64,000 nucleotides of DNA from Bacteroidota bacterium (GTDB lineage: Bacteria; Bacteroidota; Bacteroidia; UKL13-3). Of this stretch, positions 1-64,000 are shown one piece after another (position 1 is the stretch's first letter; every line of letters begins with the position of its first letter). Position numbers and translations under genes: made by a program. The stretch covers positions 62,001 through 126,000 of the forward strand of contig JAIYCU010000033.1 in assembly GCA_027487835.1 (NCBI GenBank), read 5' to 3'. The notes below the pieces were generated by a model. That model was given only the letters and a program-made list of their open reading frames with translations, ran no database searches and was not told the origin of the DNA.

Positions 1-360
1 GCTGGCCTGTGTGAGGAAGTGTTAGTACAAGTTTCTTATGCAATTGGTGTAAAAGATCCAATGGGGATTTATGTAAATACCTACGGAACTGCCAAGGTTA
101 AAATGACAGATGGGGAGATTGCTAAAATTGTAGAAAAATTATTTGACATGACGCCTTACGGAATCGAAACCCGTTTAAAATTGCGTAACCCTATCTATAG
201 TGATACCGCTGCTTATGGTCACATGGGACGTAAAAACGAAATCAAAGAAGTTAGCTTCAAAGGTCCTGATGGTAAAATGAAGAAATTCAATGTTGAATTG
301 TTTACCTGGGAAAAGCTGGATATGATAGACAAAGTTAAAAAGGCATTTAAGCTTAAATAA
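1..360 (+). CDS. metK: S-adenosylmethionine synthetase, C-terminal part
   Basis: The reading frame is already open at base 1, so this is the last 119 codons of a gene that starts before the window. MetK makes S-adenosylmethionine from methionine and ATP in the cytosol. The visible part matches the C-terminal domain of the family: the VLVQVSYAIGVKDP stretch, IYVNTYGT, and the late segment with DTAAYGHMGR that contributes to the active site at the subunit interface. The end of the protein, with a lysine-rich tail, is of normal extent. A terminator hairpin follows about 30 bases after the stop, so metK ends a transcription unit here. Identification is confident despite the truncation by the window edge. 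Confidence 0.95.
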   Translation, partial: AGLCEEVLVQVSYAIGVKDPMGIYVNTYGTAKVKMTDGEIAKIVEKLFDMTPYGIETRLKLRNPIYSDTAAYGHMGRKNEIKEVSFKGPDGKMKKFNVELFTWEKLDMIDKVKKAFKLK

Positions 361-368
361 ATCTTTAT

Positions 369-383
369 TTGGTTCAAACCGAA
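369..383 (+). repeat. 15-base motif TTGGTTCAAACCGAA, copy 1
   Basis: An exact copy of a motif found again at 27809 and 55483, with one base changed at 20313. The core GGTTCRAACC is close to palindromic. This copy lies between the metK stop and its terminator hairpin. Function unknown; a protein binding site is one possibility. Confidence 0.6.
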
Positions 384-393
384 ACCATAAAAA

Positions 394-418
394 GGCAACC
401 CTATAGGTTGCCTTTTTT
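394..418 (+). terminator. Rho-independent terminator of metK
   Basis: A perfect 7-bp stem, GGCAACC (394-400) and GGTTGCC (406-412), closes a 5-base loop and is followed by six T. This is a textbook intrinsic terminator on the plus strand. Confidence 0.9.
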
Positions 419-439
419 GTGGTTTAATTCTTAGCCAAC

Positions 440-1072
440 ATGAAAACTTACCTAATTGCAATTGCCCTCTTGGCCACTATGTTATTTGCTTGTGATGCCC
501 CTGCATCCAAAAAGAAAGTTGCTGCAAAATCTAATGCTGTAGATAAAGGAAAAACCCCTTTTGCCTCAGCAGAAGCACATCAGTTTATGAATTGGTGGCT
601 TATGCAAAACCCTATAACTGTGAATTTAAACGACCAGTTTAGAGCAAAGCTTTTCTATAAAAAGGATGTAATAGAGCTGTTCAAATTCCTTAAAAAAAAT
701 GGCCAAAAGGCATCACTTTTTGAGGGAATTCAGGATACAATAAATGGTTTAAGTTATAAAAGGTTTGATCCAACAAAAATTGCATCTACCAATGTGAATT
801 GGATAGACCAAGACCGTCTTAGATCTTGCCGCAAAATTAGTAAGGATGCCATGTGGGAATGTTTGCAACAAGATTATGGAATTACTGATTACTATTATGT
901 GTCATTACCGCTTTTTTCTAGTGACAAAAATTGGGCAGTTGTGAGTATTAATTATATGGAAGTTTCAGGTAAAAAGAGCAAGGGTGCCAATAGACTGTTT
1001 AAAAAAACTGGCTTCAATCAGTGGGAGGAAGTTGCTATTTTAACCTTTTGGGGGAAATTTGAATCCGATTAA
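440..1072 (+). CDS. Putative lipoprotein of unknown function
   Basis: A 210-residue protein that I do not recognise. It begins with a lysine, a hydrophobic stretch and LFAC, a lipobox with Cys18 as the likely lipidated residue, so it is probably anchored in a membrane facing the periplasm or surface. A lysine- and alanine-rich linker follows, then a mixed globular region with many aromatic residues (for example FMNWWLMQNP and YGITDYYYVSLP). Three further cysteines are present in the mature part. The gene stands alone: it follows the metK terminator and its last four bases overlap the convergent gene on the other strand. The start is the only Met placing the lipobox correctly. Confidence 0.75.
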   Translation: MKTYLIAIALLATMLFACDAPASKKKVAAKSNAVDKGKTPFASAEAHQFMNWWLMQNPITVNLNDQFRAKLFYKKDVIELFKFLKKNGQKASLFEGIQDTINGLSYKRFDPTKIASTNVNWIDQDRLRSCRKISKDAMWECLQQDYGITDYYYVSLPLFSSDKNWAVVSINYMEVSGKKSKGANRLFKKTGFNQWEEVAILTFWGKFESD

Positions 1073-1746
1073 AACGCTTCCCCTTTCAAATACTTCGTTT
1101 TTAGCAGTGGGCAAATTTTATATCTTGCCTCATGTGTGTCTTGGTAAATTGCTTCCAAGGTTTCGTAAACGTGTTTAATTCCAATTTTATTAGCCCATTC
1201 AAAGGGTCCAAACGGATAATTTGTTCCAAGTTTCATGCTGGTATCAATGTCCGATATACTAGCCGTGCCCTCTTGTAATGTATAGCAAGCCTCATTTATA
1301 ATCATAAAAATGATTCTTGGAGTAATCATACCAACTCTATCCTCAACCACTTTGTATTCCCACTTCAATTTTTCCATTACGGTTTGAACCGATGTTTCAT
1401 TTGATGCATAGCTGAAACTTAATTCTGCTAAACTCCTATTGATAAAAGTTGGCAATGAATTGATACCAACAAGAATGCACTCGATTGGTCTTCCGAACTC
1501 AAATATAGCTTGTGCTAATTGTTGTTTTACTGCACAAACAAAAACAACTGTATTTTTTAGTCCCGCATAATATTTTATTTGATCTTTTTTCTCATCGAAT
1601 TTTAAATCGAAAATTATATGGTAATCATGTAAATTGGCACTCAAAACATCTGAGTCATCAATTTCAGTTATTTCGCATGAAACACCTTCAAGCTTTTCTT
1701 TTAATTCTTTTATGCGGTTCTTTGAACCTCTCGCCAAAATTTTCAT
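1069..1746 (-). CDS. 3-hydroxyacyl-CoA dehydrogenase-like protein without visible active site
   Basis: About 225 residues. The C-terminal 100 residues fit the 3-hydroxyacyl-CoA dehydrogenase C-terminal domain: VGMITPRIIFMIINEA, then GTASISDIDTSMKLGTNYP and FGPFEWANKIG. The N-terminal half has the alternation of a Rossmann fold but no GxGxxG dinucleotide motif (it begins MKILARGSKNR). Where the family has the catalytic His motif GMHFFNP, this protein reads VGINSLP. It may therefore be non-catalytic or use another substrate. I chose the internal Met at 1746 because a promoter-like TATCTTTG lies just upstream and the longer frame would overlap the ridA start region. It is divergent from ridA and convergent with the lipoprotein gene. 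Confidence 0.7.
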   Translation of the reverse strand: MKILARGSKNRIKELKEKLEGVSCEITEIDDSDVLSANLHDYHIIFDLKFDEKKDQIKYYAGLKNTVVFVCAVKQQLAQAIFEFGRPIECILVGINSLPTFINRSLAELSFSYASNETSVQTVMEKLKWEYKVVEDRVGMITPRIIFMIINEACYTLQEGTASISDIDTSMKLGTNYPFGPFEWANKIGIKHVYETLEAIYQDTHEARYKICPLLKTKYLKGEAF

Positions 1747-1768
1747 ATTCGCAGCAAATTCATTCAGA

Positions 1769-1776
1769 CAAAGATA
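1769..1776 (-). promoter_or_regulatory. Probable -7 element TATCTTTG
   Basis: On the minus strand the sequence reads TATCTTTG, an exact match to the Bacteroidota -7 consensus TAnnTTTG, about 22 bases before the chosen ATG at 1746. No clear TTG -33 element is seen at the usual distance. Confidence 0.5.
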
Positions 1777-1790
1777 AAAACCCAACACGT

Positions 1791-2171
1791 ATGGAAAAGA
1801 AAATAATAACTTCTTCTAATGCCCCCGCTCCAATTGGCCCTTATAGCCATGCTGTTTTATTAAATGGTATATTATATACCAGTGGACAAGTTGCCAAAGA
1901 TGCGGCAACAGGAGAAATGATGCAAAGTGACATAATGGTTGAGACCCATAAAGTTATGCAAAATTTACAAGCTATTTTGTTGGCTGCTGATATGGATTTT
2001 AGCCATGTAGTGAAAACAACTATTTATTGTACTGATTTAGCAAATTTTGCGGCGATAAACGAGGTATATGGTTCTTATTTTACTGGAAATTTTCCAGCAA
2101 GAGAAACGGTGCAAGTTGTAAAATTACCATTAAACGCAAATGTTGAGATCAGCGTAGTGGCTGTTAAATAG
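1791..2171 (+). CDS. ridA: RidA family enamine/imine deaminase
   Basis: A 126-residue protein of the RidA (YjgF/YER057c/UK114) family, which hydrolyses reactive enamine and imine intermediates released by PLP enzymes such as threonine dehydratase. Family marks are the opening APAPIGPYSHAV, the SGQVAKDAATGEM segment, the central VVKTTIYCTDLANFAAINEVY and the FPARETVQV stretch with the conserved arginine that binds the substrate carboxylate, ending in VEISVVAVK. Length is standard. A much longer frame starting at 1512 exists, but its extra N-terminus is antisense to the neighbouring dehydrogenase-like gene, so the ATG at 1791 is used. The next gene begins four bases after the stop. Confidence 0.93.
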   Translation: MEKKIITSSNAPAPIGPYSHAVLLNGILYTSGQVAKDAATGEMMQSDIMVETHKVMQNLQAILLAADMDFSHVVKTTIYCTDLANFAAINEVYGSYFTGNFPARETVQVVKLPLNANVEISVVAVK

Positions 2172-2175
2172 TGGT

Positions 2176-2793
2176 ATGAATCTCCGACTGGCTAATTTTA
2201 TTTCAATAATTGCGCATCCTATTTTCATCAACTTAGTATGCTTATTCATGCTGTTTATTCTTTCACCAAGTTTAAGCTATGGAATACCTTTGAAAATAAA
2301 GCTATATTACATAGCTTATATATTTTTACTTACTAGCTTGATTCCAGCGTTAACAGTATTACTCCTCAAATTCACAGGGTCGATTCAAACTGTAATACTA
2401 AACGATAAGGAGGACAGGGTAATTCCTTACATTGTAACAACTGTTTTTTATTTATTTACCTATTATAACTTTAGAACTAAAATGTTACCTAGTAATTTAT
2501 TATTGGGTTATCTTATGGCTTGTGCACTTATTGTTTTCTCAGTTTTATTGATTAATTTTTATTCAAAAATAAGCATACATTTAGCCACTCTGGGCGCTTT
2601 ATGTGGTTTAATTTCAGCTATTTCTTCTGTTTCTTTTTTTGAGGTTCGATGGTCTTTAATTGGGATTATTCTTTTAAGCGGTTTAGTTGGTAGTGCAAGA
2701 TTTTCTTTAAAAGCACATTCCGCAAGTCAGCTTTATCTTGGATTTATATTGGGCTTTTTCACAATGTTTTTATTTTTATTCAATTTGGTTTAA
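2176..2793 (+). CDS. Integral membrane protein, possibly PAP2-phosphatase related
   Basis: A 205-residue hydrophobic protein with about six predicted membrane helices and short loops. The order of helices and the C-terminal segment RFSLKAHSASQLYLGFILG resemble the last part of PAP2-type lipid phosphatases, in which a Ser-Arg-x-x-x-His motif precedes the final helices, but the canonical KxxxxxxRP and PSGH motifs are not evident. I therefore regard catalytic activity as unproven. It starts four bases after ridA and is followed 12 bases later by an enoyl-CoA hydratase, so the three may be cotranscribed. An undecaprenyl or other lipid phosphate substrate would be a guess. Confidence 0.6.
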   Translation: MNLRLANFISIIAHPIFINLVCLFMLFILSPSLSYGIPLKIKLYYIAYIFLLTSLIPALTVLLLKFTGSIQTVILNDKEDRVIPYIVTTVFYLFTYYNFRTKMLPSNLLLGYLMACALIVFSVLLINFYSKISIHLATLGALCGLISAISSVSFFEVRWSLIGIILLSGLVGSARFSLKAHSASQLYLGFILGFFTMFLFLFNLV

Positions 2794-2805
2794 TATTTTT
2801 AATTT

Positions 2806-3588
2806 ATGAATTATCAAACAATTCTATTTACAAACGAAAATGGTATAGCTACCATTACCTTGAATAGGCCTGATGTTTTTAATGCTTTTAATGAGCAATT
2901 AAGTAACGATGTTAATGATGCTTTAAAGCAGGTATCACGTGATAAATCAATTAGAGTTTTGGTTTTTACGGGTGCAGGAAAAGCATTTTGTAGCGGGCAA
3001 GATTTAAAAGATATTGCTGGAAAGAAGGATAGAAGTTTGAGCGAAAGCTTATATAAAAGATACAATCCAATGATAAGAGCGATTAGAAATTTACCTATTC
3101 CTGTTATTTGCAGATTAAATGGTGTGGCAGCTGGTGCGGGCTGTTCATTGGCATTGGCATGTGATATGATTGTGGCATCTGAAAGTGCTGCTTTAATTGA
3201 GGTTTTTGTAAATGTGGGTTTAGTTTTGGATAGTGGATCTTCTTATTTCCTTCCAAGGTTGCTTGGTTCGGCAAAGGCATTTGAGCTTTCTACAATGGGT
3301 TCTAAAGTTTCAGCTCAACAGGCGTTTGATTGGGGAATAGTAAATAGGGTTGCAAAAGCGGAAGATTTGGATACGGAACTTGCTAAACTAACAAGTTACT
3401 ATGCAACAGCACCAACAAAAGCCATTGGACTAATGAAAAAAATGCTTCAAAAATCATATACTTCTAGTTTGGATGATATGCTTGAATATGAGGCGTATTG
3501 TCAAGAAATAGCGGGTAGAAGTGAGGATTACAAAGAAGGAGTTACGGCTTTTAATGAAAAGCGTAAGCCTAATTTTAAGGGGCAATAA
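2806..3588 (+). CDS. Enoyl-CoA hydratase/isomerase family protein
   Basis: A 260-residue crotonase-fold enzyme that acts on acyl-CoA esters in the cytosol. The oxyanion-hole motifs are visible: GAGKAFCSGQDLKDIAG (first half) and NGVAAGAGCSLALACDMIVA (second half). The residue pattern GLVLDSGSSYFLPRLLGSAKA carries an aspartate in the position used by isomerases of the PaaG type, rather than the paired glutamates of classical hydratases, so ring-1,2-epoxyphenylacetyl-CoA isomerase-like or enoyl-CoA isomerase activity is possible. Length is normal. Together with the acyl-CoA dehydrogenase at 16758 it suggests acyl-CoA breakdown, though no full pathway is clustered here. Confidence 0.88.
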   Translation: MNYQTILFTNENGIATITLNRPDVFNAFNEQLSNDVNDALKQVSRDKSIRVLVFTGAGKAFCSGQDLKDIAGKKDRSLSESLYKRYNPMIRAIRNLPIPVICRLNGVAAGAGCSLALACDMIVASESAALIEVFVNVGLVLDSGSSYFLPRLLGSAKAFELSTMGSKVSAQQAFDWGIVNRVAKAEDLDTELAKLTSYYATAPTKAIGLMKKMLQKSYTSSLDDMLEYEAYCQEIAGRSEDYKEGVTAFNEKRKPNFKGQ

Positions 3589-3716
3589 TTTTCTTATAAT
3601 TTTCTTAAAAATTAATTAGTTGATTAACAAATGATTAACTAAAATTGGGGATTTTAGATAACAATTAATAATTTGTTTAAGGTTAAAAAAGTAATTTTAA
3701 ATAAATAAAAAATCCT

Positions 3717-4481
3717 ATGTCAGTTAAATTGTCAAGTATTTGTGTGGCCACAAAAGACGCGAAATCTTGTCCGTCTGCCACAGATGTTCTACAAAAATTA
3801 GTGCAGAGGTTTAATGGGAAAGGAATTATCATAAGTACTGATGCCGGTTCCTCTTTTACCGGCATGGGAATGGAGGTTGTGAAAGTTAATTCTGATAAAG
3901 AAGCCATTCATAGCATTTTAAAATGTGAAGCAGATCTTCAAATAGTTGTTGTTAATAATCAATCGGGTGGTTCAGGCATACTTGGAGCTAAGGAAGTTAA
4001 TTCAATTATCGATAAATTAGAGAGCGTAGTTTTGACAATTCCTGTTGGCAATGCTCAAGTAGATTTTACACGCATTTTGGTGCCATTGGATACCTCATCT
4101 GAAACACGTCAAAAAGTACCATATGCAGTTGAGTTTGCAAAGGCGTTTAATGCAACCATTCACGTTCTTGGTGTTAGCAGTGAGACAGGCAAAGATGCTG
4201 AGGTTTTGATTAAGAATTATATTAGACAAGTTTGTAATAACATAGAGGAGAAAGGTATTGCTGTGAGCTCAGAAATGAGATTAGGGGGAAATCCAACTGA
4301 GCAAATCTTGGCCTATTCAAAAGAAATATCGGCAGGTTTAATTACCATCATGACTGAGCAGGAAACAAGTTTAGTTTCATTTTTTAAAGGAAAGTACTCA
4401 GAGCAAATGATAAAGAACTCTCCTATTCCAGTTTTGTCAATTCATCCGAAGGATTTGATAGTAAGCGAAGCAAGATTATAA
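3717..4481 (+). CDS. Universal stress protein family protein
   Basis: A 254-residue protein. Residues from about 115 to the end form a UspA domain: it starts with FTRILVPLDTSSETRQKVPYA, contains an Rossmann-like core, and ends with SPIPVLSIHP, the usual terminal strand of the family. The ATP-binding G-2x-G-9x-G(S/T) signature is not clear, so nucleotide binding is uncertain. The first 110 residues look like a diverged copy of the same fold (IVVVNNQSGGSGILG, VVLTIPVG), which would make this a tandem Usp protein as is common in Bacteroidota. It is probably monocistronic, with about 130 AT-rich bases before it and 160 after. Confidence 0.8.
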   Translation: MSVKLSSICVATKDAKSCPSATDVLQKLVQRFNGKGIIISTDAGSSFTGMGMEVVKVNSDKEAIHSILKCEADLQIVVVNNQSGGSGILGAKEVNSIIDKLESVVLTIPVGNAQVDFTRILVPLDTSSETRQKVPYAVEFAKAFNATIHVLGVSSETGKDAEVLIKNYIRQVCNNIEEKGIAVSSEMRLGGNPTEQILAYSKEISAGLITIMTEQETSLVSFFKGKYSEQMIKNSPIPVLSIHPKDLIVSEARL

Positions 4482-4642
4482 ATTGATATAATCTAATATT
4501 ATTCTCGTCGTTAGGTTTCAATATTTAATTTCAATACTTATTTTTACAAGCTTTCTAAGAATAAAAACCTTAGCAGGCAAAACGTGTTGTAATTAATATG
4601 TCACATATTTAGCATGTTAGTAAATACTTATTAGATCTTAAA

Positions 4643-6562
4643 ATGAAAATTAACCCAGGGAAAAATCTAGAGCCAATCCGCTTTCCGTCGGATCTTCGGA
4701 AATTAAATGAAGAGGATTTAGTTAAAATTACGGCAGAGCTAAGGCAGTATATAATTGATACAGTATCAGTTTATGGGGGTCATTTTGGCGCTAGTTTAGG
4801 GGTAGTTGAACTAACAGTAGCCTTGCATTATGCATTCAACACACCCCATGATCAATTAATTTGGGATGTAGGGCACCAAGCATATGGACACAAAATATTA
4901 ACTGGAAGAAGAGATATATTTCACACAAATAGAACTTATAAGGGAATATCAGGTTTTCCAAAGCGCGCTGAAAGCGAGTATGATGCTTTTGGTGTTGGAC
5001 ATTCTTCCACTTCAATATCAGCAGCTTTAGGAATGGCTGTTGCATCAAAATTGAAAGGGGAGCATGATAGGCAACATATTGCAGTGATAGGAGATGGTGC
5101 ATTAACAGGGGGTATGGCCTTTGAAGGATTAAACCATGCAGGCGTTGCAAATGCAAATATTATTGTTGTTTTAAACGACAATTGTATGAGTATTGACCCA
5201 AATGTGGGAGCATTAAAAGAGTATCTTACAGATATAACAACTTCCCCAACTTATAATAAGTTTAAGGATGATATTTGGAAGACTTTAGATAAGCTAAGTA
5301 AAATGGGTAAAGTATCTCAGGATATTTTATCGAAGGTTCATGATACCCTAAAAGGTGGGCTTTTAAAACATAGTAATTTATTTGAAGCTTTAGGCTTTAG
5401 ATATTTCGGCCCTGTTGATGGACATGATGTGAATCATATGGTTAAAATCTTCAATGATTTAAAGAAAATACCAGGCCCTAAATTGTTGCATTGCGTTACA
5501 GTAAAAGGAAAGGGATTTGCTCCTGCAGAAAAGGATCAAACTAAATGGCATGCGCCAGGTTTGTTTGATAAAGTTACTGGGGAGATTTTTAGGTCGGCAG
5601 TACCAACGCCACAGCCCCCAAAGTACCAAGATGTGTTTGGGCATACTATGGTGGAGTTGGCAGAAAATAATGCTAAAATCGTAGGTGTAACTCCAGCTAT
5701 GCCTTCTGGAAGTAGCATGAATATTATGATGAAGGCAATGCCTGATAGGGCTTTTGATGTTGGCATTGCTGAGCAACATGCAGTTACGTTTAGTGCAGGA
5801 CTTGCAACCCAAGGTCTGGTGCCATTTTGCAATATATATTCTACCTTTATGCAACGGGCTTATGACCAAGTAGTTCATGATGTGGCCTTACAAAAATTAC
5901 ATGTAGTTTTTTGTATGGATCGTGCAGGTTTAGCAGGTGCGGACGGACAAACACATCATGGAATGTTAGATATTCCTTATATGAGATGTGTGCCAAATAT
6001 GGTTGTCTCGGCGCCAATGGATGAGGAGGAGTTAAGAAATTTGATGTATACCGCTAGCTTACCCGAAAACGCTGGTCCTTTTAGTATAAGATATCCGAGA
6101 GGAAATGGGGTAATGATAGATTGGAAGCGCCCATTCACTAAATTACCAATGGGGAAGGGTAGAAAGTTAAGAGAAGGAAACGACATTGCCATTCTATCTT
6201 TTGGTACTGCTGGGAATATGGCTCAAACTGCTTTGAACTTGTTAGATAAGGAGGGCATAAAGGGAGCTCATTATGATATGAGATTTGTTAAACCTATTGA
6301 CGAGGAAATGCTTCATGAAGTATTTACTAAATTTAAACAAATAATTACAGTTGAAGATGGAACTGTCGTTGGTGGTTTTGGGTCTGCAGTATTAGAATTT
6401 ATGGCAGATCATCACTACAATGCAGAAGTAAAAAGATTAGGAATGCCAGACAGAATTGTGGAGCATGGCGAACAATCTGAATTATATTTGGAATGTGGCT
6501 TTGACGCTAAAAGTATTGCTCAAATGGCTAAATCAGTGTTAGGTGTTAGACGTAGTGTCTAA
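4643..6562 (+). CDS. dxs: 1-deoxy-D-xylulose-5-phosphate synthase
   Basis: A 639-residue cytosolic enzyme that joins pyruvate and glyceraldehyde 3-phosphate in the first step of the MEP isoprenoid pathway. The thiamine diphosphate region is clear: WDVGHQAYGHKILTGRR and GDGALTGGMAFEGLNHAG, with the metal-binding NDNCMSIDPNVGAL stretch. The transketolase-like second half has DVGIAEQHAVTFSAGLA with the catalytic glutamate and DRAGLAGADGQTHHG. The C-terminal domain (KFKQIITVEDGTVVGGFGSA) is complete. Length is typical. The ispH gene of the same pathway lies at 20409 but is not in the same operon. The gene faces the convergent pyrH, and its stop codon sits inside an inverted repeat. Confidence 0.97.
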   Translation: MKINPGKNLEPIRFPSDLRKLNEEDLVKITAELRQYIIDTVSVYGGHFGASLGVVELTVALHYAFNTPHDQLIWDVGHQAYGHKILTGRRDIFHTNRTYKGISGFPKRAESEYDAFGVGHSSTSISAALGMAVASKLKGEHDRQHIAVIGDGALTGGMAFEGLNHAGVANANIIVVLNDNCMSIDPNVGALKEYLTDITTSPTYNKFKDDIWKTLDKLSKMGKVSQDILSKVHDTLKGGLLKHSNLFEALGFRYFGPVDGHDVNHMVKIFNDLKKIPGPKLLHCVTVKGKGFAPAEKDQTKWHAPGLFDKVTGEIFRSAVPTPQPPKYQDVFGHTMVELAENNAKIVGVTPAMPSGSSMNIMMKAMPDRAFDVGIAEQHAVTFSAGLATQGLVPFCNIYSTFMQRAYDQVVHDVALQKLHVVFCMDRAGLAGADGQTHHGMLDIPYMRCVPNMVVSAPMDEEELRNLMYTASLPENAGPFSIRYPRGNGVMIDWKRPFTKLPMGKGRKLREGNDIAILSFGTAGNMAQTALNLLDKEGIKGAHYDMRFVKPIDEEMLHEVFTKFKQIITVEDGTVVGGFGSAVLEFMADHHYNAEVKRLGMPDRIVEHGEQSELYLECGFDAKSIAQMAKSVLGVRRSV

Positions 6563-6573
6563 CATCTAACACC
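6542..6573. repeat. Inverted repeat over the dxs stop, convergent junction
   Basis: GGTGTTAGA (6542-6550) pairs perfectly with TCTAACACC (6565-6573). An alternative inner hairpin, GTTAGAC (6545-6551) with GTCTAAC (6557-6563), shares the left arm, so the two structures exclude each other. The dxs stop (6560-6562) lies within it. No T-run follows on either strand, so it is not a standard terminator, although it lies between converging dxs and pyrH. Confidence 0.55.
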
Positions 6574-6583
6574 AAAAAATTAA

Positions 6584-7291
6584 TTAACTTACGGTTGTTC
6601 CAACGTTTGCACCATTGCAAACGCTAAGAAGATTACCTTTTTTGTTCATATCAAAAACAACAATAGACATTTTGTTTTCTTGACAAAGTGTGATGGCCGT
6701 TAAGTCCATAACGTTTAATCCTCTCTCATATACCTCATCATAACTGATGTTTTCAAACCTTACCGCATTTGGATCTTTTTCAGGATCAGCAGTGTATATA
6801 CCATCAACTCTGGTACCTTTCAATACAAGATTAGCTTCAATTTCTACAGCTCTTAATGAGGCTGCAGTATCTGTTGTAAAGTAAGGATTACCAGTTCCTG
6901 CCCCAAAAATAACGACTCTACCTTTCTCGAGGTGTCGGATTGCTTTACGCCTAATAAAAGGTTCTGCGATTTGATCCATATGAATAGCGCTCTGTAAACG
7001 CGTTTTCATTCCGTACTTTTCTAATGCACCTTGCAATGCCATTGCATTGATAACAGTGGCTAACATGCCCATATAATCTCCTTGAGCTCGTTCTACAAGT
7101 CCGCCAGATACACCCTGCACACCTCTAAAAATATTTCCACCACCAATAACAATGGCTACTTCAACACCTGCATCAACTACTTGTTTAACCTCTTGGGCAT
7201 ATTGTTCCAAAATATTTGGATCAATGCCATATTGTAGTGAACCCATTAACGCTTCACCACTTAATTTTAATAATATTCTTTTGTATTTCAT
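6584..7291 (-). CDS. pyrH: Uridylate (UMP) kinase
   Basis: A 235-residue amino-acid-kinase-fold enzyme that phosphorylates UMP to UDP in pyrimidine nucleotide synthesis. Marks seen: [12 protein letters not shown] at the N-terminus, [13 protein letters not shown] (glycine-rich loop), [17 protein letters not shown] (UMP site), [19 protein letters not shown] and the [15 protein letters not shown] loop that is typical of bacterial PyrH. The length is normal. It is the last gene of the rplM-rpsI-rpsB-tsf cluster on the minus strand, a common bacterial arrangement, but an intrinsic terminator stands between tsf and pyrH, so it may depend on readthrough or its own promoter. No frr gene follows; dxs is convergent instead. 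Confidence 0.96.
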
Positions 7292-7325
7292 AAATCAAAG
7301 GATGGAATGTTTGACAATAATAAGC

Positions 7326-7355
7326 AAAAAAAATCCTCTCGGTTAGGAGAGGATT
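7326..7355 (-). terminator. Terminator after tsf
   Basis: A perfect 9-bp stem (7332-7340 with 7347-7355) and a 6-base loop are followed on the minus strand by a run of six T (7331-7326). It lies between the tsf stop and the pyrH start and should lower pyrH transcription relative to the ribosomal genes. Confidence 0.85.
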
Positions 7356-7359
7356 GTTT

Positions 7360-8190
7360 TTATAATGAAACTCTTTTAAAAGCTTTAACGGTGAGGCCCT
7401 TTTCAATTCCATCTAGCATTTGAGAAATAGTTTTACTGCTATCTTTCACAAATTCTTGATTTAAAAGTGTAGAATCTTTGTAAAACTTACCCAGTTTTCC
7501 TTGGGCAATTTTTTCTAACATATTTTCTGGTTTTCCTTCAGCACGCGCTTGGTCCATACCAATGATCATTTCTCTTTCAATTACAGAAGCATCAACATCT
7601 CCCTTATCAAGAGCAACTGGGTTAAGCGCTGCAATTTGCATGGCAACATCTTTCCCTCCTAGGAAGTTCGATTCGTTAGGCATATTGTTAAGTGAAACTA
7701 TTACGCCAATTCTGTTACCTGCATGAATGTAAGGGACAAGATTAGTACCCTCCATAACTTCGTAACGAACAACATCTATTTTCTCTCCGATTTTACCTAC
7801 TTGTTCAATGATTCTATCGCCTACATTACCACCATCTAAAGTTAGTGACTTTAATGCGTCAATGTTTGGTGCTTTATTTGCTAATGCAGTATCTACTAAT
7901 TTATGTGTGAAGGCCACAAAGTCTTCGTTTTTTGCTACGAAATCCGTTTCACAACTTAATTGCAGGATTACGCCAAAAGATTTGTTTTCTGATACCTTTG
8001 CTATTATGGCACCTTCTTTTGCGTCTCTGTCTGCTCTGCTAGCCGAAATCTTTGCCCCTTTTTTGCGTAAAAAGTCAACGGCTGCTTCAAAATCGCCATT
8101 CGTTTCTTGAAGTGCTTTTTTGCAATCCATCATACCTGCACCTGTCATAGTGCGCAGTTTATTTACATCTGATGCTGATATTGTAGTCAT
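7360..8190 (-). CDS. tsf: Translation elongation factor Ts
   Basis: A 276-residue cytosolic factor that exchanges GDP for GTP on EF-Tu. The N-terminal UBA-like domain carries the signature VNKLRTMTGAGMMDCKKAL, followed by DFEAAVDFLRKKG. The core has the conserved LSCETDFVAKNEDF sequence that inserts next to the EF-Tu nucleotide site, and the second half contains MQIAALNPVALDKGDV and the GKLGKFYKDSTLLNQEFVKD dimer/coiled-coil region. Length is typical of the Bacteroidota. It follows rpsB by about 60 bases containing a terminator-like hairpin, and has its own terminator downstream, an arrangement that suggests stepwise attenuation along the operon. Confidence 0.97.
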   Translation of the reverse strand: MTTISASDVNKLRTMTGAGMMDCKKALQETNGDFEAAVDFLRKKGAKISASRADRDAKEGAIIAKVSENKSFGVILQLSCETDFVAKNEDFVAFTHKLVDTALANKAPNIDALKSLTLDGGNVGDRIIEQVGKIGEKIDVVRYEVMEGTNLVPYIHAGNRIGVIVSLNNMPNESNFLGGKDVAMQIAALNPVALDKGDVDASVIEREMIIGMDQARAEGKPENMLEKIAQGKLGKFYKDSTLLNQEFVKDSSKTISQMLDGIEKGLTVKAFKRVSL

Positions 8191-8212
8191 TGTTATGATA
8201 TTTTTTTGTTTT

Positions 8213-8243
8213 AAAAAAAGCCTTCACCGATTGGCGAAGGCTT
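8213..8243 (-). terminator. Terminator or attenuator between rpsB and tsf
   Basis: On the minus strand GCCTTC-G-CC pairs with GG-T-GAAGGC around a 4-base loop (8220-8241; one mismatch) and is followed by seven T. It stands between rpsB and tsf, so it is likely a partial terminator that tunes the level of EF-Ts against S2. Confidence 0.75.
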
Positions 8244-8249
8244 TTAATT

Positions 8250-8993
8250 TTATGCTTCTTCTTTTTCGGTTACAGCTTCTTTATCTACTGTTTCTTCTTT
8301 TTCACGTTTACGCTCAGCCAATCCTTCAACGATTGAATCTGTAATATATTTAGTAATAAGTGAAATTGATTTTGCTGCATCATCATTTGCAGGAATAGGA
8401 TGGTCAACTAAAGTTGGATCTGAGTTTGTATCCACAATTCCAAATGTTGGAATATTTAATTTTGTTGCCTCAGCTACTGCAATATGTTCTCTGCGAATAT
8501 CTACTATAAATAAAGCTGCAGGAAGTCTATTAAGGTCAGCAATACCGCCTAATACTTTCTTCAACTTAATTTTTTCGCGTTCAATCATTAAACGTTCTTT
8601 TTTGTTAATGTTAACATAGGTGCCATCAGAAGATAATTTCTCAAGAGTCTGCATTTTCTTGATACTTTTTCTAACAGTTCCAAAATTAGTTAACATACCA
8701 CCTAACCAACGGTCGCAAACAAAAGGCATGTTTACTCTTCTTGCCTCGTTTTCTACGATTTCCTTGGCTTGTTTTTTGGTGGCTACGTAAAGAACTTTAC
8801 GACCAGATTTAACGATGTTTTTAATGGCTTGAGCGGCCTCATCCAGCTTTACAGCCGTTTTGTGTAAATCGATGAGGTGGATTCCGTTTTTCTCCATAAA
8901 AATGTATGGGGCCATTTTCGGATTCCATTTACGGGTTAAGTGACCAAAGTGCACTCCCGCTTCCAGCAACTCTTCGTGCGTGATATTAGACAT
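8250..8993 (-). CDS. rpsB: 30S ribosomal protein S2
   Basis: A 247-residue small-subunit protein needed for assembly of the 30S platform and for S1 binding. It has the family opening LEAGVHFGHLTRKWNPKMAPYIF and the characteristic segments GRKVLYVATKKQAKEIVENEA, FVCDRWLGGMLTNFGTVRKS and PAALFIVDIRREHIAVAEA, then PTFGIVDTNSDPTLVDHPIPANDDA near the end. The C-terminus is a short acidic, glutamate-rich tail. It lies 22 bases after rpsI on the minus strand, in the conserved order rplM-rpsI-rpsB-tsf. Confidence 0.98.
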   Translation of the reverse strand: MSNITHEELLEAGVHFGHLTRKWNPKMAPYIFMEKNGIHLIDLHKTAVKLDEAAQAIKNIVKSGRKVLYVATKKQAKEIVENEARRVNMPFVCDRWLGGMLTNFGTVRKSIKKMQTLEKLSSDGTYVNINKKERLMIEREKIKLKKVLGGIADLNRLPAALFIVDIRREHIAVAEATKLNIPTFGIVDTNSDPTLVDHPIPANDDAAKSISLITKYITDSIVEGLAERKREKEETVDKEAVTEKEEA

Positions 8994-9015
8994 ATAAAAT
9001 AAAAAATAGTACTGA

Positions 9016-9402
9016 TTAACGTTTTACGAATTGGAAACGCTTACGAGCCTTCTTCTGTCCTGGTTTTTTACGTTCAACCATACGAGGGTCACGTGTTAGT
9101 AAACCATTAACTTTTAAAGCTGGTTTTGATTCTGCGTTATTTTTAACCAATGCTCTTGCAATAGCAAGTTTAAGTGCATCTGCTTGACCTGTAATTCCAC
9201 CGCCATCTACATGCGCTGTAACATCAAATTGACCAGAAGTGCTAGTCACTTCAAAGGGCTTGTTTACTGCAATTTGTAGACTCAAAGTAGGAAAGTAAGT
9301 CTTTAAATCTTTTTTGTTAACGGTAATATTTCCTGTTCCAGGTGTAATGTATACACGTGCTACAGCCGTTTTTCTTCTTCCTAATGCGTTATTAACTTCC
9401 AT
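9016..9402 (-). CDS. rpsI: 30S ribosomal protein S9
   Basis: A 128-residue small-subunit protein whose C-terminal tail reaches the P-site tRNA. Seen are ALGRRKTAVARVYITPGTG at the start, the central HVDGGGITGQADALKLAIARALV and the basic tail ending RKRFQFVKR, with the conserved final Lys-Arg that contacts tRNA. Length is normal. It begins three bases after the rplM stop, so the two genes are almost certainly translated from the same message, as in most bacteria. Confidence 0.98.
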   Translation of the reverse strand: MEVNNALGRRKTAVARVYITPGTGNITVNKKDLKTYFPTLSLQIAVNKPFEVTSTSGQFDVTAHVDGGGITGQADALKLAIARALVKNNAESKPALKVNGLLTRDPRMVERKKPGQKKARKRFQFVKR

Positions 9403-9405
9403 GAA

Positions 9406-9849
9406 TTAAAGTTTTATTTCTTTTGGTTGTTGCGCTCCATGTGGATGTTCAGCGCCTGCATATACATGTAGGTTTCTGAATAACTGGGAACCTAATTTAT
9501 TTTTTGGTAACATACCTTTGATGGCATGTTCTACCACGTAGGTAGGTCTGCGAGTCAAAATATCCTTCGCAACCTCATAACGCAATCCACCTGGATAACC
9601 TGAGAAGAATTTGTATTCTTTATCGTTTACTTTGTTACCAGTAAAACGAACTTTCTCCGCGTTAATAATAATTACGTAATCACCGCAATCTGCATGCGGT
9701 GTGAAGGATGTTTTGTTTTTGCCACGTAATATATTGGCAACTTTACTGGCAAAACGGCCTAATGTCTGTCCTTCAGCGTCAACTATAATCCAATTTTTGG
9801 TAATAGTTGCCTTGTTGGCTGAAATGGTTTTGTAACTCAATGCGTCCAC
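9406..9849 (-). CDS. rplM: 50S ribosomal protein L13
   Basis: A 147-residue large-subunit assembly protein and the first gene of the translation operon. Family marks are WIIVDAEGQTLGRFASKVA, LRGKNKTSFTPHADCGDYV and the central GNKVNDKEYKFFSGYPGG, ending in the AIKGMLPKNKLG segment. The best start is a GTG at 9849; the next in-frame Met would remove conserved sequence. A strong promoter match (TTG-N20-TATTTTTG) lies 27-57 bases upstream. The leader between promoter and start could host autoregulation by a ribosomal protein, but I see no convincing structure. Confidence 0.97.
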   Translation of the reverse strand: MDALSYKTISANKATITKNWIIVDAEGQTLGRFASKVANILRGKNKTSFTPHADCGDYVIIINAEKVRFTGNKVNDKEYKFFSGYPGGLRYEVAKDILTRRPTYVVEHAIKGMLPKNKLGSQLFRNLHVYAGAEHPHGAQQPKEIKL

Positions 9850-9875
9850 GCTTGTATCTGTTTAATAAGGGGTCG

Positions 9876-9906
9876 CAAAAATAGGTTAGGAAATTGTAAT
9901 TCACAA
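9876..9906 (-). promoter_or_regulatory. Promoter of the rplM operon
   Basis: On the minus strand TTG (9906-9904), 20 bases, then TATTTTTG (9883-9876). This matches the Bacteroidota consensus TTG-N19-21-TAnnTTTG in both elements and spacing, about 27 bases before the rplM start codon. Confidence 0.75.
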
Positions 9907-10023
9907 CTAAATGTGAAAAAATCTTTTTTGAAATCCTATTATTTGTAAATCAGATGGATTATAAAGCTGTGATGGTGCTGCGACTTTTCAAAATTAATGT
10001 ACCTTGCAAAAAATTTAAATTTT

Positions 10024-10533
10024 ATGTTATCAAGCGAAATGAATATAGCCTTAAATAAGCAAGTTATGATGGAAGCAGAGTCTTCAATGGCTTATTTAGC
10101 GATGGCATCTTGGGCAGAGCAACAGCCTGGATTAGATGGGGTAACTAGTTTTTTCTACCAACAATCTGATGAGGAGCGCTTACATATGCTAAAATTAATA
10201 AAGTTTATAAATGAGCGCGGCGGGACAGCAGAAATTCCCGCAGTTGATAAACCTAAAGTTGCCTTTGATTCGGTAAAAGATGTTTTTGGAAACTTTTTAC
10301 AACATGAATTTAAAGTTTCGGAAAGCATTAATGAATTAGTAGAAACTTCTTTAAAAGCTAGAGATTTTGCAACCCACAGTTTTTTGCAGTGGTATGTTAA
10401 TGAGCAAATGGAGGAGGAGCGTGTTGCACGTCAATTAAATGATAAACTTGAACTGATTGGAGATGATAAGAGTGGATTATATTTATTTGACAGAGATATT
10501 TTGCAGCAGGCTGCTTCAGCTTCAGGTGCCTAA
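10024..10533 (+). CDS. ftnA: Ferritin (non-haem iron storage)
   Basis: A 169-residue ferritin-like four-helix protein that oxidises Fe2+ and stores iron in a 24-subunit cytosolic shell. Ferroxidase residues are visible in order: Glu in the first helix (MEAESSMAYLAM), ExxH in the second (SDEERLHMLKL) and Glu/Gln in the later helices (LQWYVNEQMEEER). I start at the ATG at 10024, giving MLSSEMNIALNKQ as in other bacterial ferritins; nine extra codons upstream are open but overlap a promoter-like TACCTTGC at 10000-10007. The gene is monocistronic, between the rplM operon promoter region and a convergent Kazal gene. Confidence 0.92.
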   Translation: MLSSEMNIALNKQVMMEAESSMAYLAMASWAEQQPGLDGVTSFFYQQSDEERLHMLKLIKFINERGGTAEIPAVDKPKVAFDSVKDVFGNFLQHEFKVSESINELVETSLKARDFATHSFLQWYVNEQMEEERVARQLNDKLELIGDDKSGLYLFDRDILQQAASASGA

Positions 10534-10544
10534 GGATTAGAAAA

Positions 10545-11030
10545 TTAGTATTTTACAAATTTCTTCCAAACGTAGTCACCCCTTGAGTTTGTGATTGACA
10601 TGACATAAACACCTTGTCTATATCCGCTTAGATTGAAAAAAATTTGATAATAGGGTGGATTGAAGTTTTCAGCGGCTGGTAAAGCCTGTTGATGAATTAC
10701 TTTCCCATAATTATCAAAAATGTATAAGGTGGCTGGTATTCCTTTGTTTTGGGCAAATGTAAACTCCATCTGCGGGTCGATTTCTGAAACGAAATTTGGA
10801 ATAATGTCAAACGAAATGCCATTACAAGGCCCATCCGACCAATAAAATACACCATTTTGATACTGTGCACTGCAGGTGTTTCGATAGGTAATTCCATCAC
10901 ATCCACAGACAGGTTGGTATTCTTTATTGCAGTTAAATCCTGGTGAAGCAAGGGCAGGGTCTGAACAAGTTTGGGCAAAAATGTTAATTTTAACAAAGAA
11001 AAATAATAGAGTAATTCCAACCCTACTCAT
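10545..11030 (-). CDS. Secreted Kazal-domain protein with T9SS-like C-terminus
   Basis: About 161 residues. It begins with a signal peptide ending IFAQ (cleavage near residue 20). Residues 22-69 form a Kazal-type domain with six cysteines (Cys22, 34, 42, 44, 53, 69) around the hallmark PVCGCDGITYRNTC; Kazal domains commonly inhibit serine proteases. The last 80 residues resemble a type A T9SS sorting domain (VSEIDPQMEFTFAQ, LYIFDNYGKVI, GVYVMSITNSRG, ending VWKKFVKY), so the protein is probably exported and attached or released at the surface. I chose the Met at 11030 because it starts the signal peptide and overlaps the stop of the kinase gene by one base (TAATG), implying coupled translation with the sensor kinase. 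Confidence 0.82.
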   Translation of the reverse strand: MSRVGITLLFFFVKINIFAQTCSDPALASPGFNCNKEYQPVCGCDGITYRNTCSAQYQNGVFYWSDGPCNGISFDIIPNFVSEIDPQMEFTFAQNKGIPATLYIFDNYGKVIHQQALPAAENFNPPYYQIFFNLSGYRQGVYVMSITNSRGDYVWKKFVKY

Positions 11031-14000
11031 TAATCCTGCACTGATTCTATAATTGGCCATGAGAAGTAAAATTTCGCTCCTTTTCCTTTTTCTGATTCTA
11101 TCCATACCTTGCCTCCCTTATCTTCAACCATTTTCTTAACGATGGCAAGTCCTACGCCAGTGCTTTCAAATGTATCCCTGGCCTGAAGTGTTTGGAAAAT
11201 TACAAAAACTTTTTCATGGAATTCTTTTTCGATGCCTGGTCCATTATCGCTTACACAAAACTTATATTGATTTCCATCCTGTGTGAATGAAATATCTATT
11301 TTTGGTTCAGGGTTATTATTGTATTTTATAGCATTGCTTATATAATTAGCAATAACCTGTTCAAATGCAATTTTCTCTGTGGTAAGGGTTGGAAAATTAT
11401 CTTGAATAGAAATTGTAAACTTTTCAGGAGGACTCATATTCGCGATTAGTTCATTTATTATTTCTTTGGCTGAAAAGGTTTGTGGTTCATGTTTTACGCG
11501 CCCTGCTCTAGAATACTGTAAAATTCCGTCTATGAGACCCTCCATGCGTTTTACGCGCTTTCGCATTAAATCAAGGTTAGTTTTGGTTTCGCCTTCAATA
11601 TTATTACCAATATCCTCCTCAATCCACATGCTTAGGTTATTTATTCCTCTTAATGGAGCTTTCAAATCATGTGAAACTACATAGGCAAATTGGTCTAATT
11701 CTTTATTTTTCTTTTCAAGTTCCTCGGTGTATTGAAGTAAAAGTCTGCTTGCTTCTTTTTCCTTTGTTATATCCTGAAAAATACCCCTAATTGCAGTAAT
11801 CTTTTCATTTTCTGAGTAGGGTATACCTTTTATACGAACATCAATTAAATTGCCTTTATTGGTTTTTAACTGGGTTTCTAATTCAAAAGATTCGTGCTTT
11901 TCGATTGCATTAAAAAAGGCTTGAATTACCCCCTCCCTTGTTTGGCTAGAAAACATACTATAAGTTTCATTTAAACTTGGTTGTGAAAAGTGTTCAAATT
12001 CACAAATATGAAACATCTCCTTAGACCAGATAATTGTTCTTTCTTTTACATCTATCTCCCAGCCACCAACCCGCGCAATGTGTTGCGCTTCCTCTAAATC
12101 TTGTTGTTGTTTTAATATTTTTTGTTGTGTTAGAGTATTTTCTGTTACATCATAATTTACCCCAATCATTCGTGTAGGTTCGCCCTTTTCATTCCTAAAC
12201 GTTTTTGAAAAAGCAGAAACGTATTTTACTTCCCCTTTGTCTGAAATAATCCTAAACAAATTGCTAAAATCCTTATTATTCGCCAACGAATCTTGAAGAT
12301 CTTGGTTTACCCTTTGTACATCTTCAGGATGTAATGTTTTTGAAAATGCATCATAATCATTTGAGAATTGATTAGCGTCAACTCCAAATATTTTATACAT
12401 TGATTGATCCCAAATAAGTGAATTATCTTTGATGTTCCAATCCCAAATTCCAAGGTTGGCGCTCTGTGTGGCTAGTTTAAGCCTTTCCTCGCTTTCTCTG
12501 GTTTGTTTTTCAGCTTCAATTCTAGAAGTAATATCAATTCCAAAACCAATTACATGCAAAATTTCTTTCTGCTCATCTAAAATTGGATAAAATCTTCTTA
12601 AGGTATAATTTGTATGTCCATTTGACGAAACTAGCTTTTCTTCAAATTCTAATTGGGCTTTGCTTGAAGTTACATTTTCGAAAAGCTTTCTGCGTTCTTT
12701 TGCTATTTCTATAGGTCTTCCAAAGTGCGTACAGTATTCAAAATCATCGTGTCCAACAAGCCAATCTCTTCTTTCCTTGTCTTTTACGGCGGTTTCATTT
12801 ATGAATAAATATTGATGATTTTTATTAAAAACCACCACTTCAGAAGGAATTTTATTTAAAACTGTTTCATAAAACTCCTTCATTCGTTTTACTGCCTCTT
12901 CATTTCTCTTTCTTTCTGTAATATCTCGAATCGCTGCAACGATATAGCCCTTATCTTCAATTCTGATATATTTTACACTAGCTTCTACTGGGAAATTTGA
13001 TCCATCTTTTCTAGTATTGATACCTTCTATAAGAATTTCACCTTTTAATTTCACCTCATTATAATGTTGCTGCCAAGCTAAAACATCAGGAAAAAGCTTT
13101 TCCATATCAACAATTGAGCTGCCAATCATTTCTGCTTTGGTTTTTCCTAAGTTTCTGGTGTGACTCTCGTTGACATAAATTAGCTTACCCTCATAATCTG
13201 CAACCGAAATTGCATCGCTAATTTGGTCAGACATTTTATTGTAAAGTAGGATTTGTTTTTCTCTTTCTTTAAGGTCTGTTATATCCGTAATAACGCCAAT
13301 TAAATAGTCTTTTCCTTGGTTGGTGAAAATGGTTTTTTTTACGAGCAAGTTTTTTTCTTCCCCATTAAGCATTTTAAAGGAAACTTCGCGCATCTTTTCT
13401 TCCTTTGATTTAAACTGCCCCTCATCATGGGCAATAAATTCCCTAGCATCGTCTGTAGGAAGAAAATCTGCATCACTTTTACCAATAATCTTCTCTTTGT
13501 CAATACCAGTTAATCTTGCGTAGGCATCATTAACCATTACCCAATTGTGATTTCTGTCTTTAACAAATAGTGGGCTAGGAATAGAATCTAAGATTTGGTT
13601 AAGAAAGTTATGAGAATTTTCAATTTCTAATTGCGCATCTTTTAAGCTTGTAATATCTCTAGCAATGGCTTGTATACCTAATCTATTATCACTAGTTTTA
13701 ATTAATTGAACATTTTGTCCAACCCATGCTATTTTTCCTGATTTAGTAAGTATTGGAAATTCAAAGTAGGTTACTTTTTTTAATTCTACTGCCTGTCTCA
13801 AATAAAAACTTTGTACCTTTTGTCTAGAATTAGGTTCAACCAAATCTAAATAATTCATAGCCAATAGTTCTTCGGTGCTAAAGCCAGTAATTTTTGTAGC
13901 AATATCATTTACATACGTAAAGTTTCCATCTCCGTCTGTATAGTAAAAAATATCGGTGGCCGATTCAATTAGTAGTCTGAATTTTTCCTCATTTTCTTTG

Positions 14001-14905
14001 AGTTGCTTTTCAACAGCTTTCCTTTCTGATACATCAGATTCAATGGCAATAAAACCAATATGTTTATCACCCTCTGTTACTGGTGTAATGGTTAAAGAAA
14101 TCCAATAGGCTTCACCTGTTTTTGAATAGTTGAGTATCTCACCATTATAGGGCTTAATTTCTTTAAGCGCAATTCCAATTTCTTGAACAGTTTTTTTGTC
14201 TGTAAGTTCTCCTTGCAATAACAAACCCGGCTTTTTGCCTAATAATTCCTTAACTGTATATCCTGTAATTCTTTCAAATCCTTCATTGGCCCAAATCGCA
14301 AATCCATTTGGGTCGGAAATAATAACAGCATTTTGTGTTTTTTGAGCTACAAGTGCAAGGGTTTTTATTTCTTCCTCAATTTTTTTGCGTTGAGAGATGT
14401 CAAATCTTATGGATAAATATTGATAGGGTTTCCCATCATCATTTAAAAAGGGAATAATGGTTGAATCTACCCAATAAATTTGGCCATTTTTTTTGCGATT
14501 GCATACTTCAGATTGCCAAATTTTTCCATTACCAGCGGTTTGCCACATTTCTTTCCAAAATGTTTTGGGATGAATGCCGCTATTTACAATGTTATGTTTC
14601 TTCCCTATAAGTTCTCCTAACGAATAGCCAGAAAGTTTGCAAAAGTTATCATTGGCCATTAAAATCTCACCTTTGCTATCTGTGAGAGAAACGAGTGCTG
14701 CAGTGTCAATTGCATTCTTAAAGTTACTAAGTTCTTTGAAGGATTCTTTTGAACTTAACTCTAAAATTCTTTCTAACTTGTTATAATCAGATTGAAAATG
14801 GAAATAGCTTTCATCCACAAGGGCTATCAGCTGTTCAAATTCCTCTTGATTAGAAATGTTCTCTCCAAAAAGTTTTTTTAACTGACGTTTAAGCAATCGA
14901 TGCAT
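11030..14905 (-). CDS. Sensor histidine kinase with eight PAS domains
   Basis: A 1291-residue protein with no obvious membrane segment, hence likely cytosolic. Eight PAS domains follow a short coiled N-terminus, at about 60-178, 185-300, 305-425, 432-550, 556-672, 677-800, 806-930 and 938-1050, each ending in a DIT/DVSER-type motif. A coiled coil leads to a HisKA domain with the phosphoacceptor His1079 in VVSHDLKAPLRG, then an ATPase domain with N box NYISNAIKYNNN, G1 box VSDNGPGIEK and GVGLAIVKKMV. There is no receiver domain, so the partner regulator is elsewhere. It follows the FIST gene by 34 bases and shares one base with the Kazal gene. The array suggests integration of several small-molecule or redox signals. 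Confidence 0.93.
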   Translation of the reverse strand: MHRLLKRQLKKLFGENISNQEEFEQLIALVDESYFHFQSDYNKLERILELSSKESFKELSNFKNAIDTAALVSLTDSKGEILMANDNFCKLSGYSLGELIGKKHNIVNSGIHPKTFWKEMWQTAGNGKIWQSEVCNRKKNGQIYWVDSTIIPFLNDDGKPYQYLSIRFDISQRKKIEEEIKTLALVAQKTQNAVIISDPNGFAIWANEGFERITGYTVKELLGKKPGLLLQGELTDKKTVQEIGIALKEIKPYNGEILNYSKTGEAYWISLTITPVTEGDKHIGFIAIESDVSERKAVEKQLKENEEKFRLLIESATDIFYYTDGDGNFTYVNDIATKITGFSTEELLAMNYLDLVEPNSRQKVQSFYLRQAVELKKVTYFEFPILTKSGKIAWVGQNVQLIKTSDNRLGIQAIARDITSLKDAQLEIENSHNFLNQILDSIPSPLFVKDRNHNWVMVNDAYARLTGIDKEKIIGKSDADFLPTDDAREFIAHDEGQFKSKEEKMREVSFKMLNGEEKNLLVKKTIFTNQGKDYLIGVITDITDLKEREKQILLYNKMSDQISDAISVADYEGKLIYVNESHTRNLGKTKAEMIGSSIVDMEKLFPDVLAWQQHYNEVKLKGEILIEGINTRKDGSNFPVEASVKYIRIEDKGYIVAAIRDITERKRNEEAVKRMKEFYETVLNKIPSEVVVFNKNHQYLFINETAVKDKERRDWLVGHDDFEYCTHFGRPIEIAKERRKLFENVTSSKAQLEFEEKLVSSNGHTNYTLRRFYPILDEQKEILHVIGFGIDITSRIEAEKQTRESEERLKLATQSANLGIWDWNIKDNSLIWDQSMYKIFGVDANQFSNDYDAFSKTLHPEDVQRVNQDLQDSLANNKDFSNLFRIISDKGEVKYVSAFSKTFRNEKGEPTRMIGVNYDVTENTLTQQKILKQQQDLEEAQHIARVGGWEIDVKERTIIWSKEMFHICEFEHFSQPSLNETYSMFSSQTREGVIQAFFNAIEKHESFELETQLKTNKGNLIDVRIKGIPYSENEKITAIRGIFQDITKEKEASRLLLQYTEELEKKNKELDQFAYVVSHDLKAPLRGINNLSMWIEEDIGNNIEGETKTNLDLMRKRVKRMEGLIDGILQYSRAGRVKHEPQTFSAKEIINELIANMSPPEKFTISIQDNFPTLTTEKIAFEQVIANYISNAIKYNNNPEPKIDISFTQDGNQYKFCVSDNGPGIEKEFHEKVFVIFQTLQARDTFESTGVGLAIVKKMVEDKGGKVWIESEKGKGAKFYFSWPIIESVQD

Positions 14906-14939
14906 AGTGATTCCGAATTTAGAAGGAAAGATAGATTAA

Positions 14940-16073
14940 TTATTCAGCAAAGGTAGTAATCGTCATCGTTTGGTTATGCAATTCACACTTTGCATCCGCA
15001 GAAAATGGAGAAATTTCACCATAAGAATAAAAACCACATAGTGTGGCAGTGTCTCCTAATACTTCTCTTACTCCTTCCACCTCTTCTTCTATCATTTGTT
15101 TTAGAACCAATTTCCTACCCACACAACTAATAAGGACGGCTAAAGATGGACTTTCATTAGAATTGGTTAGGGTTCCTTTTGCTGCGCCCATCGCACCTTC
15201 AATTAATCTGTCAAAGTTCGCTTTCATAAGTCTAACATAACCACCCTCAGGTATATCCCCTGCAAATGTTAAGGATTGAGAAGTCTCATCTACAGCTAAA
15301 ATAGTTCTTACAACAGGCTCACTATCCTTTCCTGTTCTTAAGTTAAGTGGGAAAAGTAAACCAGATGCTGGAAGGTCTTTTGCATGTTCCCCTAAAAACG
15401 ACTTATATAATTCTAAGGCTGGCTTTCCATCAAGTTCATAAAGTATATTATTTTTGGATTTTGTTACTAATCGCTCAACCCCAAAACTATCCCAACCGCC
15501 CAAGCTTCCATAAGAAACTTTTAAATCATTGCTATAAAATCCAATTGCAGATACTACCTTATTTTTTGGCTCGCCAGTTTGACTTAAGATATAGGTTTCA
15601 TTAAAATTGGCCCCATCTCCTGCTAGGCCTCCTGTTGCGCTCACATGCGTTGGCAATACGTCCCTCAAACCTCTTACAAGTTCCGAGCCATTGATATTTA
15701 AACCTTCACTCATCACAAAAACATGCTTTAGGTTTTCTTTGGGAAGTTTTTCAATGAGTTTTTTGCCAGCATCGTAGCTTTCATCACTATTAATAACTAA
15801 TTCAGAAACGTAGGTTATCGTAGTTTTATCAAATCTAACTAAGCTGGCAATTATAGTGTCGTCAAAAACATTTGTGTCTAATATTTCACCAGATGACGTG
15901 CCACCTATAAAAATTGCATTTGGGAATTTCTGATGGAGCTCGCGCAATGCACTGCCATCTTTTATTAATTGGGTTGACCCAAATGCGAAAATAAGATTGG
16001 GTTGGAAGTTTTCTAAAACATTTTGATTTGACCAACCTAAATTTGAGGTAAATTTTAATTGAATAGTTTTCAT
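14940..16073 (-). CDS. FIST domain sensory protein
   Basis: A 377-residue protein with FIST_N (roughly residues 25-210) and FIST_C (roughly 220-360) domains, which are predicted small-ligand sensing modules found next to signalling proteins. Evidence includes the N-terminal PNLIFAFGSTQLIKDGSAL, FIGGTSSGEIL, the conserved ATGGLAGDGANF and the C-terminal AVLISCVGRKLVL and CGFYSYGEISPF segments, which are the most conserved parts of the family. It is the first gene of an operon with the eight-PAS kinase and the Kazal protein, and has a promoter match upstream. FIST proteins are thought to bind ligands such as amino acids, so it may feed a signal to the kinase; that link is an inference from position. 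Confidence 0.9.
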   Translation of the reverse strand: MKTIQLKFTSNLGWSNQNVLENFQPNLIFAFGSTQLIKDGSALRELHQKFPNAIFIGGTSSGEILDTNVFDDTIIASLVRFDKTTITYVSELVINSDESYDAGKKLIEKLPKENLKHVFVMSEGLNINGSELVRGLRDVLPTHVSATGGLAGDGANFNETYILSQTGEPKNKVVSAIGFYSNDLKVSYGSLGGWDSFGVERLVTKSKNNILYELDGKPALELYKSFLGEHAKDLPASGLLFPLNLRTGKDSEPVVRTILAVDETSQSLTFAGDIPEGGYVRLMKANFDRLIEGAMGAAKGTLTNSNESPSLAVLISCVGRKLVLKQMIEEEVEGVREVLGDTATLCGFYSYGEISPFSADAKCELHNQTMTITTFAE

Positions 16074-16095
16074 AGATTAATTGAATTGTGTATAG

Positions 16096-16126
16096 GCAAG
16101 ATAGTTTTTCCTTGAATATTTTTCAA
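16096..16126 (-). promoter_or_regulatory. Promoter of the FIST/PAS kinase/Kazal operon
   Basis: On the minus strand TTG (16126-16124), 20 bases, then TATCTTGC (16103-16096), 22 bases before the FIST start. The -7 element departs from TAnnTTTG only in its last two bases and matches others in this window. Confidence 0.6.
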
Positions 16127-16151
16127 TTAAAATAATGATATTACCATCCAC

Positions 16152-16766
16152 ATGAAAAACAAGTTAATTTACATTATTAGACACGGTGAGACAGATTTTA
16201 ATAAACTAGGTATTGTACAAGGAAGTGGCGTTGATATGGCGTTGAATGCTAGGGGTAAAGCGCAAGCCCTTAGTTTTTACAGTATGTATAAGGAAGTTCG
16301 GTTCAAACATATTTTTACTTCTAAATTAATTAGGACCCAACAAAGTGTTTTACCTTTTATTGAGGCTGGATTTTCATATTCAACTCACATTGAATTAAAT
16401 GAGATTAGTTGGGGTATTTATGAAGGTAAACAACAATCAGAAGTAGAAAGGAAAAACTACTGGGAAGTTGTTGATCAATGGAATAGTGGAAATTATTTCG
16501 CAAAGCTAGAAGGCGGGGAAAGTGCAATAGAACTACAAACAAGACAATTGCCTTTTATTACAGCGTTAAAGAATGCTGAGCACGATTGTGTTTTGGTATG
16601 TATGCATGGCCGAGCAATGAAAAGCCTACTATGCACATTGCTTAGTAGGCCTTTGTTAGAAATGGAATCTTTTCCACACAGTAATTTATGTTTGTATCTA
16701 ATATCTTATGAGAACGATGAATTTAGCTTATTAAAGCAAAATGATATCTCACATTTATTACCTTAA
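16152..16766 (+). CDS. Histidine phosphatase family protein
   Basis: A 204-residue protein of the phosphoglycerate mutase-like superfamily. The catalytic motif is at the start (YIIRHGETDFN, with His11 or so as phosphoacceptor), followed by QGSGVDMALNARGKAQA, FTSKLIRTQQS with the conserved arginine, the acid residue region LNEISWGIYEGKQQ and the second histidine in VCMHGRAMKSLL. The substrate cannot be told: such proteins include phosphoglycerate mutase, alpha-ribazole phosphatase and broad sugar phosphatases, and no cobalamin gene is near. It is divergent from the FIST gene and its 3' end overlaps the convergent acyl-CoA dehydrogenase gene by nine bases. Confidence 0.88.
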   Translation: MKNKLIYIIRHGETDFNKLGIVQGSGVDMALNARGKAQALSFYSMYKEVRFKHIFTSKLIRTQQSVLPFIEAGFSYSTHIELNEISWGIYEGKQQSEVERKNYWEVVDQWNSGNYFAKLEGGESAIELQTRQLPFITALKNAEHDCVLVCMHGRAMKSLLCTLLSRPLLEMESFPHSNLCLYLISYENDEFSLLKQNDISHLLP

Positions 16767-17897
16767 TAATTCTCTTGAAATTACAATTCTATTTACTTCA
16801 CTAGTTCCTTCGTAAATTTGAGTTATTTTAGCATCTCGCATCAGTCTTTCTACATGGTATTCTTTTACATATCCATACCCGCCATGTACTTGAACAGCTT
16901 CTGTTGTAACCCACATGGCTGTTTCTGATGCAAAAACTTTAGCCATTGAACTCATTAGACCATAATCTTGGCCAGCATCCTTAAGCGCCGCTGCTTTTAT
17001 TACCATAAGTCTGGCAGCTTCAATTTGGGTGGCCATATCTGCCAATTTAAATTGAATGGCTTGGTGATGCATTATTTCTTTTCCGAATGCCTTTCTTTCT
17101 TTTGAATATTTAAGCGCTAATTCATATGCACCACTCGCTATTCCTAAAGCTTGGGCAGCAATTCCAATACGCCCACCAGCCAAAACTTTCATGGCAAATT
17201 TAAACCCAAATCCATCCTCTCCAATTCTGTTTTCTTTGGGCACTATCACATCTTGAAACATAATGCTATGTGTGTCACTGCCTCGAATACCCATTTTATC
17301 TTCCTTTTTTCCAACAACAACACCTGGCCAATTTTTCTCAACGATAAAAGCATTTATTCCTTTATGCCCTTTTTCAATGTCCGTTTGTGCTATTACTAAG
17401 TAGTAAGTTCCAGAGTTACCATTGGTAATCCAATTTTTGGTGCCATTCATTAAATAATGGTCACCCTTGTCTATTGCAGTAGTTCTTTGAGAAGTTGCGT
17501 CTGAACCAGCTTCTGGTTCAGATAATAAGAACGCACCATGCACTTTACCACTTGCTAATGGAACTAAGTATTTTTGTTTTTGCTCTTCGCTTCCGTAAGC
17601 CTCAAGTCCCCAACAAACCAATGAATTATTTACAGATACAACCACGGAGGCTGATGCATCCACTTTAGAAAGCTCTTCCATGGCCAAAACATAAGAAATT
17701 GTGTCCATCCCAGAACCTCCGTATTTTGGATCAACCATCATTCCTAAAAAACCAAGTTCTCCTAATTTTTTAATTTGTTCGTAAGGGAATTCCTGGTTAT
17801 TGTCACGTTCAATAACACCCGGTAGTAACTCAGTTTGAGCAAAATCTCTTGCTGCTTGCTGTACATTTAAATGCTCTTCTGTGTAATCAAAATTCAT
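16758..17897 (-). CDS. Acyl-CoA dehydrogenase
   Basis: A 379-residue flavoenzyme that introduces the double bond in acyl-CoA during beta-oxidation, passing electrons to an electron transfer flavoprotein. It has the family signatures GAFLLSEPEAGSDATSQRTTA (FAD/substrate site) and the C-terminal VQVHGGYGYVKEYHVERLMRDAK. The catalytic glutamate is in QIYEGTSEVNR. The length and overall pattern are those of short-chain (butyryl-CoA type) enzymes of Bacteroidota. It lies on the minus strand 55 bases after the heptose adenylyltransferase gene; TATATTCG at 17915-17922 could be its own -7 element. No ETF genes are present in the window. Confidence 0.93.
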   Translation of the reverse strand: MNFDYTEEHLNVQQAARDFAQTELLPGVIERDNNQEFPYEQIKKLGELGFLGMMVDPKYGGSGMDTISYVLAMEELSKVDASASVVVSVNNSLVCWGLEAYGSEEQKQKYLVPLASGKVHGAFLLSEPEAGSDATSQRTTAIDKGDHYLMNGTKNWITNGNSGTYYLVIAQTDIEKGHKGINAFIVEKNWPGVVVGKKEDKMGIRGSDTHSIMFQDVIVPKENRIGEDGFGFKFAMKVLAGGRIGIAAQALGIASGAYELALKYSKERKAFGKEIMHHQAIQFKLADMATQIEAARLMVIKAAALKDAGQDYGLMSSMAKVFASETAMWVTTEAVQVHGGYGYVKEYHVERLMRDAKITQIYEGTSEVNRIVISRELLR

Positions 17898-17952
17898 ATA
17901 TCTGTAATTTGAAACGAATATAATAATTGTGTTTTATTTATCTAATTAATAG

Positions 17953-18414
17953 TTAACTACTTTTAATTTTCTGCTCAATTGCGCTTGTAGAATATCCTGG
18001 TAAAAAGTCAATTGTTTGAATATTTCCACCTTTAGCTTTAACTATGTCGTAACCAACAATATTCTCTGGCAAATAGTCACTTCCTTTTACTAATACGTCG
18101 GGTTGAACCAATTTTATAAGTGAAAGAGGGGTAGGTTCACCAAATAGAACTACTCCATTTACAAATCCAAGGGAGGCAATGATTTGCATTCTTGAATTTT
18201 CATCTTGAATAGGACGATGAGGACCTTTTAATTTACTAACTGATTCATCTGTATTTATGCCAACTAATAAAATATCACCTAATTCAGCTGCCTTTGCTAA
18301 ATAATCTACGTGTCCCTTGTGTAGAATATCAAAGCAACCATTCGTGAAAACAACTTTTTTGCCTTCTGCCTTCCAATTTTCTAAAGCAACATTAAGTTGC
18401 TCCATATTCAGCAT
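17953..18414 (-). CDS. rfaE2: D-glycero-beta-D-manno-heptose 1-phosphate adenylyltransferase
   Basis: About 153 residues, a single nucleotidyltransferase domain corresponding to the C-terminal half of E. coli HldE. It activates heptose 1-phosphate to ADP-heptose for LPS core synthesis. The HxGH-type motif is in VFTNGCFDILHKGHVDYL, followed by LGDILLVGINTDESV and the ISSTxII-like end region PGYSTSAIEQKI. As in many Bacteroidota the kinase half is a separate gene, not seen here. I chose the Met at 18414 (MLNMEQL), one base after the stop of the preceding gene; a longer version from 18444 would overlap that gene by 29 bases. It is third in the panD operon. Confidence 0.88.
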   Translation of the reverse strand: MLNMEQLNVALENWKAEGKKVVFTNGCFDILHKGHVDYLAKAAELGDILLVGINTDESVSKLKGPHRPIQDENSRMQIIASLGFVNGVVLFGEPTPLSLIKLVQPDVLVKGSDYLPENIVGYDIVKAKGGNIQTIDFLPGYSTSAIEQKIKSS

Positions 18415-18415
18415 T

Positions 18416-19426
18416 TTACTTAAGGTCTGACTCAGTTTTGTCATTTATTTTTGGGGTAAAATAAGTGATAGCAGAAGCTGCAAGGCCAAGTAAAATTATG
18501 ATTACCATTTGGGTTCCATGCACTAAGGTAGCATAGGCTATTCCATCATCCTTGGCTACTCCATAAAGCAATAAACTTTGCATTACAAAAAAATGATAAG
18601 TTCCCGCACCCGCTCCAGGCGCTGGCAAAACTACGCCTATTGTCCCTATTGCAAACACTGTTAAGCAATCTGCAAAACTCAAATTTGAGGTTGCGTTGAG
18701 AGAAAACAAGCAGAAGTACATCATTAAAATATAACCAATCCAAATGCCTGCTGATAGTATGATAAATAATGTTGGGTTTTTTAAATGTCTGATACTTAAT
18801 AATCCATCTGCAAAGCCTTGCAAGAGCCCGAAAATTCTAATGAAAATAGGCATTTCTAAAAGCCGTTTTCTAAATATAAAAGCACCTAATAAAAACAATA
18901 TAATCGCACCTAGAATAATAAACTTCCAACTACTCGTATTAGCTTGTGTTTGGGATGAGCCAGAAAAGGAATCAATAAATCCAATGATTAGGTCAAATTG
19001 TAAAAGAAAAATTGCACCTAATATTAGAATTAGTAGTGCCATATCAACCAATCGTTCTGTAACTACTGAGCCAATGCCTTTTTCTAAGGGTAGATTATCA
19101 GTTTTACTTAAAGCAGCGCATCTACTTACTTCGCCAGCTCTTGGGATAAAATAGTTCATCATGTAACCAATTAAAACAGCCAGTAAACTATTTTTGGTGC
19201 TGATCTTGTAGTTCATTGCCTCATATAGCATGGTAGCTCTATAAGCTCTAAGCCAATGGCTTATAAGTGAAACACCCATACCTAGACTTAACCACCAAAA
19301 GTTGGCACCGCTAATTTTATTTAGCAAATCATCCCATTCAATTCCTTTAAATGCATAATAAATGAAGAAGCCCCCAACCAATAGCACAATTAATAATTGT
19401 ACAAATTTTTTTGTTTGAGAATTCAA
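18416..19426 (-). CDS. Lysylphosphatidylglycerol synthase TM region/UPF0104 membrane protein
   Basis: A 336-residue inner membrane protein with about eight helices, matching the lysylphosphatidylglycerol synthetase transmembrane (flippase-like) family. Characteristic segments are [11 protein letters not shown], the [23 protein letters not shown] motif, [13 protein letters not shown] and the [13 protein letters not shown] region. It lacks the catalytic lysyltransferase domain of MprF, so it is more likely a lipid or lipid-linked substrate transporter. The start is a TTG overlapping the panD stop as TTGA; an ATG is not available nearby. The gene ends one base before the heptose adenylyltransferase start, so all three genes are likely coupled. 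Confidence 0.85.
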
Positions 19427-19773
19427 TTGCTGAGTTTATTAAGTGGGTCAGGGTAAATTGCAATTGGCTTGTATAGCTTTGCGGCTTCAAACTCCATTAA
19501 ACAATAAGAAATAACAATAACATAATCTCCAACTGCGGCTTTTCTAGCTGCTGGCCCGTTAAGGCAAATCATGCCTGAGCCACGCTCTCCTTTGATTACG
19601 TAGGTTTCAAACCTTTCGCCATTGTTGATATTTACGACTTGAACTTTTTCGTTTTCAATCATATTCGCGGCATCCATTAAGTCTTCGTCAATGGTAATGC
19701 TGCCAACATAATGTAATTCAGTTTGGGTGATTTTTGCCCTATGAATTTTTGATTTTAATAGTTGAATTTGCAT
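19423..19773 (-). CDS. panD: Aspartate 1-decarboxylase
   Basis: A 116-residue pyruvoyl enzyme that makes beta-alanine for pantothenate and coenzyme A. The proenzyme cleaves itself between Gly24 and Ser25, visible in [14 protein letters not shown], to form the pyruvoyl group. The rest fits the family: [20 protein letters not shown] and [24 protein letters not shown]. Length is normal. It is the first gene of a compact minus-strand operon with the UPF0104 protein and the heptose adenylyltransferase, a combination also known in other Bacteroidota, and has a good promoter match 17-45 bases upstream. Confidence 0.96.
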
Positions 19774-19789
19774 AAGAGGGATTGCGGCG

Positions 19790-19818
19790 CAAAGGTAGAT
19801 AAATTACCCAAACCGCAA
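19790..19818 (-). promoter_or_regulatory. Promoter of the panD operon
   Basis: On the minus strand TTG (19818-19816), 18 bases, then TACCTTTG (19797-19790), an exact TAnnTTTG match, about 17 bases before the panD start. Confidence 0.65.
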
Positions 19819-19825
19819 AATTTCC

Positions 19826-20266
19826 CTAGCTAGTCTTGCTTTGAATTACTTCCCAACTATGGTCTCCAAGCAATTTTACAGAGGCAATATGCTTACCCAT
19901 GCTTTTGCTTCTACCCCATTCGGCTGGTCCAATAAGTGAGAGTTTAAAATGATCCTCCTTTTCATACAAATGATATAATTGCCCAATCACTGGTTGAAAT
20001 CTAAAATCTGAATCATATATTTTTTCTGAAACTTTAAGTCTATTTTCAATATCTCTAACTTGTTCTACTATTAGGTCGGCCTGCCTTTTAAGTAATGCTA
20101 TTTCTTGAGTTGCATAGTGATGCATAGCCTCAACCGCATTGGCTTTAAGTTTTCCTTTGTCCTCTACCCTTATTACTGGTGAGCCAAGGCTTAGCGGAAT
20201 TGGGGATAGATTTGCTGGGCCAATATAACTTCCGTCCTCATTTATAAATTTTTCATTTTCACTCAT
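19826..20266 (-). CDS. DUF2452 family protein
   Basis: A 146-residue cytosolic protein without signal or membrane segments that fits the uncharacterised DUF2452 family. The recognisable parts are the proline-rich start YIGPANLSPIPLSLGSPVI, a helical middle rich in alternating charge (ALLKRQADLIVEQVRDIENR) and the end segment with FRFQPVIGQLYHLYEKED and LSLIGPAEWG. No catalytic motif is evident. It is divergent from ispH, and the intergenic region holds copy 2 of the TTGGTTCRAACCGAA motif. No function can be assigned. Confidence 0.75.
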   Translation of the reverse strand: MSENEKFINEDGSYIGPANLSPIPLSLGSPVIRVEDKGKLKANAVEAMHHYATQEIALLKRQADLIVEQVRDIENRLKVSEKIYDSDFRFQPVIGQLYHLYEKEDHFKLSLIGPAEWGRSKSMGKHIASVKLLGDHSWEVIQSKTS

Positions 20267-20312
20267 AGTATTTATAACTAAATATTCGCAGCTTAGTTTT
20301 AGATATTTTCTT

Positions 20313-20327
20313 TTGGTTCGAACCGAA
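20313..20327 (+). repeat. Motif TTGGTTCGAACCGAA, copy 2 (palindromic core)
   Basis: One base different from the copies at 369, 27809 and 55483. The change makes the core GGTTCGAACC a perfect palindrome. It lies between divergent DUF2452 and ispH, 43 bases upstream of the ispH -7 element, a position suited to an operator. Confidence 0.6.
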
Positions 20328-20351
20328 TTCTATTTATTGTTAATTATATTA

Positions 20352-20378
20352 TTTGACAACTTTAAACATTTACATTTG
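20352..20378 (+). promoter_or_regulatory. Probable ispH promoter
   Basis: TTTG (20352-20355) and TACATTTG (20371-20378), the latter an exact TAnnTTTG match, 30 bases before the ispH ATG. The 15-base spacing is shorter than the usual 17-23. Confidence 0.5.
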
Positions 20379-20408
20379 TATGCTGTTTGAAGATATTGTA
20401 AGAAATGT

Positions 20409-21251
20409 ATGAAATTATCAGTTGAAATTGACGAAAATTCTGGCTTTTGCTTTGGCGTAGTATTCGCTATCCAAATGGCTGAAGATATTTTAAATGAAGA
20501 GGGTCATTTATTTTGCTTAGGAGATATTGTTCATAATGACGAGGAAGTTGCACGTTTACGAGAAAAGGGTTTAAAAATAATTGACCATGATCATTTTAAG
20601 GAGCTACGCAATACTAAGGTTCTTATAAGAGCCCATGGTGAGCCGCCAGAGACCTATCAGTTGGCACTTGAAAATAATATTGAGTTAGTTGATGCTTCTT
20701 GTCCTGTTGTGCTTAAATTGCAACATCGCGTCAGAGAGGCACACAATAAGAACGATAAAATTCTTATTTATGGAAAACATGGCCATGCAGAGGTAAAAGG
20801 GCTTCTAGGTCAAACTCAAGGAGAAGCTACTGTAATTGAACAATTTGATGAGTTAGACAAATTAGAGCTTCCGAAGAAAATCCAACTTTTTAGTCAAACC
20901 ACGAAAAGAACAAAAAATCTTTTTGCCTTAAAAGAAAAACTAGAAAGCAAAGGCGTGGAGGTTGATTTTAATGATACTCTTTGCCGTCAAGTAAGTAATA
21001 GAGACGTACAACTTAGAGATTTTGCCAAAAAATTTGACAAGATTGTTTTTGTGGCCGGATTAAAATCATCTAATGGCAAAGTATTATTTGATGTTTGTAA
21101 GGATAATAATCCTAATACATTTTTTGTAAGCAGCAAAAATGAATTACAAAAGGAGTGGTTCAAAGAGAATGATTCTATTGGCATATGCGGTGCAACAAGC
21201 ACTCCTCAGTGGCAAATGGATGAGGTTAAAGAAGCAATTTTAAATTTTTAG
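20409..21251 (+). CDS. ispH: 4-hydroxy-3-methylbut-2-enyl diphosphate reductase
   Basis: A 280-residue cytosolic iron-sulfur enzyme that makes isopentenyl and dimethylallyl diphosphate in the last step of the MEP pathway. The three cluster cysteines are in SGFCFGVVFAIQ, LVDASCPVVLKL and DTLCRQVSNRDVQL. Substrate-binding residues lie in DIVHNDEEVARL, IRAHGEPPETY and GKHGHAEVKGLLGQT. The C-terminal GICGATSTPQW is typical of the family. Length is slightly short, as usual in Bacteroidota. It starts a plus-strand pair with a glutathione peroxidase gene four bases downstream, perhaps linking an oxygen-sensitive enzyme with peroxide removal (inference). Confidence 0.96.
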   Translation: MKLSVEIDENSGFCFGVVFAIQMAEDILNEEGHLFCLGDIVHNDEEVARLREKGLKIIDHDHFKELRNTKVLIRAHGEPPETYQLALENNIELVDASCPVVLKLQHRVREAHNKNDKILIYGKHGHAEVKGLLGQTQGEATVIEQFDELDKLELPKKIQLFSQTTKRTKNLFALKEKLESKGVEVDFNDTLCRQVSNRDVQLRDFAKKFDKIVFVAGLKSSNGKVLFDVCKDNNPNTFFVSSKNELQKEWFKENDSIGICGATSTPQWQMDEVKEAILNF

Positions 21252-21255
21252 TGAT

Positions 21256-21834
21256 ATGAAGAAGTATTTTTTTTCGGTGTTATTTTTAGCATTTGCTGGT
21301 GTTTTGGTCTATAGTTTTACTGCCGCACGTAACAAAAAAGCTATTGATAAAAATTCCAATAAGGATTTTTACGCGCATAAAATCAAATCATTGGATGGAA
21401 AATCTGAATTAAGTTTTGGAGATTTTAAGGGCAAATATGTTTTATGTGTAAATGTTGCTAGTGAATGTGGGTATACACCGCAATATGCAGGTTTACAAAA
21501 GTTATCTGAACAGTTTAAAGATAAACTGGTAATTATTGGATTTCCTTGTAATCAGTTTATGGGTCAGGAACCTGGCACAGCATCTGATATCCAATCTTTT
21601 TGTCAAAAGAATTATGGTGTAACTTTTCAGTTAACTGAAAAAATAGAGGTTAAAGGCGGAGGACAGCATGCCATTTACCAATGGTTAACTTCAAAAGAGT
21701 TAAATGGGGTAAGTGACGCTACTATTAAATGGAATTTTAATAAGATTTTGATTGACCCTAGTGGAAATTGGTTAAAGTATTATGGTTCTTCTGTGGATCC
21801 ACTAAGTAGTGAAATCGCTAGTTTAATTAAATAA
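21256..21834 (+). CDS. Exported glutathione peroxidase-like protein
   Basis: A 192-residue thiol peroxidase of the glutathione peroxidase family. The first 24 residues form a signal peptide or membrane anchor, so the enzyme probably works in the periplasm. The peroxidatic cysteine is Cys71 in NVASECGYTPQYAGL; the other catalytic residues are in IGFPCNQFMGQEPG (Gln) and IKWNFNKILID (Trp/Asn). The cysteine in FPCNQF may serve as resolving residue, which would make it thioredoxin-type rather than glutathione-dependent. It is adjacent to ispH on the same strand and convergent with the DUF5723 gene three bases away. Confidence 0.9.
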   Translation: MKKYFFSVLFLAFAGVLVYSFTAARNKKAIDKNSNKDFYAHKIKSLDGKSELSFGDFKGKYVLCVNVASECGYTPQYAGLQKLSEQFKDKLVIIGFPCNQFMGQEPGTASDIQSFCQKNYGVTFQLTEKIEVKGGGQHAIYQWLTSKELNGVSDATIKWNFNKILIDPSGNWLKYYGSSVDPLSSEIASLIK

Positions 21835-21837
21835 GGA

Positions 21838-23298
21838 CTAAACGCCAGAAAAGTTTGATAAATTGAATTTCAGGCCAAAGTAAAAGTCTACACCTTTTAT
21901 ATTTCTAAGCCCGATAAGTTCAAAAATATGATTGGTTCCCATGAAGAAGGGTCCAGTTTTGAACCCAAACCCTATTGTTGGAATTTGATATTCTATAAGA
22001 TTAATTGGTATATAAATTCCACTTTTTTCTTTTTCATGCCTTGCTACTAAGCTTAAGATATTTGCAGCGCGCATTCCATATTGTCCGGGTATTGGTAATC
22101 TATGTGTACCTGAAAAGTTTATAAACCAATTGCTTTTTAAGGCATAATCAAACTGTACATTTACCCTACTGGCGGTAAATTGTGTAAAAGAGTTATCTAC
22201 TTTATGTGAGGTTCCTGGATTTCCCGCTAAGTTGAAATACAAATCCCTTTCAAGGGCAAAAACCCCGCTATAAAAAGATTGATCTAGGTTTCTTGTGATT
22301 CCATTTGCATTGATATAAGTGTTGGCAGAGGTCTGTTCGGCAAACCTAATAAAGCCGATGTCCATCAATGAAATCCCAAATCGCCATTTATATTCTTGAT
22401 ATTCTCTTATTCTTCCCAGATTCCTGATATTAGGGCAAACTGTTAATCTAGTAGGCCTTCCTTTTTTCTTTTTTGTTACTGAGTAACCAATATCAAAGGC
22501 AAATCCGCTTCCTCTGCTGGCAAGTAATTCACCAATATCACCTGATTTGGTAGCTGCGTAACTGAAGTTAAAGTCTGCATTGTCAAGGAAGATAGAAGAG
22601 TCACCAATAAATGACCATTTTGCATTATTGTTATCTTGGAAGATTATTGAGTTAATTCCACTAAGATAATGTAAGTTAACACCAAACCTATGGCTGTACC
22701 TTAGACTTTCACTAGCTTTAAAAGAGTAATTCAAAGCTATATCTGTATAAACCATCGTGTTCGATCTCACAAAATTTAGCCCAAAATCCTTACCCACTAG
22801 TTCATCTGAGGTAGCACCCTTCAAAAGAAAAAGCGCCATTTCCTTGGGTAAGTTTACCGTATTTGAGTTTGCTTTTAGGGCGGTAACTAAACCAAATGAG
22901 TGCCTTGGAAAGTTGATTAAGAAAGAAGGTCCGTAAATAGTGGCATCCGCAAAAATGAAATTTTTAGCAACCAGATCCTTTTTGATATTGTAAATTCTAT
23001 CAAATTTTTCATTAATTGTGCCTTCTCCAGAGCCACCAGTGATGGAGGAAATAATTTCGCTATTTATATAGCCAGTAATCGGCTTAGCTTCTAAATAGAA
23101 ACCATTATTCAATATGGAAGTTGAAAATGCGAAGGGTAGAAAATCTGTTCCATTGTTCAGAAAGTTAGTATGCGAAGGATTTACCGTTACGCCCATAACG
23201 CCAGCATGATTTCCAGTAGGCAATCCGCCTAAAAACTGCGCTTTTGCCGCCTGAGTAAAAATACTCCCTGTAATTAATATGATAAGTAATTTCTTCAT
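21838..23298 (-). CDS. Probable outer membrane protein, DUF5723-like
   Basis: A 486-residue protein with a signal peptide (cleavage after KAQ, about residue 21). The mature part consists of alternating polar and hydrophobic residues with many aromatic-ended strands (VTALKANSNTVNL, YSFKASESLRYSH, FINFSGTHRLPIP), as in outer membrane beta-barrels, and it ends in FYFGLKFNLSNF. The pattern and the opening LPTGNHAGVMGVTVNPSHT suggest the DUF5723 family common in Bacteroidota. Function is unknown. It lies 31 bases downstream of comF on the same strand. Confidence 0.7.
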   Translation of the reverse strand: MKKLLIILITGSIFTQAAKAQFLGGLPTGNHAGVMGVTVNPSHTNFLNNGTDFLPFAFSTSILNNGFYLEAKPITGYINSEIISSITGGSGEGTINEKFDRIYNIKKDLVAKNFIFADATIYGPSFLINFPRHSFGLVTALKANSNTVNLPKEMALFLLKGATSDELVGKDFGLNFVRSNTMVYTDIALNYSFKASESLRYSHRFGVNLHYLSGINSIIFQDNNNAKWSFIGDSSIFLDNADFNFSYAATKSGDIGELLASRGSGFAFDIGYSVTKKKKGRPTRLTVCPNIRNLGRIREYQEYKWRFGISLMDIGFIRFAEQTSANTYINANGITRNLDQSFYSGVFALERDLYFNLAGNPGTSHKVDNSFTQFTASRVNVQFDYALKSNWFINFSGTHRLPIPGQYGMRAANILSLVARHEKEKSGIYIPINLIEYQIPTIGFGFKTGPFFMGTNHIFELIGLRNIKGVDFYFGLKFNLSNFSGV

Positions 23299-23329
23299 TA
23301 TTTACTGTGGGTAGGTTTTTGTTTCAAGA

Positions 23330-24010
23330 TTAAGCTGCATGTGCAATGCTTGCAATACTAAGTTTACAATTTGATTTTTCAATAATTTCTCTGGCACAAC
23401 TTTCTATGGTTGCCCCAGTTGTTATAACATCATCAACAATTAAAATGTGTTTATTTTTTAATATTTCAGGTTGTTTGATGCCAAAAATAGATTGTACATT
23501 ATCCCAACGTTCGACCCTAGATTTTTGTGTTTGTGTTTGGGTATTTTTTTTTCTGTAAATTAAGTTACTATAATCTAAAATTCCTAAAACCTCAGATAGG
23601 CCAGTTGCAAATGCCTGACTCTGATTATACCCTCTTTTCCTTAATTTAATTGGATGTAAGGGGATGGCAATAATTCCGTTTAGGTTGTTTACAGCAGGGC
23701 TTTCTTGCAATCTTTGGCCATACAATTTCCCTAAAAATATTGCTAACTCTTCATTTCCCTTATATTTTAACTCGTGAAGAATTTTTTGGGTTATTCCAGC
23801 TTGATTAAAATATAAAAAAGAAAATGCTCTTTCAAAAGGAATTTTTCCCCAAAGTGATTTTTCTATGCCATTGTCTTTTAATAGATGATACTGCGTTTCA
23901 GGAAGTTCAAGCTGACATGTTAAGCATAGATGCCTTTCATGTTTAACCAAAGCCTGATTGCAATTTACACATAGGTTTGGAAATAAAAGTTGGAGTATGC
24001 TATTCAACAT
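23330..24010 (-). CDS. ComF family phosphoribosyltransferase-like protein
   Basis: About 226 residues. The N-terminus has a four-cysteine zinc-binding motif (CVNCNQAL and HLCLTC) typical of ComF, followed by a phosphoribosyltransferase fold with the PRPP motif ILIVDDVITTGATIESC near the end. ALHPIKLRKRGYNQSQAFA is another family signature. In naturally transformable bacteria ComF acts in DNA uptake in the cytosol at the inner membrane channel; other competence genes are not in the window. The Met at 24010 (MLNSILQ) is preferred over an upstream one at 24031, because the protein then begins directly with the hydrophobic segment preceding the zinc motif. Confidence 0.87.
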   Translation of the reverse strand: MLNSILQLLFPNLCVNCNQALVKHERHLCLTCQLELPETQYHLLKDNGIEKSLWGKIPFERAFSFLYFNQAGITQKILHELKYKGNEELAIFLGKLYGQRLQESPAVNNLNGIIAIPLHPIKLRKRGYNQSQAFATGLSEVLGILDYSNLIYRKKNTQTQTQKSRVERWDNVQSIFGIKQPEILKNKHILIVDDVITTGATIESCAREIIEKSNCKLSIASIAHAA

Positions 24011-24153
24011 AGAATTGCAATTTACAAACATCCCTTGATTATTCCCTTAAAATTTAGTTAAAACTCAGACTTTTGGTTCAAATTTTTCCAATATTTTGGA
24101 TTATACATTGTCAGCGCTTTTAAAACTATTGAATTTGTAGTGTTTTAATTTTG

Positions 24154-24161
24154 TATCTTCG
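24154..24161 (+). promoter_or_regulatory. Probable -7 element TATCTTCG
   Basis: TATCTTCG lies 30 bases before the FNR-like gene, with a TTG 22 bases upstream (24129-24131) and a TTTG 16 bases upstream (24134-24137). The same octamer precedes the gene at 46270. Confidence 0.5.
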
Positions 24162-24190
24162 ATAGAACCAGACTTTCAATTAAAAGGCTT

Positions 24191-24910
24191 ATGAAGCAAA
24201 CATTTTTTGAGACCGAAATTATTAATATTATCGATGAAACAGCAACAACCAAGCGCTTCTTCTTTGAATTGAGTTCGAAAGATATCTTTAATTTTAAACC
24301 TGGTCAATTTGTTATGTTGCAACTCGATATTAATTCTAAAATACCTTATCGATCATACAGTATAGCAAGTGCGCCTAATCAAACAAGTCAATTTGAATTG
24401 GTTATTGTGTTAAATCCACCGGGAGCAGGCACCCCTTTCATGTGGGATCACTTTAAGGTTGGAAGCAAAGTTATGTGTGCAGGTCCCTTAGGAAAGTTTA
24501 TTTTACCAGAATCAATTAATCAAGATTTGTGTTTTATCTGCACAGGAACAGGGATTGCTCCCTTGCGCAGTATGTTAATGCATATTTTAGATCAGAATAT
24601 TGAGTTTCAACGCATCTATTTTATTTTCGGCGCGCGCACTAAGGCAGACTTATTGTATCAAAAAGAATTAACTGAGATAGCAAGTTTACATCCGTCTATA
24701 TATTTTTTGCCAGTTTTATCGCGCGAGACCCCTGATACTTGGGAGGGTAAAATTGGGTATGTACACCAAGTATATGAAGAGATTTTTTCTGATGGGCATT
24801 CAGCAAACTTTTTCATTTGTGGCTGGAGTGCCATGTTGAAAGAAGCGCGCGAGCGACTTGCTTTATTAGGGTATCAAAAAGATCAAATACATTTTGAGCG
24901 CTACGATTAA
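24191..24910 (+). CDS. Ferredoxin/flavodoxin-NADP reductase family oxidoreductase
   Basis: A 239-residue single-domain-pair flavoenzyme. The FAD site is the RxYS motif in IPYRSYSIASAPN, and the pyridine-nucleotide domain has ICTGTGIAPLRSML and the C-terminal NFFICGWSAMLKEARERL. It lacks an iron-sulfur domain, so it probably exchanges electrons with a separate ferredoxin or flavodoxin or reduces a small acceptor. The C-terminus ends with FERYD, resembling the terminal aromatic residue of plant-type reductases. It precedes rpoN by 27 bases on the same strand and is likely in its operon. Confidence 0.87.
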   Translation: MKQTFFETEIINIIDETATTKRFFFELSSKDIFNFKPGQFVMLQLDINSKIPYRSYSIASAPNQTSQFELVIVLNPPGAGTPFMWDHFKVGSKVMCAGPLGKFILPESINQDLCFICTGTGIAPLRSMLMHILDQNIEFQRIYFIFGARTKADLLYQKELTEIASLHPSIYFLPVLSRETPDTWEGKIGYVHQVYEEIFSDGHSANFFICGWSAMLKEARERLALLGYQKDQIHFERYD

Positions 24911-24937
24911 GGAATTTTCTTAATTTTGCAACAGCAC

Positions 24938-26413
24938 ATGTTAAAACAAGGCTTACAGCAAACCCAAACTCAAAAGTTATCTCCACAGCAAATACAGTTT
25001 ATAAAATTGCTGCAATTAAACTCTGTGGATATTCTTCAACGAATTGACCAAGAGCTTATTGAAAATCCAGCACTTTTAAAGTCTGAAGATGAAGATGCAG
25101 CACCTGGAGAAACTGATCCAATCAAGGAATCTGAATTAGCCTCCACCGAAGAAGCTGCAGATTTAAATGTTGATGATTTTCTGAAGGAAGAAAGTTTTGA
25201 CGTAAAAGAGTATGTGAATGATGAGTATGACCCTGATGGTTTTCATTTAAGTGACGAAGGAGATGAGGAGCGCAAGGAAAGGCCTATTGTAGAATCAAAT
25301 TCATTTCATGAGGAGCTAATGGAGCAGTTCACTGCTATTGCTGAAGACGAAAGAGAGCTAATTATTGGTAATCAGATTATTGGGTCAATTGATGATGATG
25401 GCTATCTTAGGCGATCTTTGCCTGCTATTGCTAATGATTTAGCTTTTTCTATGAATGTGGATGCAAACTTAGAAGAACTTGGAAAGGTATTGATTAAAAT
25501 TCAAAATTTAGAGCCTGCAGGAATTGGTGCCACCTCATTACAAGAGTGCTTGTTATTGCAACTGAAAAGAAAAGATGCTAAAAATACGTACGTGAAATTG
25601 GCTTCTATAATTCTTATTGAGTATTTTGATGATTTTACAAAAAAGCACTATGAAAAATTATCTCGACAATTAAAAATTAGTGATGATGATTTAAAACTAT
25701 GTATTCAAGTTATCACAAAGTTAAATCCCAAACCAGGAGAGTCAATTGATGTAAGTGCAACTCAATACATAACACCTGATTTTGTTTTAATTGAGGAGGG
25801 TGATAAAATGATTGTCCATTTAAATTCAAGGAATGCACCAGATTTAAGGATAAGTAAAAGTTATTTAGAAACGCTAAAAGGATATGATGAGGCAAAAGCG
25901 CCTACTAGAGAGCAGAAGGAAACTGCGCAATTTATCAAACAAAAATTAGATGGTGCTAGGTGGTTTATAGATAGCATAAGACAAAGACACCAAACTCTTT
26001 TAGGAACTATGAATGCAATTTTGAAGTTTCAATATAGGTTCTTTGAGGAGGGGGATGAAACATTTTTGCGTCCAATGATTTTAAAGGATATTGCCGAAAT
26101 TACACACCTAGACATATCTACAATAAGTCGAGTGGCCAATAGTAAGTATGTTCAAACGCAATATGGAACTTTTCCTTTAAAGTTTTTTTTTAGTGAGGGT
26201 ATACAAACTGATGACGGGGAAGAAGTAAGTAGCAGAGAGGTAAAAAAGATCCTTAAAGATGCGATTGAAGCCGAAGATAAGTCAAAACCATTACCTGATG
26301 AAAAGTTAATGGACATCCTTAAGGAGAAAGGATACAATATTGCAAGAAGAACAGTTGCAAAGTATCGCGAGCAAATGAATATTCCTGTTGCGAGATTAAG
26401 AAAAGAGATCTAA
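24938..26413 (+). CDS. rpoN: RNA polymerase sigma-54 factor
   Basis: A 491-residue alternative sigma factor that recognises -24/-12 promoters and needs an activator ATPase. Region I is glutamine-rich (MLKQGLQQTQTQKLSPQQIQ), region II acidic, the core-binding domain follows, and the DNA-binding part includes the helix-turn-helix around ITHLDISTISRVANSKYVQT and the diagnostic RpoN box ARRTVAKYRE at residues 469-478. I chose the ATG at 24938, which gives the standard MLKQ start; an upstream TTG adds four residues. No sigma-54 activator is encoded in the window. Confidence 0.96.
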   Translation: MLKQGLQQTQTQKLSPQQIQFIKLLQLNSVDILQRIDQELIENPALLKSEDEDAAPGETDPIKESELASTEEAADLNVDDFLKEESFDVKEYVNDEYDPDGFHLSDEGDEERKERPIVESNSFHEELMEQFTAIAEDERELIIGNQIIGSIDDDGYLRRSLPAIANDLAFSMNVDANLEELGKVLIKIQNLEPAGIGATSLQECLLLQLKRKDAKNTYVKLASIILIEYFDDFTKKHYEKLSRQLKISDDDLKLCIQVITKLNPKPGESIDVSATQYITPDFVLIEEGDKMIVHLNSRNAPDLRISKSYLETLKGYDEAKAPTREQKETAQFIKQKLDGARWFIDSIRQRHQTLLGTMNAILKFQYRFFEEGDETFLRPMILKDIAEITHLDISTISRVANSKYVQTQYGTFPLKFFFSEGIQTDDGEEVSSREVKKILKDAIEAEDKSKPLPDEKLMDILKEKGYNIARRTVAKYREQMNIPVARLRKEI

Positions 26414-26471
26414 CCCTTCTAAAGGTTAAATCCTATTACCTAATATTAGCATATTCTTATGCCACAATAAA

Positions 26472-27620
26472 CTAAGGTTTAGATTTCATTTCTGGATGAT
26501 GTGAATACATAAAGGAGTTATTATGCGAATAGGGAGATTTTTCTGGTTTTAAAGCTTCGATGGTTAGCTTGAGCGGATTAAAAAATTGAATAATTTTTTT
26601 TGCTTTAAAAATGAAAATCAAACAAAAGGCAATTCCCAAAAATGCAACAAATGCAAAAAGGTTGATTGAAGCAAATGAGCTTAGATTGATTAGCAACAAT
26701 ACAAAAGATGATGCTAATACAAGGTATAATGGGGGTCTTAAATAATTTAGGCCAAAAATAATTTTATCGCAATTAGGCTTTTTTAGCCCTTCTATTAGTA
26801 GTTTAAAACCGAGTTTGATATTATAAAAGTATTGTGATAATCCCTTTCTTTTTTCCACTTTGAATTCTGTTTCATTTAATGGTTTTCCAAAGATTCTAGC
26901 CGTTGAGTCGTAGGCTATTTTTATGGATTTAGAAATTAGTTCTGCCTGCAAATATTTGTCGTTGCTTGCTATACGGTTAAAATCAATTTCATTGAAAGCT
27001 GAATAGCTTAACATAAATCCTTGTTGCCAAATGGCTGCCGAAATTCCTAGAGAATTTGGGGCTTCTCTATCAATTAGATTGAAAAATTCTCTAGCCATTT
27101 TTTGGTAGCTTTCTAAGCTTTCATTATTTCCATCAACGATTACTTGTGCTTGAACCGCCTCTATACCTTTTAGAAGGTTGAGGTTCATCCTAAATAGAAA
27201 GTCTTTACTCAGCGAGGCGTTGCTTCTTAAGGCAATTATCGCCTTAGGTTTTTTAATGAAGTATTGTTTACAAAGTGATAAAAAATTTAATCCATTTAAA
27301 GTTAATTGGAAGGGCCTTATGATTTTAATATTAGTTAAATTATTGGTTTCAATAATTGGGGTTTTGATAAAGAAGTAGGCAGTAAAATTATGGTAGTTTT
27401 GATTTTGTAATTCTTGAATTCGTTCTAGAATCTCTTCTTCACTTGCAAAATCATAAAATATAATAGCTAAGTTGTTTTCAAAAATTTCCTTAACTGGCGC
27501 TATTTCTTTGGTGGCAACTGGTTTAAGGTTTTTAATAAAATACAATAAGACAATACCCAACATTACAATAATGTAAATGGATAAGCCAATTTGTCCTATC
27601 AAAAATAAAGTTGAAATCAT
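26472..27620 (-). CDS. Family 2 glycosyltransferase-like membrane protein, probably inactive
   Basis: A 382-residue protein with an N-terminal membrane helix, a cytosolic domain and two C-terminal helices (near residues 300-345), which is the topology of processive or membrane-bound GT2 enzymes. The segment KSIKIAYDSTARIFGKP resembles the part of GT2 after the catalytic base, and KRKGLSQYFYNIK takes the place of the QRxRW motif. The metal-binding DxD is missing: IIALRSNASLSKDF stands where DADxxxxxxF is expected, and the N-terminal nucleotide-binding strand is diverged. It may be a non-catalytic partner or scaffold. The upstream frame extends only to a TTG, so the ATG at 27620 is used. Confidence 0.6.
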   Translation of the reverse strand: MISTLFLIGQIGLSIYIIVMLGIVLLYFIKNLKPVATKEIAPVKEIFENNLAIIFYDFASEEEILERIQELQNQNYHNFTAYFFIKTPIIETNNLTNIKIIRPFQLTLNGLNFLSLCKQYFIKKPKAIIALRSNASLSKDFLFRMNLNLLKGIEAVQAQVIVDGNNESLESYQKMAREFFNLIDREAPNSLGISAAIWQQGFMLSYSAFNEIDFNRIASNDKYLQAELISKSIKIAYDSTARIFGKPLNETEFKVEKRKGLSQYFYNIKLGFKLLIEGLKKPNCDKIIFGLNYLRPPLYLVLASSFVLLLINLSSFASINLFAFVAFLGIAFCLIFIFKAKKIIQFFNPLKLTIEALKPEKSPYSHNNSFMYSHHPEMKSKP

Positions 27621-27808
27621 AGTATTGCTGAAAAGCAATACAATAATAAGCAATCCAAATAACCTTAATATTGGTTTAAATGGCGGTATATTTATTTGAA
27701 ATGATAAAGCACAGATAATCAGCTGTTAATTTATCCATAAAATTAGAAAAATCAGTTTTAATGGCAATTTTAATAATTTTAATGGTTTAATAATTATTTA
27801 AGTTGCGA

Positions 27809-27823
27809 TTGGTTCAAACCGAA
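27809..27823 (+). repeat. 15-base motif TTGGTTCAAACCGAA, copy 3
   Basis: Identical to the copies at 369 and 55483. It is intergenic, seven bases after the end of the DUF4286 gene and upstream of the pseudo-glycosyltransferase gene on the minus strand. Confidence 0.6.
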
Positions 27824-27829
27824 AACCAC

Positions 27830-28141
27830 CTAAAATTCTATAACTTCTAATAGTGTTCTAAAGGCGACAAATTTCCCTTCAAATTTTTTCTTTGTTTCGG
27901 CCTGTAATGCAGGCGCAAATTTTTCTTGATAGGACTCATAACTTTCTAAGTTGGCGCATGAATATTGTATTGCATAAGTTTGGCCTGTTTCATCTTCTTG
28001 CCTGCTGATTAGTTTCAACATTTTATAATCTACAAACATTCCTGTTGCTATTACCTGTGGTAAATGTTCATTCTTCATCCAATCAAGCCATTCGTCGTGA
28101 GCATTGTCTTCAATGTTTACCGTGACATTATATATTATCAT
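27830..28141 (-). CDS. DUF4286 family protein
   Basis: A 103-residue small protein matching DUF4286, a family with the ferredoxin-like fold of dimeric alpha-beta barrel proteins. It opens with MIIYNVTVNIEDNAHDEWLDWMK and contains EHLPQVIATGMFVDYKMLK, QYSCANLESYESYQEKFAP and KFEGKFVAFRTLLEVI. No catalytic role is known. It begins two bases after the stop of the TPR gene on the same strand and is probably cotranscribed with it. Confidence 0.8.
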   Translation of the reverse strand: MIIYNVTVNIEDNAHDEWLDWMKNEHLPQVIATGMFVDYKMLKLISRQEDETGQTYAIQYSCANLESYESYQEKFAPALQAETKKKFEGKFVAFRTLLEVIEF

Positions 28142-28143
28142 GT

Positions 28144-29958
28144 TTAATTAATTAAGTCTCCTCTTAAGGTTCTAAATTGTTTTATACAATCAGTTAAAAA
28201 GAAGCTTCCTGGAAATTCTGCAATGAATTTTTCGTAGTATTTGATTGCCTCTTCTTTATTGTTTAGTTTTTTGTGATACAAACCTGCCAATTGATAAAGT
28301 GCATTATCACCCAAAATGTCTGAGCCAAATTCTTGGTAAACTTTTAAAAAGTATTTACTCGCTTCTTCATATTCCTTTTTTTTCATGGAAATTTCAGCCC
28401 TCTTAAAATAGATATCGTCTTTTAAGCTTGAGCTTGGAAACTTTTTTTCTAAGCTATCTAGCAGTTGGATTGCTTGCGTTAAATTATTTTGTGTGAAGTT
28501 TAAATCTGCTTTAGCAAATAAAGCTAGCGGCTCAGTTTCTGTGCTATCAATTGTATTATCTTGGATGAGCAAACTCAATTCTATAGCATTGTTTGAAATG
28601 AGTTGAGTAGTAGCTGTTTTTAGAATATCCAATTGCGCTTTTGCCCAATCAAATTCGCCTAAGAAGTAGCTTAGTTTGGCATTTCTTAGTTTAGCTTCTT
28701 GTCCTAATGGTTCTTCTAGAAAGTCTTTATCTACTTGACCATAAAGTAACATCGCCTCCCACATCTCATTTTTTAATACATATAAATCACCTAATTCAAG
28801 TTTAGCCTGTGCCAATAAATTCCGGTCTATTCTATTCATTTGAAGCAAGGTTTGGTAGTTTTTAATTGCCTCATCAAATTTGTTTAAATTAAAGGCCTGC
28901 AGATTAGCTAATTGTTTTAAGGTGCCAGCAGTTATTGGATTCTCCCCCATTTCCAATAAGCTTATCTTGTATTCATTTTCTACAATTATTAAATCTTCAT
29001 AGGTATTATTTCCATTAATAATTTTTTTGGCGCGCGACTCCAACTCGCTATTTTTTGCATAATGATAGTAGGGCTTTTCCTTCCCAATTGCTTGAACTTG
29101 TTTGTAAATGTTTATAGCAGCATCATACTTTTCATTATTGCTTGCTAAAAAGCCTAGTTCTAAAAGCCGTCTCCCGTCCTCTTTATTTTTTTTATCTAAG
29201 GCCTTTGCATAAATGGAAGCTAATTCATATTCATTCTTTTGCACATGCATCCAAATTAAAAGCTCTTGAAAGCTGCTATTGTCTGGAAATTGTTTTTGCT
29301 TTTTGTTTAAACTAGCTTTTAAGATTTCAAAATCTGTTATGCTTTCTATGTTATTCTGCAATAGTCCTTCTATTTCCTCTAGGTATTGATCTTGCTGTTC
29401 TAATGAGTTAAGCAACTCTTCAACGAATTGTTTTTTGTTGCCAATGTCTAGGTATAATCCCGCAAGTTCTGGTGAGAAAAGGTTTTCGGTTTTAATTATT
29501 TTTCTTCCTTGTAAATAGGTTTCAATGGCTAAGTTACTTAGTTTTCTTTTTTCAAATGCCTTAGCCAACTCCATAACTTTAATTTCAATAGGAGGGAGCT
29601 TTTGGATTAACTTTTCAAAGGTTTGAACTGCTTTTTCGGGTTGGCCTTGCAATTGAAATATATATCCTTCATCTACTGCGTAATAATAGTTGTATTCAAA
29701 CTTTTTTAATTGTTTTCTAACTAGCTTTTGTGCATCTCCAAAAGCATTTAAGCCCCAGTATGATTTCAATAAATTATCATAGTAATACATTGATTTCGGG
29801 TTTGAACCTAATAGCTTTTCGTATTTATCTATTGCTTTTTCATATTCTTTATTGGCTAAAAACTGTGCTGCTAATTCTTCATCTGCTTTTTGGGCAAATG
29901 CTAAAACAGGGAGAATCCCTGCCAACAAAAAAATGATAGATTTATAAATAAACTGCAT
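28144..29958 (-). CDS. Exported tetratricopeptide repeat protein
   Basis: A 604-residue protein with a signal peptide ending in AFAQ (about residue 22) and TPR-like helix pairs through most of its length (for example AAQFLANKEYEKAIDKYEKLL, GKAYAATN-like spacing in later repeats, KKEYEEASKYFLKVYQEFGS and EEAIKYYEKFIAEFPGSF near the end). Such periplasmic TPR proteins are scaffolds for outer membrane or envelope complexes. The C-terminal repeats resemble the YbgF/BamD class. No enzymatic motif is seen. It is the first gene of a minus-strand pair with DUF4286 and has a TAAATTTG -7 element upstream. Confidence 0.85.
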   Translation of the reverse strand: MQFIYKSIIFLLAGILPVLAFAQKADEELAAQFLANKEYEKAIDKYEKLLGSNPKSMYYYDNLLKSYWGLNAFGDAQKLVRKQLKKFEYNYYYAVDEGYIFQLQGQPEKAVQTFEKLIQKLPPIEIKVMELAKAFEKRKLSNLAIETYLQGRKIIKTENLFSPELAGLYLDIGNKKQFVEELLNSLEQQDQYLEEIEGLLQNNIESITDFEILKASLNKKQKQFPDNSSFQELLIWMHVQKNEYELASIYAKALDKKNKEDGRRLLELGFLASNNEKYDAAINIYKQVQAIGKEKPYYHYAKNSELESRAKKIINGNNTYEDLIIVENEYKISLLEMGENPITAGTLKQLANLQAFNLNKFDEAIKNYQTLLQMNRIDRNLLAQAKLELGDLYVLKNEMWEAMLLYGQVDKDFLEEPLGQEAKLRNAKLSYFLGEFDWAKAQLDILKTATTQLISNNAIELSLLIQDNTIDSTETEPLALFAKADLNFTQNNLTQAIQLLDSLEKKFPSSSLKDDIYFKRAEISMKKKEYEEASKYFLKVYQEFGSDILGDNALYQLAGLYHKKLNNKEEAIKYYEKFIAEFPGSFFLTDCIKQFRTLRGDLIN

Positions 29959-29968
29959 GGTGTAAAGG

Positions 29969-29976
29969 CAAATTTA
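29969..29976 (-). promoter_or_regulatory. Probable -7 element TAAATTTG
   Basis: An exact TAnnTTTG match on the minus strand, 11 bases before the TPR gene start. No well-spaced -33 element is seen. The flippase gene starts divergently at 30053. Confidence 0.4.
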
Positions 29977-30052
29977 AGCTTAATCCATTAATACCTGTAT
30001 TAGCAAGAAAATTAAAATCTTTTATAGTTATTTGTAACTCTACATTTATCCA

Positions 30053-31522
30053 GTGAGCGCAATAAAAAAATTAGTTGGAGACACCGCAATTTATGGACTT
30101 AGCAGTATAGCTGGTAGGTTTATAAATTACTTGTTAGTTCCATTGCTTACAAGAGTGTTTACCCAAGCAGAATATGGCGCAAATGCAGAGTTTTATGGGT
30201 ATATTTCTTTTCTAAATATTATCTTGACACATGGCATGGAAACCACATTTTTTAGGTTTTCTCAAGATAATAATTCCCAAAAAGTTTTTGCTAACGCCTT
30301 TCTATCTGTATTTTTTGTTTCTTTTGTTTTTGGTTTAAGTATAATCCTCTTTGGAAATCAAATTTCTAAATTGATTGGTTATGGAAACAATCCTGAGTTT
30401 TTATGGTATTCGGCCGGAATTATTATTACTGATGCGCTTACAGCGATTCCATTTGCTTTGTTGCGACAGCAAAACAAAGCGTTAAGATTTGCCCTCATCA
30501 AAAACCTAAATATATTTCTAAATATTATGGTTACAATTTACTTGGCTTGGGCAGGCCCTTATTGTAAGCAAACATATGGAATTGTGCTTCCTTTTTGGCA
30601 TGAAGGTTTGGGTATAAATGCTGTATTTAGGGCCAATTTATTGGCTAGCTTATTCACCTTTTTATTATTAGCAAAAGAGTTAAAATTAATTAAAATTGGG
30701 TTTGATCCAATTTTATGGAAAAAGATGATGGTTTATGCCACACCTATGATTTGGGTCGGTTTGGCTGGAATGGTAAATGAGACTTTAGACAGAGTGATTA
30801 TTAAATATATTTGGCCAAACGCCATTGAAGCCCAAGAGATGAACGGAATTTATGCAGCCAATTATAAATTAGCTATCGTAATTACCTTGTTTATACAAGC
30901 TTATAAGTATGCAGCTGAGCCATTTTTCTTTTCATTGGCTAAACAAACTGATAAGCGTGATTTATATGCGCAGGTTATGAACTATTTTGCTTGGATATGC
31001 ATGTTTATTTTTCTTGTGGTGACGTTCTTTTTGGACTTTTTTCAAACTTTTATAGGTCCTGAGTTCCGTGAAGGGTTATTAGTGGTTCCTATTTTGCTTT
31101 GGGCTAATATTTTTCTGGGATTATATTACAACGTTTCTATTTGGTATAAACTTTCGGATAAGACTAAAAAAGGTGCCCATATATCGATGATAGGTGCGTT
31201 AATTACCATTGTGTTAAATATTATTCTTATTCCAATTTATGGATACGTTGGCTGCGCCATTACTACCCTTATTTGTTATTTTACAATGATGGTTTTGGGT
31301 TATGTTTGGGGTCAAAAGTATTACCCAATTCCCTATAAAATTGTTCGAATTTTAACTTATGCTTTGGTTTCATTAAGTTTTTATTTTGGCATGTTATGGC
31401 TTCAAAATAGCTTTACGATCTCAGGCTTTTTATATTATTTTATAAGAGTCTTATTGTTATTTTTATTTTTTATGTTGGCTTTTTTATTAGAAAGAAAGTC
31501 AATTAAAAATTATGTAAAGTAG
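30053..31522 (+). CDS. Oligosaccharide flippase (Wzx-like)
   Basis: A 489-residue polytopic inner membrane protein with about 12-14 helices, matching the MATE-like polysaccharide biosynthesis family that flips lipid-linked oligosaccharides to the periplasm. It opens with the typical KLVGDTAIYGLSSIAGRFINYLLVPLLTRVF, contains AEYGANAEFYGYISFLNI, NETLDRVIIKYIW, and the later GAHISMIGALITIVLNIILIP block. Start is GTG. It is followed closely by dut and a sugar nucleotidyltransferase, consistent with a role in surface polysaccharide or glycan assembly. Confidence 0.9.
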   Translation: MSAIKKLVGDTAIYGLSSIAGRFINYLLVPLLTRVFTQAEYGANAEFYGYISFLNIILTHGMETTFFRFSQDNNSQKVFANAFLSVFFVSFVFGLSIILFGNQISKLIGYGNNPEFLWYSAGIIITDALTAIPFALLRQQNKALRFALIKNLNIFLNIMVTIYLAWAGPYCKQTYGIVLPFWHEGLGINAVFRANLLASLFTFLLLAKELKLIKIGFDPILWKKMMVYATPMIWVGLAGMVNETLDRVIIKYIWPNAIEAQEMNGIYAANYKLAIVITLFIQAYKYAAEPFFFSLAKQTDKRDLYAQVMNYFAWICMFIFLVVTFFLDFFQTFIGPEFREGLLVVPILLWANIFLGLYYNVSIWYKLSDKTKKGAHISMIGALITIVLNIILIPIYGYVGCAITTLICYFTMMVLGYVWGQKYYPIPYKIVRILTYALVSLSFYFGMLWLQNSFTISGFLYYFIRVLLLFLFFMLAFLLERKSIKNYVK

Positions 31523-31528
31523 AAGAAG

Positions 31529-31963
31529 ATGATTGAAATAAAAATTATTAATAAAAGCGACAATGCCCTCCCAGCTTATCAAACTTCCCAAGCTGCTGGA
31601 ATGGATTTATGCGCCAATTTAAACGAGCCAATTATTTTAAAACCTTTCGAGCGTTTCCTAATTCCTACTGGGTTATTCCTTGAGATTCCAACTGGTTTTG
31701 AAATGCAAATAAGGCCGCGAAGCGGCCTAGCGCTCAAGCACGGGATAAGCGTATTGAATAGTCCAGGAACAATTGATGCAGATTATAGAGGAGAGATTAA
31801 AGTATTGTTAATTAATTTGGGTCAAGATGACTTTAAAATAGAAAATGGGGAGCGAGTTGCCCAAATGATATTGGCTAAGCATGAAATAATTAATTGGCAA
31901 CTTACCCATATTTTGGCCGAAACAGATAGAGGTTCAGGTGGCTACGGTAGCACTGGGAGATAA
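31529..31963 (+). CDS. dut: Deoxyuridine 5'-triphosphate nucleotidohydrolase
   Basis: A 144-residue trimeric dUTPase that hydrolyses dUTP to dUMP, protecting DNA from uracil and supplying dTMP synthesis. All five conserved motifs are visible: AAGMDLCAN (I), [11 protein letters not shown] (II), [20 protein letters not shown] (III), [12 protein letters not shown] (IV) and the C-terminal [11 protein letters not shown] arm (V). The length is typical. It starts seven bases after the flippase stop and the next gene follows after 65 bases. Its position with envelope genes is common in Bacteroidota. Confidence 0.97.
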
Positions 31964-32028
31964 TTTCAAGAAAGCAAACTTTGAAATTTTACTAGTTTGT
32001 ATTAGGTTGCGCAAAATCATAATTGAAT

Positions 32029-33039
32029 ATGAAAATAATAGTACCTATGGCAGGCATGGGAAAGCGCATGCGTCCTCATACATTAACTGTACCCAAACCT
32101 CTAATTCCTGTTGCAGGAAAACCAATTGTTCAAAAGATAATTGAAGATTTAGAAAAAGTTTGTGGTACTGGTATTGAAGAAGTTGCCTACATCATCGGTC
32201 CCACTTTTGGTGAGGCAGTAGAAAAACAGCTTATTTCAGTTGCTGAAAAATTAGGTGCCAAAGGAAGTATATATTATCAGCATGAACCCTTAGGTACTGC
32301 GCATGCCATAATGTGTGCGAAAGAAAGTTTAGATGGAAATGTTCTAGTAGTTTTTGCTGACACATTGTTTAAGGCTGATTTTACCTTAGATCGTTCAAAA
32401 GATGGAATTATTTGGGTTCAAAAGGTAGAAGATCCAAGGCCGTTTGGTGTTGTAAAAGTTGACGCCAATAATGTAATTACAGATTTTGTTGAGAAGCCTG
32501 AGCAGTTTGTATCTGACTTAGCCATCATTGGTATTTATTATTTTAAAGATGGCTTGAACCTACGTTCAGAATTACAATACCTTTTGGATAATGATGTACG
32601 CGAAAAGGGAGAATATCAGTTAACCAATGCACTAGAAAATATGAAAGCAAAGGGATTGAAATTTGAGCCTGGTAAAGTTACAGAGTGGTTGGATTGTGGC
32701 AATAAAAATTCTACTGTTTATACAAATGGCAGAATCCTTCATTTTATGCATGAAGCTGGAAACTCAATGGTAAGTGATTCTGTTATTGCAGAACAATCGC
32801 AAATCATTCAGCCTAGTTACATTGGTAAAAATGTTAAAATAACTAGAAGCATAATTGGTCCTTATGCTACCATAGCAGACAACTGCACTGTAGAAAATTC
32901 TGTTGTTGGAAATTGCATCATTCAATCAAATACACAAATCAAGAATGCAGTTATAGATAATGCCATGATTGGCAGTTATGTTAATTATACCGGCGAAGCA
33001 AAAGATTTAAGTGTAGGTGACTATACAACTGTACTGTAA
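32029..33039 (+). CDS. Sugar-1-phosphate nucleotidyltransferase with hexapeptide repeats
   Basis: A 336-residue protein. Residues 1-220 form a nucleotidyltransferase with the signature IVPMAGMGKRMRPHTLT and the conserved lysine of VPKPLIPVAGKPI, then GTAHAIMCAKES and VVFADTLFKAD with the metal-binding aspartate. Residues from about 240 form hexapeptide repeats (IGKNVKITRSIIGPY, NCTVENSVVGNC) of a left-handed beta-helix. This is the architecture of glucose-1-phosphate thymidylyl- and uridylyltransferases; the exact sugar is unknown. I chose the ATG at 32029 rather than an upstream TTG. A terminator follows. It probably feeds activated sugar to the glycosylation and flippase genes nearby. Confidence 0.9.
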   Translation: MKIIVPMAGMGKRMRPHTLTVPKPLIPVAGKPIVQKIIEDLEKVCGTGIEEVAYIIGPTFGEAVEKQLISVAEKLGAKGSIYYQHEPLGTAHAIMCAKESLDGNVLVVFADTLFKADFTLDRSKDGIIWVQKVEDPRPFGVVKVDANNVITDFVEKPEQFVSDLAIIGIYYFKDGLNLRSELQYLLDNDVREKGEYQLTNALENMKAKGLKFEPGKVTEWLDCGNKNSTVYTNGRILHFMHEAGNSMVSDSVIAEQSQIIQPSYIGKNVKITRSIIGPYATIADNCTVENSVVGNCIIQSNTQIKNAVIDNAMIGSYVNYTGEAKDLSVGDYTTVL

Positions 33040-33050
33040 TTTTCAATTTG

Positions 33051-33079
33051 TTATTGCGTTTTATAGGCAATAATTTTTT
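33051..33079 (+). terminator. Terminator or attenuator before the TPR gene
   Basis: TTATTGC (33051-33057) pairs with GCAATAA (33067-33073) around a 9-base loop and is followed by six T, ending four bases before the next ATG at 33083. This can end the dut/nucleotidyltransferase unit or limit expression of the downstream genes. Confidence 0.75.
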
Positions 33080-33082
33080 ACC

Positions 33083-34762
33083 ATGCTAAGGATTTTCACC
33101 CTACTTTTTGTTTTTGCTTTTGATGTCGCTTTTGCTCAAAATGTGCTTTCAGAAAAAGAACGCTTAGAATTTGACATCAAGTTTTTTGCTGGGCACCGAG
33201 AAAAGATGGTAAAAAATTATAATGAGGCAGAAAGAGAGTTTAAACTCGCCTTATCAATAAATCCCAAATCGGCAGAAGTTTGCTACCAATTAGCAAGCAC
33301 CTTGCATGTAAACAAGAAACGAGATGAAGCGCTAGATTATGCAATAAGGGCGGTTAAGCTTGCTTCGGAAAATGAATGGTATCAGCGTTTTTTAATCTCT
33401 TCTTATAGAGAAATTGGACGTCTTGAGGATGCTATTAAACAATGCGATCTTGCTTTTAAAGCTACCCAATCTATTTACTTTTTGAACCAAAAGGCCGAAA
33501 TTCAGCTGCAAGCAAGGGAATATTTAGGCGCTATTAAAACCTATGACCAACTAACAGAAAAGCTAGGCTATAATGAGCGCTACACAAAACAAAAGGAGCA
33601 ACTTTATTTAATTCTAAATAAGCCGTTAAAAGCCATTAATGAGCTAGAGAAGTTTTTAGCAGTTTATCCAGATAATATTGAAATTAAAGGAATGTTAGCC
33701 GATTTGTACATGGGTTATGGTCAAGAAAATAAGGCCTTTAAATTATATAATGAAATTTTAATTGTTGAACCTAAAAATGGATATGCTGCCTTTTCCTTAG
33801 CAGATTATTACAAACTAAATAATAACCAAGACAAGTATCTTGAATATGTGAAACTTGGAATGGCTTCTGATATTGATCCAAAGTCAAAATTAAAGATGCT
33901 TGCAATTTTAATTCCTTCAAATGTTTTTGGTTCGAACCATTTACAGAAATGTGATGAATTAATTGACGTTTTTCTTGTCTCTAATTCTGCTAGTCCAGAA
34001 CCATATTTGTTTAAAGGAGATTTGTACCTTCAAAAGAAGGATTTTGAAAATGCACGAATTTGGTACCTTAAAGCCACAGAAATTAATCCAGGAGAACTTG
34101 TGGCATGGGATCAAATAATAGTGTGTGATCAACAGCTTAATAGGTTTGATTGGATGAAGGAGGATTGCAGTAAAATGATAGAATTGTTTCCACAGTATCC
34201 AACTCCTTATATTTATCATGGTGTAGCCAGTAAAAATTTAGGACAGTTAAATGAATCTCTTGTATTGGCTAAAAAAGGTGTTTCACTTGCAACGGATGAA
34301 GAATCCTTAGTTAGCCTTTTGTCTAACCTAGGAGATATTGCCTATTATTCAGGAGATTTTAACTTGTGTGATTCTGCATTTGAGGCTGTTTTAGCGCTAA
34401 CACCAGAGAACGCATTGGCCATGAATAATTATGCTTATTTCTTAAGTTTGAGAAGCAAAGATTTAGACAAAGCGGAAAATTTAAGTAAGCGATCTCTTAT
34501 TTTTGATCCTAAAAATCCTGCGAGTTTAGATACCTATGCATGGATTTTGTTTATGAAAGGAGATTATAAAGAAGCAAAAATTCAAATAGAAAAATCACTT
34601 GAAGTCTGGCCAAACAGTGCAGAAGTTGTGGAGCATTATGGCGACATACTTTTTAGGTTGGGTGATAAGTCTTCTGCCTTAACGCAATGGAAAAAGGCTG
34701 TAACCTTAGGAGCAAAGTCGAATGCATTAGATAAGAAAATTGAAACAGGCATTCTGCCCTAA
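33083..34762 (+). CDS. Exported tetratricopeptide repeat protein
   Basis: A 559-residue protein with a signal peptide ending in AFAQ (about residue 18) and a solenoid of TPR units, for example KNYNEAEREFKLALSINPKS, GQENKAFKLYNEILIVEPKN, KDFENARIWYLKATEINPGE and LNESLVLAKKGVSLATDEES, up to GDKSSALTQWKKAVTLGA at the C-terminus. It is probably periplasmic and works as a scaffold. It is followed nine bases later by the DUF4292 lipoprotein and the EnvC-like gene, a gene order kept in many Bacteroidota, so the three probably act together in the cell envelope. Confidence 0.88.
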   Translation: MLRIFTLLFVFAFDVAFAQNVLSEKERLEFDIKFFAGHREKMVKNYNEAEREFKLALSINPKSAEVCYQLASTLHVNKKRDEALDYAIRAVKLASENEWYQRFLISSYREIGRLEDAIKQCDLAFKATQSIYFLNQKAEIQLQAREYLGAIKTYDQLTEKLGYNERYTKQKEQLYLILNKPLKAINELEKFLAVYPDNIEIKGMLADLYMGYGQENKAFKLYNEILIVEPKNGYAAFSLADYYKLNNNQDKYLEYVKLGMASDIDPKSKLKMLAILIPSNVFGSNHLQKCDELIDVFLVSNSASPEPYLFKGDLYLQKKDFENARIWYLKATEINPGELVAWDQIIVCDQQLNRFDWMKEDCSKMIELFPQYPTPYIYHGVASKNLGQLNESLVLAKKGVSLATDEESLVSLLSNLGDIAYYSGDFNLCDSAFEAVLALTPENALAMNNYAYFLSLRSKDLDKAENLSKRSLIFDPKNPASLDTYAWILFMKGDYKEAKIQIEKSLEVWPNSAEVVEHYGDILFRLGDKSSALTQWKKAVTLGAKSNALDKKIETGILP

Positions 34763-34771
34763 ACTTTTTAT

Positions 34772-35566
34772 ATGAAATTTAAATCAATTATCTGCTTATT
34801 TTGGATTGCGTTTATTCCTACTTTAGCTTGCAAAACAAAGAAGCAGGCGACTTTAAAAGAGGAAACATTGAAGGTAGAAAGGACCAAGGTAAATGAGGCT
34901 TTTCTACAAACCATACAACAAATAAGTGCCGCCAAGTTTTTACCTGCAAGTTTAAAATATTCAGCTGCTGCAGAATATAAAGATGCAAAGAATTCTGTAA
35001 GTCTTAACCTCGAATTAGTAGCTAGAAAAGACCAATATATTTGGTTCAATGCAAAAGCATTTGGACTAGTAAATGTTGCCAGAGTTATGTTACAACCCGA
35101 CTCCATTAGAATTATTGATTTGGTGAATAAGAAGTATATCTCTGCTTCCTATAATTACTTGAATAGATTTATTAAAGCGCCACTTTCCTTTAACGAAATG
35201 CAGAATTTAGTATTTGGTAATGGCTTGTTTGACCCAACTATTGAAAATTCGATTTTGGACACAACCAATAGTATGTTATTGCTAATTTCCCAAATTGGAG
35301 ATATGAGACAACGTGTAGCCTATACAACTGAGTTAAAAGCAAAAAGTGTATGGTTAAATGAACAATCAAATAACCGCGAGATGTCAATAAAATATGGGAA
35401 TTTTGAGTTAGTTAATGGAAATAGGTTGCCAAGTGATATTTTAATCAACATTGAGGGAGAAAAAAAAGTTGAATGCCGCTTTACTTTAAGCAATTTCGCA
35501 ACAGAAATTAAACAAGAGCCCTCATTTAATGTTCCCAAAAGCTATAAAGTTGAAATATACAATTAA
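34772..35566 (+). CDS. DUF4292 lipoprotein
   Basis: A 264-residue protein with a lipobox at IPTLAC, giving lipidation at Cys20. The mature protein has the beta-rich pattern of the DUF4292 family, which resembles the LolB/LolA lipoprotein carrier fold: AKFLPASLKYSAAAEYKDAK, VSLNLELVARKDQYIWFNAKAF and VNVARVMLQPDSIRIIDLVNKKY. A role in outer membrane lipoprotein handling is plausible from the fold but unproven. The 3' end overlaps the EnvC-like gene by 38 bases, indicating translational coupling. Confidence 0.82.
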   Translation: MKFKSIICLFWIAFIPTLACKTKKQATLKEETLKVERTKVNEAFLQTIQQISAAKFLPASLKYSAAAEYKDAKNSVSLNLELVARKDQYIWFNAKAFGLVNVARVMLQPDSIRIIDLVNKKYISASYNYLNRFIKAPLSFNEMQNLVFGNGLFDPTIENSILDTTNSMLLLISQIGDMRQRVAYTTELKAKSVWLNEQSNNREMSIKYGNFELVNGNRLPSDILINIEGEKKVECRFTLSNFATEIKQEPSFNVPKSYKVEIYN

Positions 35567-36815
35567 AGCAGCACTGCTTATTTTCTTATTTGTAAGTTTT
35601 TTTGTAGCACAAGCTGGTCAAAGTCCTGCCGAAAAAAGAAAGGAATTGGAAGCAAAGCGGAGGCAATTACAGGAGAATATTAGAAGAAATAAGAATGAAT
35701 TACTTCGCATAAAGGCCGAAGCTTTTAGCAAGGAAAAAGAACTTAAGGTATTAGCAGCTCAAATTCAGAACAGAGAAGAGGTTATTAATATTGTAGGTCA
35801 GCAAGCCTTTGAAATCTCGCTGCAAATTAGCAGTCAGCGAGAAATGGTAGAGAAGCTTAAGCAAGATATTGTATCCTTGAAAAAGGATTATGCTGCTTAT
35901 TTAGTTGCTGCTTATAAGCGTCAATTAAGTAGCACTGATTTGTTATTTTTTGTATTTGATGCAAAGAATGTTCAACAAGCTTTGAGGCGTCTAAGGTATC
36001 TTTCGGCTTATGGTGATTACCGGAAAAGACAGGCACAACTTATTTTTAATACGCAGAAACAAATGCTGATGCTAATTACAGAAATGATTTCTGTTAAAAA
36101 GGAGAAAGCTACTTTGATTAAGGTAAAAGAGGTTGAGAAGAAGGAGTTAGTACAAGACAAAGTAGAAGAGCAAAAACTCCTAGTACAGCTGCAGGATAAG
36201 GAAAGTCAATTAAAGCAGAAAATAGAAAAACAAGTATTAGCCGCAAAAAAGTTAAGTAAAGAAATTGAATTGCAAATAGCAAAAGAAATTGAAGCAGCTA
36301 GAAAGTTAGAAGAGAAAAAACGAGCCGCCGCAGCAAAAGCAAATAAGCCTTCTGGGCCAAAGACCAGTACTAGTTATTTGAATGATGCGGATATTAAACT
36401 TAGTATAGATTTTGCAAATAATAAGGGCAAACTACCTTGGCCAGTGGTTGGAAAGATAGTTGAAACGTTTGGCGACCATTCGCATCCAACGTTAAAGGGA
36501 GTTATAACCACAAATAATGGAATTGATATTTCTGCCAAAGCTGGATCAGAAGTTAAAGTGGTTTTTAAGGGAGTAATTAAAGGGATATTTCCTATACCTG
36601 GCTTAGATAAGGTTGTACTTGTTAGCCATGGGGAGTATTATACCGTTTATGCAAGGTTATCATCAGTTTCTATTAAAATTGGTGAGAAAGTAGAAACGGG
36701 CAAAGTAATAGGTATTTTAGCAACACACCCCGAATCTGGTATTGGAAGATTACATTTTGAAGTATGGAAGCAGCGGATCTTTCAAAACCCATCACCTTGG
36801 TTAAGAGCCAAGTAG
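35529..36815 (+). CDS. EnvC-like murein hydrolase activator with degenerate M23 domain
   Basis: A 428-residue protein with an N-terminal signal-like segment, a long coiled coil (about residues 35-270) and a C-terminal LytM/M23 domain. The zinc ligands are lost: the HxxGxD motif reads NNGIDIS, the HGxxYxTxYxHL motif reads LVSHGEYYTVYARL with Arg for the catalytic His, and HLHFE reads RLHFEVW. This is the pattern of EnvC/NlpD activators, which bind and switch on cell-division amidases instead of cutting peptidoglycan. It overlaps the DUF4292 gene. The first Met is used, though a TTG at 35550 would also give a signal peptide. Confidence 0.87.
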   Translation: MFPKAIKLKYTIKAALLIFLFVSFFVAQAGQSPAEKRKELEAKRRQLQENIRRNKNELLRIKAEAFSKEKELKVLAAQIQNREEVINIVGQQAFEISLQISSQREMVEKLKQDIVSLKKDYAAYLVAAYKRQLSSTDLLFFVFDAKNVQQALRRLRYLSAYGDYRKRQAQLIFNTQKQMLMLITEMISVKKEKATLIKVKEVEKKELVQDKVEEQKLLVQLQDKESQLKQKIEKQVLAAKKLSKEIELQIAKEIEAARKLEEKKRAAAAKANKPSGPKTSTSYLNDADIKLSIDFANNKGKLPWPVVGKIVETFGDHSHPTLKGVITTNNGIDISAKAGSEVKVVFKGVIKGIFPIPGLDKVVLVSHGEYYTVYARLSSVSIKIGEKVETGKVIGILATHPESGIGRLHFEVWKQRIFQNPSPWLRAK

Positions 36816-36833
36816 ATTTTTTTTATTTGGCTT

Positions 36834-36855
36834 GTTGCAACTTATTTGTTGCAAC
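36834..36855 (+). repeat. Paired palindrome GTTGCAAC-N6-GTTGCAAC
   Basis: Two copies of the self-complementary octamer GTTGCAAC (36834-36841 and 36848-36855), 14 bases apart start to start, lie upstream of the secreted haem-motif gene. They can fold as one hairpin or serve as two binding sites. No T-run follows. Confidence 0.5.
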
Positions 36856-36881
36856 CTTGTCTAATAATTAATAATTAACTT

Positions 36882-37682
36882 ATGAAAAGAAAAACATTAC
36901 TTTTATTGACTTTAGCCACCTTATTTGGGGTGTCAATACCAACACTTAAATCATATCCAGATGGCGCCCCTTCTGATGGAAGAACAGGTTCTCCTGGTGA
37001 TGGAGGAAAGACATGCGCTACTGCTGGTTGTCATAATGGAACAGCACAAGATGCAAGTGGAATTATTTCTAGTAATATCCCTACTGAAGGTTATACACCA
37101 GGCGTAAGTTATACAATTACTGTAGCAGTTGACCAAAATGGCAAAAAGGGTTTTGTTGTGAGTCCGCAAAAGGAAGATGGAACTTTGGTTGGTACATTAA
37201 CCGCTGGTGCCGGAAATCAAAGAGTAGGAACTAAGTATATTACGCATTCAACCCCCGTTTTAACTACTTCTGCTTCTTGGACTTTTACTTGGACAGCTCC
37301 TGCGGCTGGCTCTGGAAATGTTGATTTTTATGGTGCATTCGCCAATAATAGAACCTTAGTAAGAAAGACAAAATACACTGTGAATGAAAAAGTAGCGAGT
37401 GGTATTAACAGTAACCAAACCATTAGTGGCTTAAAAATGTTTCCTAATCCTTCTATTAATCAAGATTTAAGTTTAAGTTTTGAGTTAAAGAAAAGTGCGA
37501 CATTGAAAATAGAATTAATTGATATTACTGGTAAAAGCGCACTTGATTTATATAATGGGTTAGAAAATGCAGGCACTTTTAATCAAAAGTTTAAATTACC
37601 AATGATTAATTCTGGCATCTATTTTTTAAGAATTCAATCTGGTGAGGATGTGTTAACCAGAAAACTTTTGGTTCAACAATAA
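36882..37682 (+). CDS. Secreted choice-of-anchor V protein with T9SS sorting domain
   Basis: A 266-residue exported protein with a signal peptide at residues 1-24. The mature N-terminus carries GSPGDGGKTCATAGCHNG, a glycine-rich stretch ending in a CX4CH motif that could bind haem c or be structural; this matches the choice-of-anchor V domain. A beta-sandwich follows (VSYTITVAVDQNGKKGFVVS). The last 80 residues are a type A T9SS sorting domain (LKMFPNPSINQDLSL, LKIELIDITGKSALDLYNG, SGIYFLRIQSGEDVLTRKLLV). It is likely secreted to the surface. It lies in the same orientation as EnvC but 67 bases downstream. Confidence 0.88.
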   Translation: MKRKTLLLLTLATLFGVSIPTLKSYPDGAPSDGRTGSPGDGGKTCATAGCHNGTAQDASGIISSNIPTEGYTPGVSYTITVAVDQNGKKGFVVSPQKEDGTLVGTLTAGAGNQRVGTKYITHSTPVLTTSASWTFTWTAPAAGSGNVDFYGAFANNRTLVRKTKYTVNEKVASGINSNQTISGLKMFPNPSINQDLSLSFELKKSATLKIELIDITGKSALDLYNGLENAGTFNQKFKLPMINSGIYFLRIQSGEDVLTRKLLVQQ

Positions 37683-37690
37683 GCCTAAAG

Positions 37691-38704
37691 GTGGCATTTG
37701 CAATAAATTTTTTAGAGCCTACAGGTTTTGAGGATAGGATTGCTGAATTATTGCATGCATGGGATAAGAATGGTAGCTTTGAGTTTTATACTTCTGGTAG
37801 CACAGGTGCTCCTAAAAAACTAACATTTACCAAACATCAAATTTCACAAAGTGCAAATGCCACTGCTTTACATCTTTCTTTAGAGAGAAATAGAGAGCAC
37901 TTTTTTTTATGTCTTGACCCAAATTTTATCGCAGGCGCCATGATGGTTTTGCGGGCACGTTTTTTAGATTGCCCAATAAGCATTTGTAAGCCTAGCAGTG
38001 AGGTTTGGCAAAAAATGCAGGCACAACATAATTTCACATTTGCATCTTTTGTGCCTCTTCAAATTTTATCAAATCAGTTTGATAAGGACAAGTTTAAACA
38101 ATTTAAAAATGTGCTTATTGGAGGTTCAGGATTAACAGCCGACGTTAAGGAAAGGGTGAAGGAATTAGGAAATCATGTTTATCATACCTATGGTATGACC
38201 GAAACCTTAACTCATGTGGCTTTAATGGATATCAATCATGCGACAGCTTACAAGGCCTTAGAAGGTTATAATATTGCGTTAAGTAATATGGGGACTTTGA
38301 ACCTTCAAGTTCCGTTTTTAGAGGGGATTATAGAAACAAACGATCTAGCCATTTTTAATAATAATGATGAGTTTGAAATTTTAGGAAGAACAGATTTTAT
38401 TATAAATTCTGGTGCCTATAAGGTTAATCCAGAAAAGGTAGAAGCGGCTATTAAAGTACTGTTACCCTATCAAGTAAATTGTTTAGTTTTTGGTATTGCA
38501 GATAACAAATTGGGAGAGAAAGTTTGGGTTCTTTTTGAACGCGATATTGAGGATGATTTGTTTAATGAAATTCAAAAAAAATTGCTTTTGCAACTTCATA
38601 AATACGAAGTTCCAAAGGGAAAGTCGGTATTTGGGCCTTTTATTTTGACAAAGAGTGGTAAGTTGGCCAGAAGAGAAATAATCAAGCACCTCATTATCAG
38701 TTGA
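37691..38704 (+). CDS. AMP-binding protein, MenE-like acyl-CoA ligase
   Basis: A 337-residue adenylate-forming enzyme. The ATP site is the motif YTSGSTGAPKKLTF, with YHTYGMTETLTHVALM and the hinge region LGRTDFIINSGAYKVNPEKVE; the final lysine of KSGKLARREI is the catalytic one. At about 340 residues it is short compared with full-size CoA ligases (500 or more) and is close in size to o-succinylbenzoate-CoA ligase (MenE) variants of Bacteroidota. Function in menaquinone synthesis is therefore a good guess, but no other men genes are nearby. Start is GTG, eight bases after the preceding stop. A terminator-like hairpin follows. Confidence 0.82.
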   Translation: MAFAINFLEPTGFEDRIAELLHAWDKNGSFEFYTSGSTGAPKKLTFTKHQISQSANATALHLSLERNREHFFLCLDPNFIAGAMMVLRARFLDCPISICKPSSEVWQKMQAQHNFTFASFVPLQILSNQFDKDKFKQFKNVLIGGSGLTADVKERVKELGNHVYHTYGMTETLTHVALMDINHATAYKALEGYNIALSNMGTLNLQVPFLEGIIETNDLAIFNNNDEFEILGRTDFIINSGAYKVNPEKVEAAIKVLLPYQVNCLVFGIADNKLGEKVWVLFERDIEDDLFNEIQKKLLLQLHKYEVPKGKSVFGPFILTKSGKLARREIIKHLIIS

Positions 38705-38733
38705 TTTTTAACAATTGTTTAAGTTTCATAAAA

Positions 38734-38760
38734 ACTTCATGCACAAGTGAAGTCTTTTTA
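38734..38760 (+). terminator. Weak terminator after the MenE-like gene
   Basis: ACTTCA (38734-38739) pairs with TGAAGT (38748-38753) around an 8-base loop, followed by a C and five T. The T-run runs straight into the -7-like TAAATTCG at 38761-38768 of the next gene. Confidence 0.55.
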
Positions 38761-38790
38761 TAAATTCGCGTAAATATAAATTAGAGAAGT

Positions 38791-39012
38791 ATGTATTGGA
38801 CATTAGAACTAGCATCTTACTTAGATGATGCTCCATGGCCGGCAACAAAGGATGAATTAATAGATTACGCCATTAGATCTGGTGCACCCTTGGAGGTAAT
38901 TGAAAACCTTCAAGAACTTGAGGATGATGGTGAGCCCTTTGAAACCATTGAAGAAATTTGGCCTGATTATCCTACAAATGAGGATTATTTCTACAATGAG
39001 GACGAACTTTAG
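38791..39012 (+). CDS. DUF2795 family small acidic protein
   Basis: A 73-residue, strongly acidic protein beginning MYWTLELASYLDDAPWPATK and containing DELIDYAIRSGAPLEVIENL and FETIEEIWPDYP. It matches the DUF2795 family of short proteins that are widespread and highly conserved in Bacteroidota. It has no signal peptide and its role is not known. A -7-like TAAATTCG lies 23 bases upstream. It is convergent with the Fic-like gene, separated by three bases. Confidence 0.85.
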   Translation: MYWTLELASYLDDAPWPATKDELIDYAIRSGAPLEVIENLQELEDDGEPFETIEEIWPDYPTNEDYFYNEDEL

Positions 39013-39015
39013 GCT

Positions 39016-40185
39016 TTAATCTTCGTATTCAGAAATTTGATTGCTATCAGCAGATCTTAAGAAATCCGCTTGGAATTTTTCCAGAAGCGGGTTTCTTTTT
39101 TCTTGCAGGTTAATGCAATATCTTAATCCTGCCCCTGCACCTATAGATTTAACCAATCCAAGGTCCATTAATAATTGAAAATCTCTTTGTATAGTTTTTC
39201 TATTGCAGTCAAATTCATTTACAAGTTCTTTTGTTGAAATGAAACCTCTATGCTGCACAATATACATGATGAGTTTTTGTCTTTTGTTTAAGATTGCCTC
39301 ATCAATTTCTTTGAGTTTATATCCTCGTTCAAAAACATAATTCATGATGTTTTTTTGACGAGGGTTTAGTTTTTCAAAATCTACTTGTTTTCTAAAGTAT
39401 GATTTGAATAATTCCTTTAACCTGTCAATTTGTGAAAGGTGCAGTAGAAGGCCAAATTCTAGCTGTGTATTTAAACTATTATTTTCACCATTAATAGAAA
39501 GATTGATGATTTCTTCATAAGTATGCTTTTGCAAGTATAATTCGTGTTCAATACTTAATAATCCGTCTAAATCCATTTGATTTTTTTTGAGCCAAAATTG
39601 CTGTAGTAAGGAGGCAATTTTTCCAGAACCTTCATTAAATAATGGAATAGACCTCAACCTAAAGTGTAAGATCCAGCTTTGCACGATAGGGTGAAACTCG
39701 TTGTCATAATTTAAAAATTCAAATAGACTTTCTAGTTCAAGCTCACTTTCTAAACTAACTTTTTGTGAATGGCTTTGTTCTGGAATAGAAAATAAGTTTG
39801 TTTCTTCAATTTGATTTTGAGTTTCGTTCAAAAGTATTTTATGCACTTCTAAAAGAAGTGGAACACTTAATGGTTGCTGCAATTGTTGTGATAAAAATAG
39901 TTCTGCTAGACTAAATTGTTCGATTGCTTTTTCTGCTAGGTTAGAAGCCCTTAAATTCTTGTTCAGTAAATACTTTACAGTTTTAATATCTATTAAGTTA
40001 TTGTCAAGAGCGTTTGCATAGTAATTTCTTAAAATGGCACTATTCACTCTTTCAATATTTTGAATATTGATGGGCAAATCAATAAAATCATAGATTTTGC
40101 AAAGTTCTGTATATTCCCTTTCACATAATTGAAAGGATTCATCGATGGATAAAAGAGGTTCGTATTTGTTGATTAGAATCATCAC
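39016..40185 (-). CDS. Pseudo-Fic protein with C-terminal winged helix
   Basis: A 389-residue protein. Residues 30-260 keep the helical pattern of Fic (AMP-transferase) domains, including HPIVQSWILHFRLRSI before the active site, but the signature HPFx(D/E)GNGRxxR reads PLFNEGSGKIAS at 181-192: the catalytic His is Pro181, Asn is Ser187, and both Arg are Lys189 and Ser192. The inhibitory-helix motif near residue 49 (SxxIEG) also reads SAILRN. Residues 300-358 form a winged helix of the DeoR/HTH_11 type (GFISTKELVNEFDCNRKTIQRDF). The protein is therefore more likely a DNA-binding regulator than an enzyme. It is preceded by 176 bases of noncoding DNA with a TAGTTTCG element. Confidence 0.78.
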   Translation of the reverse strand: MMILINKYEPLLSIDESFQLCEREYTELCKIYDFIDLPINIQNIERVNSAILRNYYANALDNNLIDIKTVKYLLNKNLRASNLAEKAIEQFSLAELFLSQQLQQPLSVPLLLEVHKILLNETQNQIEETNLFSIPEQSHSQKVSLESELELESLFEFLNYDNEFHPIVQSWILHFRLRSIPLFNEGSGKIASLLQQFWLKKNQMDLDGLLSIEHELYLQKHTYEEIINLSINGENNSLNTQLEFGLLLHLSQIDRLKELFKSYFRKQVDFEKLNPRQKNIMNYVFERGYKLKEIDEAILNKRQKLIMYIVQHRGFISTKELVNEFDCNRKTIQRDFQLLMDLGLVKSIGAGAGLRYCINLQEKRNPLLEKFQADFLRSADSNQISEYED

Positions 40186-40361
40186 TTACGAAACTAAAGT
40201 CTTTTTACATTGGCTTAACATACGTGTTTCCAACGAAGTGCAGTGGATTATTAAAAAAACCCAACTTTGTAAGTAAGTAAATGCTGTTATGCCCTTTGTT
40301 TATTGGGCTTTTGGCAAATTAAGAAAAATAGACAAGTTTAAAACCTTCTGTGAATAAGCCT

Positions 40362-43277
40362 TTAACTTCCACCTAAGGCTTTGTATCTATTGATGCATTC
40401 TTGTGCGGCAGCATTGTTTCCTAATTTTTGAAATACTTGTGCTAATTCGCCCCAAGCTTGCACAAAATTTGGATTCATACCTAATGCGTACTGATAGTTT
40501 TCTGATGCTAAATTTAAGTTATTAGTGGCAGCATAAGCCTTACCTAAATAATAGAATACTTCAGGTATTGAAGTATTGTGTTTTTTAGCCATCTCTAAGC
40601 AACGTATGCCATTGGTATAATCATTTAGGTTTAAGTAGGCGAGTGCAGCGTAATACCAGCTTTCTACAACGTTTTCTTTTAGGTCGGTGCTCATTTTAAA
40701 TGTGGCTGCCGCTTTTTGGAATTCCTTTTTATTAAAATATACCAAACCTAGATTACTATAAGCCGTAAAGTTTTCAGGATATATTTCAATTGCTTTTTTA
40801 AGAGCCATTTCTGCGCTATCGAGTGAAGCGGTATTGATAAGTGAAAATCCAAGCATTCTCCAAGCTTCTTCGTCTTTGGGTGCATATTTTACCGCATCGC
40901 CAAAATACCATATTGCAGAATCAAACTTTGAGTTATCTAAAGCTTTATAGCCACTTGGCATACTCCAATTTTCTCTTTTAACTACTGCCGCAAGCGGAAT
41001 TCCATCTGCTTCAACCGTGTAAACTGTGCCTGCTGGTGGAAAAGAACCATTTAGTAACTCGTTTTTAGAAAAGGTTCTTGTTGTGAGAATTAGATAATCC
41101 CAAGCTAGTTTTTGTTCTTCCATTTCTCTAGTCCAAACAAAATTGAGCCGTGGGTTGATTTGATGTGCCCAATAAGACGCTGTGGTAGTTTCATTATTGA
41201 TACCAATAACTAAGGTGTCTTTTGGATGTTGCTTAGCAATCCACTCGGCAGCTTCCCTGCAAGAGTTCGAATAATAATCTGTTTCATAAGTGCCATAAGC
41301 ACCTTTTAGGCCACCTACAAATTCATTGAAATATACATATTGATTTGGATGATTTTGAACTATCCAGATAGCAGGCTTTGCAAAAAGGGTAAGTAAAACT
41401 AACCCTGCACTTAAGGCAATTGCTTTTTTCTGACTTAGTATATAATCCCAAACTAATGCAGCTAGTCCTACAGCAAATGGCAAAACAAAAAGATAATGTC
41501 TCCAACCATTGTAGTAATTTAAATTGCTATATTCTGCATAAAGGATTGGGAACAACAACATAAATACAAGCATCAAAAGGGTTCCAATTCCAATTTTATT
41601 TTTCAATGGAATAAAAAGAAGAAGACTTGCTAAAACCCCAATTATTAGGTAAATAGGATTACCCATTCCTAAAAATTTGAAGACATAATACCAAGGAGCA
41701 CTTGTTATCATATACATTCTTTTTCCTTCAAATAACTCCACATTATTAGTATAGAATGCATTTTCTGAGGCTTTTTTGAACGCCATTAAAGGATGTTCTA
41801 ATGGGTTATCTAATGCGTAGGGCCAAATTAAAATACCGATGATGTACCCAATGCTACCAACAATTAGAAATAATTTAGCATAGGACCATACATAACTTGT
41901 TGGCTTAGCTCCCTTTTGTTTAAATAGAGAAATCCAATGTATGGCTAGAAATAAACCAAAATAGGCTAAAATTAATAATGCCCCAACCCTTGATGCAATT
42001 CCGATACCTATACCTACTGCTAGCCAAAGTAAATTTCTATATAGTGGATTAGGTAAGTTTCTTACTACTTTAATCATAAAATAACCAGCCATTGCAAAGC
42101 CTGTGGCAAATGGAATGTCTGTTGGATTATTCATACTATTACCCATCCACCCTGGATTAAAAAACATAAATAGCAAGGCTAATAGGGCAGCTCTCCAACC
42201 TGCGATTTCAAAGGCTATGAGCGAGGCAAAAACTAAACCAATTAAACCATATATACTATTTACAAAATGCCTTGTTTCATAAATACCTGTACCCAAAGTA
42301 TTATAAGTAAATGCGGAAATGGTGTTTGATTGCTCCCCATAGTAACGATAGGCTTGCCGTATATACTCTCCACCATTTGCTGGCTCGGCCAGCGCAGCGG
42401 TATCTTCCCCAAAACTAGTTAAATATCTGTAGGCAAGCTGAGAGTAATCATTGTGCGCTTTTTCATCCCATGTACTTCCAAAGTCTTGTGACAGTAAGGG
42501 TAAAGCAAATGAGAAAATTATAAAAAATGCAAAATAAAGTAATCTATAAAGAGGATGAGACCCATTTGAGAGATTTATTTTTTTTGTTTTTATTTGGATG
42601 AATGCATCAGTTACAAAATAGTTCCATCTCAATGTGAAAATTGAAGGAATTAATTGACCCCATTTTAGGCTTGGTTTTAATTCTTGTGATGAAATTGAAA
42701 ATTCTTGTGTTCTTAGTTTGTAGGATGAAATTAGGTTTAATAATTGCAAATAGTTGTTTGATGCTTGTAATTCGTTAGATAACTTTTCTTGCAACCATTC
42801 TGTATTGGCGGCTATAAGTCCTGAATTGCAATCAGATCCTTTAATGGCAGTAAAAATTCTAGTTAAACTGTTGTATAAACTATCAGCTATTGGCACCTTT
42901 ACTTTACTTCCTTTTTGAACAATATTATATGTGCCAATTGAAAGTAAATTTTGATTTAAAATTTTCTTTTGAGATTGAATGTTTTGCGCGAAATTGCCAA
43001 GTGCCCCTTCTGCCTGCCACAAACATACGCTTAAACTTGCAGATGCCTTTTTTAATGCTTTAGAGAAATTCAGTGCTATTGTTTTATTAGATTCCCACGG
43101 ATGAATTATCACTTTTCCATTTGGAGTGGATCTTGGTGAATTGGTTATGCAAATGATTTCTATATCCTGTTTGGTTTTTGAAATAAAAGCCTCAAGGGTT
43201 TCCCACCAACTATTGCTTGCGTTTCTAGCATCAATGCAATAAGTAGTTCTATTATCTGAAAGTTGTTTGTTTTCCAT
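40362..43277 (-). CDS. GT39-like membrane glycosyltransferase fused to TPR repeats
   Basis: A 971-residue protein with three parts. Residues 1-225 are cytosolic and resemble a degenerate GT2 nucleotide-binding domain (CIDARNASNSWWETLEAFI). Residues about 240-640 hold 10-12 membrane helices of the GT-C/GT39 class with the acidic pair in the first loop (FGSTWDEKAHNDYSQLAYRYL) that usually binds the polyprenyl-phosphate sugar. From 780 to the end lie TPR units (GYKALDNSKFDSAIWYFGDA, SEMAL-type repeats, AIEIYPENFTAYSNLGLVY). It follows the methyltransferase by two bases, downstream of a GT2 enzyme. A protein or glycolipid glycosylation role is an inference from the set. Confidence 0.8.
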   Translation of the reverse strand: MENKQLSDNRTTYCIDARNASNSWWETLEAFISKTKQDIEIICITNSPRSTPNGKVIIHPWESNKTIALNFSKALKKASASLSVCLWQAEGALGNFAQNIQSQKKILNQNLLSIGTYNIVQKGSKVKVPIADSLYNSLTRIFTAIKGSDCNSGLIAANTEWLQEKLSNELQASNNYLQLLNLISSYKLRTQEFSISSQELKPSLKWGQLIPSIFTLRWNYFVTDAFIQIKTKKINLSNGSHPLYRLLYFAFFIIFSFALPLLSQDFGSTWDEKAHNDYSQLAYRYLTSFGEDTAALAEPANGGEYIRQAYRYYGEQSNTISAFTYNTLGTGIYETRHFVNSIYGLIGLVFASLIAFEIAGWRAALLALLFMFFNPGWMGNSMNNPTDIPFATGFAMAGYFMIKVVRNLPNPLYRNLLWLAVGIGIGIASRVGALLILAYFGLFLAIHWISLFKQKGAKPTSYVWSYAKLFLIVGSIGYIIGILIWPYALDNPLEHPLMAFKKASENAFYTNNVELFEGKRMYMITSAPWYYVFKFLGMGNPIYLIIGVLASLLLFIPLKNKIGIGTLLMLVFMLLFPILYAEYSNLNYYNGWRHYLFVLPFAVGLAALVWDYILSQKKAIALSAGLVLLTLFAKPAIWIVQNHPNQYVYFNEFVGGLKGAYGTYETDYYSNSCREAAEWIAKQHPKDTLVIGINNETTTASYWAHQINPRLNFVWTREMEEQKLAWDYLILTTRTFSKNELLNGSFPPAGTVYTVEADGIPLAAVVKRENWSMPSGYKALDNSKFDSAIWYFGDAVKYAPKDEEAWRMLGFSLINTASLDSAEMALKKAIEIYPENFTAYSNLGLVYFNKKEFQKAAATFKMSTDLKENVVESWYYAALAYLNLNDYTNGIRCLEMAKKHNTSIPEVFYYLGKAYAATNNLNLASENYQYALGMNPNFVQAWGELAQVFQKLGNNAAAQECINRYKALGGS

Positions 43278-43279
43278 AG

Positions 43280-43831
43280 TTATCCAATTTTTTCAAAAAC
43301 AAAAAGGTTGTTTAAGCCAAGCTGGAAGCTTGATTTATGTGTTAGTTTAAACAAAGGTTGACTAAAAATTTCGGGGGTATGCTTGGGTTCAAAACCATAA
43401 TGCTCTTCTAGGCTCATTCCATCAATGAGTTTAAGCTTAGTTAAGATTTCAAGTATATGGTCTACTTGGGGAGAAGGTACAGTAATGATTAATCTGCCGT
43501 TTTTATTCAAATATTGAAAGCAATTTTCTGCTAGGCTTTTTTGTTGATTAGTAGGAATGTGCTCTAGCACTGCTAGAAGTGTTATAGCATCAAAAGTTTC
43601 ATTTTTGGGACATGCTTCAGGGAAATATCCTGGGTACAGCGTATAATTTTCTTTAGAAATTATTTGGGTCAAAGTAGGGTCAACCCCTATGCCTTTTTTG
43701 ATAAATCCATTCCATGCTTCGAACATTACACCGTCAACAGAGCCTATGTCTAATACTGAATCATTTTTTCGAACAAATTGCTTTGCTTTTCTTATTCTCA
43801 CTTTTTGAAGATACCTATCAATTGCTTTCAT
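43280..43831 (-). CDS. Class I SAM-dependent methyltransferase
   Basis: A 183-residue single-domain methyltransferase. Motif I is ENDSVLDIGSVDGVMFEAW, with the following acidic residue in GIGVDPTLTQ; FDAITLLAVLEHIPTN is motif IV and NKNGRLIITVPSP motif VI, as in UbiE/COQ5-like enzymes. The acceptor is unknown. The TAA stop of the upstream GT2 gene directly abuts this ATG, and the GT39-TPR gene begins two bases after its stop. Given the neighbours, it may modify the sugar, the glycan or the lipid carrier made by the two glycosyltransferases; that is an inference. Confidence 0.85.
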   Translation of the reverse strand: MKAIDRYLQKVRIRKAKQFVRKNDSVLDIGSVDGVMFEAWNGFIKKGIGVDPTLTQIISKENYTLYPGYFPEACPKNETFDAITLLAVLEHIPTNQQKSLAENCFQYLNKNGRLIITVPSPQVDHILEILTKLKLIDGMSLEEHYGFEPKHTPEIFSQPLFKLTHKSSFQLGLNNLFVFEKIG

Positions 43832-45001
43832 TTATTTTTTATTCACTGTTAAAACGCTTAAAAAGAAGCTAGAAAATACAGTTTGTAGTCCAACAATTAT
43901 GGCCACTACACTTGGAATAACAATTCTAAGAATTTTAGAATATTCAAGTTGTCCAAAGTTTGATTCTTCCCATATATAAAGTGAAAAAAAGGTTCCACCT
44001 AGGCCAATAAGAAAAATGATAAGGCCTAAAATTAACCCACTTTCTAAAGAGATTAAATTAAAGGCTTTTGTTAAAGATTCCTTTTTAGGTAGAAACCCAG
44101 ATTCTACAGCATAGGCTCTAGTGAAGATGCCAAAACTCACTGCCTGATACCCTACAATTATAAATGCACCTGCGTAAAGCAAAGTATTGGTATCAAAATA
44201 GATTTGCTTAAATAAACCCATTGGGCCTGGGATAATTAACATCATTAACAAAAGGCCAATCAGCATAAGCGTAAGCCCAGGATATAAGAAAAGCCAACGG
44301 GGACTATAAATTAAAAGGAATCTTAGGTGGCGCCATCCATCTCTCCAGGTTCTTAAGTGGGGGGGTCTGCTACGACCATCTTTGCTTAGTATGGTAGGCA
44401 CCTCTGTAATTTTTAATTTGTTAATGGTTGATTTTACCACCATTTCTGAGGCAAACTCCATACCTGTTGTTTTAAGGTCGAGTCTTTCTACAATGTCCTT
44501 TTTAAAGCCCCTTAATCCGCAGTGAAAATCTTTCACTGGGCAATTGAAAAACAACCTTCCGACAAATGAGAGTACAGGATTGCCAAGGTATCTATGTAAA
44601 AAGGGCATTGCGCCAGGCTTAATGCCTCCTTTAAACCTATTTCCCATTACTAAATCGTATCCATTTCTAAGATCATTTATGAATAAATTTAGATTAGAAA
44701 AATCGTAGGAGTCATCACTGTCGCCCATGATTATGAAATTGCCATTGGCAGCCTCAATTGCGCCCATTAGAGCGGCACCATATCCTTTTTGAGGCACATC
44801 AATAACGCGGGCGCCAAGGTTTTTAGCAATATCTTGGGAGCCGTCGGTACTTCCATTATCACCAATTACAACTTCACCAAGCACATTATTTTCTTTTAAC
44901 CAAGAATTGGCTTTTTGAATACAAGTTGCAAGTGTTTCTGCCTCATTTAAGCAAGGCATCACGATACTTAATTCGATATTTGTTTGTTTATTAGGGCTCA
45001 T
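43832..45001 (-). CDS. Polyprenyl-phosphate glycosyltransferase, family 2
   Basis: A 389-residue membrane glycosyltransferase. The N-terminal 240 residues form the GT2 domain: LSIVMPCLNEAETLATC, VVIGDNGSTDGSQDIA, and the catalytic IIMGDSDDSYDFSN with the DxDD-like cluster. The second half has four or five membrane helices with positive loops. This layout matches dolichol-phosphate mannosyltransferase and undecaprenyl-phosphate sugar transferases (ArnC type), which supply sugars to GT39 enzymes like the one two genes downstream. A TATTTTCG element lies 10 bases upstream of the start. It follows hflX on the same strand. Confidence 0.9.
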   Translation of the reverse strand: MSPNKQTNIELSIVMPCLNEAETLATCIQKANSWLKENNVLGEVVIGDNGSTDGSQDIAKNLGARVIDVPQKGYGAALMGAIEAANGNFIIMGDSDDSYDFSNLNLFINDLRNGYDLVMGNRFKGGIKPGAMPFLHRYLGNPVLSFVGRLFFNCPVKDFHCGLRGFKKDIVERLDLKTTGMEFASEMVVKSTINKLKITEVPTILSKDGRSRPPHLRTWRDGWRHLRFLLIYSPRWLFLYPGLTLMLIGLLLMMLIIPGPMGLFKQIYFDTNTLLYAGAFIIVGYQAVSFGIFTRAYAVESGFLPKKESLTKAFNLISLESGLILGLIIFLIGLGGTFFSLYIWEESNFGQLEYSKILRIVIPSVVAIIVGLQTVFSSFFLSVLTVNKK

Positions 45002-45046
45002 GAGATGATGCGAAAATAAGGAAACTGAATCTATCTTCTAAATGCC

Positions 45047-46219
45047 TTATTTTCTGTTTTTTTCAAAATTGTCTATTAAATCTGCCAAGGTAATTCGCAA
45101 GGCTTCTAAATTGGTTTTATTTGCGGCGCTTACAAAAAGGGTAGGATGGCTGCTTTTTGCCATCCAGGTATTCTTTAATAAATCCAGGTATTCTTCTGGA
45201 CTAAGTTCGTTTTCATCATCGATATAAAAGGGTTTTGTTAGCTTATCTATTTTATTAAAAACTAAAATTACCTTTTTATCGGCAGCACCAATCTCAGTAA
45301 GTGTTTGATTCACTACATTTATTTGGTCTTCAAAATTAGGATGGCTAATATCAACCACATGTAAAAGAATATCCGCCTCTCTAATTTCATCAAGGGTTGA
45401 TTTAAAGCACTCGATAAGTTGATGAGGTAATTTTCTAATAAAACCAACGGTATCACTTAAAAGAAAAGTTTTGCCAGGCCAATCTACTTTTCTTACAGTT
45501 GAATCTAGAGTGGCGAATAATTTGTTTTCTGCAAATACATTCGATTTTGATATTACGTTCATCATGGTTGATTTCCCAACATTGGTGTATCCAACCAATG
45601 AAACCCTTACCTTAGCATCTCTATTCCTGCGCTGTGTTTCGGCTTGCTTATCAATCACAGAAAGACGCTCCTTTAATTTTGTAATTTTGTTTCGCAGGGC
45701 TCTTCTATCCGTTTCAATTTCTGTTTCACCAGGTCCTTTCATACCAATTCCGCCCTTTTGTTTGCTTAAATGAGTCCACATTCTGGTTAATCTAGGTAAC
45801 AAATACTGCGCTTGTGCAAGTTCTACTTGAAACCTGGCCTGTGCAGTGCGCGCTCGTGAAGCGAAAATGTCAAGTATTAAATTGCTCCTGTCAAGAATCT
45901 TGCATTTAATTTCTTGTTCTAAATTTCTTAATTGTGAAGGACTAAGTTCGTCGTCAAAAATTACGATATCAATTTCGTTGGCTAATACATATTCTGTTAT
46001 TTCATGCAATTTCCCTTCTCCGATAAATGTTCTAGGATTGGGTAAACTTAATCTTTGCAGAAATCGTTTTTTCACTGAAGCACCGGCAGTTAGTGCCAGA
46101 AACTCAAGTTCATCTAAGTATTCATCTGCCTGCTCAGGACGGATATTTTGGGTGATAACACCTACCATTACCGCTGTTTCGGCTTTTTTTTGTGTTTCAA
46201 AAAGTTGTTTTTTTGTCAT
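45047..46219 (-). CDS. hflX: Ribosome-associated GTPase HflX
   Basis: A 390-residue GTPase that splits or rescues stalled 50S subunits, especially under heat stress. The N-terminal HflX domain has VITQNIRPEQADEYLDELEFLA and the central RLTRMWTHLSKQKGGIGMKG signature, followed by GPGETEIETDRR. The G domain starts with the P-loop GYTNVGKSTMMNVIS, then SDTVGFIRKLPHQLIECFKS (G3 and the conserved family motif) and the G4 NKID. Length is slightly short of the E. coli protein. It is divergent from the secreted protein gene at 46270, with a promoter in the intergenic region. Confidence 0.96.
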   Translation of the reverse strand: MTKKQLFETQKKAETAVMVGVITQNIRPEQADEYLDELEFLALTAGASVKKRFLQRLSLPNPRTFIGEGKLHEITEYVLANEIDIVIFDDELSPSQLRNLEQEIKCKILDRSNLILDIFASRARTAQARFQVELAQAQYLLPRLTRMWTHLSKQKGGIGMKGPGETEIETDRRALRNKITKLKERLSVIDKQAETQRRNRDAKVRVSLVGYTNVGKSTMMNVISKSNVFAENKLFATLDSTVRKVDWPGKTFLLSDTVGFIRKLPHQLIECFKSTLDEIREADILLHVVDISHPNFEDQINVVNQTLTEIGAADKKVILVFNKIDKLTKPFYIDDENELSPEEYLDLLKNTWMAKSSHPTLFVSAANKTNLEALRITLADLIDNFEKNRK

Positions 46220-46231
46220 AAGAAATTCAAG

Positions 46232-46259
46232 CGAAAATAGTTGATATATGGTATCTTCG
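46232..46259. promoter_or_regulatory. Divergent -7 elements between hflX and the 46270 gene
   Basis: On the minus strand TATTTTCG (46239-46232) lies 12 bases before hflX; on the plus strand TATCTTCG (46252-46259) lies 10 bases before the ATG at 46270. Both differ from TAnnTTTG in one base. The two transcripts would start only about 50 bases apart. Confidence 0.45.
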
Positions 46260-46269
46260 CCTATTATTT

Positions 46270-47766
46270 ATGTTAAATCCTAATATTAGTTTTTTTAAGT
46301 GGTGGTTGAACCTAAATTTCTTAGCAATTGCTTTGATTTTTAGTGATTTTTTGGGCGCTCAATCGATTGAATGGGGAAATCCCCAAAAGATTAAAACTAA
46401 GAATTTGTTTACTCAAATTATTGGAGAAACACCTTCAGGTTTGTTTGTCTTGCGCTGCAAAAACAGTGATTTTAGCTCAGAACTAATAATCGAAAAGTAT
46501 AAGAATAACCTTACCCAAGATTTAAGTATTTCATTGCCCCTAAGTGTAAATGGTTTAGTAGAGCGGGTGCTCTTAATAAATAATGAACTTTATGTTTACA
46601 TCAGCGCAAAAAATATTAATTCAAATACCATCGATATTTTGGCGCAAAAAATGGATGAAAATCTGAAGATAGTAGGTACACCTGTGGTGGTATGTAGTTT
46701 TCCTACAGCAACTTATTTAGAAAAGCGAAAGATTCAGATTAAATCTAATGCAGCTAAAACCATGGTTGGGATAATGTTTTTAACTAGGGCAATAGATGGT
46801 GAAGGAAGTAAATTAAATGTGTATGGATATCAGGGGGCTACCCAACAGATTTTTGGTAGACAGTTTTCTATTGAGAGTGCCAATAAAAACATCTTTATTA
46901 CAGCTTTTGATTTAGATAATGAGGGGAATGCTTTTGTATTAATAGATTTTCCAAAAACAGAAGAAAAGGGTGGTTTAGACACAAGGGCTTTTTATTTATA
47001 TTCCTATTACCCTGATGCTGATAAAATGTTTGCTTATGAATTAGGAAATGCTGAGATGTTTATTGAAGAATTAGCGATGACAATCAATAATTTTAATAAA
47101 ACAATTTCTGTTTTTGGGTTCTATTCCGCAGCCGAAGGCAAAGATGTAAATGGGTATTTTTACCAACGATACAGCACAAATACCAAGGAAACGTTATTGC
47201 GTTATCAATCTTTGGTTCAACCCGAAATAATAGAAAAATTATTATCAATGAAGGCTGATAAGTACGCACAAGGACTCAATAATTTTTATATACGTAAGCT
47301 TATTCCAAGATCTGATGGTGGCATTTTAGTAGCCGCTGAAAAGTATACTAGAACAGAGCAACGCTATAATTATTACCTCAATAATATGCCAATGGAAGGG
47401 GTTAGAATCATTTATAATTATGATGACGTAGCCATTTTATCTATTAATGCAGACGGATCAATTCATTTTACAGATGTGGTGCGTAAAAAACAAAGTGCTG
47501 TTGGAGAAATTGGCAATGCTGGCATTACAATTATTCCAACCCAAGATTTTGTTCACGTGTTATACAATAGTGAGTTGGATAAGGATGGGAATGTAATGTT
47601 ACATTCTGTAAATTATCAAGGGAGAGTAGAAGAAAAGATTCTTATTAAAAATACAAATTTTAACATCTCTTTAGTGCCTTATGAATTTAGGCAAGTGTCT
47701 GCCAGTTCGCTTGTTGCTGCCACAATTCGTGATAAATTATTTACTTTAGTACGCATCAAATTTTAA
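46270..47766 (+). CDS. Secreted protein of unknown function
   Basis: A 498-residue protein with a signal peptide (about residues 1-30, ending in FLGAQS). The mature part consists of repeating beta-hairpin-like segments with patterns such as LFVLRCKNSDFSSELIIEKY, GNAFVLIDFPKTEEKGGLD and GGILVAAEKYTRTEQRYNYY, which suggests a beta-propeller. I do not recognise a family and see no T9SS sorting domain at the end. It starts a plus-strand group with DUF6427 and YdcF-like genes, with only three bases before the next gene, so it may be part of the same envelope function. Confidence 0.7.
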   Translation: MLNPNISFFKWWLNLNFLAIALIFSDFLGAQSIEWGNPQKIKTKNLFTQIIGETPSGLFVLRCKNSDFSSELIIEKYKNNLTQDLSISLPLSVNGLVERVLLINNELYVYISAKNINSNTIDILAQKMDENLKIVGTPVVVCSFPTATYLEKRKIQIKSNAAKTMVGIMFLTRAIDGEGSKLNVYGYQGATQQIFGRQFSIESANKNIFITAFDLDNEGNAFVLIDFPKTEEKGGLDTRAFYLYSYYPDADKMFAYELGNAEMFIEELAMTINNFNKTISVFGFYSAAEGKDVNGYFYQRYSTNTKETLLRYQSLVQPEIIEKLLSMKADKYAQGLNNFYIRKLIPRSDGGILVAAEKYTRTEQRYNYYLNNMPMEGVRIIYNYDDVAILSINADGSIHFTDVVRKKQSAVGEIGNAGITIIPTQDFVHVLYNSELDKDGNVMLHSVNYQGRVEEKILIKNTNFNISLVPYEFRQVSASSLVAATIRDKLFTLVRIKF

Positions 47767-47769
47767 CTC

Positions 47770-48759
47770 GTGCTCAATCTTTTTAGATCAAATAGTTTAA
47801 GTGCAGTTATTGCATTTTTGGCAGTAGCAATTTTGGCTAGACTTTCTGGCTTCATTGTTGCGTTTCCTTTGTACTTACAATCTCCAACGCCAGTTGCGCA
47901 ATACCTGTTGGATTGGATGCATCATTATGCACCTATGGGATGGCAAAGTGCTTTAATAGCCGCATTTTTACTAGTGTTACAAGGGTTCTTTATAAATTTT
48001 ATATCCAATTCTCAACAGGTTTTATTCAAGGAAAGCGTTTTACCAGGTTTGTTTTTTGTACTTATTAATAGTATTTATTTACCACAACAATTGCTTAGTC
48101 CGCAGCTTATTGCAAATACCTTTATAATATTGATGGTTTATCGACTATGTTTTTTATATGAATCTGATAACCCCTTATTCCCCGTATTAGATGCAGGGAT
48201 TTTGTTAGGCTTAGGATTGTTATTTGATCCAGATTTGATTTTGTACTTGCCCTTTATTTTGCTGAGTATAATTTACATGTCTAAGTTTAATCTTAGGTAT
48301 CTCATGGTTGCCATTTTGGCCATTTGCGTACCCATTTACTTTTTAGCCGCTTTTTTATTTATAAATGGGAGTTTATCAGACCTATTAGATACTTTTTATT
48401 ATACAATAGATAAAACATACTTTAAACCCCTTGGTATTACTTGGATTAAGGGTTTAGTTTGGTATGTTATTTTACCTATTCTTGTTTTTTCTGCGCTTCA
48501 AATTCAGGCTAATTTTTTTAGGAATAAGGTAAAAACTAGACGTCTACAGTTAATGATATTAATTATGGTTCCTTTTGGTTTTTTTTCATTATTGGCAGGA
48601 GATTACGGCTTTGAACTAGCCTTACCTTACTTGGCTATTCCTCTAAGTATTTTATTGGCAAATTATTATGTTAGAACCTCCTGGAAATGGCTTAAAGAAG
48701 GCTCCTTTATATTAATTTTGATGGCGATTATCTATTACCAATATTTTATGCCAAATTAA
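47770..48759 (+). CDS. DUF6427 family integral membrane protein
   Basis: A 329-residue polytopic protein with about nine helices that resembles the DUF6427 family of Bacteroidota. Helices are separated by short polar loops, for example LYLQSPTPVAQYLLDWMHHYAP and VLIGILLGLGLLFDPDLILY-type patterns. No enzymatic motif is evident. The start is a GTG three bases after the preceding gene, and the next ATG begins after one base, so the three genes form a compact operon. Confidence 0.75.
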   Translation: MLNLFRSNSLSAVIAFLAVAILARLSGFIVAFPLYLQSPTPVAQYLLDWMHHYAPMGWQSALIAAFLLVLQGFFINFISNSQQVLFKESVLPGLFFVLINSIYLPQQLLSPQLIANTFIILMVYRLCFLYESDNPLFPVLDAGILLGLGLLFDPDLILYLPFILLSIIYMSKFNLRYLMVAILAICVPIYFLAAFLFINGSLSDLLDTFYYTIDKTYFKPLGITWIKGLVWYVILPILVFSALQIQANFFRNKVKTRRLQLMILIMVPFGFFSLLAGDYGFELALPYLAIPLSILLANYYVRTSWKWLKEGSFILILMAIIYYQYFMPN

Positions 48760-48760
48760 T

Positions 48761-49525
48761 ATGTTTTATTTTTTATCTAAGGTATTGTATGCCTTAATTG
48801 CTCCTTTGTCTTTGGTAATTATTTTCTTTATTCTTTTCTTTATTACCAAGGTGAAAAGAAATCTTTATTATGGATTCGGGCTATTAGTGTTTTTTTCAAA
48901 TCCATGGTTGGCTCAAACTGTAATAAAATGGTTTGAGGTGCCTCCAATTAACATTCCAAGTTCTGCGAAATATGAGGCTATAATTATTCCTAGTGGATTT
49001 GTTTCTAACTTTACGCTAGATGGGATTGTTAGGGCTAATTTTAATGATGGAAACGATAGAATGATGCAAGCAATAGATTTGTTTCACAAAGGAGTAGCCA
49101 AGAAAATAATTTATACGGGAGGGGCCGATACTGTATTTGGTGGATTTATTCCTGAGGCCGAACTAGGACGTGCGTTTATGATGAAATGTGGAATACCTGA
49201 TTCTTGCATTATCATCGAAACACTTTCCATGAATACATACCAAAATGCAGCTTATACCGCACAAAAATTGTCTAAAATTGACCCTGCTTGGAATCAAAAG
49301 AAATACATACTTGTGACCGCAGGCTTCCATATGCGTAGGGCTTTAAAGTGTTTTGAAAAGCAAGAATTTAAGGTAACTGCTTATAGTGCAGATTTGAAAA
49401 GTATTAGAAGTCGGAATTCTATTTTAAATACCGTTGTGCCAAGTTATGGAGGCTTCCAAATTTGGACCTTCCTAATAAAAGAATGGATAGGTTTGGCGGT
49501 ATATAAGTTTAAAGGATATATTTAG
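48761..49525 (+). CDS. YdcF/ElyC (DUF218) family membrane protein
   Basis: A 254-residue protein with two N-terminal membrane helices and a periplasmic DUF218 domain starting near residue 70. Family marks are AIIIPSGFVSN, AIDLFHKGVAKKIIYTGGA, IIIETLSMNTYQNAAYTAQKL and ILVTAGFHMRRALKCFEKQ, with the final segment reaching GGFQIWTFLIKEWIGL. In E. coli ElyC affects peptidoglycan synthesis and the undecaprenyl carrier, but its reaction is not settled. It is the third gene of the operon that begins at 46270. Confidence 0.85.
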   Translation: MFYFLSKVLYALIAPLSLVIIFFILFFITKVKRNLYYGFGLLVFFSNPWLAQTVIKWFEVPPINIPSSAKYEAIIIPSGFVSNFTLDGIVRANFNDGNDRMMQAIDLFHKGVAKKIIYTGGADTVFGGFIPEAELGRAFMMKCGIPDSCIIIETLSMNTYQNAAYTAQKLSKIDPAWNQKKYILVTAGFHMRRALKCFEKQEFKVTAYSADLKSIRSRNSILNTVVPSYGGFQIWTFLIKEWIGLAVYKFKGYI

Positions 49526-49531
49526 TTTATT

Positions 49532-49544
49532 TGGGTTGAACCCA
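49532..49544 (+). repeat. Palindrome TGGGTTGAACCCA upstream of uvrA
   Basis: A perfect 6-bp inverted repeat with a single central base. It lies between the YdcF-like stop and the uvrA start at 49572. The sequence is related to, but not the same as, the TTGGTTCAAACCGAA motif. No LexA-like gene is in the window. Confidence 0.45.
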
Positions 49545-49571
49545 TTTTGAGTTTCTTTGTTATAAATAATA

Positions 49572-52439
49572 ATGGCTAAAAAAGACCAATCGGATAAGAC
49601 AGTTTTACCAGTGGTAGAAACTATTGAAATTATAGAAATTTTAGGGGCACGTGAGCACAATCTTAAGAACATTGATGTGAGCATTCCTCGAAATAAACTA
49701 GTTACCATTACAGGATTAAGCGGCAGTGGTAAATCTTCTTTGGCATTCGATACGCTATTTGCAGAAGGCCAAAGAAGATATATGGAAAGTTTTTCTGCCT
49801 ATGCTAGGCAGTTTATTGGCAATATGGAGCGTCCAGATGTCGATAAAATTAATGGCTTATCACCTGTGATTGCAATTGAGCAAAAAACAGTTAATAAAAA
49901 TCCACGCTCTACTGTAGGCACCATTACAGAAATTTATGATTTTTTGCGTCTTCTTTTTGCCAGAGCTGCTGATGCCTATAGCTATGAAAGCGGTGAAAAA
50001 ATGGTACGGTTTTCAGAGGATCAAATCATTAGCTCTATTGTTCAAAAGTTTGAAAACACAAAGGTTTCAATTCTTGCACCCCTCATTAAAGGAAGAAAAG
50101 GTCATTATAGGGAACTGTTTGAGCAAGTTAGAAAGCAAGGATATACTAAGGTTAGATTGGATGGAGTGGTAGTTGATATTGTCCCAAAAATGCAAGCCGA
50201 CCGCTATAAAATTCATGATATTGAATTATTAATAGATAGAATCGACACTACCAAAGGTGCCCGTTTTAGAATTGCAGAAAGTGTGAAAAGTGCTTTAAAA
50301 ATGGGCAAAGGAACCTTATTGGTCCTCGATAATGACAATAATGAAGTATTTCATTATAGTAAATTTTTGATGGACCCAAAGAGCGGGATTTCTTATGATG
50401 AGCCCCAGCCTAATAGTTTTTCTTTTAACTCTCCTTATGGAGCCTGCCCTGATTGTGATGGACTAGGTGTAAAAAGTATTATTGATGAAAAGGCCATTAT
50501 TCCTGACCCTAAATTAAGTATCAACAAAGGGGCATTAACACCACTTGGCGAAGCAAGAGATAATTGGACTTTCCTTCAATTACGTGAAATAGGGAAAAGA
50601 CATAAGTTTTCATTTGCTGACCCAATTGAAAAAATTAGTAAAGAGGCCTTAACCGTTATTTTATATGGCTCTGATGAGCCCATCGTAATCCCCTATCAAT
50701 ATAGCAGTGGGTATACGCAAAATTACAATGCTAATTGGGAAGGATTGGTGCCGCTAATTACACGCCATTACCACGAGAAAAGCTATGATGCTATTTATCG
50801 TTGGGCCGAGGAGTTTATGGAGCTACAGCCTTGTCCAGCTTGTAATGGTGCACGGCTAAAAAAAGAATCCCTATACTATAAAATAGGAGGCAAGAATATT
50901 GCGGAATTGGCCCAAATGGAAATCCATGCTTTAGGAGATTGGTTTGCAGATGTTGAAAAACGGATGGACGAAAAACAGCTGATTATTTCAGTTGAGATTT
51001 TGAAAGAAATACGAAGCAGAATCTCCTTTTTAAGAAATGTAGGAATTGATTATTTAACCCTTAATTCACCTTCCAAAACCTTGAGTGGTGGCGAGGCTCA
51101 ACGAATTAGGTTAGCAACTCAAATTGGCTCTCAACTTACCGGTGTGTTATACATTTTGGATGAACCTAGTATCGGGCTTCATCAAAGAGACAATGTGCGT
51201 TTAATTGACTCTTTAAAAGCGCTTAGAGATATTGGCAATAGTGTTATTGTGGTTGAACACGATAAAGACATGATGGAAGAAAGTGATTTTATATTGGACA
51301 TTGGATATGGTGCGGGTGTTCATGGCGGTCACATTGCTGCCCAGGGCACACTTAAAGATATTCTAGCTTCTAATTCAATTACCGCCCAATATCTTAATGG
51401 CGTTAGGCGGATAGAAATTCCTGCAGAAAGACGTAAAGGAAACGGCAAATCACTACAAATAAAGGGCGCTACTGGAAATAATTTAAAAGATGTAAGTGTT
51501 AATTTCCCATTGGGCAAATTGATTTGTGTAACTGGGGTAAGCGGCAGTGGCAAATCTTCGCTCATCAATGAAACGCTTTATCCAATTTTACGCCAGCACT
51601 TCTATAACTCTCACCAAAAACCTTTACCTTACAAAAGTTTAAAGGGTATCGAACACATTGATAAAGTTATTGAAATAGACCAAAGCCCAATTGGCAGAAC
51701 TCCTAGAAGTAATCCTGCAACCTATGTGGAGGTTTTTAGTGATATCAGAAACCTATTTGCTTCTTTGCCCGAGGCTAAAATTAGAGGCTATAAACCAGGC
51801 AGATTTTCTTTTAATGTGAAGGGCGGTAGATGTGAAACTTGCCAAGGCGCAGGCATGCGCGCTATAGAAATGAATTTCTTGCCAGATGTTTATGTTAAAT
51901 GTGAAACCTGCAATGGAAAGCGTTATAACCGTGAGACTTTAGAAGTTCGTTATAAGGGTAAAAGTATCAATGATGTGTTAGATATGCCAGTAGAAGAAGC
52001 AAAAAATTACTTTGAGCATACACCTCATATTCTCCGCAAAATAAGTGCTCTTGATGATGTTGGATTAGGGTATATCACCTTGGGTCAACAAAGCACCACA
52101 CTCAGTGGTGGAGAAGCCCAAAGGGTAAAGTTAGCTACTGAACTAAGTAAAAAAGATACGGGAAATACTTTTTATATTTTAGATGAACCTACCACCGGAC
52201 TCCATTTTGAAGATGTACGAGTGCTTTTAGAGGTGCTTCAAAAATTAACAGATAAAGGCAATACTGTGTTAGTTATTGAACACAATTTAGACATCATAAA
52301 AGTTGCTGACTACATTATAGATATTGGCCCTGAAGGTGGCAGACATGGAGGTGAGGTTGTGGCAGTTGGAACACCAGAAGAACTTGTTAAATCAACCCGA
52401 AGCCACACTGCAAAGTTCTTGATAAAAGAATTAGTTTAG
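49572..52439 (+). CDS. uvrA: Excinuclease ABC subunit A
   Basis: A 955-residue cytosolic protein that finds DNA lesions and loads UvrB in nucleotide excision repair. There are two ABC ATPase halves, each with a Walker A (ITGLSGSGKSSLAFDTL, VTGVSGSGKSSLINETL), signature (TLSGGEAQRIRLATQIGSQ, TLSGGEAQRVKLATELSKK) and Walker B (YILDEPSIGLHQRD, YILDEPTTGLHFED). Zinc-finger CxxC pairs are at ACPDCDGLG, PCPACNGAR and RCETCQGAG, KCETCNGKR. Length is standard. Its 3' end overlaps the convergent VOC gene by nine bases. The upstream palindrome may regulate it. Confidence 0.98.
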   Translation: MAKKDQSDKTVLPVVETIEIIEILGAREHNLKNIDVSIPRNKLVTITGLSGSGKSSLAFDTLFAEGQRRYMESFSAYARQFIGNMERPDVDKINGLSPVIAIEQKTVNKNPRSTVGTITEIYDFLRLLFARAADAYSYESGEKMVRFSEDQIISSIVQKFENTKVSILAPLIKGRKGHYRELFEQVRKQGYTKVRLDGVVVDIVPKMQADRYKIHDIELLIDRIDTTKGARFRIAESVKSALKMGKGTLLVLDNDNNEVFHYSKFLMDPKSGISYDEPQPNSFSFNSPYGACPDCDGLGVKSIIDEKAIIPDPKLSINKGALTPLGEARDNWTFLQLREIGKRHKFSFADPIEKISKEALTVILYGSDEPIVIPYQYSSGYTQNYNANWEGLVPLITRHYHEKSYDAIYRWAEEFMELQPCPACNGARLKKESLYYKIGGKNIAELAQMEIHALGDWFADVEKRMDEKQLIISVEILKEIRSRISFLRNVGIDYLTLNSPSKTLSGGEAQRIRLATQIGSQLTGVLYILDEPSIGLHQRDNVRLIDSLKALRDIGNSVIVVEHDKDMMEESDFILDIGYGAGVHGGHIAAQGTLKDILASNSITAQYLNGVRRIEIPAERRKGNGKSLQIKGATGNNLKDVSVNFPLGKLICVTGVSGSGKSSLINETLYPILRQHFYNSHQKPLPYKSLKGIEHIDKVIEIDQSPIGRTPRSNPATYVEVFSDIRNLFASLPEAKIRGYKPGRFSFNVKGGRCETCQGAGMRAIEMNFLPDVYVKCETCNGKRYNRETLEVRYKGKSINDVLDMPVEEAKNYFEHTPHILRKISALDDVGLGYITLGQQSTTLSGGEAQRVKLATELSKKDTGNTFYILDEPTTGLHFEDVRVLLEVLQKLTDKGNTVLVIEHNLDIIKVADYIIDIGPEGGRHGGEVVAVGTPEELVKSTRSHTAKFLIKELV

Positions 52440-52826
52440 ATCGCAAGTAAAGGCCCAATCAATGCCAAACTGATCAGTTAAAGTTCCATACCTTGCCCCC
52501 CAAAATGTATCTTGCAAATGCATGGTAATTTTGCCGCCCTTTGCTAGGTTTTTAAATACATCATCCATTATAAAAACCTCTACAAAACTTAAGTTCATCG
52601 TACTGTTCTTTACTGGGTTTAATTCAGGTTGATCCGAACCATTGATGCGGTTATTTTCGAATAATAATTCAGCATGCATTAATTTTTCTTCAAACCCATT
52701 AGGAACTTCTATTGGGGAGCCTTCATAACGATTTAGGGCAATGATTTCGCCTCCAAAGACTTGGGCATAAAATTGGAAGGCGGCCTCACATTGGCCATTA
52801 AAAACAAGATGTGGAGCAAGTATCAT
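52431..52826 (-). CDS. VOC family protein (PhnB/YjdN-like)
   Basis: A 131-residue protein with the tandem beta-alpha-beta-beta-beta fold of the vicinal oxygen chelate family. Segments: LVFNGQCEAAFQFYAQVFGGEI, LMHAELLFENNRINGSDQPE, FVEVFIMDDVFKNLAKGGKITM and WGARYGTLTDQFGIDWAF, the last two being typical of the PhnB/YjdN subgroup. These proteins have no established reaction; a metal site and small-molecule binding are likely. It overlaps the uvrA 3' end and lies in the opposite direction. Confidence 0.85.
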   Translation of the reverse strand: MILAPHLVFNGQCEAAFQFYAQVFGGEIIALNRYEGSPIEVPNGFEEKLMHAELLFENNRINGSDQPELNPVKNSTMNLSFVEVFIMDDVFKNLAKGGKITMHLQDTFWGARYGTLTDQFGIDWAFTCDLN

Positions 52827-52895
52827 AGTTTTGATTTAAGCTTCAAAACTGCAAAAAGATGGGAACTCTAAAAATGAGTTAAATCATACACTTAG

Positions 52896-53630
52896 TTAAG
52901 CCTGAGAAACAATAAGTGGTTCTTTTTCATCTACATGCTCAAACCTATAGCCTATTCCTCTAGCACTTTGAATATACTCTGGTTGTTTCGGGTCTTTTTC
53001 AAAATATTTGCGTAAGGCCAGAATAAAATTATCAATGGTTCTTGTATTAGGAATTACTGTATAATCCCAAACAACCTTTAAGATATGCTCCCTACTTACC
53101 ACCTGATTTTTGTTTTCAATGAGCAAACGCATCAATAGCAATTCTTTTTTCGTAAGTTCAAAAACTCCTGATATACCGCTAGCCTCATGACTTTCAAAGT
53201 TTATCCAATTGCTTCCAAAAGTGAAAATTTTGGGTATTCTGTTCTCATTGGTTTCTTTAATCTGTTTACTGCGATCAATGAGTTTTCTCACTCGGAGCAT
53301 TAACTCCTCTAGTTCAAAAGGTTTTGTTAAATAATCGTCTGCTCCCTTTTTAAGTCCTGCAATTCTGTCTGCTGGGGTATTTTTAGCTGAAAGAAACAAC
53401 ACAGGAATATTTTGGTCATACATCCTGATATTCTCGCAAACCATTAATCCATCCATTTCTGGCAACATGATGTCAAGGATAACTAAATCGAATTTTTGTT
53501 CCCTAAAGCTTCTAACAGCATCTGTACCAGTTCCTGACAGATGCACTACATATCCTTCAAGCTCAAGATTTAACTTAATTGCATGTTGTAAATGAACCTC
53601 ATCTTCCACAAGTAATATTCTATTCTGCAT
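52896..53630 (-). CDS. OmpR-family response regulator
   Basis: A 244-residue transcriptional regulator. The receiver has RILLVEDEVHLQ with the acidic pocket, the phosphorylation site in DLVILDIMLPEMDGLM, and KPFELEELMLRV with the conserved lysine. The C-terminal winged-helix has FELTKKELLLMRLLIENKNQ, the WDYTVIPNTRTIDNFI recognition region and RGIGYRFE, as in OmpR/PhoB. It overlaps the sensor kinase gene by 11 bases, so it is its cognate regulator. Confidence 0.95.
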   Translation of the reverse strand: MQNRILLVEDEVHLQHAIKLNLELEGYVVHLSGTGTDAVRSFREQKFDLVILDIMLPEMDGLMVCENIRMYDQNIPVLFLSAKNTPADRIAGLKKGADDYLTKPFELEELMLRVRKLIDRSKQIKETNENRIPKIFTFGSNWINFESHEASGISGVFELTKKELLLMRLLIENKNQVVSREHILKVVWDYTVIPNTRTIDNFILALRKYFEKDPKQPEYIQSARGIGYRFEHVDEKEPLIVSQA

Positions 53631-54729
53631 TCGACTTAAATTTTATTTCAAACTTTGTTCCTTTTGGTTCAACAGAACCCAACATTATCTTAGCTTTATG
53701 TAACTCAATCAAATGTCTCACTATGAATAACCCTAAACCTGTACCTTTTGTTTTTCTGGTATTTTCGTCCCCGCTTCTATAAAATTTATTGAATAATAAT
53801 TTTTTGTCGTTTTCAGAAATGCCTGGGCCATTGTCTGCAATGCTAAGAGTTACCTCTCCATTTCTTGAGATTAGTTTAATCCAAATACTAACTGCAGGAC
53901 CTCCATATTTAACAGCATTGGTGAGTAAATTCCCTAAAATCATTTCAATGGCATTTGGGTCTGTTTTTAGGAGTACCTGCTCTTCAATCTCTAAGTGAAT
54001 TCGCTCTGATAAGTTTCTTGGTTTTGAAAAATTGAGCACATATTCTGTGCATAGCTCACTTAAATTCACATTTTGGTATTGCAATTGATATGCTTTGCTA
54101 TCTAATTGGGCTGATAACAATAAGTTTTCTACTTGTGTTTGCAAGCGTCCAACCTCATCAAGAGAATTACTAATTATTTCATTCGTTTGTTTTTCATCTA
54201 ACTTTCTTTTCCGCATGGTTTCTAGGTAAAGCCGCACAGCAGTTAAGGGCGTTTTGAGCTCATGGGTTATAGAAAGTAAAAAATTTGATTGTTGTTTTTT
54301 AAAGCCAATTTCTTTTCGCAAACTTCTATAAATGGTTAAAATACCCCAAAAAAGTAGAAGCATCATAACAACCCCTTCCAACACATACATCCATACTTTT
54401 CGTTGATATGATTTTTCTATTTTAAGGTAGCTATCCCAGCTAGGCTTTATCATGAAATTTCTTAATGGATCATATTTATCAATGATCATTAACTCCAGTT
54501 GAGGATAGTGCAAATCAAAATACTTTTTCATTCCAATTGAATCATAAAAAAGCTCTTGATCCACTGCCCCCTGTATGTCAAATGTTGCTTTGTAACTAAG
54601 GTTATTGAGCACTTCAAACTGTTGCTCATAAATGATTTTAGAACTTCTGTAATGTGCAAAAGTCCACCAGCCAAATGCAGCTAAAATATAAATACTTAAA
54701 AGGATGAAAATTACCCCTGTTCTGCTCAA
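53620..54729 (-). CDS. Membrane sensor histidine kinase
   Basis: A 369-residue kinase with two membrane helices (about residues 5-25 and 113-133) enclosing a small periplasmic domain of about 85 residues, then HisKA and ATPase domains. The phosphoacceptor is in ITHELKTPLTAVRLYLETMR; the N box is NLLTNAVKYGG, with SIADNGPGIS and GTGLGLFIVRHLIELHKAK. It has no HAMP or PAS domain, so the signal is probably sensed by the periplasmic part. It overlaps the response regulator gene and follows PspC by 12 bases. Confidence 0.94.
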   Translation of the reverse strand: MSRTGVIFILLSIYILAAFGWWTFAHYRSSKIIYEQQFEVLNNLSYKATFDIQGAVDQELFYDSIGMKKYFDLHYPQLELMIIDKYDPLRNFMIKPSWDSYLKIEKSYQRKVWMYVLEGVVMMLLLFWGILTIYRSLRKEIGFKKQQSNFLLSITHELKTPLTAVRLYLETMRKRKLDEKQTNEIISNSLDEVGRLQTQVENLLLSAQLDSKAYQLQYQNVNLSELCTEYVLNFSKPRNLSERIHLEIEEQVLLKTDPNAIEMILGNLLTNAVKYGGPAVSIWIKLISRNGEVTLSIADNGPGISENDKKLLFNKFYRSGDENTRKTKGTGLGLFIVRHLIELHKAKIMLGSVEPKGTKFEIKFKSNAE

Positions 54730-54741
54730 CTTAGCCGTTAA

Positions 54742-54960
54742 TTAAAGTTCCCACATGGTCTTTCTGCCAGGTTTAACATATTGTTTAATATTTATCCAAA
54801 ATGCCATTACCAGATAAATAATGATAGGAGAGCCCATCGTTATAAAGGAGGTATAAATAAAGTACAAGCGAATGGTTGAGGATGAAATCCCAAACCTTTC
54901 ACCTATATAGTTGCAAACGCCAAAGGCGCGCTTTTCTACATAATATTTAACTTTATCCAT
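54742..54960 (-). CDS. PspC domain protein
   Basis: A 72-residue small membrane protein that is essentially one PspC domain: KRAFGVCNYIGERFGISSSTIRLYFIYTSF, then a membrane helix (GSPIIIYLVMAFWINI). In enterics PspC senses inner membrane stress; in Bacteroidota single-domain versions are often beside two-component systems. It precedes the sensor kinase and response regulator in the same operon and might modulate the kinase. This is inferred from position. Confidence 0.85.
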   Translation of the reverse strand: MDKVKYYVEKRAFGVCNYIGERFGISSSTIRLYFIYTSFITMGSPIIIYLVMAFWINIKQYVKPGRKTMWEL

Positions 54961-54990
54961 TTTCTTTACTAGGCACCAATAATAATGATT

Positions 54991-55575
54991 TTATTTAAAA
55001 GTTTCAATATGCCAACCCTCTTGCATTTTATTTTTGGGCTTATCAGAAAAAATAAGATTCATGCCAACGTTTATTCCTATACCTACTCCTAATGAGATGG
55101 CCAAGTTTTTACCATTGCTAAATTTCTTGTCTTCATTCAGGTTTTTAAGCAGTAAAATTGCGCTTAAGCCGGCACTAATGCCTATCATACTTTTTAAGAA
55201 ATTGGCGCCTGCCGACCGTCTTTTGAATGCCTCAATATCCCTAAATTTAATTTCTTTCCAAGGATTGTTTGTGCCTATAAATACACCAGAAAGTGGCGAG
55301 TAAGGGTGCACAATCCCTACAATTAAAGATGAATCGCTCACCCCTTGTAAAGTGTGTTTATAAAATTCTGTTTGACCCAAATACCCTTTATATTTAAGGA
55401 TTAAGTAATCGCCTTGGTAGGCTGTTACTACCTTTTGATGGCTAGAATCAATAAATCGCAGTCCTGATTGAGCCTTACTTGTTTGGTTCAAACCGAATAC
55501 AAGAAGGATTAGGTAAATCCCATTTAAAATTGAGATTCTTTGAAAAGGTGTGAGGCAAATTGGCAACTTAAGCAT
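54991..55575 (-). CDS. Hypothetical protein with signal-like segment
   Basis: A 194-residue protein that I do not recognise. Residues 10-36 form a hydrophobic signal-like segment ending TSKAQSG, after which come beta-rich parts (VVTAYQGDYLILKYKGYLG) and, near the C-terminus, two hydrophobic helices (FLKSMIGISAGLSAILLL and AISLGVGIGINVGMNLIF). It may be a small membrane-linked protein. The gene overlaps the upstream DUF2851 gene by 52 bases, which is long for translational coupling. Its reading frame also carries copy 4 of the TTGGTTCAAACCGAA motif, translated here as FGLNQ. Confidence 0.65.
   Translation of the reverse strand: MLKLPICLTPFQRISILNGIYLILLVFGLNQTSKAQSGLRFIDSSHQKVVTAYQGDYLILKYKGYLGQTEFYKHTLQGVSDSSLIVGIVHPYSPLSGVFIGTNNPWKEIKFRDIEAFKRRSAGANFLKSMIGISAGLSAILLLKNLNEDKKFSNGKNLAISLGVGIGINVGMNLIFSDKPKNKMQEGWHIETFK
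55483..55497 (+). repeat. 15-base motif TTGGTTCAAACCGAA, copy 4 (within a gene)
   Basis: Identical to the copies at 369 and 27809 but lying in the signal-peptide region of the gene on the other strand. This copy shows that the motif need not be intergenic. Confidence 0.55.
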
Positions 55576-56738
55576 TTTTTTTGGCTACAATAATTCTTTT
55601 TCAAATGTATGAAAGCTTGAGAATCTTTAGCGTTTTTGATTGTAATACCTAAATCTTTAAATGTTTTTGTGCAGCTATTTTGCTCTGGTAATAGGTGCTC
55701 TAGGGTATCTAAAATTAATACTTCTGCGTTTGGTTGGTCAATAAAGTTATCGTAGGCAAATTTTATGGGTAAAAAAACATTGATAAGTAATCCATCTCCA
55801 AAGGTTTTCCCGTAAGACGAAATAATCGCAATCAACTCTTTTGGGTCTTTAAAATTTATAATTTTTGAGAATAAATCCATTTCGGAATTGAGTAAAGTGG
55901 CAAGATTTGCTAATCTTACTTCTGGGAATGAGCTGGGTCTAATGCCCCCTTTTTTCCAAATTGGGATACTAGTTGTTTCTAGTTTATGAACTATTTTTAA
56001 ATGTAAGAAACGTTTTTCAAGGTGAGCCTCATTTTCTTTAAATCCAAGTCCAGAAGAGCCTATAAGCAAGGCTAGTAAGGCTTCTTTATCCTGTTTATAT
56101 TTTTGGATTAGCCCAATAGAAATTGTAGTTAATAATTGCTCCATAGGCTGTTTGTTTATTCCCATTCCTGAATATTGAAATAGCATTTCAATGAGCATTG
56201 CTTGCCAGTGGTTTTGGTTTAGACTTAGTTGTTTTATAATGCGTAAATGTTTTTCATGTAATCGCTCTACTATAAGCTGTTCAATAAAAATTGAAGTGCG
56301 CATTTCATCTGGCAGCCTAAACTGATTTTGACAGGGTATTGCAGTTTTACTTTTCATAATATTAGAGTACTGTTCTAATAAATTTTTAGGAATGTAGTCT
56401 TTGAGTTCAAGGGTGGGTAACTGGTGTCCACTAGCGTCAAAAATCTCTTCATCATGAACATAAACCACATGTAAAATAATGTTTTGATAGGCTAGATCAG
56501 CTTGATGTTTGTGCTTTCGCCAATCACTGCTTTTAACATGAATTTCTAAGTTTCCAACCCATATTGTATTACAAAGTTTTATCCTAGCTTCAAAAAAATC
56601 TGGGCCAGGACCTGCATTTAATTGCCCAGGCTTAAGCACCTTAATTTCTTCGTTGTTAGTTGTATATAGTTTTTGACTCAACAAATATTTATGTTGCCAA
56701 ATATGCTGCAAGAGGTTTTCGGGAGGCAGATTTTCCAT
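55524..56738 (-). CDS. DUF2851 family protein
   Basis: A 404-residue protein of the DUF2851 family, which is found mainly in Bacteroidota. Family-like parts are the opening PENLLQHIWQHKYLLSQKLY, the GQLNAGPGPDFFEARIKLCN segment with the GPGPDF motif, and WVGNLEIHVKSSDWRKHKHQAD with the conserved charged residues suggesting a nuclease-like core (E...E/K pattern). The C-terminus carries a short cysteine cluster (CSQKKCLSCQFA). Function is unknown. It begins the minus-strand group that continues with the small protein, PspC and the two-component genes. Confidence 0.8.
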   Translation of the reverse strand: MENLPPENLLQHIWQHKYLLSQKLYTTNNEEIKVLKPGQLNAGPGPDFFEARIKLCNTIWVGNLEIHVKSSDWRKHKHQADLAYQNIILHVVYVHDEEIFDASGHQLPTLELKDYIPKNLLEQYSNIMKSKTAIPCQNQFRLPDEMRTSIFIEQLIVERLHEKHLRIIKQLSLNQNHWQAMLIEMLFQYSGMGINKQPMEQLLTTISIGLIQKYKQDKEALLALLIGSSGLGFKENEAHLEKRFLHLKIVHKLETTSIPIWKKGGIRPSSFPEVRLANLATLLNSEMDLFSKIINFKDPKELIAIISSYGKTFGDGLLINVFLPIKFAYDNFIDQPNAEVLILDTLEHLLPEQNSCTKTFKDLGITIKNAKDSQAFIHLKKNYCSQKKCLSCQFASHLFKESQF

Positions 56739-56785
56739 GTTTTTTGATTACTTAAACAGAGTTAAGTTTTAGCTAATAAATTTCT

Positions 56786-56793
56786 TAACTTGC
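56786..56793 (+). promoter_or_regulatory. -7-like TAACTTGC before the endonuclease gene
   Basis: TAACTTGC, a local -7 variant like those before the FIST and ferritin genes, 24 bases before the ATG at 56817. It supports that ATG over an upstream TTG at 56790. Confidence 0.4.
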
Positions 56794-56816
56794 CCCTCTT
56801 AATTTTTCTGGTAAGT

Positions 56817-59351
56817 ATGAAAAAGTTTTTTCTTGGTTTAGTTGCCTTTATAGGACTGAGCCTTACAATTTCTGCCCAAGCTGTTTTACCTACTGTTTGG
56901 AATTTTAGTAATCCAAGTATCGGTAATCCTCCAGCGGGTTGGACTTTAGGTGTAGGCACTAATGGTAACCTAACTTATGCGTTTGGAATCGGAGACGCGA
57001 TAGCCGCAAGATTGGATGCTACAGGTGAATTTATTTCCATTCAAATTGCGGATAAACCTGGGGAGTTAAGTTATTGGTTGAGTCCACAAAATGCTGGAAA
57101 TTCTTGGGGAGGCCAGTTTGATATTCAAGAAAGTGCCAACGGTACAACATGGAATACAGTAAGGTCAATTACTACTAAAGCAAGTACAACTACAAATTTT
57201 ACAGGGGGTAGATATGTAGAAAACTTACAAAGTACCACACGGTTTGTTAGGTTTTATTATACTACAAAATTACCAGGAGGGTCTGCTGGAGGTGGGAATA
57301 TGGCTTTAGATAGTGTTTTGATTAAACCTGCACCAGCACCTCCAACGCCAGGAATAATAGTTAAAAAGGGCTTATCTACTTTAGTCAATGGCGGCACTAT
57401 AATCATTGGAAATATTGCTTCAACACAATTCAATCTTCAAAATTCAGGAACCCAACAAACACTTAAAATTGACAGTGCAGTTTTAAGCGGATTACACGCT
57501 TCAGATTTTAGCCTTCAAAATTTGCCAGATTCTTTGCTAGCTAATTCAAATAGTAATTTTAATATCAATTTTGTTGCAGGTGCTCCTGGCACCCGTTTAG
57601 CAAAACTTACAATTTACTCTAATGATCCAGATAAAGCTATTTATACCCTAAACTTATATGGCATTGGAGGCAACTTTGCTACTGAACCCATTGCCAATGC
57701 AAGTGGAATTAATTTTACAGATATAAAATCATATGGTTTTACTGTGAAGTTAGATGCTATTAATAAAGTTTCAGAAAAGTACCTTATCCTAAGAAAAAAT
57801 GGTACAAGTATTACAGAAGTACCTGTAGATGGTATATCTTATGCAAAAGGAGATTATATCGGAGGCGCTCAGGTTGAGTTGATAGTAGATTCTAGTGTTT
57901 CATTTATTCCAAATTATATTTTGGCTTTGCAAAATTACCATTATGCGGTATTTAGTTTTAATGGACCAACTGGGTATGAAAATTATAATACCGCCACTAT
58001 TTTGCGTGGCAATGTAAGTACCACAGGTAAAACACCTGGTAATTATTATAGTGGTATTAATCCGGCTAGTACAAACTTTGTAAGTGCATTAAGTGCAAAA
58101 ATTAACCCACATGATACCATATATTATAGCAATTATATTTCTAGGGTGGTAAATCCTTGGTTGGCAAGAGATACCAGTGCAGGTAAGAAGGTAGTAACGT
58201 GTGTCTATACCGGACATCAATTTATTTACAATGATCCTTTTCAATGGGCAAATGGAACAAATGGTGCAGTTTTAACAAGAGAGCATACTTGGCCGCAAAG
58301 CTGGATGCCTACAAATCAAGGTAATCCTGACTGGCCAAATGCCCCAGGTACAAATAGAGAGTTGCCAGAGTACAATGACTTACACAATCTTTTTCCAGCA
58401 CATCAAATTAATGCAAATGCAAGGAGAAGTAATAATCCATTTCACGAGGTGGTAACTCCTAGTTATACTTCACCAACTGGTTTTGGAATGTTGGGTCAAG
58501 ACAGTTTTAACATAACCTCATACGAACCATTACCTAAGCATAAGGGTGATGTAGCGCGTGCTCTATTTTACATGGCAGTTGCTTATAATGGAATATCATC
58601 TAATACTTGGGCTATACCAAATCAACAATCATTAACTATTTTAAAACAATGGCATCAAATGGATCCACCAGATGCCCATGAAATAGCCCGTAATGAATTT
58701 ATAGCTGTAACGCAAAAAAATAGAAACCCTTTCATTGATTTTCCGGAATGGGCTGATAGAATCAACTTTAGAACAATGGCGTATGTGCCAGGGGATAGCA
58801 TTCCACCCCTTCCTAAATCAATTGTAATTACGTCACCTAATGCTTCTGAAACTTGGAGAAAGGGTATACAAACAGCTATCAGTTATACCTACCAAAATAT
58901 AGATTCAGTGGTCTTTTTATTGAGTACAGATTCAATGGCCACTTGGCTTAACCTGCTTACTGGAAATATTGCGGCACCTGTATCAAATAATCCTTTTTTG
59001 TTTACACCCGCAAACTATTTTACAAAGCCAACGGGTATTTTAATAATCAAAGATAAAGCGTCTTCAGTGGCAGATACTTCTGCCTATTTTACTTTAGAGA
59101 TGGCCAATGGTTTAGAAGAAGGTTTCGGGTTGAACCAAGTTGTCATTTATCCTAATCCGGCAAATGAGTTTATCGCTGTAAAAAGCAATGCAAAAATTTT
59201 GCAATTATCAGTTATTGATTTGCAAGGTCGCGAAGTTGCTTTTGCAGATGGAAATCAAGTTTCAGTTGAACTCCTAAAGCCAGGTATTTATTTCTTAAAA
59301 ATAGTTGGCAACAATGAAGAGGTTATTGTAAAAAGTTTTCAAAAGTTTTAA
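56817..59351 (+). CDS. Secreted endonuclease I with T9SS sorting domain
   Basis: An 844-residue exported protein with a signal peptide (residues 1-21). It has an N-terminal beta-sandwich of the type seen in T9SS enzymes, a choice-of-anchor D repeat (GNIASTQFNLQNSGTQQTL, about 200-290), and an endonuclease I domain at about 400-655. The active-site signature is LTREHTWPQSW, followed by NDLHNLFPAHQINANARR. These are the catalytic His and Asn/Arg pattern of the secreted nuclease family (NucM/Vvn). A fibronectin-like part and a type A sorting domain (VVIYPNPANEFIAV, LSVIDLQGREV, LKPGIYFLKIVG) follow. It probably degrades extracellular DNA. Confidence 0.93.
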   Translation: MKKFFLGLVAFIGLSLTISAQAVLPTVWNFSNPSIGNPPAGWTLGVGTNGNLTYAFGIGDAIAARLDATGEFISIQIADKPGELSYWLSPQNAGNSWGGQFDIQESANGTTWNTVRSITTKASTTTNFTGGRYVENLQSTTRFVRFYYTTKLPGGSAGGGNMALDSVLIKPAPAPPTPGIIVKKGLSTLVNGGTIIIGNIASTQFNLQNSGTQQTLKIDSAVLSGLHASDFSLQNLPDSLLANSNSNFNINFVAGAPGTRLAKLTIYSNDPDKAIYTLNLYGIGGNFATEPIANASGINFTDIKSYGFTVKLDAINKVSEKYLILRKNGTSITEVPVDGISYAKGDYIGGAQVELIVDSSVSFIPNYILALQNYHYAVFSFNGPTGYENYNTATILRGNVSTTGKTPGNYYSGINPASTNFVSALSAKINPHDTIYYSNYISRVVNPWLARDTSAGKKVVTCVYTGHQFIYNDPFQWANGTNGAVLTREHTWPQSWMPTNQGNPDWPNAPGTNRELPEYNDLHNLFPAHQINANARRSNNPFHEVVTPSYTSPTGFGMLGQDSFNITSYEPLPKHKGDVARALFYMAVAYNGISSNTWAIPNQQSLTILKQWHQMDPPDAHEIARNEFIAVTQKNRNPFIDFPEWADRINFRTMAYVPGDSIPPLPKSIVITSPNASETWRKGIQTAISYTYQNIDSVVFLLSTDSMATWLNLLTGNIAAPVSNNPFLFTPANYFTKPTGILIIKDKASSVADTSAYFTLEMANGLEEGFGLNQVVIYPNPANEFIAVKSNAKILQLSVIDLQGREVAFADGNQVSVELLKPGIYFLKIVGNNEEVIVKSFQKF

Positions 59352-59400
59352 GATTTTGGAGAATATTTATGGTTTAATAAGCAATTTTTTTTTAAAACAG

Positions 59401-59421
59401 CCATTAAAAGTGGTTTTTTTT
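59401..59421 (+). terminator. Terminator of the endonuclease gene
   Basis: CCATT (59401-59405) pairs with AGTGG (59409-59413, one G-T pair) around a 3-base loop, then a run of eight T. The stem is short, so its strength is uncertain. Confidence 0.6.
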
Positions 59422-59429
59422 CATACTTA

Positions 59430-59461
59430 TTGCATTTTTATGATAATATTTCCTAAATTTG
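59430..59461 (+). promoter_or_regulatory. Promoter of the giant surface-protein gene
   Basis: TTG (59430-59432), 21 bases, then TAAATTTG (59454-59461), an exact match to TAnnTTTG with good spacing. A transcript from here would have a leader of about 140 bases before the ATG at 59606. Confidence 0.65.
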
Positions 59462-59467
59462 ATTAAC

Positions 59468-59551
59468 ATGAAATTTTGCACCTACTCAAATCAAGAAGCT
59501 ATTTCTCCAATAAGTGTTGATTATTGGAGAACAATGGTATGGAATGAATAG
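59468..59551 (+). CDS. Putative 27-codon leader ORF
   Basis: ATG at 59468 to TAG at 59551, encoding MKFCTYSNQEAIS and 14 further residues. It is the first ATG after the promoter-like site, so ribosomes would meet it before the giant gene. It contains the left and right arms of the inverted repeat at 59504-59530. It may be a leader peptide whose translation controls the hairpin, or chance; there is no other evidence for expression. Confidence 0.3.
   Translation: MKFCTYSNQEAISPISVDYWRTMVWNE
59504..59530 (+). repeat. Perfect 10-bp inverted repeat in the leader
   Basis: TCTCCAATAA (59504-59513) and TTATTGGAGA (59521-59530) with a 7-base loop. No T-run follows, so it is not an intrinsic terminator. 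It lies 75 bases before the giant gene and could be an mRNA structure or a protein binding site. Confidence 0.6.
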
Positions 59552-59605
59552 CCAAAATAATGAGCTTTTCACACCATTTTATTTTTAGAAAAACAATTTT
59601 ATTTT

Positions 59606-62600
59606 ATGAAAAAACATATACTCAGTTTACGAAGCTACTTAGCTTTGATTATTGCCTTAATAAGTTTTGGCAATAATGCGAGCGCGCAGGTTTACCTGCT
59701 CGAGAATTTCGACAGCGCTTTCGTGGGCACCCCAGGAGCTCCTCCAGGGTGGACACAAACAAGATTTGATTATTGGGGCGATGGCGCTCCAACAGCTATT
59801 AACGTAATCGGACCTAAAGATTGGCAAAGAAACAGGTTAATTGCCCCTGGATTTTGGTCGTCACAAAGTTTTGGAACAATTCCAAATGCTGCGGTTACAG
59901 ATTCTGGTGCACTTTGGCTAGAAGATTATTATTTCGGTTCTCAAACCAATATGATGAGCAGAAGGTTAGAATCACCTACGGTGAATCTTGGAACTGCCAC
60001 TTCTCCTTATTTGAGGTTTAACATGTTTTTTGCTCAAACGTCAAATTATACCTATCCAATTATAGTGATGGCCTCTAATGACAATGGAGTAACTTGGAAA
60101 TCTATCATGCATGTGCAGCCTAATGCAGATATTGTAACTACTACAACTACAGGGACAGGAACCATGAATGCTGCTACACCTTGGCAAAAAATTACAGTTA
60201 AAATTCCAGATGCTTATAAAGTTTCAAATGCTAAGTTCGCATTTTACAGAAACAATCCTTATAGTTTTAATTCTAACCCTTTCATTGATAGTTTAACTAT
60301 TGAAGAATTTACACCTACTACAATAACTTCAGCCCAAAGTGGTAACTGGTCTGACCCTTTGACTTGGGTTGGAGGGGTAGTTCCAAACGCTAATAACAAT
60401 GTTATTATTGCTGCAACACATACAGTTACTTCTAATGTTAATATTTCTAGAATGCAAGACCTTACCATCAATGGTGGTGGTTCATTTTTGTATTTTTCAA
60501 CTTCATTGTCTACAGTTTCTCAAATTTTTGGAAATTTAACCATTGATGCAACAGGTACATTTAACTTAGGTACATCTACATCTACTGCTGTAGGAAGATG
60601 GTTGTATGTAGGAGGAAATGTTACAGTTAATGGTACCATGAACATGGGAACCAGCACTACAAGTGTATTGTATTTAACAGGTGGTACTCCAAGTGTAATA
60701 AATAATAGTGGAACACTAACAAACGGATATATTCCGGGTATCTATTTTGCTAATTCATCAGGTACAACTTTTAATTCCACTATGACAGGTAATGTTGTTA
60801 TTAGGAATATCTTATTTATGGTGGATGGTCCTATTGTTCCTAACGGAAAGTTAGTGGCAGGTGTATTTGGAAATGCTATGACCATTACGCGCGCAAATCC
60901 AAAAACATTTTTTACAGAAAGACCAATTTATCCAGCTTTAGGCACCTTGCTGAGAAATGTAACTTATGGGGGTGGAACCAATGGAAATCCTACAATGGGT
61001 ATTTTCTACAAGGACACAATTTTTGTAGGAAATGAAACGGATACCTTAACAACAGGTGTTCATTTTATCCGTGGTACTTTTACTATGTCCACTCAAAATC
61101 ACGTAAAACTAAGAACACCTCTTCAAATTGGGGACACAATCGGAACTACAACAACTGTTTCTGCAACCAATGCAGGTGGCTTAACTACGTTTAGTCGTGG
61201 TATCCTTTTTACTGATGATGTGAATATTTTAACTGTTGGTCCTATTGGTAGTGGATCTCTTGGTATTGCACCAAGTTTAAGTACTGCCATTCCACCAACA
61301 ACACATGGTTCCTATATTGTAGGTCCAATAAGGTTTGTTAGGCCTTCATCTGGCGTCTTAACTGCTACCTTATCGGCACCTTTGGGATACGGTTCACAAT
61401 ATTTAGGATTGGCCACGCCAAACAATGTTAGAAGGTACATGCAAATTACTGCTGGTGCAGGTTGGGCTGGACAAATTATAACCTTAAGTGCATTAAATAA
61501 TCCTACTGGTTCAGTATCTGCTCCACAATCATCTTTAATAACAAATAAGATGTTTAGGGTTTCATTGCAGCCAGGTCAAAACTTGCCTGCTACTTCTGCC
61601 TTAACTCTTTCTACCATGATAGAAGGTGGAGGTATTAGTAATGCGGATAACTTATTAGGTTTACAAGACCAATTATTTATAATGCAAAGTGCCAATGCAA
61701 CAGGTCCATGGACAGTAAGAAGTGTTCCTACTGGAGTTGGTGCCTTTGTGGTAAATACCTTAAATACGAGAGCAACTTCAACCACAGCACCAGGTCCTAT
61801 TAGTGGCAATGGTGAATATTTTGCGTGGGCATCTTCTGCTCCATTAATGAATTTCCAAAATGGAGATGTTGAAAGACAAACTGCTCCAGTTTCTATTAGT
61901 GCTCAAAACATGCCAATGTTAAAGGTTAGGGTAAATGTTAATGGTACTATCCCAACACGTGTGAGTGGTGTTAACTTTAATACAACCGGTACCACTAGAT
62001 TAGCGGCAATTGCTGCTGCAAAAGTATATTATACCGGAAACTCAAGTTCATTTAACAGTGCGGTTCAATTTGGTAGCACAACGGTTGCGCCAAGTGGTGC
62101 TATTTCTGTAAGTGGAAACCAGAGTTTAGTAAATGGAGATAATTATTTTTGGATTGCCTATGATGTAGCTTCTGGCGCATTATTAGGGGATAGTTTGGTT
62201 GCTAATTTGGTTAATATCGTTGCTGTCGATACTGCACGTGTATTAACAACTACGCCAAGTGCTGGATTTAGAATAGTAAGTGCACCTATGACTTTTGTGA
62301 GTGCAAGTGCAGACCAAATGAATATTGCCAAAGTTGAAATTGGAGAATCTAATGCAGAAATTTTAAAATTAACAGTTAATATGTCTGCCACTGGAGCGCA
62401 GATTGCAGCTTCATCTTTCCAATTAACAACAAACGGTTCAGCCAATCCATCCACTAATATTAGTAACGCAATAATTTACTATACAGGTGCAAGTAGCACT
62501 TTTTCAACTGCCCAACCTGTAGGTTCATTTGCTAATCCAAATGGATCATTTGTAATTAATGCAAATACGAATTTGCTAAATGGTGCAAATAATTTCTGGT

Positions 62601-64000
62601 TGGCTTATAATATTCGTACAACCGCAACCATTGGAGACTCGGTAGACGGAACATGGGATTCAATAACAATTGGTGGTGTTTCTAGAACTGTTACAAATAG
62701 CAATCCTGCTGGTAGCAGAGCGATACGCGCGCCATACTGCCCAAGTAATGCAACTACTACAGGGGATGAAGAAATCTGGAATGTAACCTTTGGTTCTATT
62801 AATAATACATCTAATTGTACAACATTAGCACCTGGGCCTGGTTCTGTGAATAGCATGTACTCAAATTATACTACTACTATTGCACCGCCAAGCATTGCTG
62901 CTGGAATTCCTGTGCCGTTTAGTGTAAATGCAGCAAGTTGTGGTGGAAACTATTCCTCAACTTTACGCATATATATAGATTACAATCAAAATGGAATATT
63001 TGATTTACCAGGTGAAGTTGCTTATAATAACAATGCATTTACTTCAAGTACTGTTGGGGCAACTATACTTTCAGGTAATATCACTATTCCTTGTTCCGCC
63101 TTACCTGGAAATACCCGCATGAGGGTTGTATTAGATGAAACTTCTGGTGCACCTGCTTGCGGTACTTATACTTGGGGAGAAACTGAAGATTATACTATTA
63201 ATATAGTAGTTGGTGCTGCAACTTACACAGCTTCAAATGCCATTCAATTTACAGGTACAACTTCTTCTGGTTCTTCAGATGTTAGGGTGTTAAGAGTTCC
63301 TGTGAAAGTTGCTTCTTCTCCTTGTAATCCAGGTGTAATTAATGAGTTTAAATTTAGCACTGCAGGTTCAACTTCAGCTGCTGATATTACCAATGCCAAA
63401 TTATACAAAACCGGAAGTTCAAATGTATTTAGTATTGCTAATTTGGTAGGTACAGTTGCTTCACCTTCTGGTCAATTTACATTCACTGTTGCTGATACTG
63501 CTGTGAATGATACAAATAACTATTGGTTAACATATGACGTAAGTGCTACGGCTACTGCTTCTAATTTACTTGATGCTAGATTAGATAGTATTCAAGTATT
63601 TGGTAATTGGTTTACACCAATTAATGGTGCGCCTTCAGGTAATTTAGTTATTACAACGCCTATGACTTACATTGGAAGTAGCGTTATTCACCCTGATTTA
63701 TCAATGGTTGAACGTCCTTCTGTTAATGCAAGAATGTTGCGTGCTATGGTTAGAATGAGCTCAACTGGTGCTCCTGTTTCAGTAACTCAATTAAACTTAG
63801 ATGCTACAGGCGGTGGTGATGATACTTCTAACATTGCCAATGTAAAAGTTTTCTATACTGGAAACAGTGCCAACTTTGCAGCAACTAATCAGTTTGGATC
63901 TACATTTATTCAAACTACGCCAACTGGAAATAAGTATGGTGCATTTAACATCAATGGTATTGTAACTTTATTGAATGACACAAATTACTTCTGGGTAACT
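59606..64000 (+). CDS. Giant secreted protein with BNR-associated and GEVED repeats, 3' end beyond the window
   Basis: The frame is open from the ATG at 59606 to the last base (1465 codons), so the gene continues. A signal peptide ends in NNASAQ (residue 28). An N-terminal beta-sandwich (about 30-220) is followed by a beta-helix-like region of T/N/G-rich short repeats. Four copies of a domain of about 145 residues start near residues 748, 895, 1205 and 1353, with shared marks such as VYYTGNSSSF, NYFWIAYDV, IYYTGASSTF and NNFWLAYNI. They resemble the BNR-repeat neuraminidase N-terminal domain. A GEVED domain (IDYNQNGIFDLPGE, WGETEDYTINI) lies between copies 2 and 3. It is most likely a T9SS surface adhesin or enzyme carrier. 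Confidence 0.85.
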   Translation, partial: MKKHILSLRSYLALIIALISFGNNASAQVYLLENFDSAFVGTPGAPPGWTQTRFDYWGDGAPTAINVIGPKDWQRNRLIAPGFWSSQSFGTIPNAAVTDSGALWLEDYYFGSQTNMMSRRLESPTVNLGTATSPYLRFNMFFAQTSNYTYPIIVMASNDNGVTWKSIMHVQPNADIVTTTTTGTGTMNAATPWQKITVKIPDAYKVSNAKFAFYRNNPYSFNSNPFIDSLTIEEFTPTTITSAQSGNWSDPLTWVGGVVPNANNNVIIAATHTVTSNVNISRMQDLTINGGGSFLYFSTSLSTVSQIFGNLTIDATGTFNLGTSTSTAVGRWLYVGGNVTVNGTMNMGTSTTSVLYLTGGTPSVINNSGTLTNGYIPGIYFANSSGTTFNSTMTGNVVIRNILFMVDGPIVPNGKLVAGVFGNAMTITRANPKTFFTERPIYPALGTLLRNVTYGGGTNGNPTMGIFYKDTIFVGNETDTLTTGVHFIRGTFTMSTQNHVKLRTPLQIGDTIGTTTTVSATNAGGLTTFSRGILFTDDVNILTVGPIGSGSLGIAPSLSTAIPPTTHGSYIVGPIRFVRPSSGVLTATLSAPLGYGSQYLGLATPNNVRRYMQITAGAGWAGQIITLSALNNPTGSVSAPQSSLITNKMFRVSLQPGQNLPATSALTLSTMIEGGGISNADNLLGLQDQLFIMQSANATGPWTVRSVPTGVGAFVVNTLNTRATSTTAPGPISGNGEYFAWASSAPLMNFQNGDVERQTAPVSISAQNMPMLKVRVNVNGTIPTRVSGVNFNTTGTTRLAAIAAAKVYYTGNSSSFNSAVQFGSTTVAPSGAISVSGNQSLVNGDNYFWIAYDVASGALLGDSLVANLVNIVAVDTARVLTTTPSAGFRIVSAPMTFVSASADQMNIAKVEIGESNAEILKLTVNMSATGAQIAASSFQLTTNGSANPSTNISNAIIYYTGASSTFSTAQPVGSFANPNGSFVINANTNLLNGANNFWLAYNIRTTATIGDSVDGTWDSITIGGVSRTVTNSNPAGSRAIRAPYCPSNATTTGDEEIWNVTFGSINNTSNCTTLAPGPGSVNSMYSNYTTTIAPPSIAAGIPVPFSVNAASCGGNYSSTLRIYIDYNQNGIFDLPGEVAYNNNAFTSSTVGATILSGNITIPCSALPGNTRMRVVLDETSGAPACGTYTWGETEDYTINIVVGAATYTASNAIQFTGTTSSGSSDVRVLRVPVKVASSPCNPGVINEFKFSTAGSTSAADITNAKLYKTGSSNVFSIANLVGTVASPSGQFTFTVADTAVNDTNNYWLTYDVSATATASNLLDARLDSIQVFGNWFTPINGAPSGNLVITTPMTYIGSSVIHPDLSMVERPSVNARMLRAMVRMSSTGAPVSVTQLNLDATGGGDDTSNIANVKVFYTGNSANFAATNQFGSTFIQTTPTGNKYGAFNINGIVTLLNDTNYFWVT

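What the first reader, a model, noticed from the sequence alone, without database searches (positions are those of the whole stretch)
39016..40185. Fic-fold protein with a lost active site fused to a winged helix
The AMP-transferase signature is changed at every key position (PLFNEGSGKIAS in place of HPFx(D/E)GNGRxxR) and the inhibitory-helix motif is also altered, yet the fold pattern is kept and a DeoR/HTH_11 type DNA-binding domain is attached. Wild-type Fic-HTH fusions are thought to be self-regulating enzymes; here the Fic part might have become a ligand- or protein-sensing module of a transcription factor. I am not aware of a characterised case of this exact form.
Basis: partly seen in the sequence, partly recalled or inferred. 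Interest (0 to 1): 0.6.

Follow-up and report, generated by a model that had tools for sequence, protein, structure and literature searches.

The report
Dead Fic enzyme turned gene regulator
A protein built like a Fic enzyme (a type that sticks AMP onto other proteins) has lost its catalytic signature across one family of Bacteroidota but kept its DNA-binding end, and its gene has a conserved promoter site that was not found at other genes in the searches made, so it has probably become a transcription factor that regulates itself.

Summary
The ORF (39016-40185, minus strand) joins a borderline Fic domain to a DeoR/HTH_11 helix-turn-helix. Its signature reads PLFNEGSGKIAS: five of nine fixed positions are changed (H, P, N, R, R) and four kept, so "every key position" overstates it. 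The loss is old: orthologues occur in 58 of 64 family genomes, and 0 of 57 aligned has HPFx[D/E]GNGRxxR, against 21 of 21 ordinary Fic proteins fetched. A well-supported branch separates these proteins, and more decayed relatives in three other families, from ordinary Fic. Both domains are under purifying selection; the recognition helix is nearly invariant. New here: an apparently leaderless promoter with ATNCAC 43-46 nt before the -7 box in 47 of 54 upstream regions. A promoter profile ranks this site first in all 19 genomes of the genus and in one further genome, of 37 searched. Four of five relatives in one distant family carry a similar element. A DUF2795 gene lies convergently downstream in 40 of 57 loci. 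Best reading: a catalytically dead Fic-fold transcription factor regulating itself. Main rival: the element is a DnaA box, which divergent members match exactly. Nearest known: CccR, an active Fic-HTH autorepressor. DNA binding, ligand and regulon are untested.

The parts
39016..40185 (-). Pseudo-Fic-HTH protein, 389 aa (GTG at 40185-40183, ATG at 40182-40180)
   Evidence: match in 58 of 64 family genomes
39385..40071 (-). Fic-like domain, residues about 39-267
   Evidence: AF2 model and structural alignment to Fic proteins; Pfam Fic on residues 105-198
39610..39645 (-). Decayed Fic signature PLFNEGSGKIAS, residues 181-192
   Evidence: 0 of 57 orthologues has HPFx[DE]GNGRxxR
40000..40017 (-). 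Decayed inhibitory-helix motif ANALDN, residues 57-62
   Evidence: [ST]xxxE[GN] in 3 of 57; D at the glutamate position in 47 of 57
39106..39288 (-). DeoR/HTH_11-type winged helix, residues about 300-360
   Evidence: Pfam HTH_DeoR and HTH_11 over cut-off; helix-helix-helix-strand-strand in the models, modest confidence
39178..39207 (-). Recognition-helix region CNRKTIQRDF, residues 327-336
   Evidence: N328, R329, K330, T331, Q333, R334, D335, F336 identical in 56 of 56 rows with a letter there
40189..40196 (-). Bacteroidota-type -7 box TAGTTTCG, 6 nt before the ATG (leaderless or nearly leaderless transcript inferred; box consensus recalled)
   Evidence: box starts 12-17 nt before the ATG in the 47 scored regions
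40243..40250 (-). Operator-like element TAATCCAC, ending 46 nt before the -7 box
38791..39012 (+). DUF2795 protein (73 aa), convergent neighbour, conserved by position
   Evidence: PF11387 E 6e-19; convergent within 240 nt in 40 of 57 f1 loci, within 300 nt in 5 of 5 f38 loci, 0 of 6 f58 and f34 loci

Best explanation
The gene encodes a transcription factor descended from a SoFic-type Fic-HTH protein. The Fic fold has lost AMP transfer and its own inhibitory switch (inferred from sequence) and now serves as the body of the regulator, probably for dimerisation and perhaps for sensing a ligand or partner. The C-terminal winged helix binds DNA through the nearly invariant CNRKTIQRDF helix. Its main specific target is its own promoter: an ATCCAC element roughly 60 bp upstream of a leaderless start whose promoter has a -7 box but no conserved -33 element. 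The position of the element suggests autoactivation; CccR shows that autorepression is equally possible. Shown here: loss of the motif in 57 of 57, purifying selection, the conserved element and its spacing, and that no second copy of the promoter was found. Inferred: loss of catalysis, DNA binding, self-binding, sign of control, sensing.
For: 0 of 57 orthologues keeps the Fic signature (His kept in 1, N in 5), while 21 of 21 ordinary Fic proteins fetched from this or related genomes keep it. A branch with 99/96 support separates 26 pseudo-Fic from 19 ordinary Fic rows. Where dS is below 1, dN/dS is about 0.03-0.12 in the Fic-like domain and 0-0.05 in the wHTH; mean pairwise identity is 51% in the Fic part and 76% in the wHTH. 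ATNCAC lies 43-46 nt before the -7 box in 47 of 54 upstream regions (ATCCAC in 45); of the other arrangements of these six letters CACCAT scores 22, because it overlaps the site (ATCCACCAT), and the rest at most 3. The composite occurs once in the 64 kb window and once in 29 of 38 named loci (305 kb), each time at this promoter. The promoter profile ranks this site first in 19 of 19 genomes of the genus and in the one g2 genome searched (E 8e-8 to 2e-11; next listed match 0.003). Four of five f38 relatives carry GTGGATAA before a similar -7 box. Precedent: CccR.
Against: No binding or activity data. Campylobacter fetus Fic2 has a degenerate motif and is still toxic (PMC5651007), so motif loss does not prove loss of function. 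In divergent members the element equals the recalled DnaA-box consensus TTATNCACA. No dyad symmetry was found around the element in 29 non-redundant f1 sequences. Seven of 54 upstream regions lack it at the tested spacing; three of these have a reversed box further out. Relatives L144 and L148 have the recognition helix but no such element was seen. The profile was trained on sequences of these genomes, scored only 137 first-look candidates per genome in most, and did not list the promoters of G021 and G022, which have the gene, so weaker target sites could be missed. The 12-mer TAATCCACCATT is commoner in the genus than its reversed control (53 against 26), of which 12 are this promoter. Genera g14 and g3 lack the gene.
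Confidence: 0.5

Rival explanations
1. The ATCCAC element is a DnaA box: the pseudo-Fic gene is a target of the replication initiator DnaA, and the protein, still a DNA-binding regulator, acts on other genes.
For: In divergent f1 relatives the box reads TTATTCACA (L070, L073, L104), TTATACACA (L071) or TTATGCACA (L072) and in four f38 loci TTATCCACA, an exact fit to the recalled DnaA consensus TTATNCACA. TTATCCACA is rare in the own genome, 8 against 33 for the reversed control.
Against: In 19 of 19 loci of the window's genus the box is TAATCCAC or AAATCCAC, off that consensus. No TTATNCACA occurs in the 9 kb held around dnaA, which neither supports nor excludes DnaA elsewhere.
Confidence: 0.22
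2. The Fic part is still an enzyme with altered chemistry or a non-canonical active site, and the HTH only tunes its expression (a toxin-like protein that regulates itself).
For: F183 is kept in 52, an acidic residue at 185 in 48 and K189 in 49 of 57; the active-site stretch 165-205 is under purifying selection; the degenerate Fic2 of C. fetus is toxic; AvrB binds nucleotide without the motif (PMC2686095).
Against: The catalytic histidine is missing in 56 of 57, N in 52, the first R in 52, the last R in 50, with varied replacements. Eleven distant relatives lack the signature too. No ORF of 60 aa or more lies on the same strand between this gene and the next one upstream.
Confidence: 0.12
3. 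The protein acts mainly with DUF2795: the conserved convergent pair is a functional unit, for example DUF2795 is its partner, or the two are linked through overlapping 3' ends.
For: Convergent within 240 nt in 40 of 57 f1 loci and within 300 nt in 5 of 5 f38 loci, although other neighbours differ.
Against: Found in 0 of 6 f58 and f34 loci and not in several f1 genera (g4, g6, g9, g10, g12) within the DNA held; convergent genes are not co-transcribed; shared descent of the locus could explain it.
Confidence: 0.08
4. A decaying former Fic gene without function.
For: The signature is lost and variable.
Against: Full-length ORFs in most family members, dN/dS far below 1, invariant HTH residues, conserved promoter.
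Confidence: 0.02

Closest known systems
CccR of Yersinia pseudotuberculosis (PMC9755527)
   Same: Fic fold followed by a C-terminal HTH; binds its own promoter through the HTH (shown for CccR, inferred here)
   Different: CccR keeps the catalytic histidine, AMPylates FtsZ and is secreted; its operator is AGATAATCAT-N26-ATGATAATCT near the -35 and -10 boxes. Here signature and inhibitory motif are lost and the element is ATCCAC far upstream of a leaderless start
SoFic (SO_4266; PDB 3eqx, 3zec), Fic with C-terminal wHTH
   Same: Overall fold (Z 23.6-24.3); PADLOC SoFic model matches residues 99-349 at E 1.3e-9
   Different: SoFic has the intact signature and inhibitory motif (recalled); the NCBIfam SoFic model gives 13.2 bits against a cut-off of 550
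DeoR/GlpR-type and HTH_11 winged helices
   Same: HTH domain over the Pfam cut-offs
   Different: No DeoR sensor domain among the Pfam matches; fused to a Fic-like domain
AvrB and the degenerate Fic2 of Campylobacter fetus (PMC2686095, PMC5651007)
   Same: Fic-fold proteins lacking motif residues
   Different: No HTH mentioned for them in the passages read; effector or toxin roles; not a lineage-wide regulator

Membership tests
Fic/Doc adenylyltransferase (PF02661) | Fic fold | tested here: met
   Pfam at cut-off; model Z about 23-25 to Fic structures
Fic/Doc adenylyltransferase (PF02661) | HPFx[D/E]GNGRxxR signature | tested here: not met
   PLFNEGSGKIAS in the window; 0 of 57 orthologues
Fic/Doc adenylyltransferase (PF02661) | AMP (or other NMP) transfer | not testable with these tools
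   needs a biochemical assay
Class II/SoFic-type Fic | N-terminal inhibitory motif [S/T]xxxE[G/N] | tested here: not met
   ANALDN in the window; kept in 3 of 57 orthologues (STALEG, genus g4)
Class II/SoFic-type Fic | C-terminal winged helix | tested here: met
   model secondary structure
NCBIfam protein adenylyltransferase SoFic (NF046030) | score over the curated cut-off of 550 bits | tested here: not met
   13.2 bits
DeoR-family transcriptional regulator | HTH_DeoR domain | tested here: met
   29.6 bits, cut-off 21
DeoR-family transcriptional regulator | C-terminal DeoR sensor domain | tested here: not met
   not among the Pfam matches up to E 1; the rest of the protein is Fic-like
Self-regulating Fic-HTH transcription factor (CccR-like) | conserved specific site in its own promoter | tested here: met
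Self-regulating Fic-HTH transcription factor (CccR-like) | binding of that site by the protein | not testable with these tools
   EMSA or footprinting needed
DnaA-regulated gene | TTATNCACA box in the promoter | tested here: inconclusive
   exact in divergent relatives, off-consensus in 19 of 19 loci of the window's genus

The most novel reading that the evidence does not exclude
A whole lineage of Fic-fold proteins in Bacteroidia has given up AMP transfer and become a family of dedicated transcription factors, the Fic pocket being recycled as a sensor. Their private, leaderless promoter carries a site that is, or evolved from, a DnaA box, which would tie this regulator to chromosome replication.
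Probability: 0.2. Interest if true: 0.75.

Novelty: new variant of a known kind. Interest (0 to 1): 0.52.

Why it matters
Fic-HTH fusions have been seen for years as enzymes that may control their own synthesis. A clade in which selection maintains the fold and the DNA-binding half without the catalytic signature would show how a post-translational modification enzyme can be recycled into a transcription factor. It comes with apparent intermediates: genus g4 keeps NGRxxR and the inhibitory motif but not the histidine. The strict geometry between ATCCAC and the promoter gives an immediate operator to test, including whether the protein itself or DnaA binds it.

Tried and rejected
Recent mutation or annotation artefact: rejected, 57 of 57 orthologues lack the signature. 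Plasmid cargo: no match in the plasmid collection; phage collections were not searched. Regulon by exact 12-mer TAATCCACCATT: 53 hits in 19 genomes of the genus against 26 for the reversed control; by coordinates 12 of the 53 are this promoter. I read 30 of the 53: 8 have a -7 box at the right spacing, 7 of them this promoter and 1 (L209) not; I take L209 as a chance hit inside coding sequence, unproven. The excess over control is not explained. Regulon by profile: no second site stood out, with the limits given above. Dyad symmetry around the element: none convincing in f1. DnaA boxes around dnaA: none in 9 kb, which does not settle the DnaA rival. Photolyase-related, flavin-reductase-like and SDR-like genes upstream in some genera: not beside the gene in the window's genus, so not taken as the target. 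wHTH modelled alone: pLDDT 70, best Z 7.2 (2.7 A, 65 residues), not decisive; a family missing from those lists is not excluded. Literature: searches gave CccR and general Fic or unrelated papers; DUF2795 gave two papers, listing only seen.

Full report
1. The observation. The ORF 39016-40185 (-) encodes 389 residues, GTG at 40185 followed directly by ATG at 40182. Pfam finds HTH_DeoR and HTH_11 over their cut-offs around residues 302-347 and Fic exactly at its cut-off on residues 105-198. It is the only Fic match at E 0.001 in the own genome. PADLOC's SoFic model matches residues 99-349 at E 1.3e-9; NCBIfam's SoFic model gives 13.2 bits against a cut-off of 550. An AlphaFold model from 27 sequences (mean pLDDT 74; most of the Fic part near 90, residues 121-140 about 41, residues 271-360 between 46 and 72) aligns to solved Fic-HTH proteins: 4rgl Z 25.4 (10.1 A, 288 residues), 7xux Z 23.9 (2.9 A, 238), 3eqx Z 23.6 (2.8 A, 242) (Foldseek). 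The C-terminal part modelled alone is a helix-helix-helix-strand-strand unit of modest confidence (pLDDT 70, best Z 7.2).

2. The signature. HPFx[D/E]GNGRxxR reads PLFNEGSGKIAS. H, P, N and both R are changed; F, the acidic residue and both G are kept. The statement that every key position is changed is too strong. The inhibitory motif reads ANALDN.

3. Orthologues. A profile search of the 64 genomes held of the family (the order holds no other) matched 58 at E 1e-10; genera g14 (5 genomes) and g3 (1) had none (protein search). I aligned 57; the 58th, a terminal fragment in G083, was left out. None of 57 has the signature. His is kept in 1, P in 7, F in 52, D/E in 48, the first G in 7, N in 5, the second G in 4, the first R in 5, the last R in 7; position 189 is K in 49. 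The inhibitory motif survives in 3 of 57, all in genus g4, which also keeps NGRVAR but has Gly for His, an apparent stage of decay. By contrast 21 of 21 ordinary Fic proteins that I fetched have the full signature; they are a sample of hits, not all (one fetched hit, L153, is not a Fic protein and was dropped). Of the nearly invariant residues many lie in the C-terminal part: N279, N282, V284, F285, N300, R302, Q303, G314, T318, K319 and NRKTxQRDF.

4. Wider family. A profile of the own family found, in 395 genomes of the class, eleven genomes of three other families with matches of E 1e-26 to 1e-58 (f34: 2, f38: 5, f58: 4), besides many weaker matches in other genomes; 124 of 395 had a match at 1e-6, and seven of the eight weaker hits I read then are ordinary Fic. 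With ten of the eleven added to the profile, 26 of 395 genomes match at 1e-20: 14 of the own family, these eleven (by construction for ten of them) and one further genome at 2e-22 whose match is an ordinary Fic. The distant proteins lack the signature (0 of 11). Of ten divergent proteins scanned with Pfam, four match Fic, all below the cut-off (16.8-22.8 bits), and eight match HTH_DeoR. In a 45-row maximum-likelihood tree (16 of 57 f1, 4 of 5 f38, 4 f58, 2 f34, 19 of 21 ordinary Fic) a branch with 99/96 support separates pseudo-Fic from ordinary Fic; f38 falls inside f1 (f1 plus f38 100/98; its place within, 94/82). The root is a midpoint and some branches are long.

5. Selection. Over 77 pairs at 80-98.5% identity, where dS is below 1, dN/dS in residues 39-267 is about 0.03-0.12 and in 300-360 about 0-0.05; one pair reaches 0.32 in residues 268-299; many dS values are saturated. 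Mean pairwise identity is 51% in residues 39-267 and 76% in 300-360.

6. The promoter. A TAnnTTyG box starts 12-17 nt before the ATG in the scored regions, so the transcript is probably leaderless (the Bacteroidota -7 box is recalled knowledge). No -33 element is conserved; ATCCAC is. Of 56 loci, 2 had too little upstream DNA; 47 of the other 54 have ATNCAC (ATCCAC in 45) 43-46 nt before the box (45 nt in 31). The same test with the other arrangements of these six letters gave 22 for CACCAT, which overlaps the site, and at most 3 for the rest. Of the seven misses, three (L070, L073, L104) have a reversed GTGAAT, about 51 nt before the -7 box where I counted it; L027 has CTCCAC; L026 and L103 have none; in L105 the start was not placed. 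The composite occurs once in the window (40189-40250) and once in 29 of 38 named loci (305 kb), each time at this promoter. A sequence-only profile of 25 promoters chosen for carrying the element was run on 37 genomes: this promoter ranks first in 19 of 19 genomes of the genus and in the one g2 genome (E 8e-8 to 2e-11); the next listed match is 0.003, near the level in other families (from 0.01). Limits: it was trained on these genomes, scored only 137 first-look candidates in most of them, and did not list the promoters of G021 (g4) and G022 (g5), which have the gene.

7. Distant relatives. Four of five f38 loci (L140-L143) have GTGGATAA about 50 nt, by my count, before TAGATTTG; in three it is paired with an inverted ATCCACA, and the start follows the box closely. 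L144 does not show it with the start as placed. One of two f34 loci (L150) has GTGGAT about 50 nt before TACTTTCG; L148 has none. The four f58 loci show none with this geometry by eye (L145 has an ATCCAC further out, inside the divergent gene). Recognition helices: CNRKTIQRDF or close in f38 and f34, changed in three of four f58. So element and helix go together only loosely.

8. Neighbours. DUF2795 lies convergently downstream within 240 nt in 40 of 57 f1 loci (one more at 1.7 kb; two loci hold under 200 nt downstream), within 300 nt in 5 of 5 f38 loci and in 0 of 6 f58 and f34 loci. Upstream neighbours vary by genus; their names, apart from those covered, are my reading of the sequences.

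9. Mechanism. The simplest account is a transcription factor made from a dead Fic-HTH protein, acting on its own promoter. Loss of catalysis, DNA binding, self-binding and the sign of control are inferred. The main rival is DnaA as binder, because divergent members have exact TTATNCACA boxes; against it, 19 of 19 loci of the window's genus depart from that consensus. TTATCCACA is depleted in the own genome (8 against 33 for the reversed control), and none lies in the 9 kb held around dnaA.

10. What is known. CccR (PMC9755527; abstract, passages and part 1 of the section on regulation read) is an active Fic-HTH protein that represses its own gene by binding AGATAATCAT-N26-ATGATAATCT; its regulatory and toxic activities are independent. 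PMC2686095 (passages) noted Fic-HTH fusions and suggested that the HTH may regulate fic. C. fetus Fic2 (PMC5651007, abstract and passages) shows that a degenerate motif can still be toxic. PMC4454073 (passages) noted Fic and Doc clades that may be inactive. Five searches found no paper on a catalytically dead Fic-HTH regulator; the library lacks most subscription journals.

11. Verdict. New variant of a known kind.

Noticed in passing
window 38791-39012; loci: A small acidic DUF2795 gene is a conserved neighbour: convergent, often with only a few bases between the ORF ends, in two distantly related families of genomes.
   Followed up: partly
L071, L072, L105 (genus g4): Orthologues that keep NGRVAR and the inhibitory STALEG motif but have lost the histidine: apparent intermediates in the loss of the active site.
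   Followed up: partly
L056-L062, L066, L069: In several genera the gene follows genes that look (by eye) like an SDR, a flavin-reductase-like protein, a photolyase-related protein and an FAD oxidoreductase, possibly light-related; not all of them in every locus.
   Followed up: no
L145, L146, L147, L149 (family f58): The distant pseudo-Fic gene is divergent from a gene that looks (by eye) like a PaaD/MIP18-type protein in 4 of 4 loci.
   Followed up: no
own genome G000: TTATCCACA is much rarer than its reversed control (8 against 33), as if the DnaA box were avoided.
   Followed up: partly
19 genomes of the window's genus: The 12-mer TAATCCACCATT is twice as common as its reversed control (53 against 26), more than the 12 pseudo-Fic promoters explain; cause unknown, possibly codon usage.
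   Followed up: partly
window 40362-43277: A 971-aa protein joining a weak PMT_2-like membrane region to a C-terminal run of TPR repeats (Pfam).
   Followed up: no
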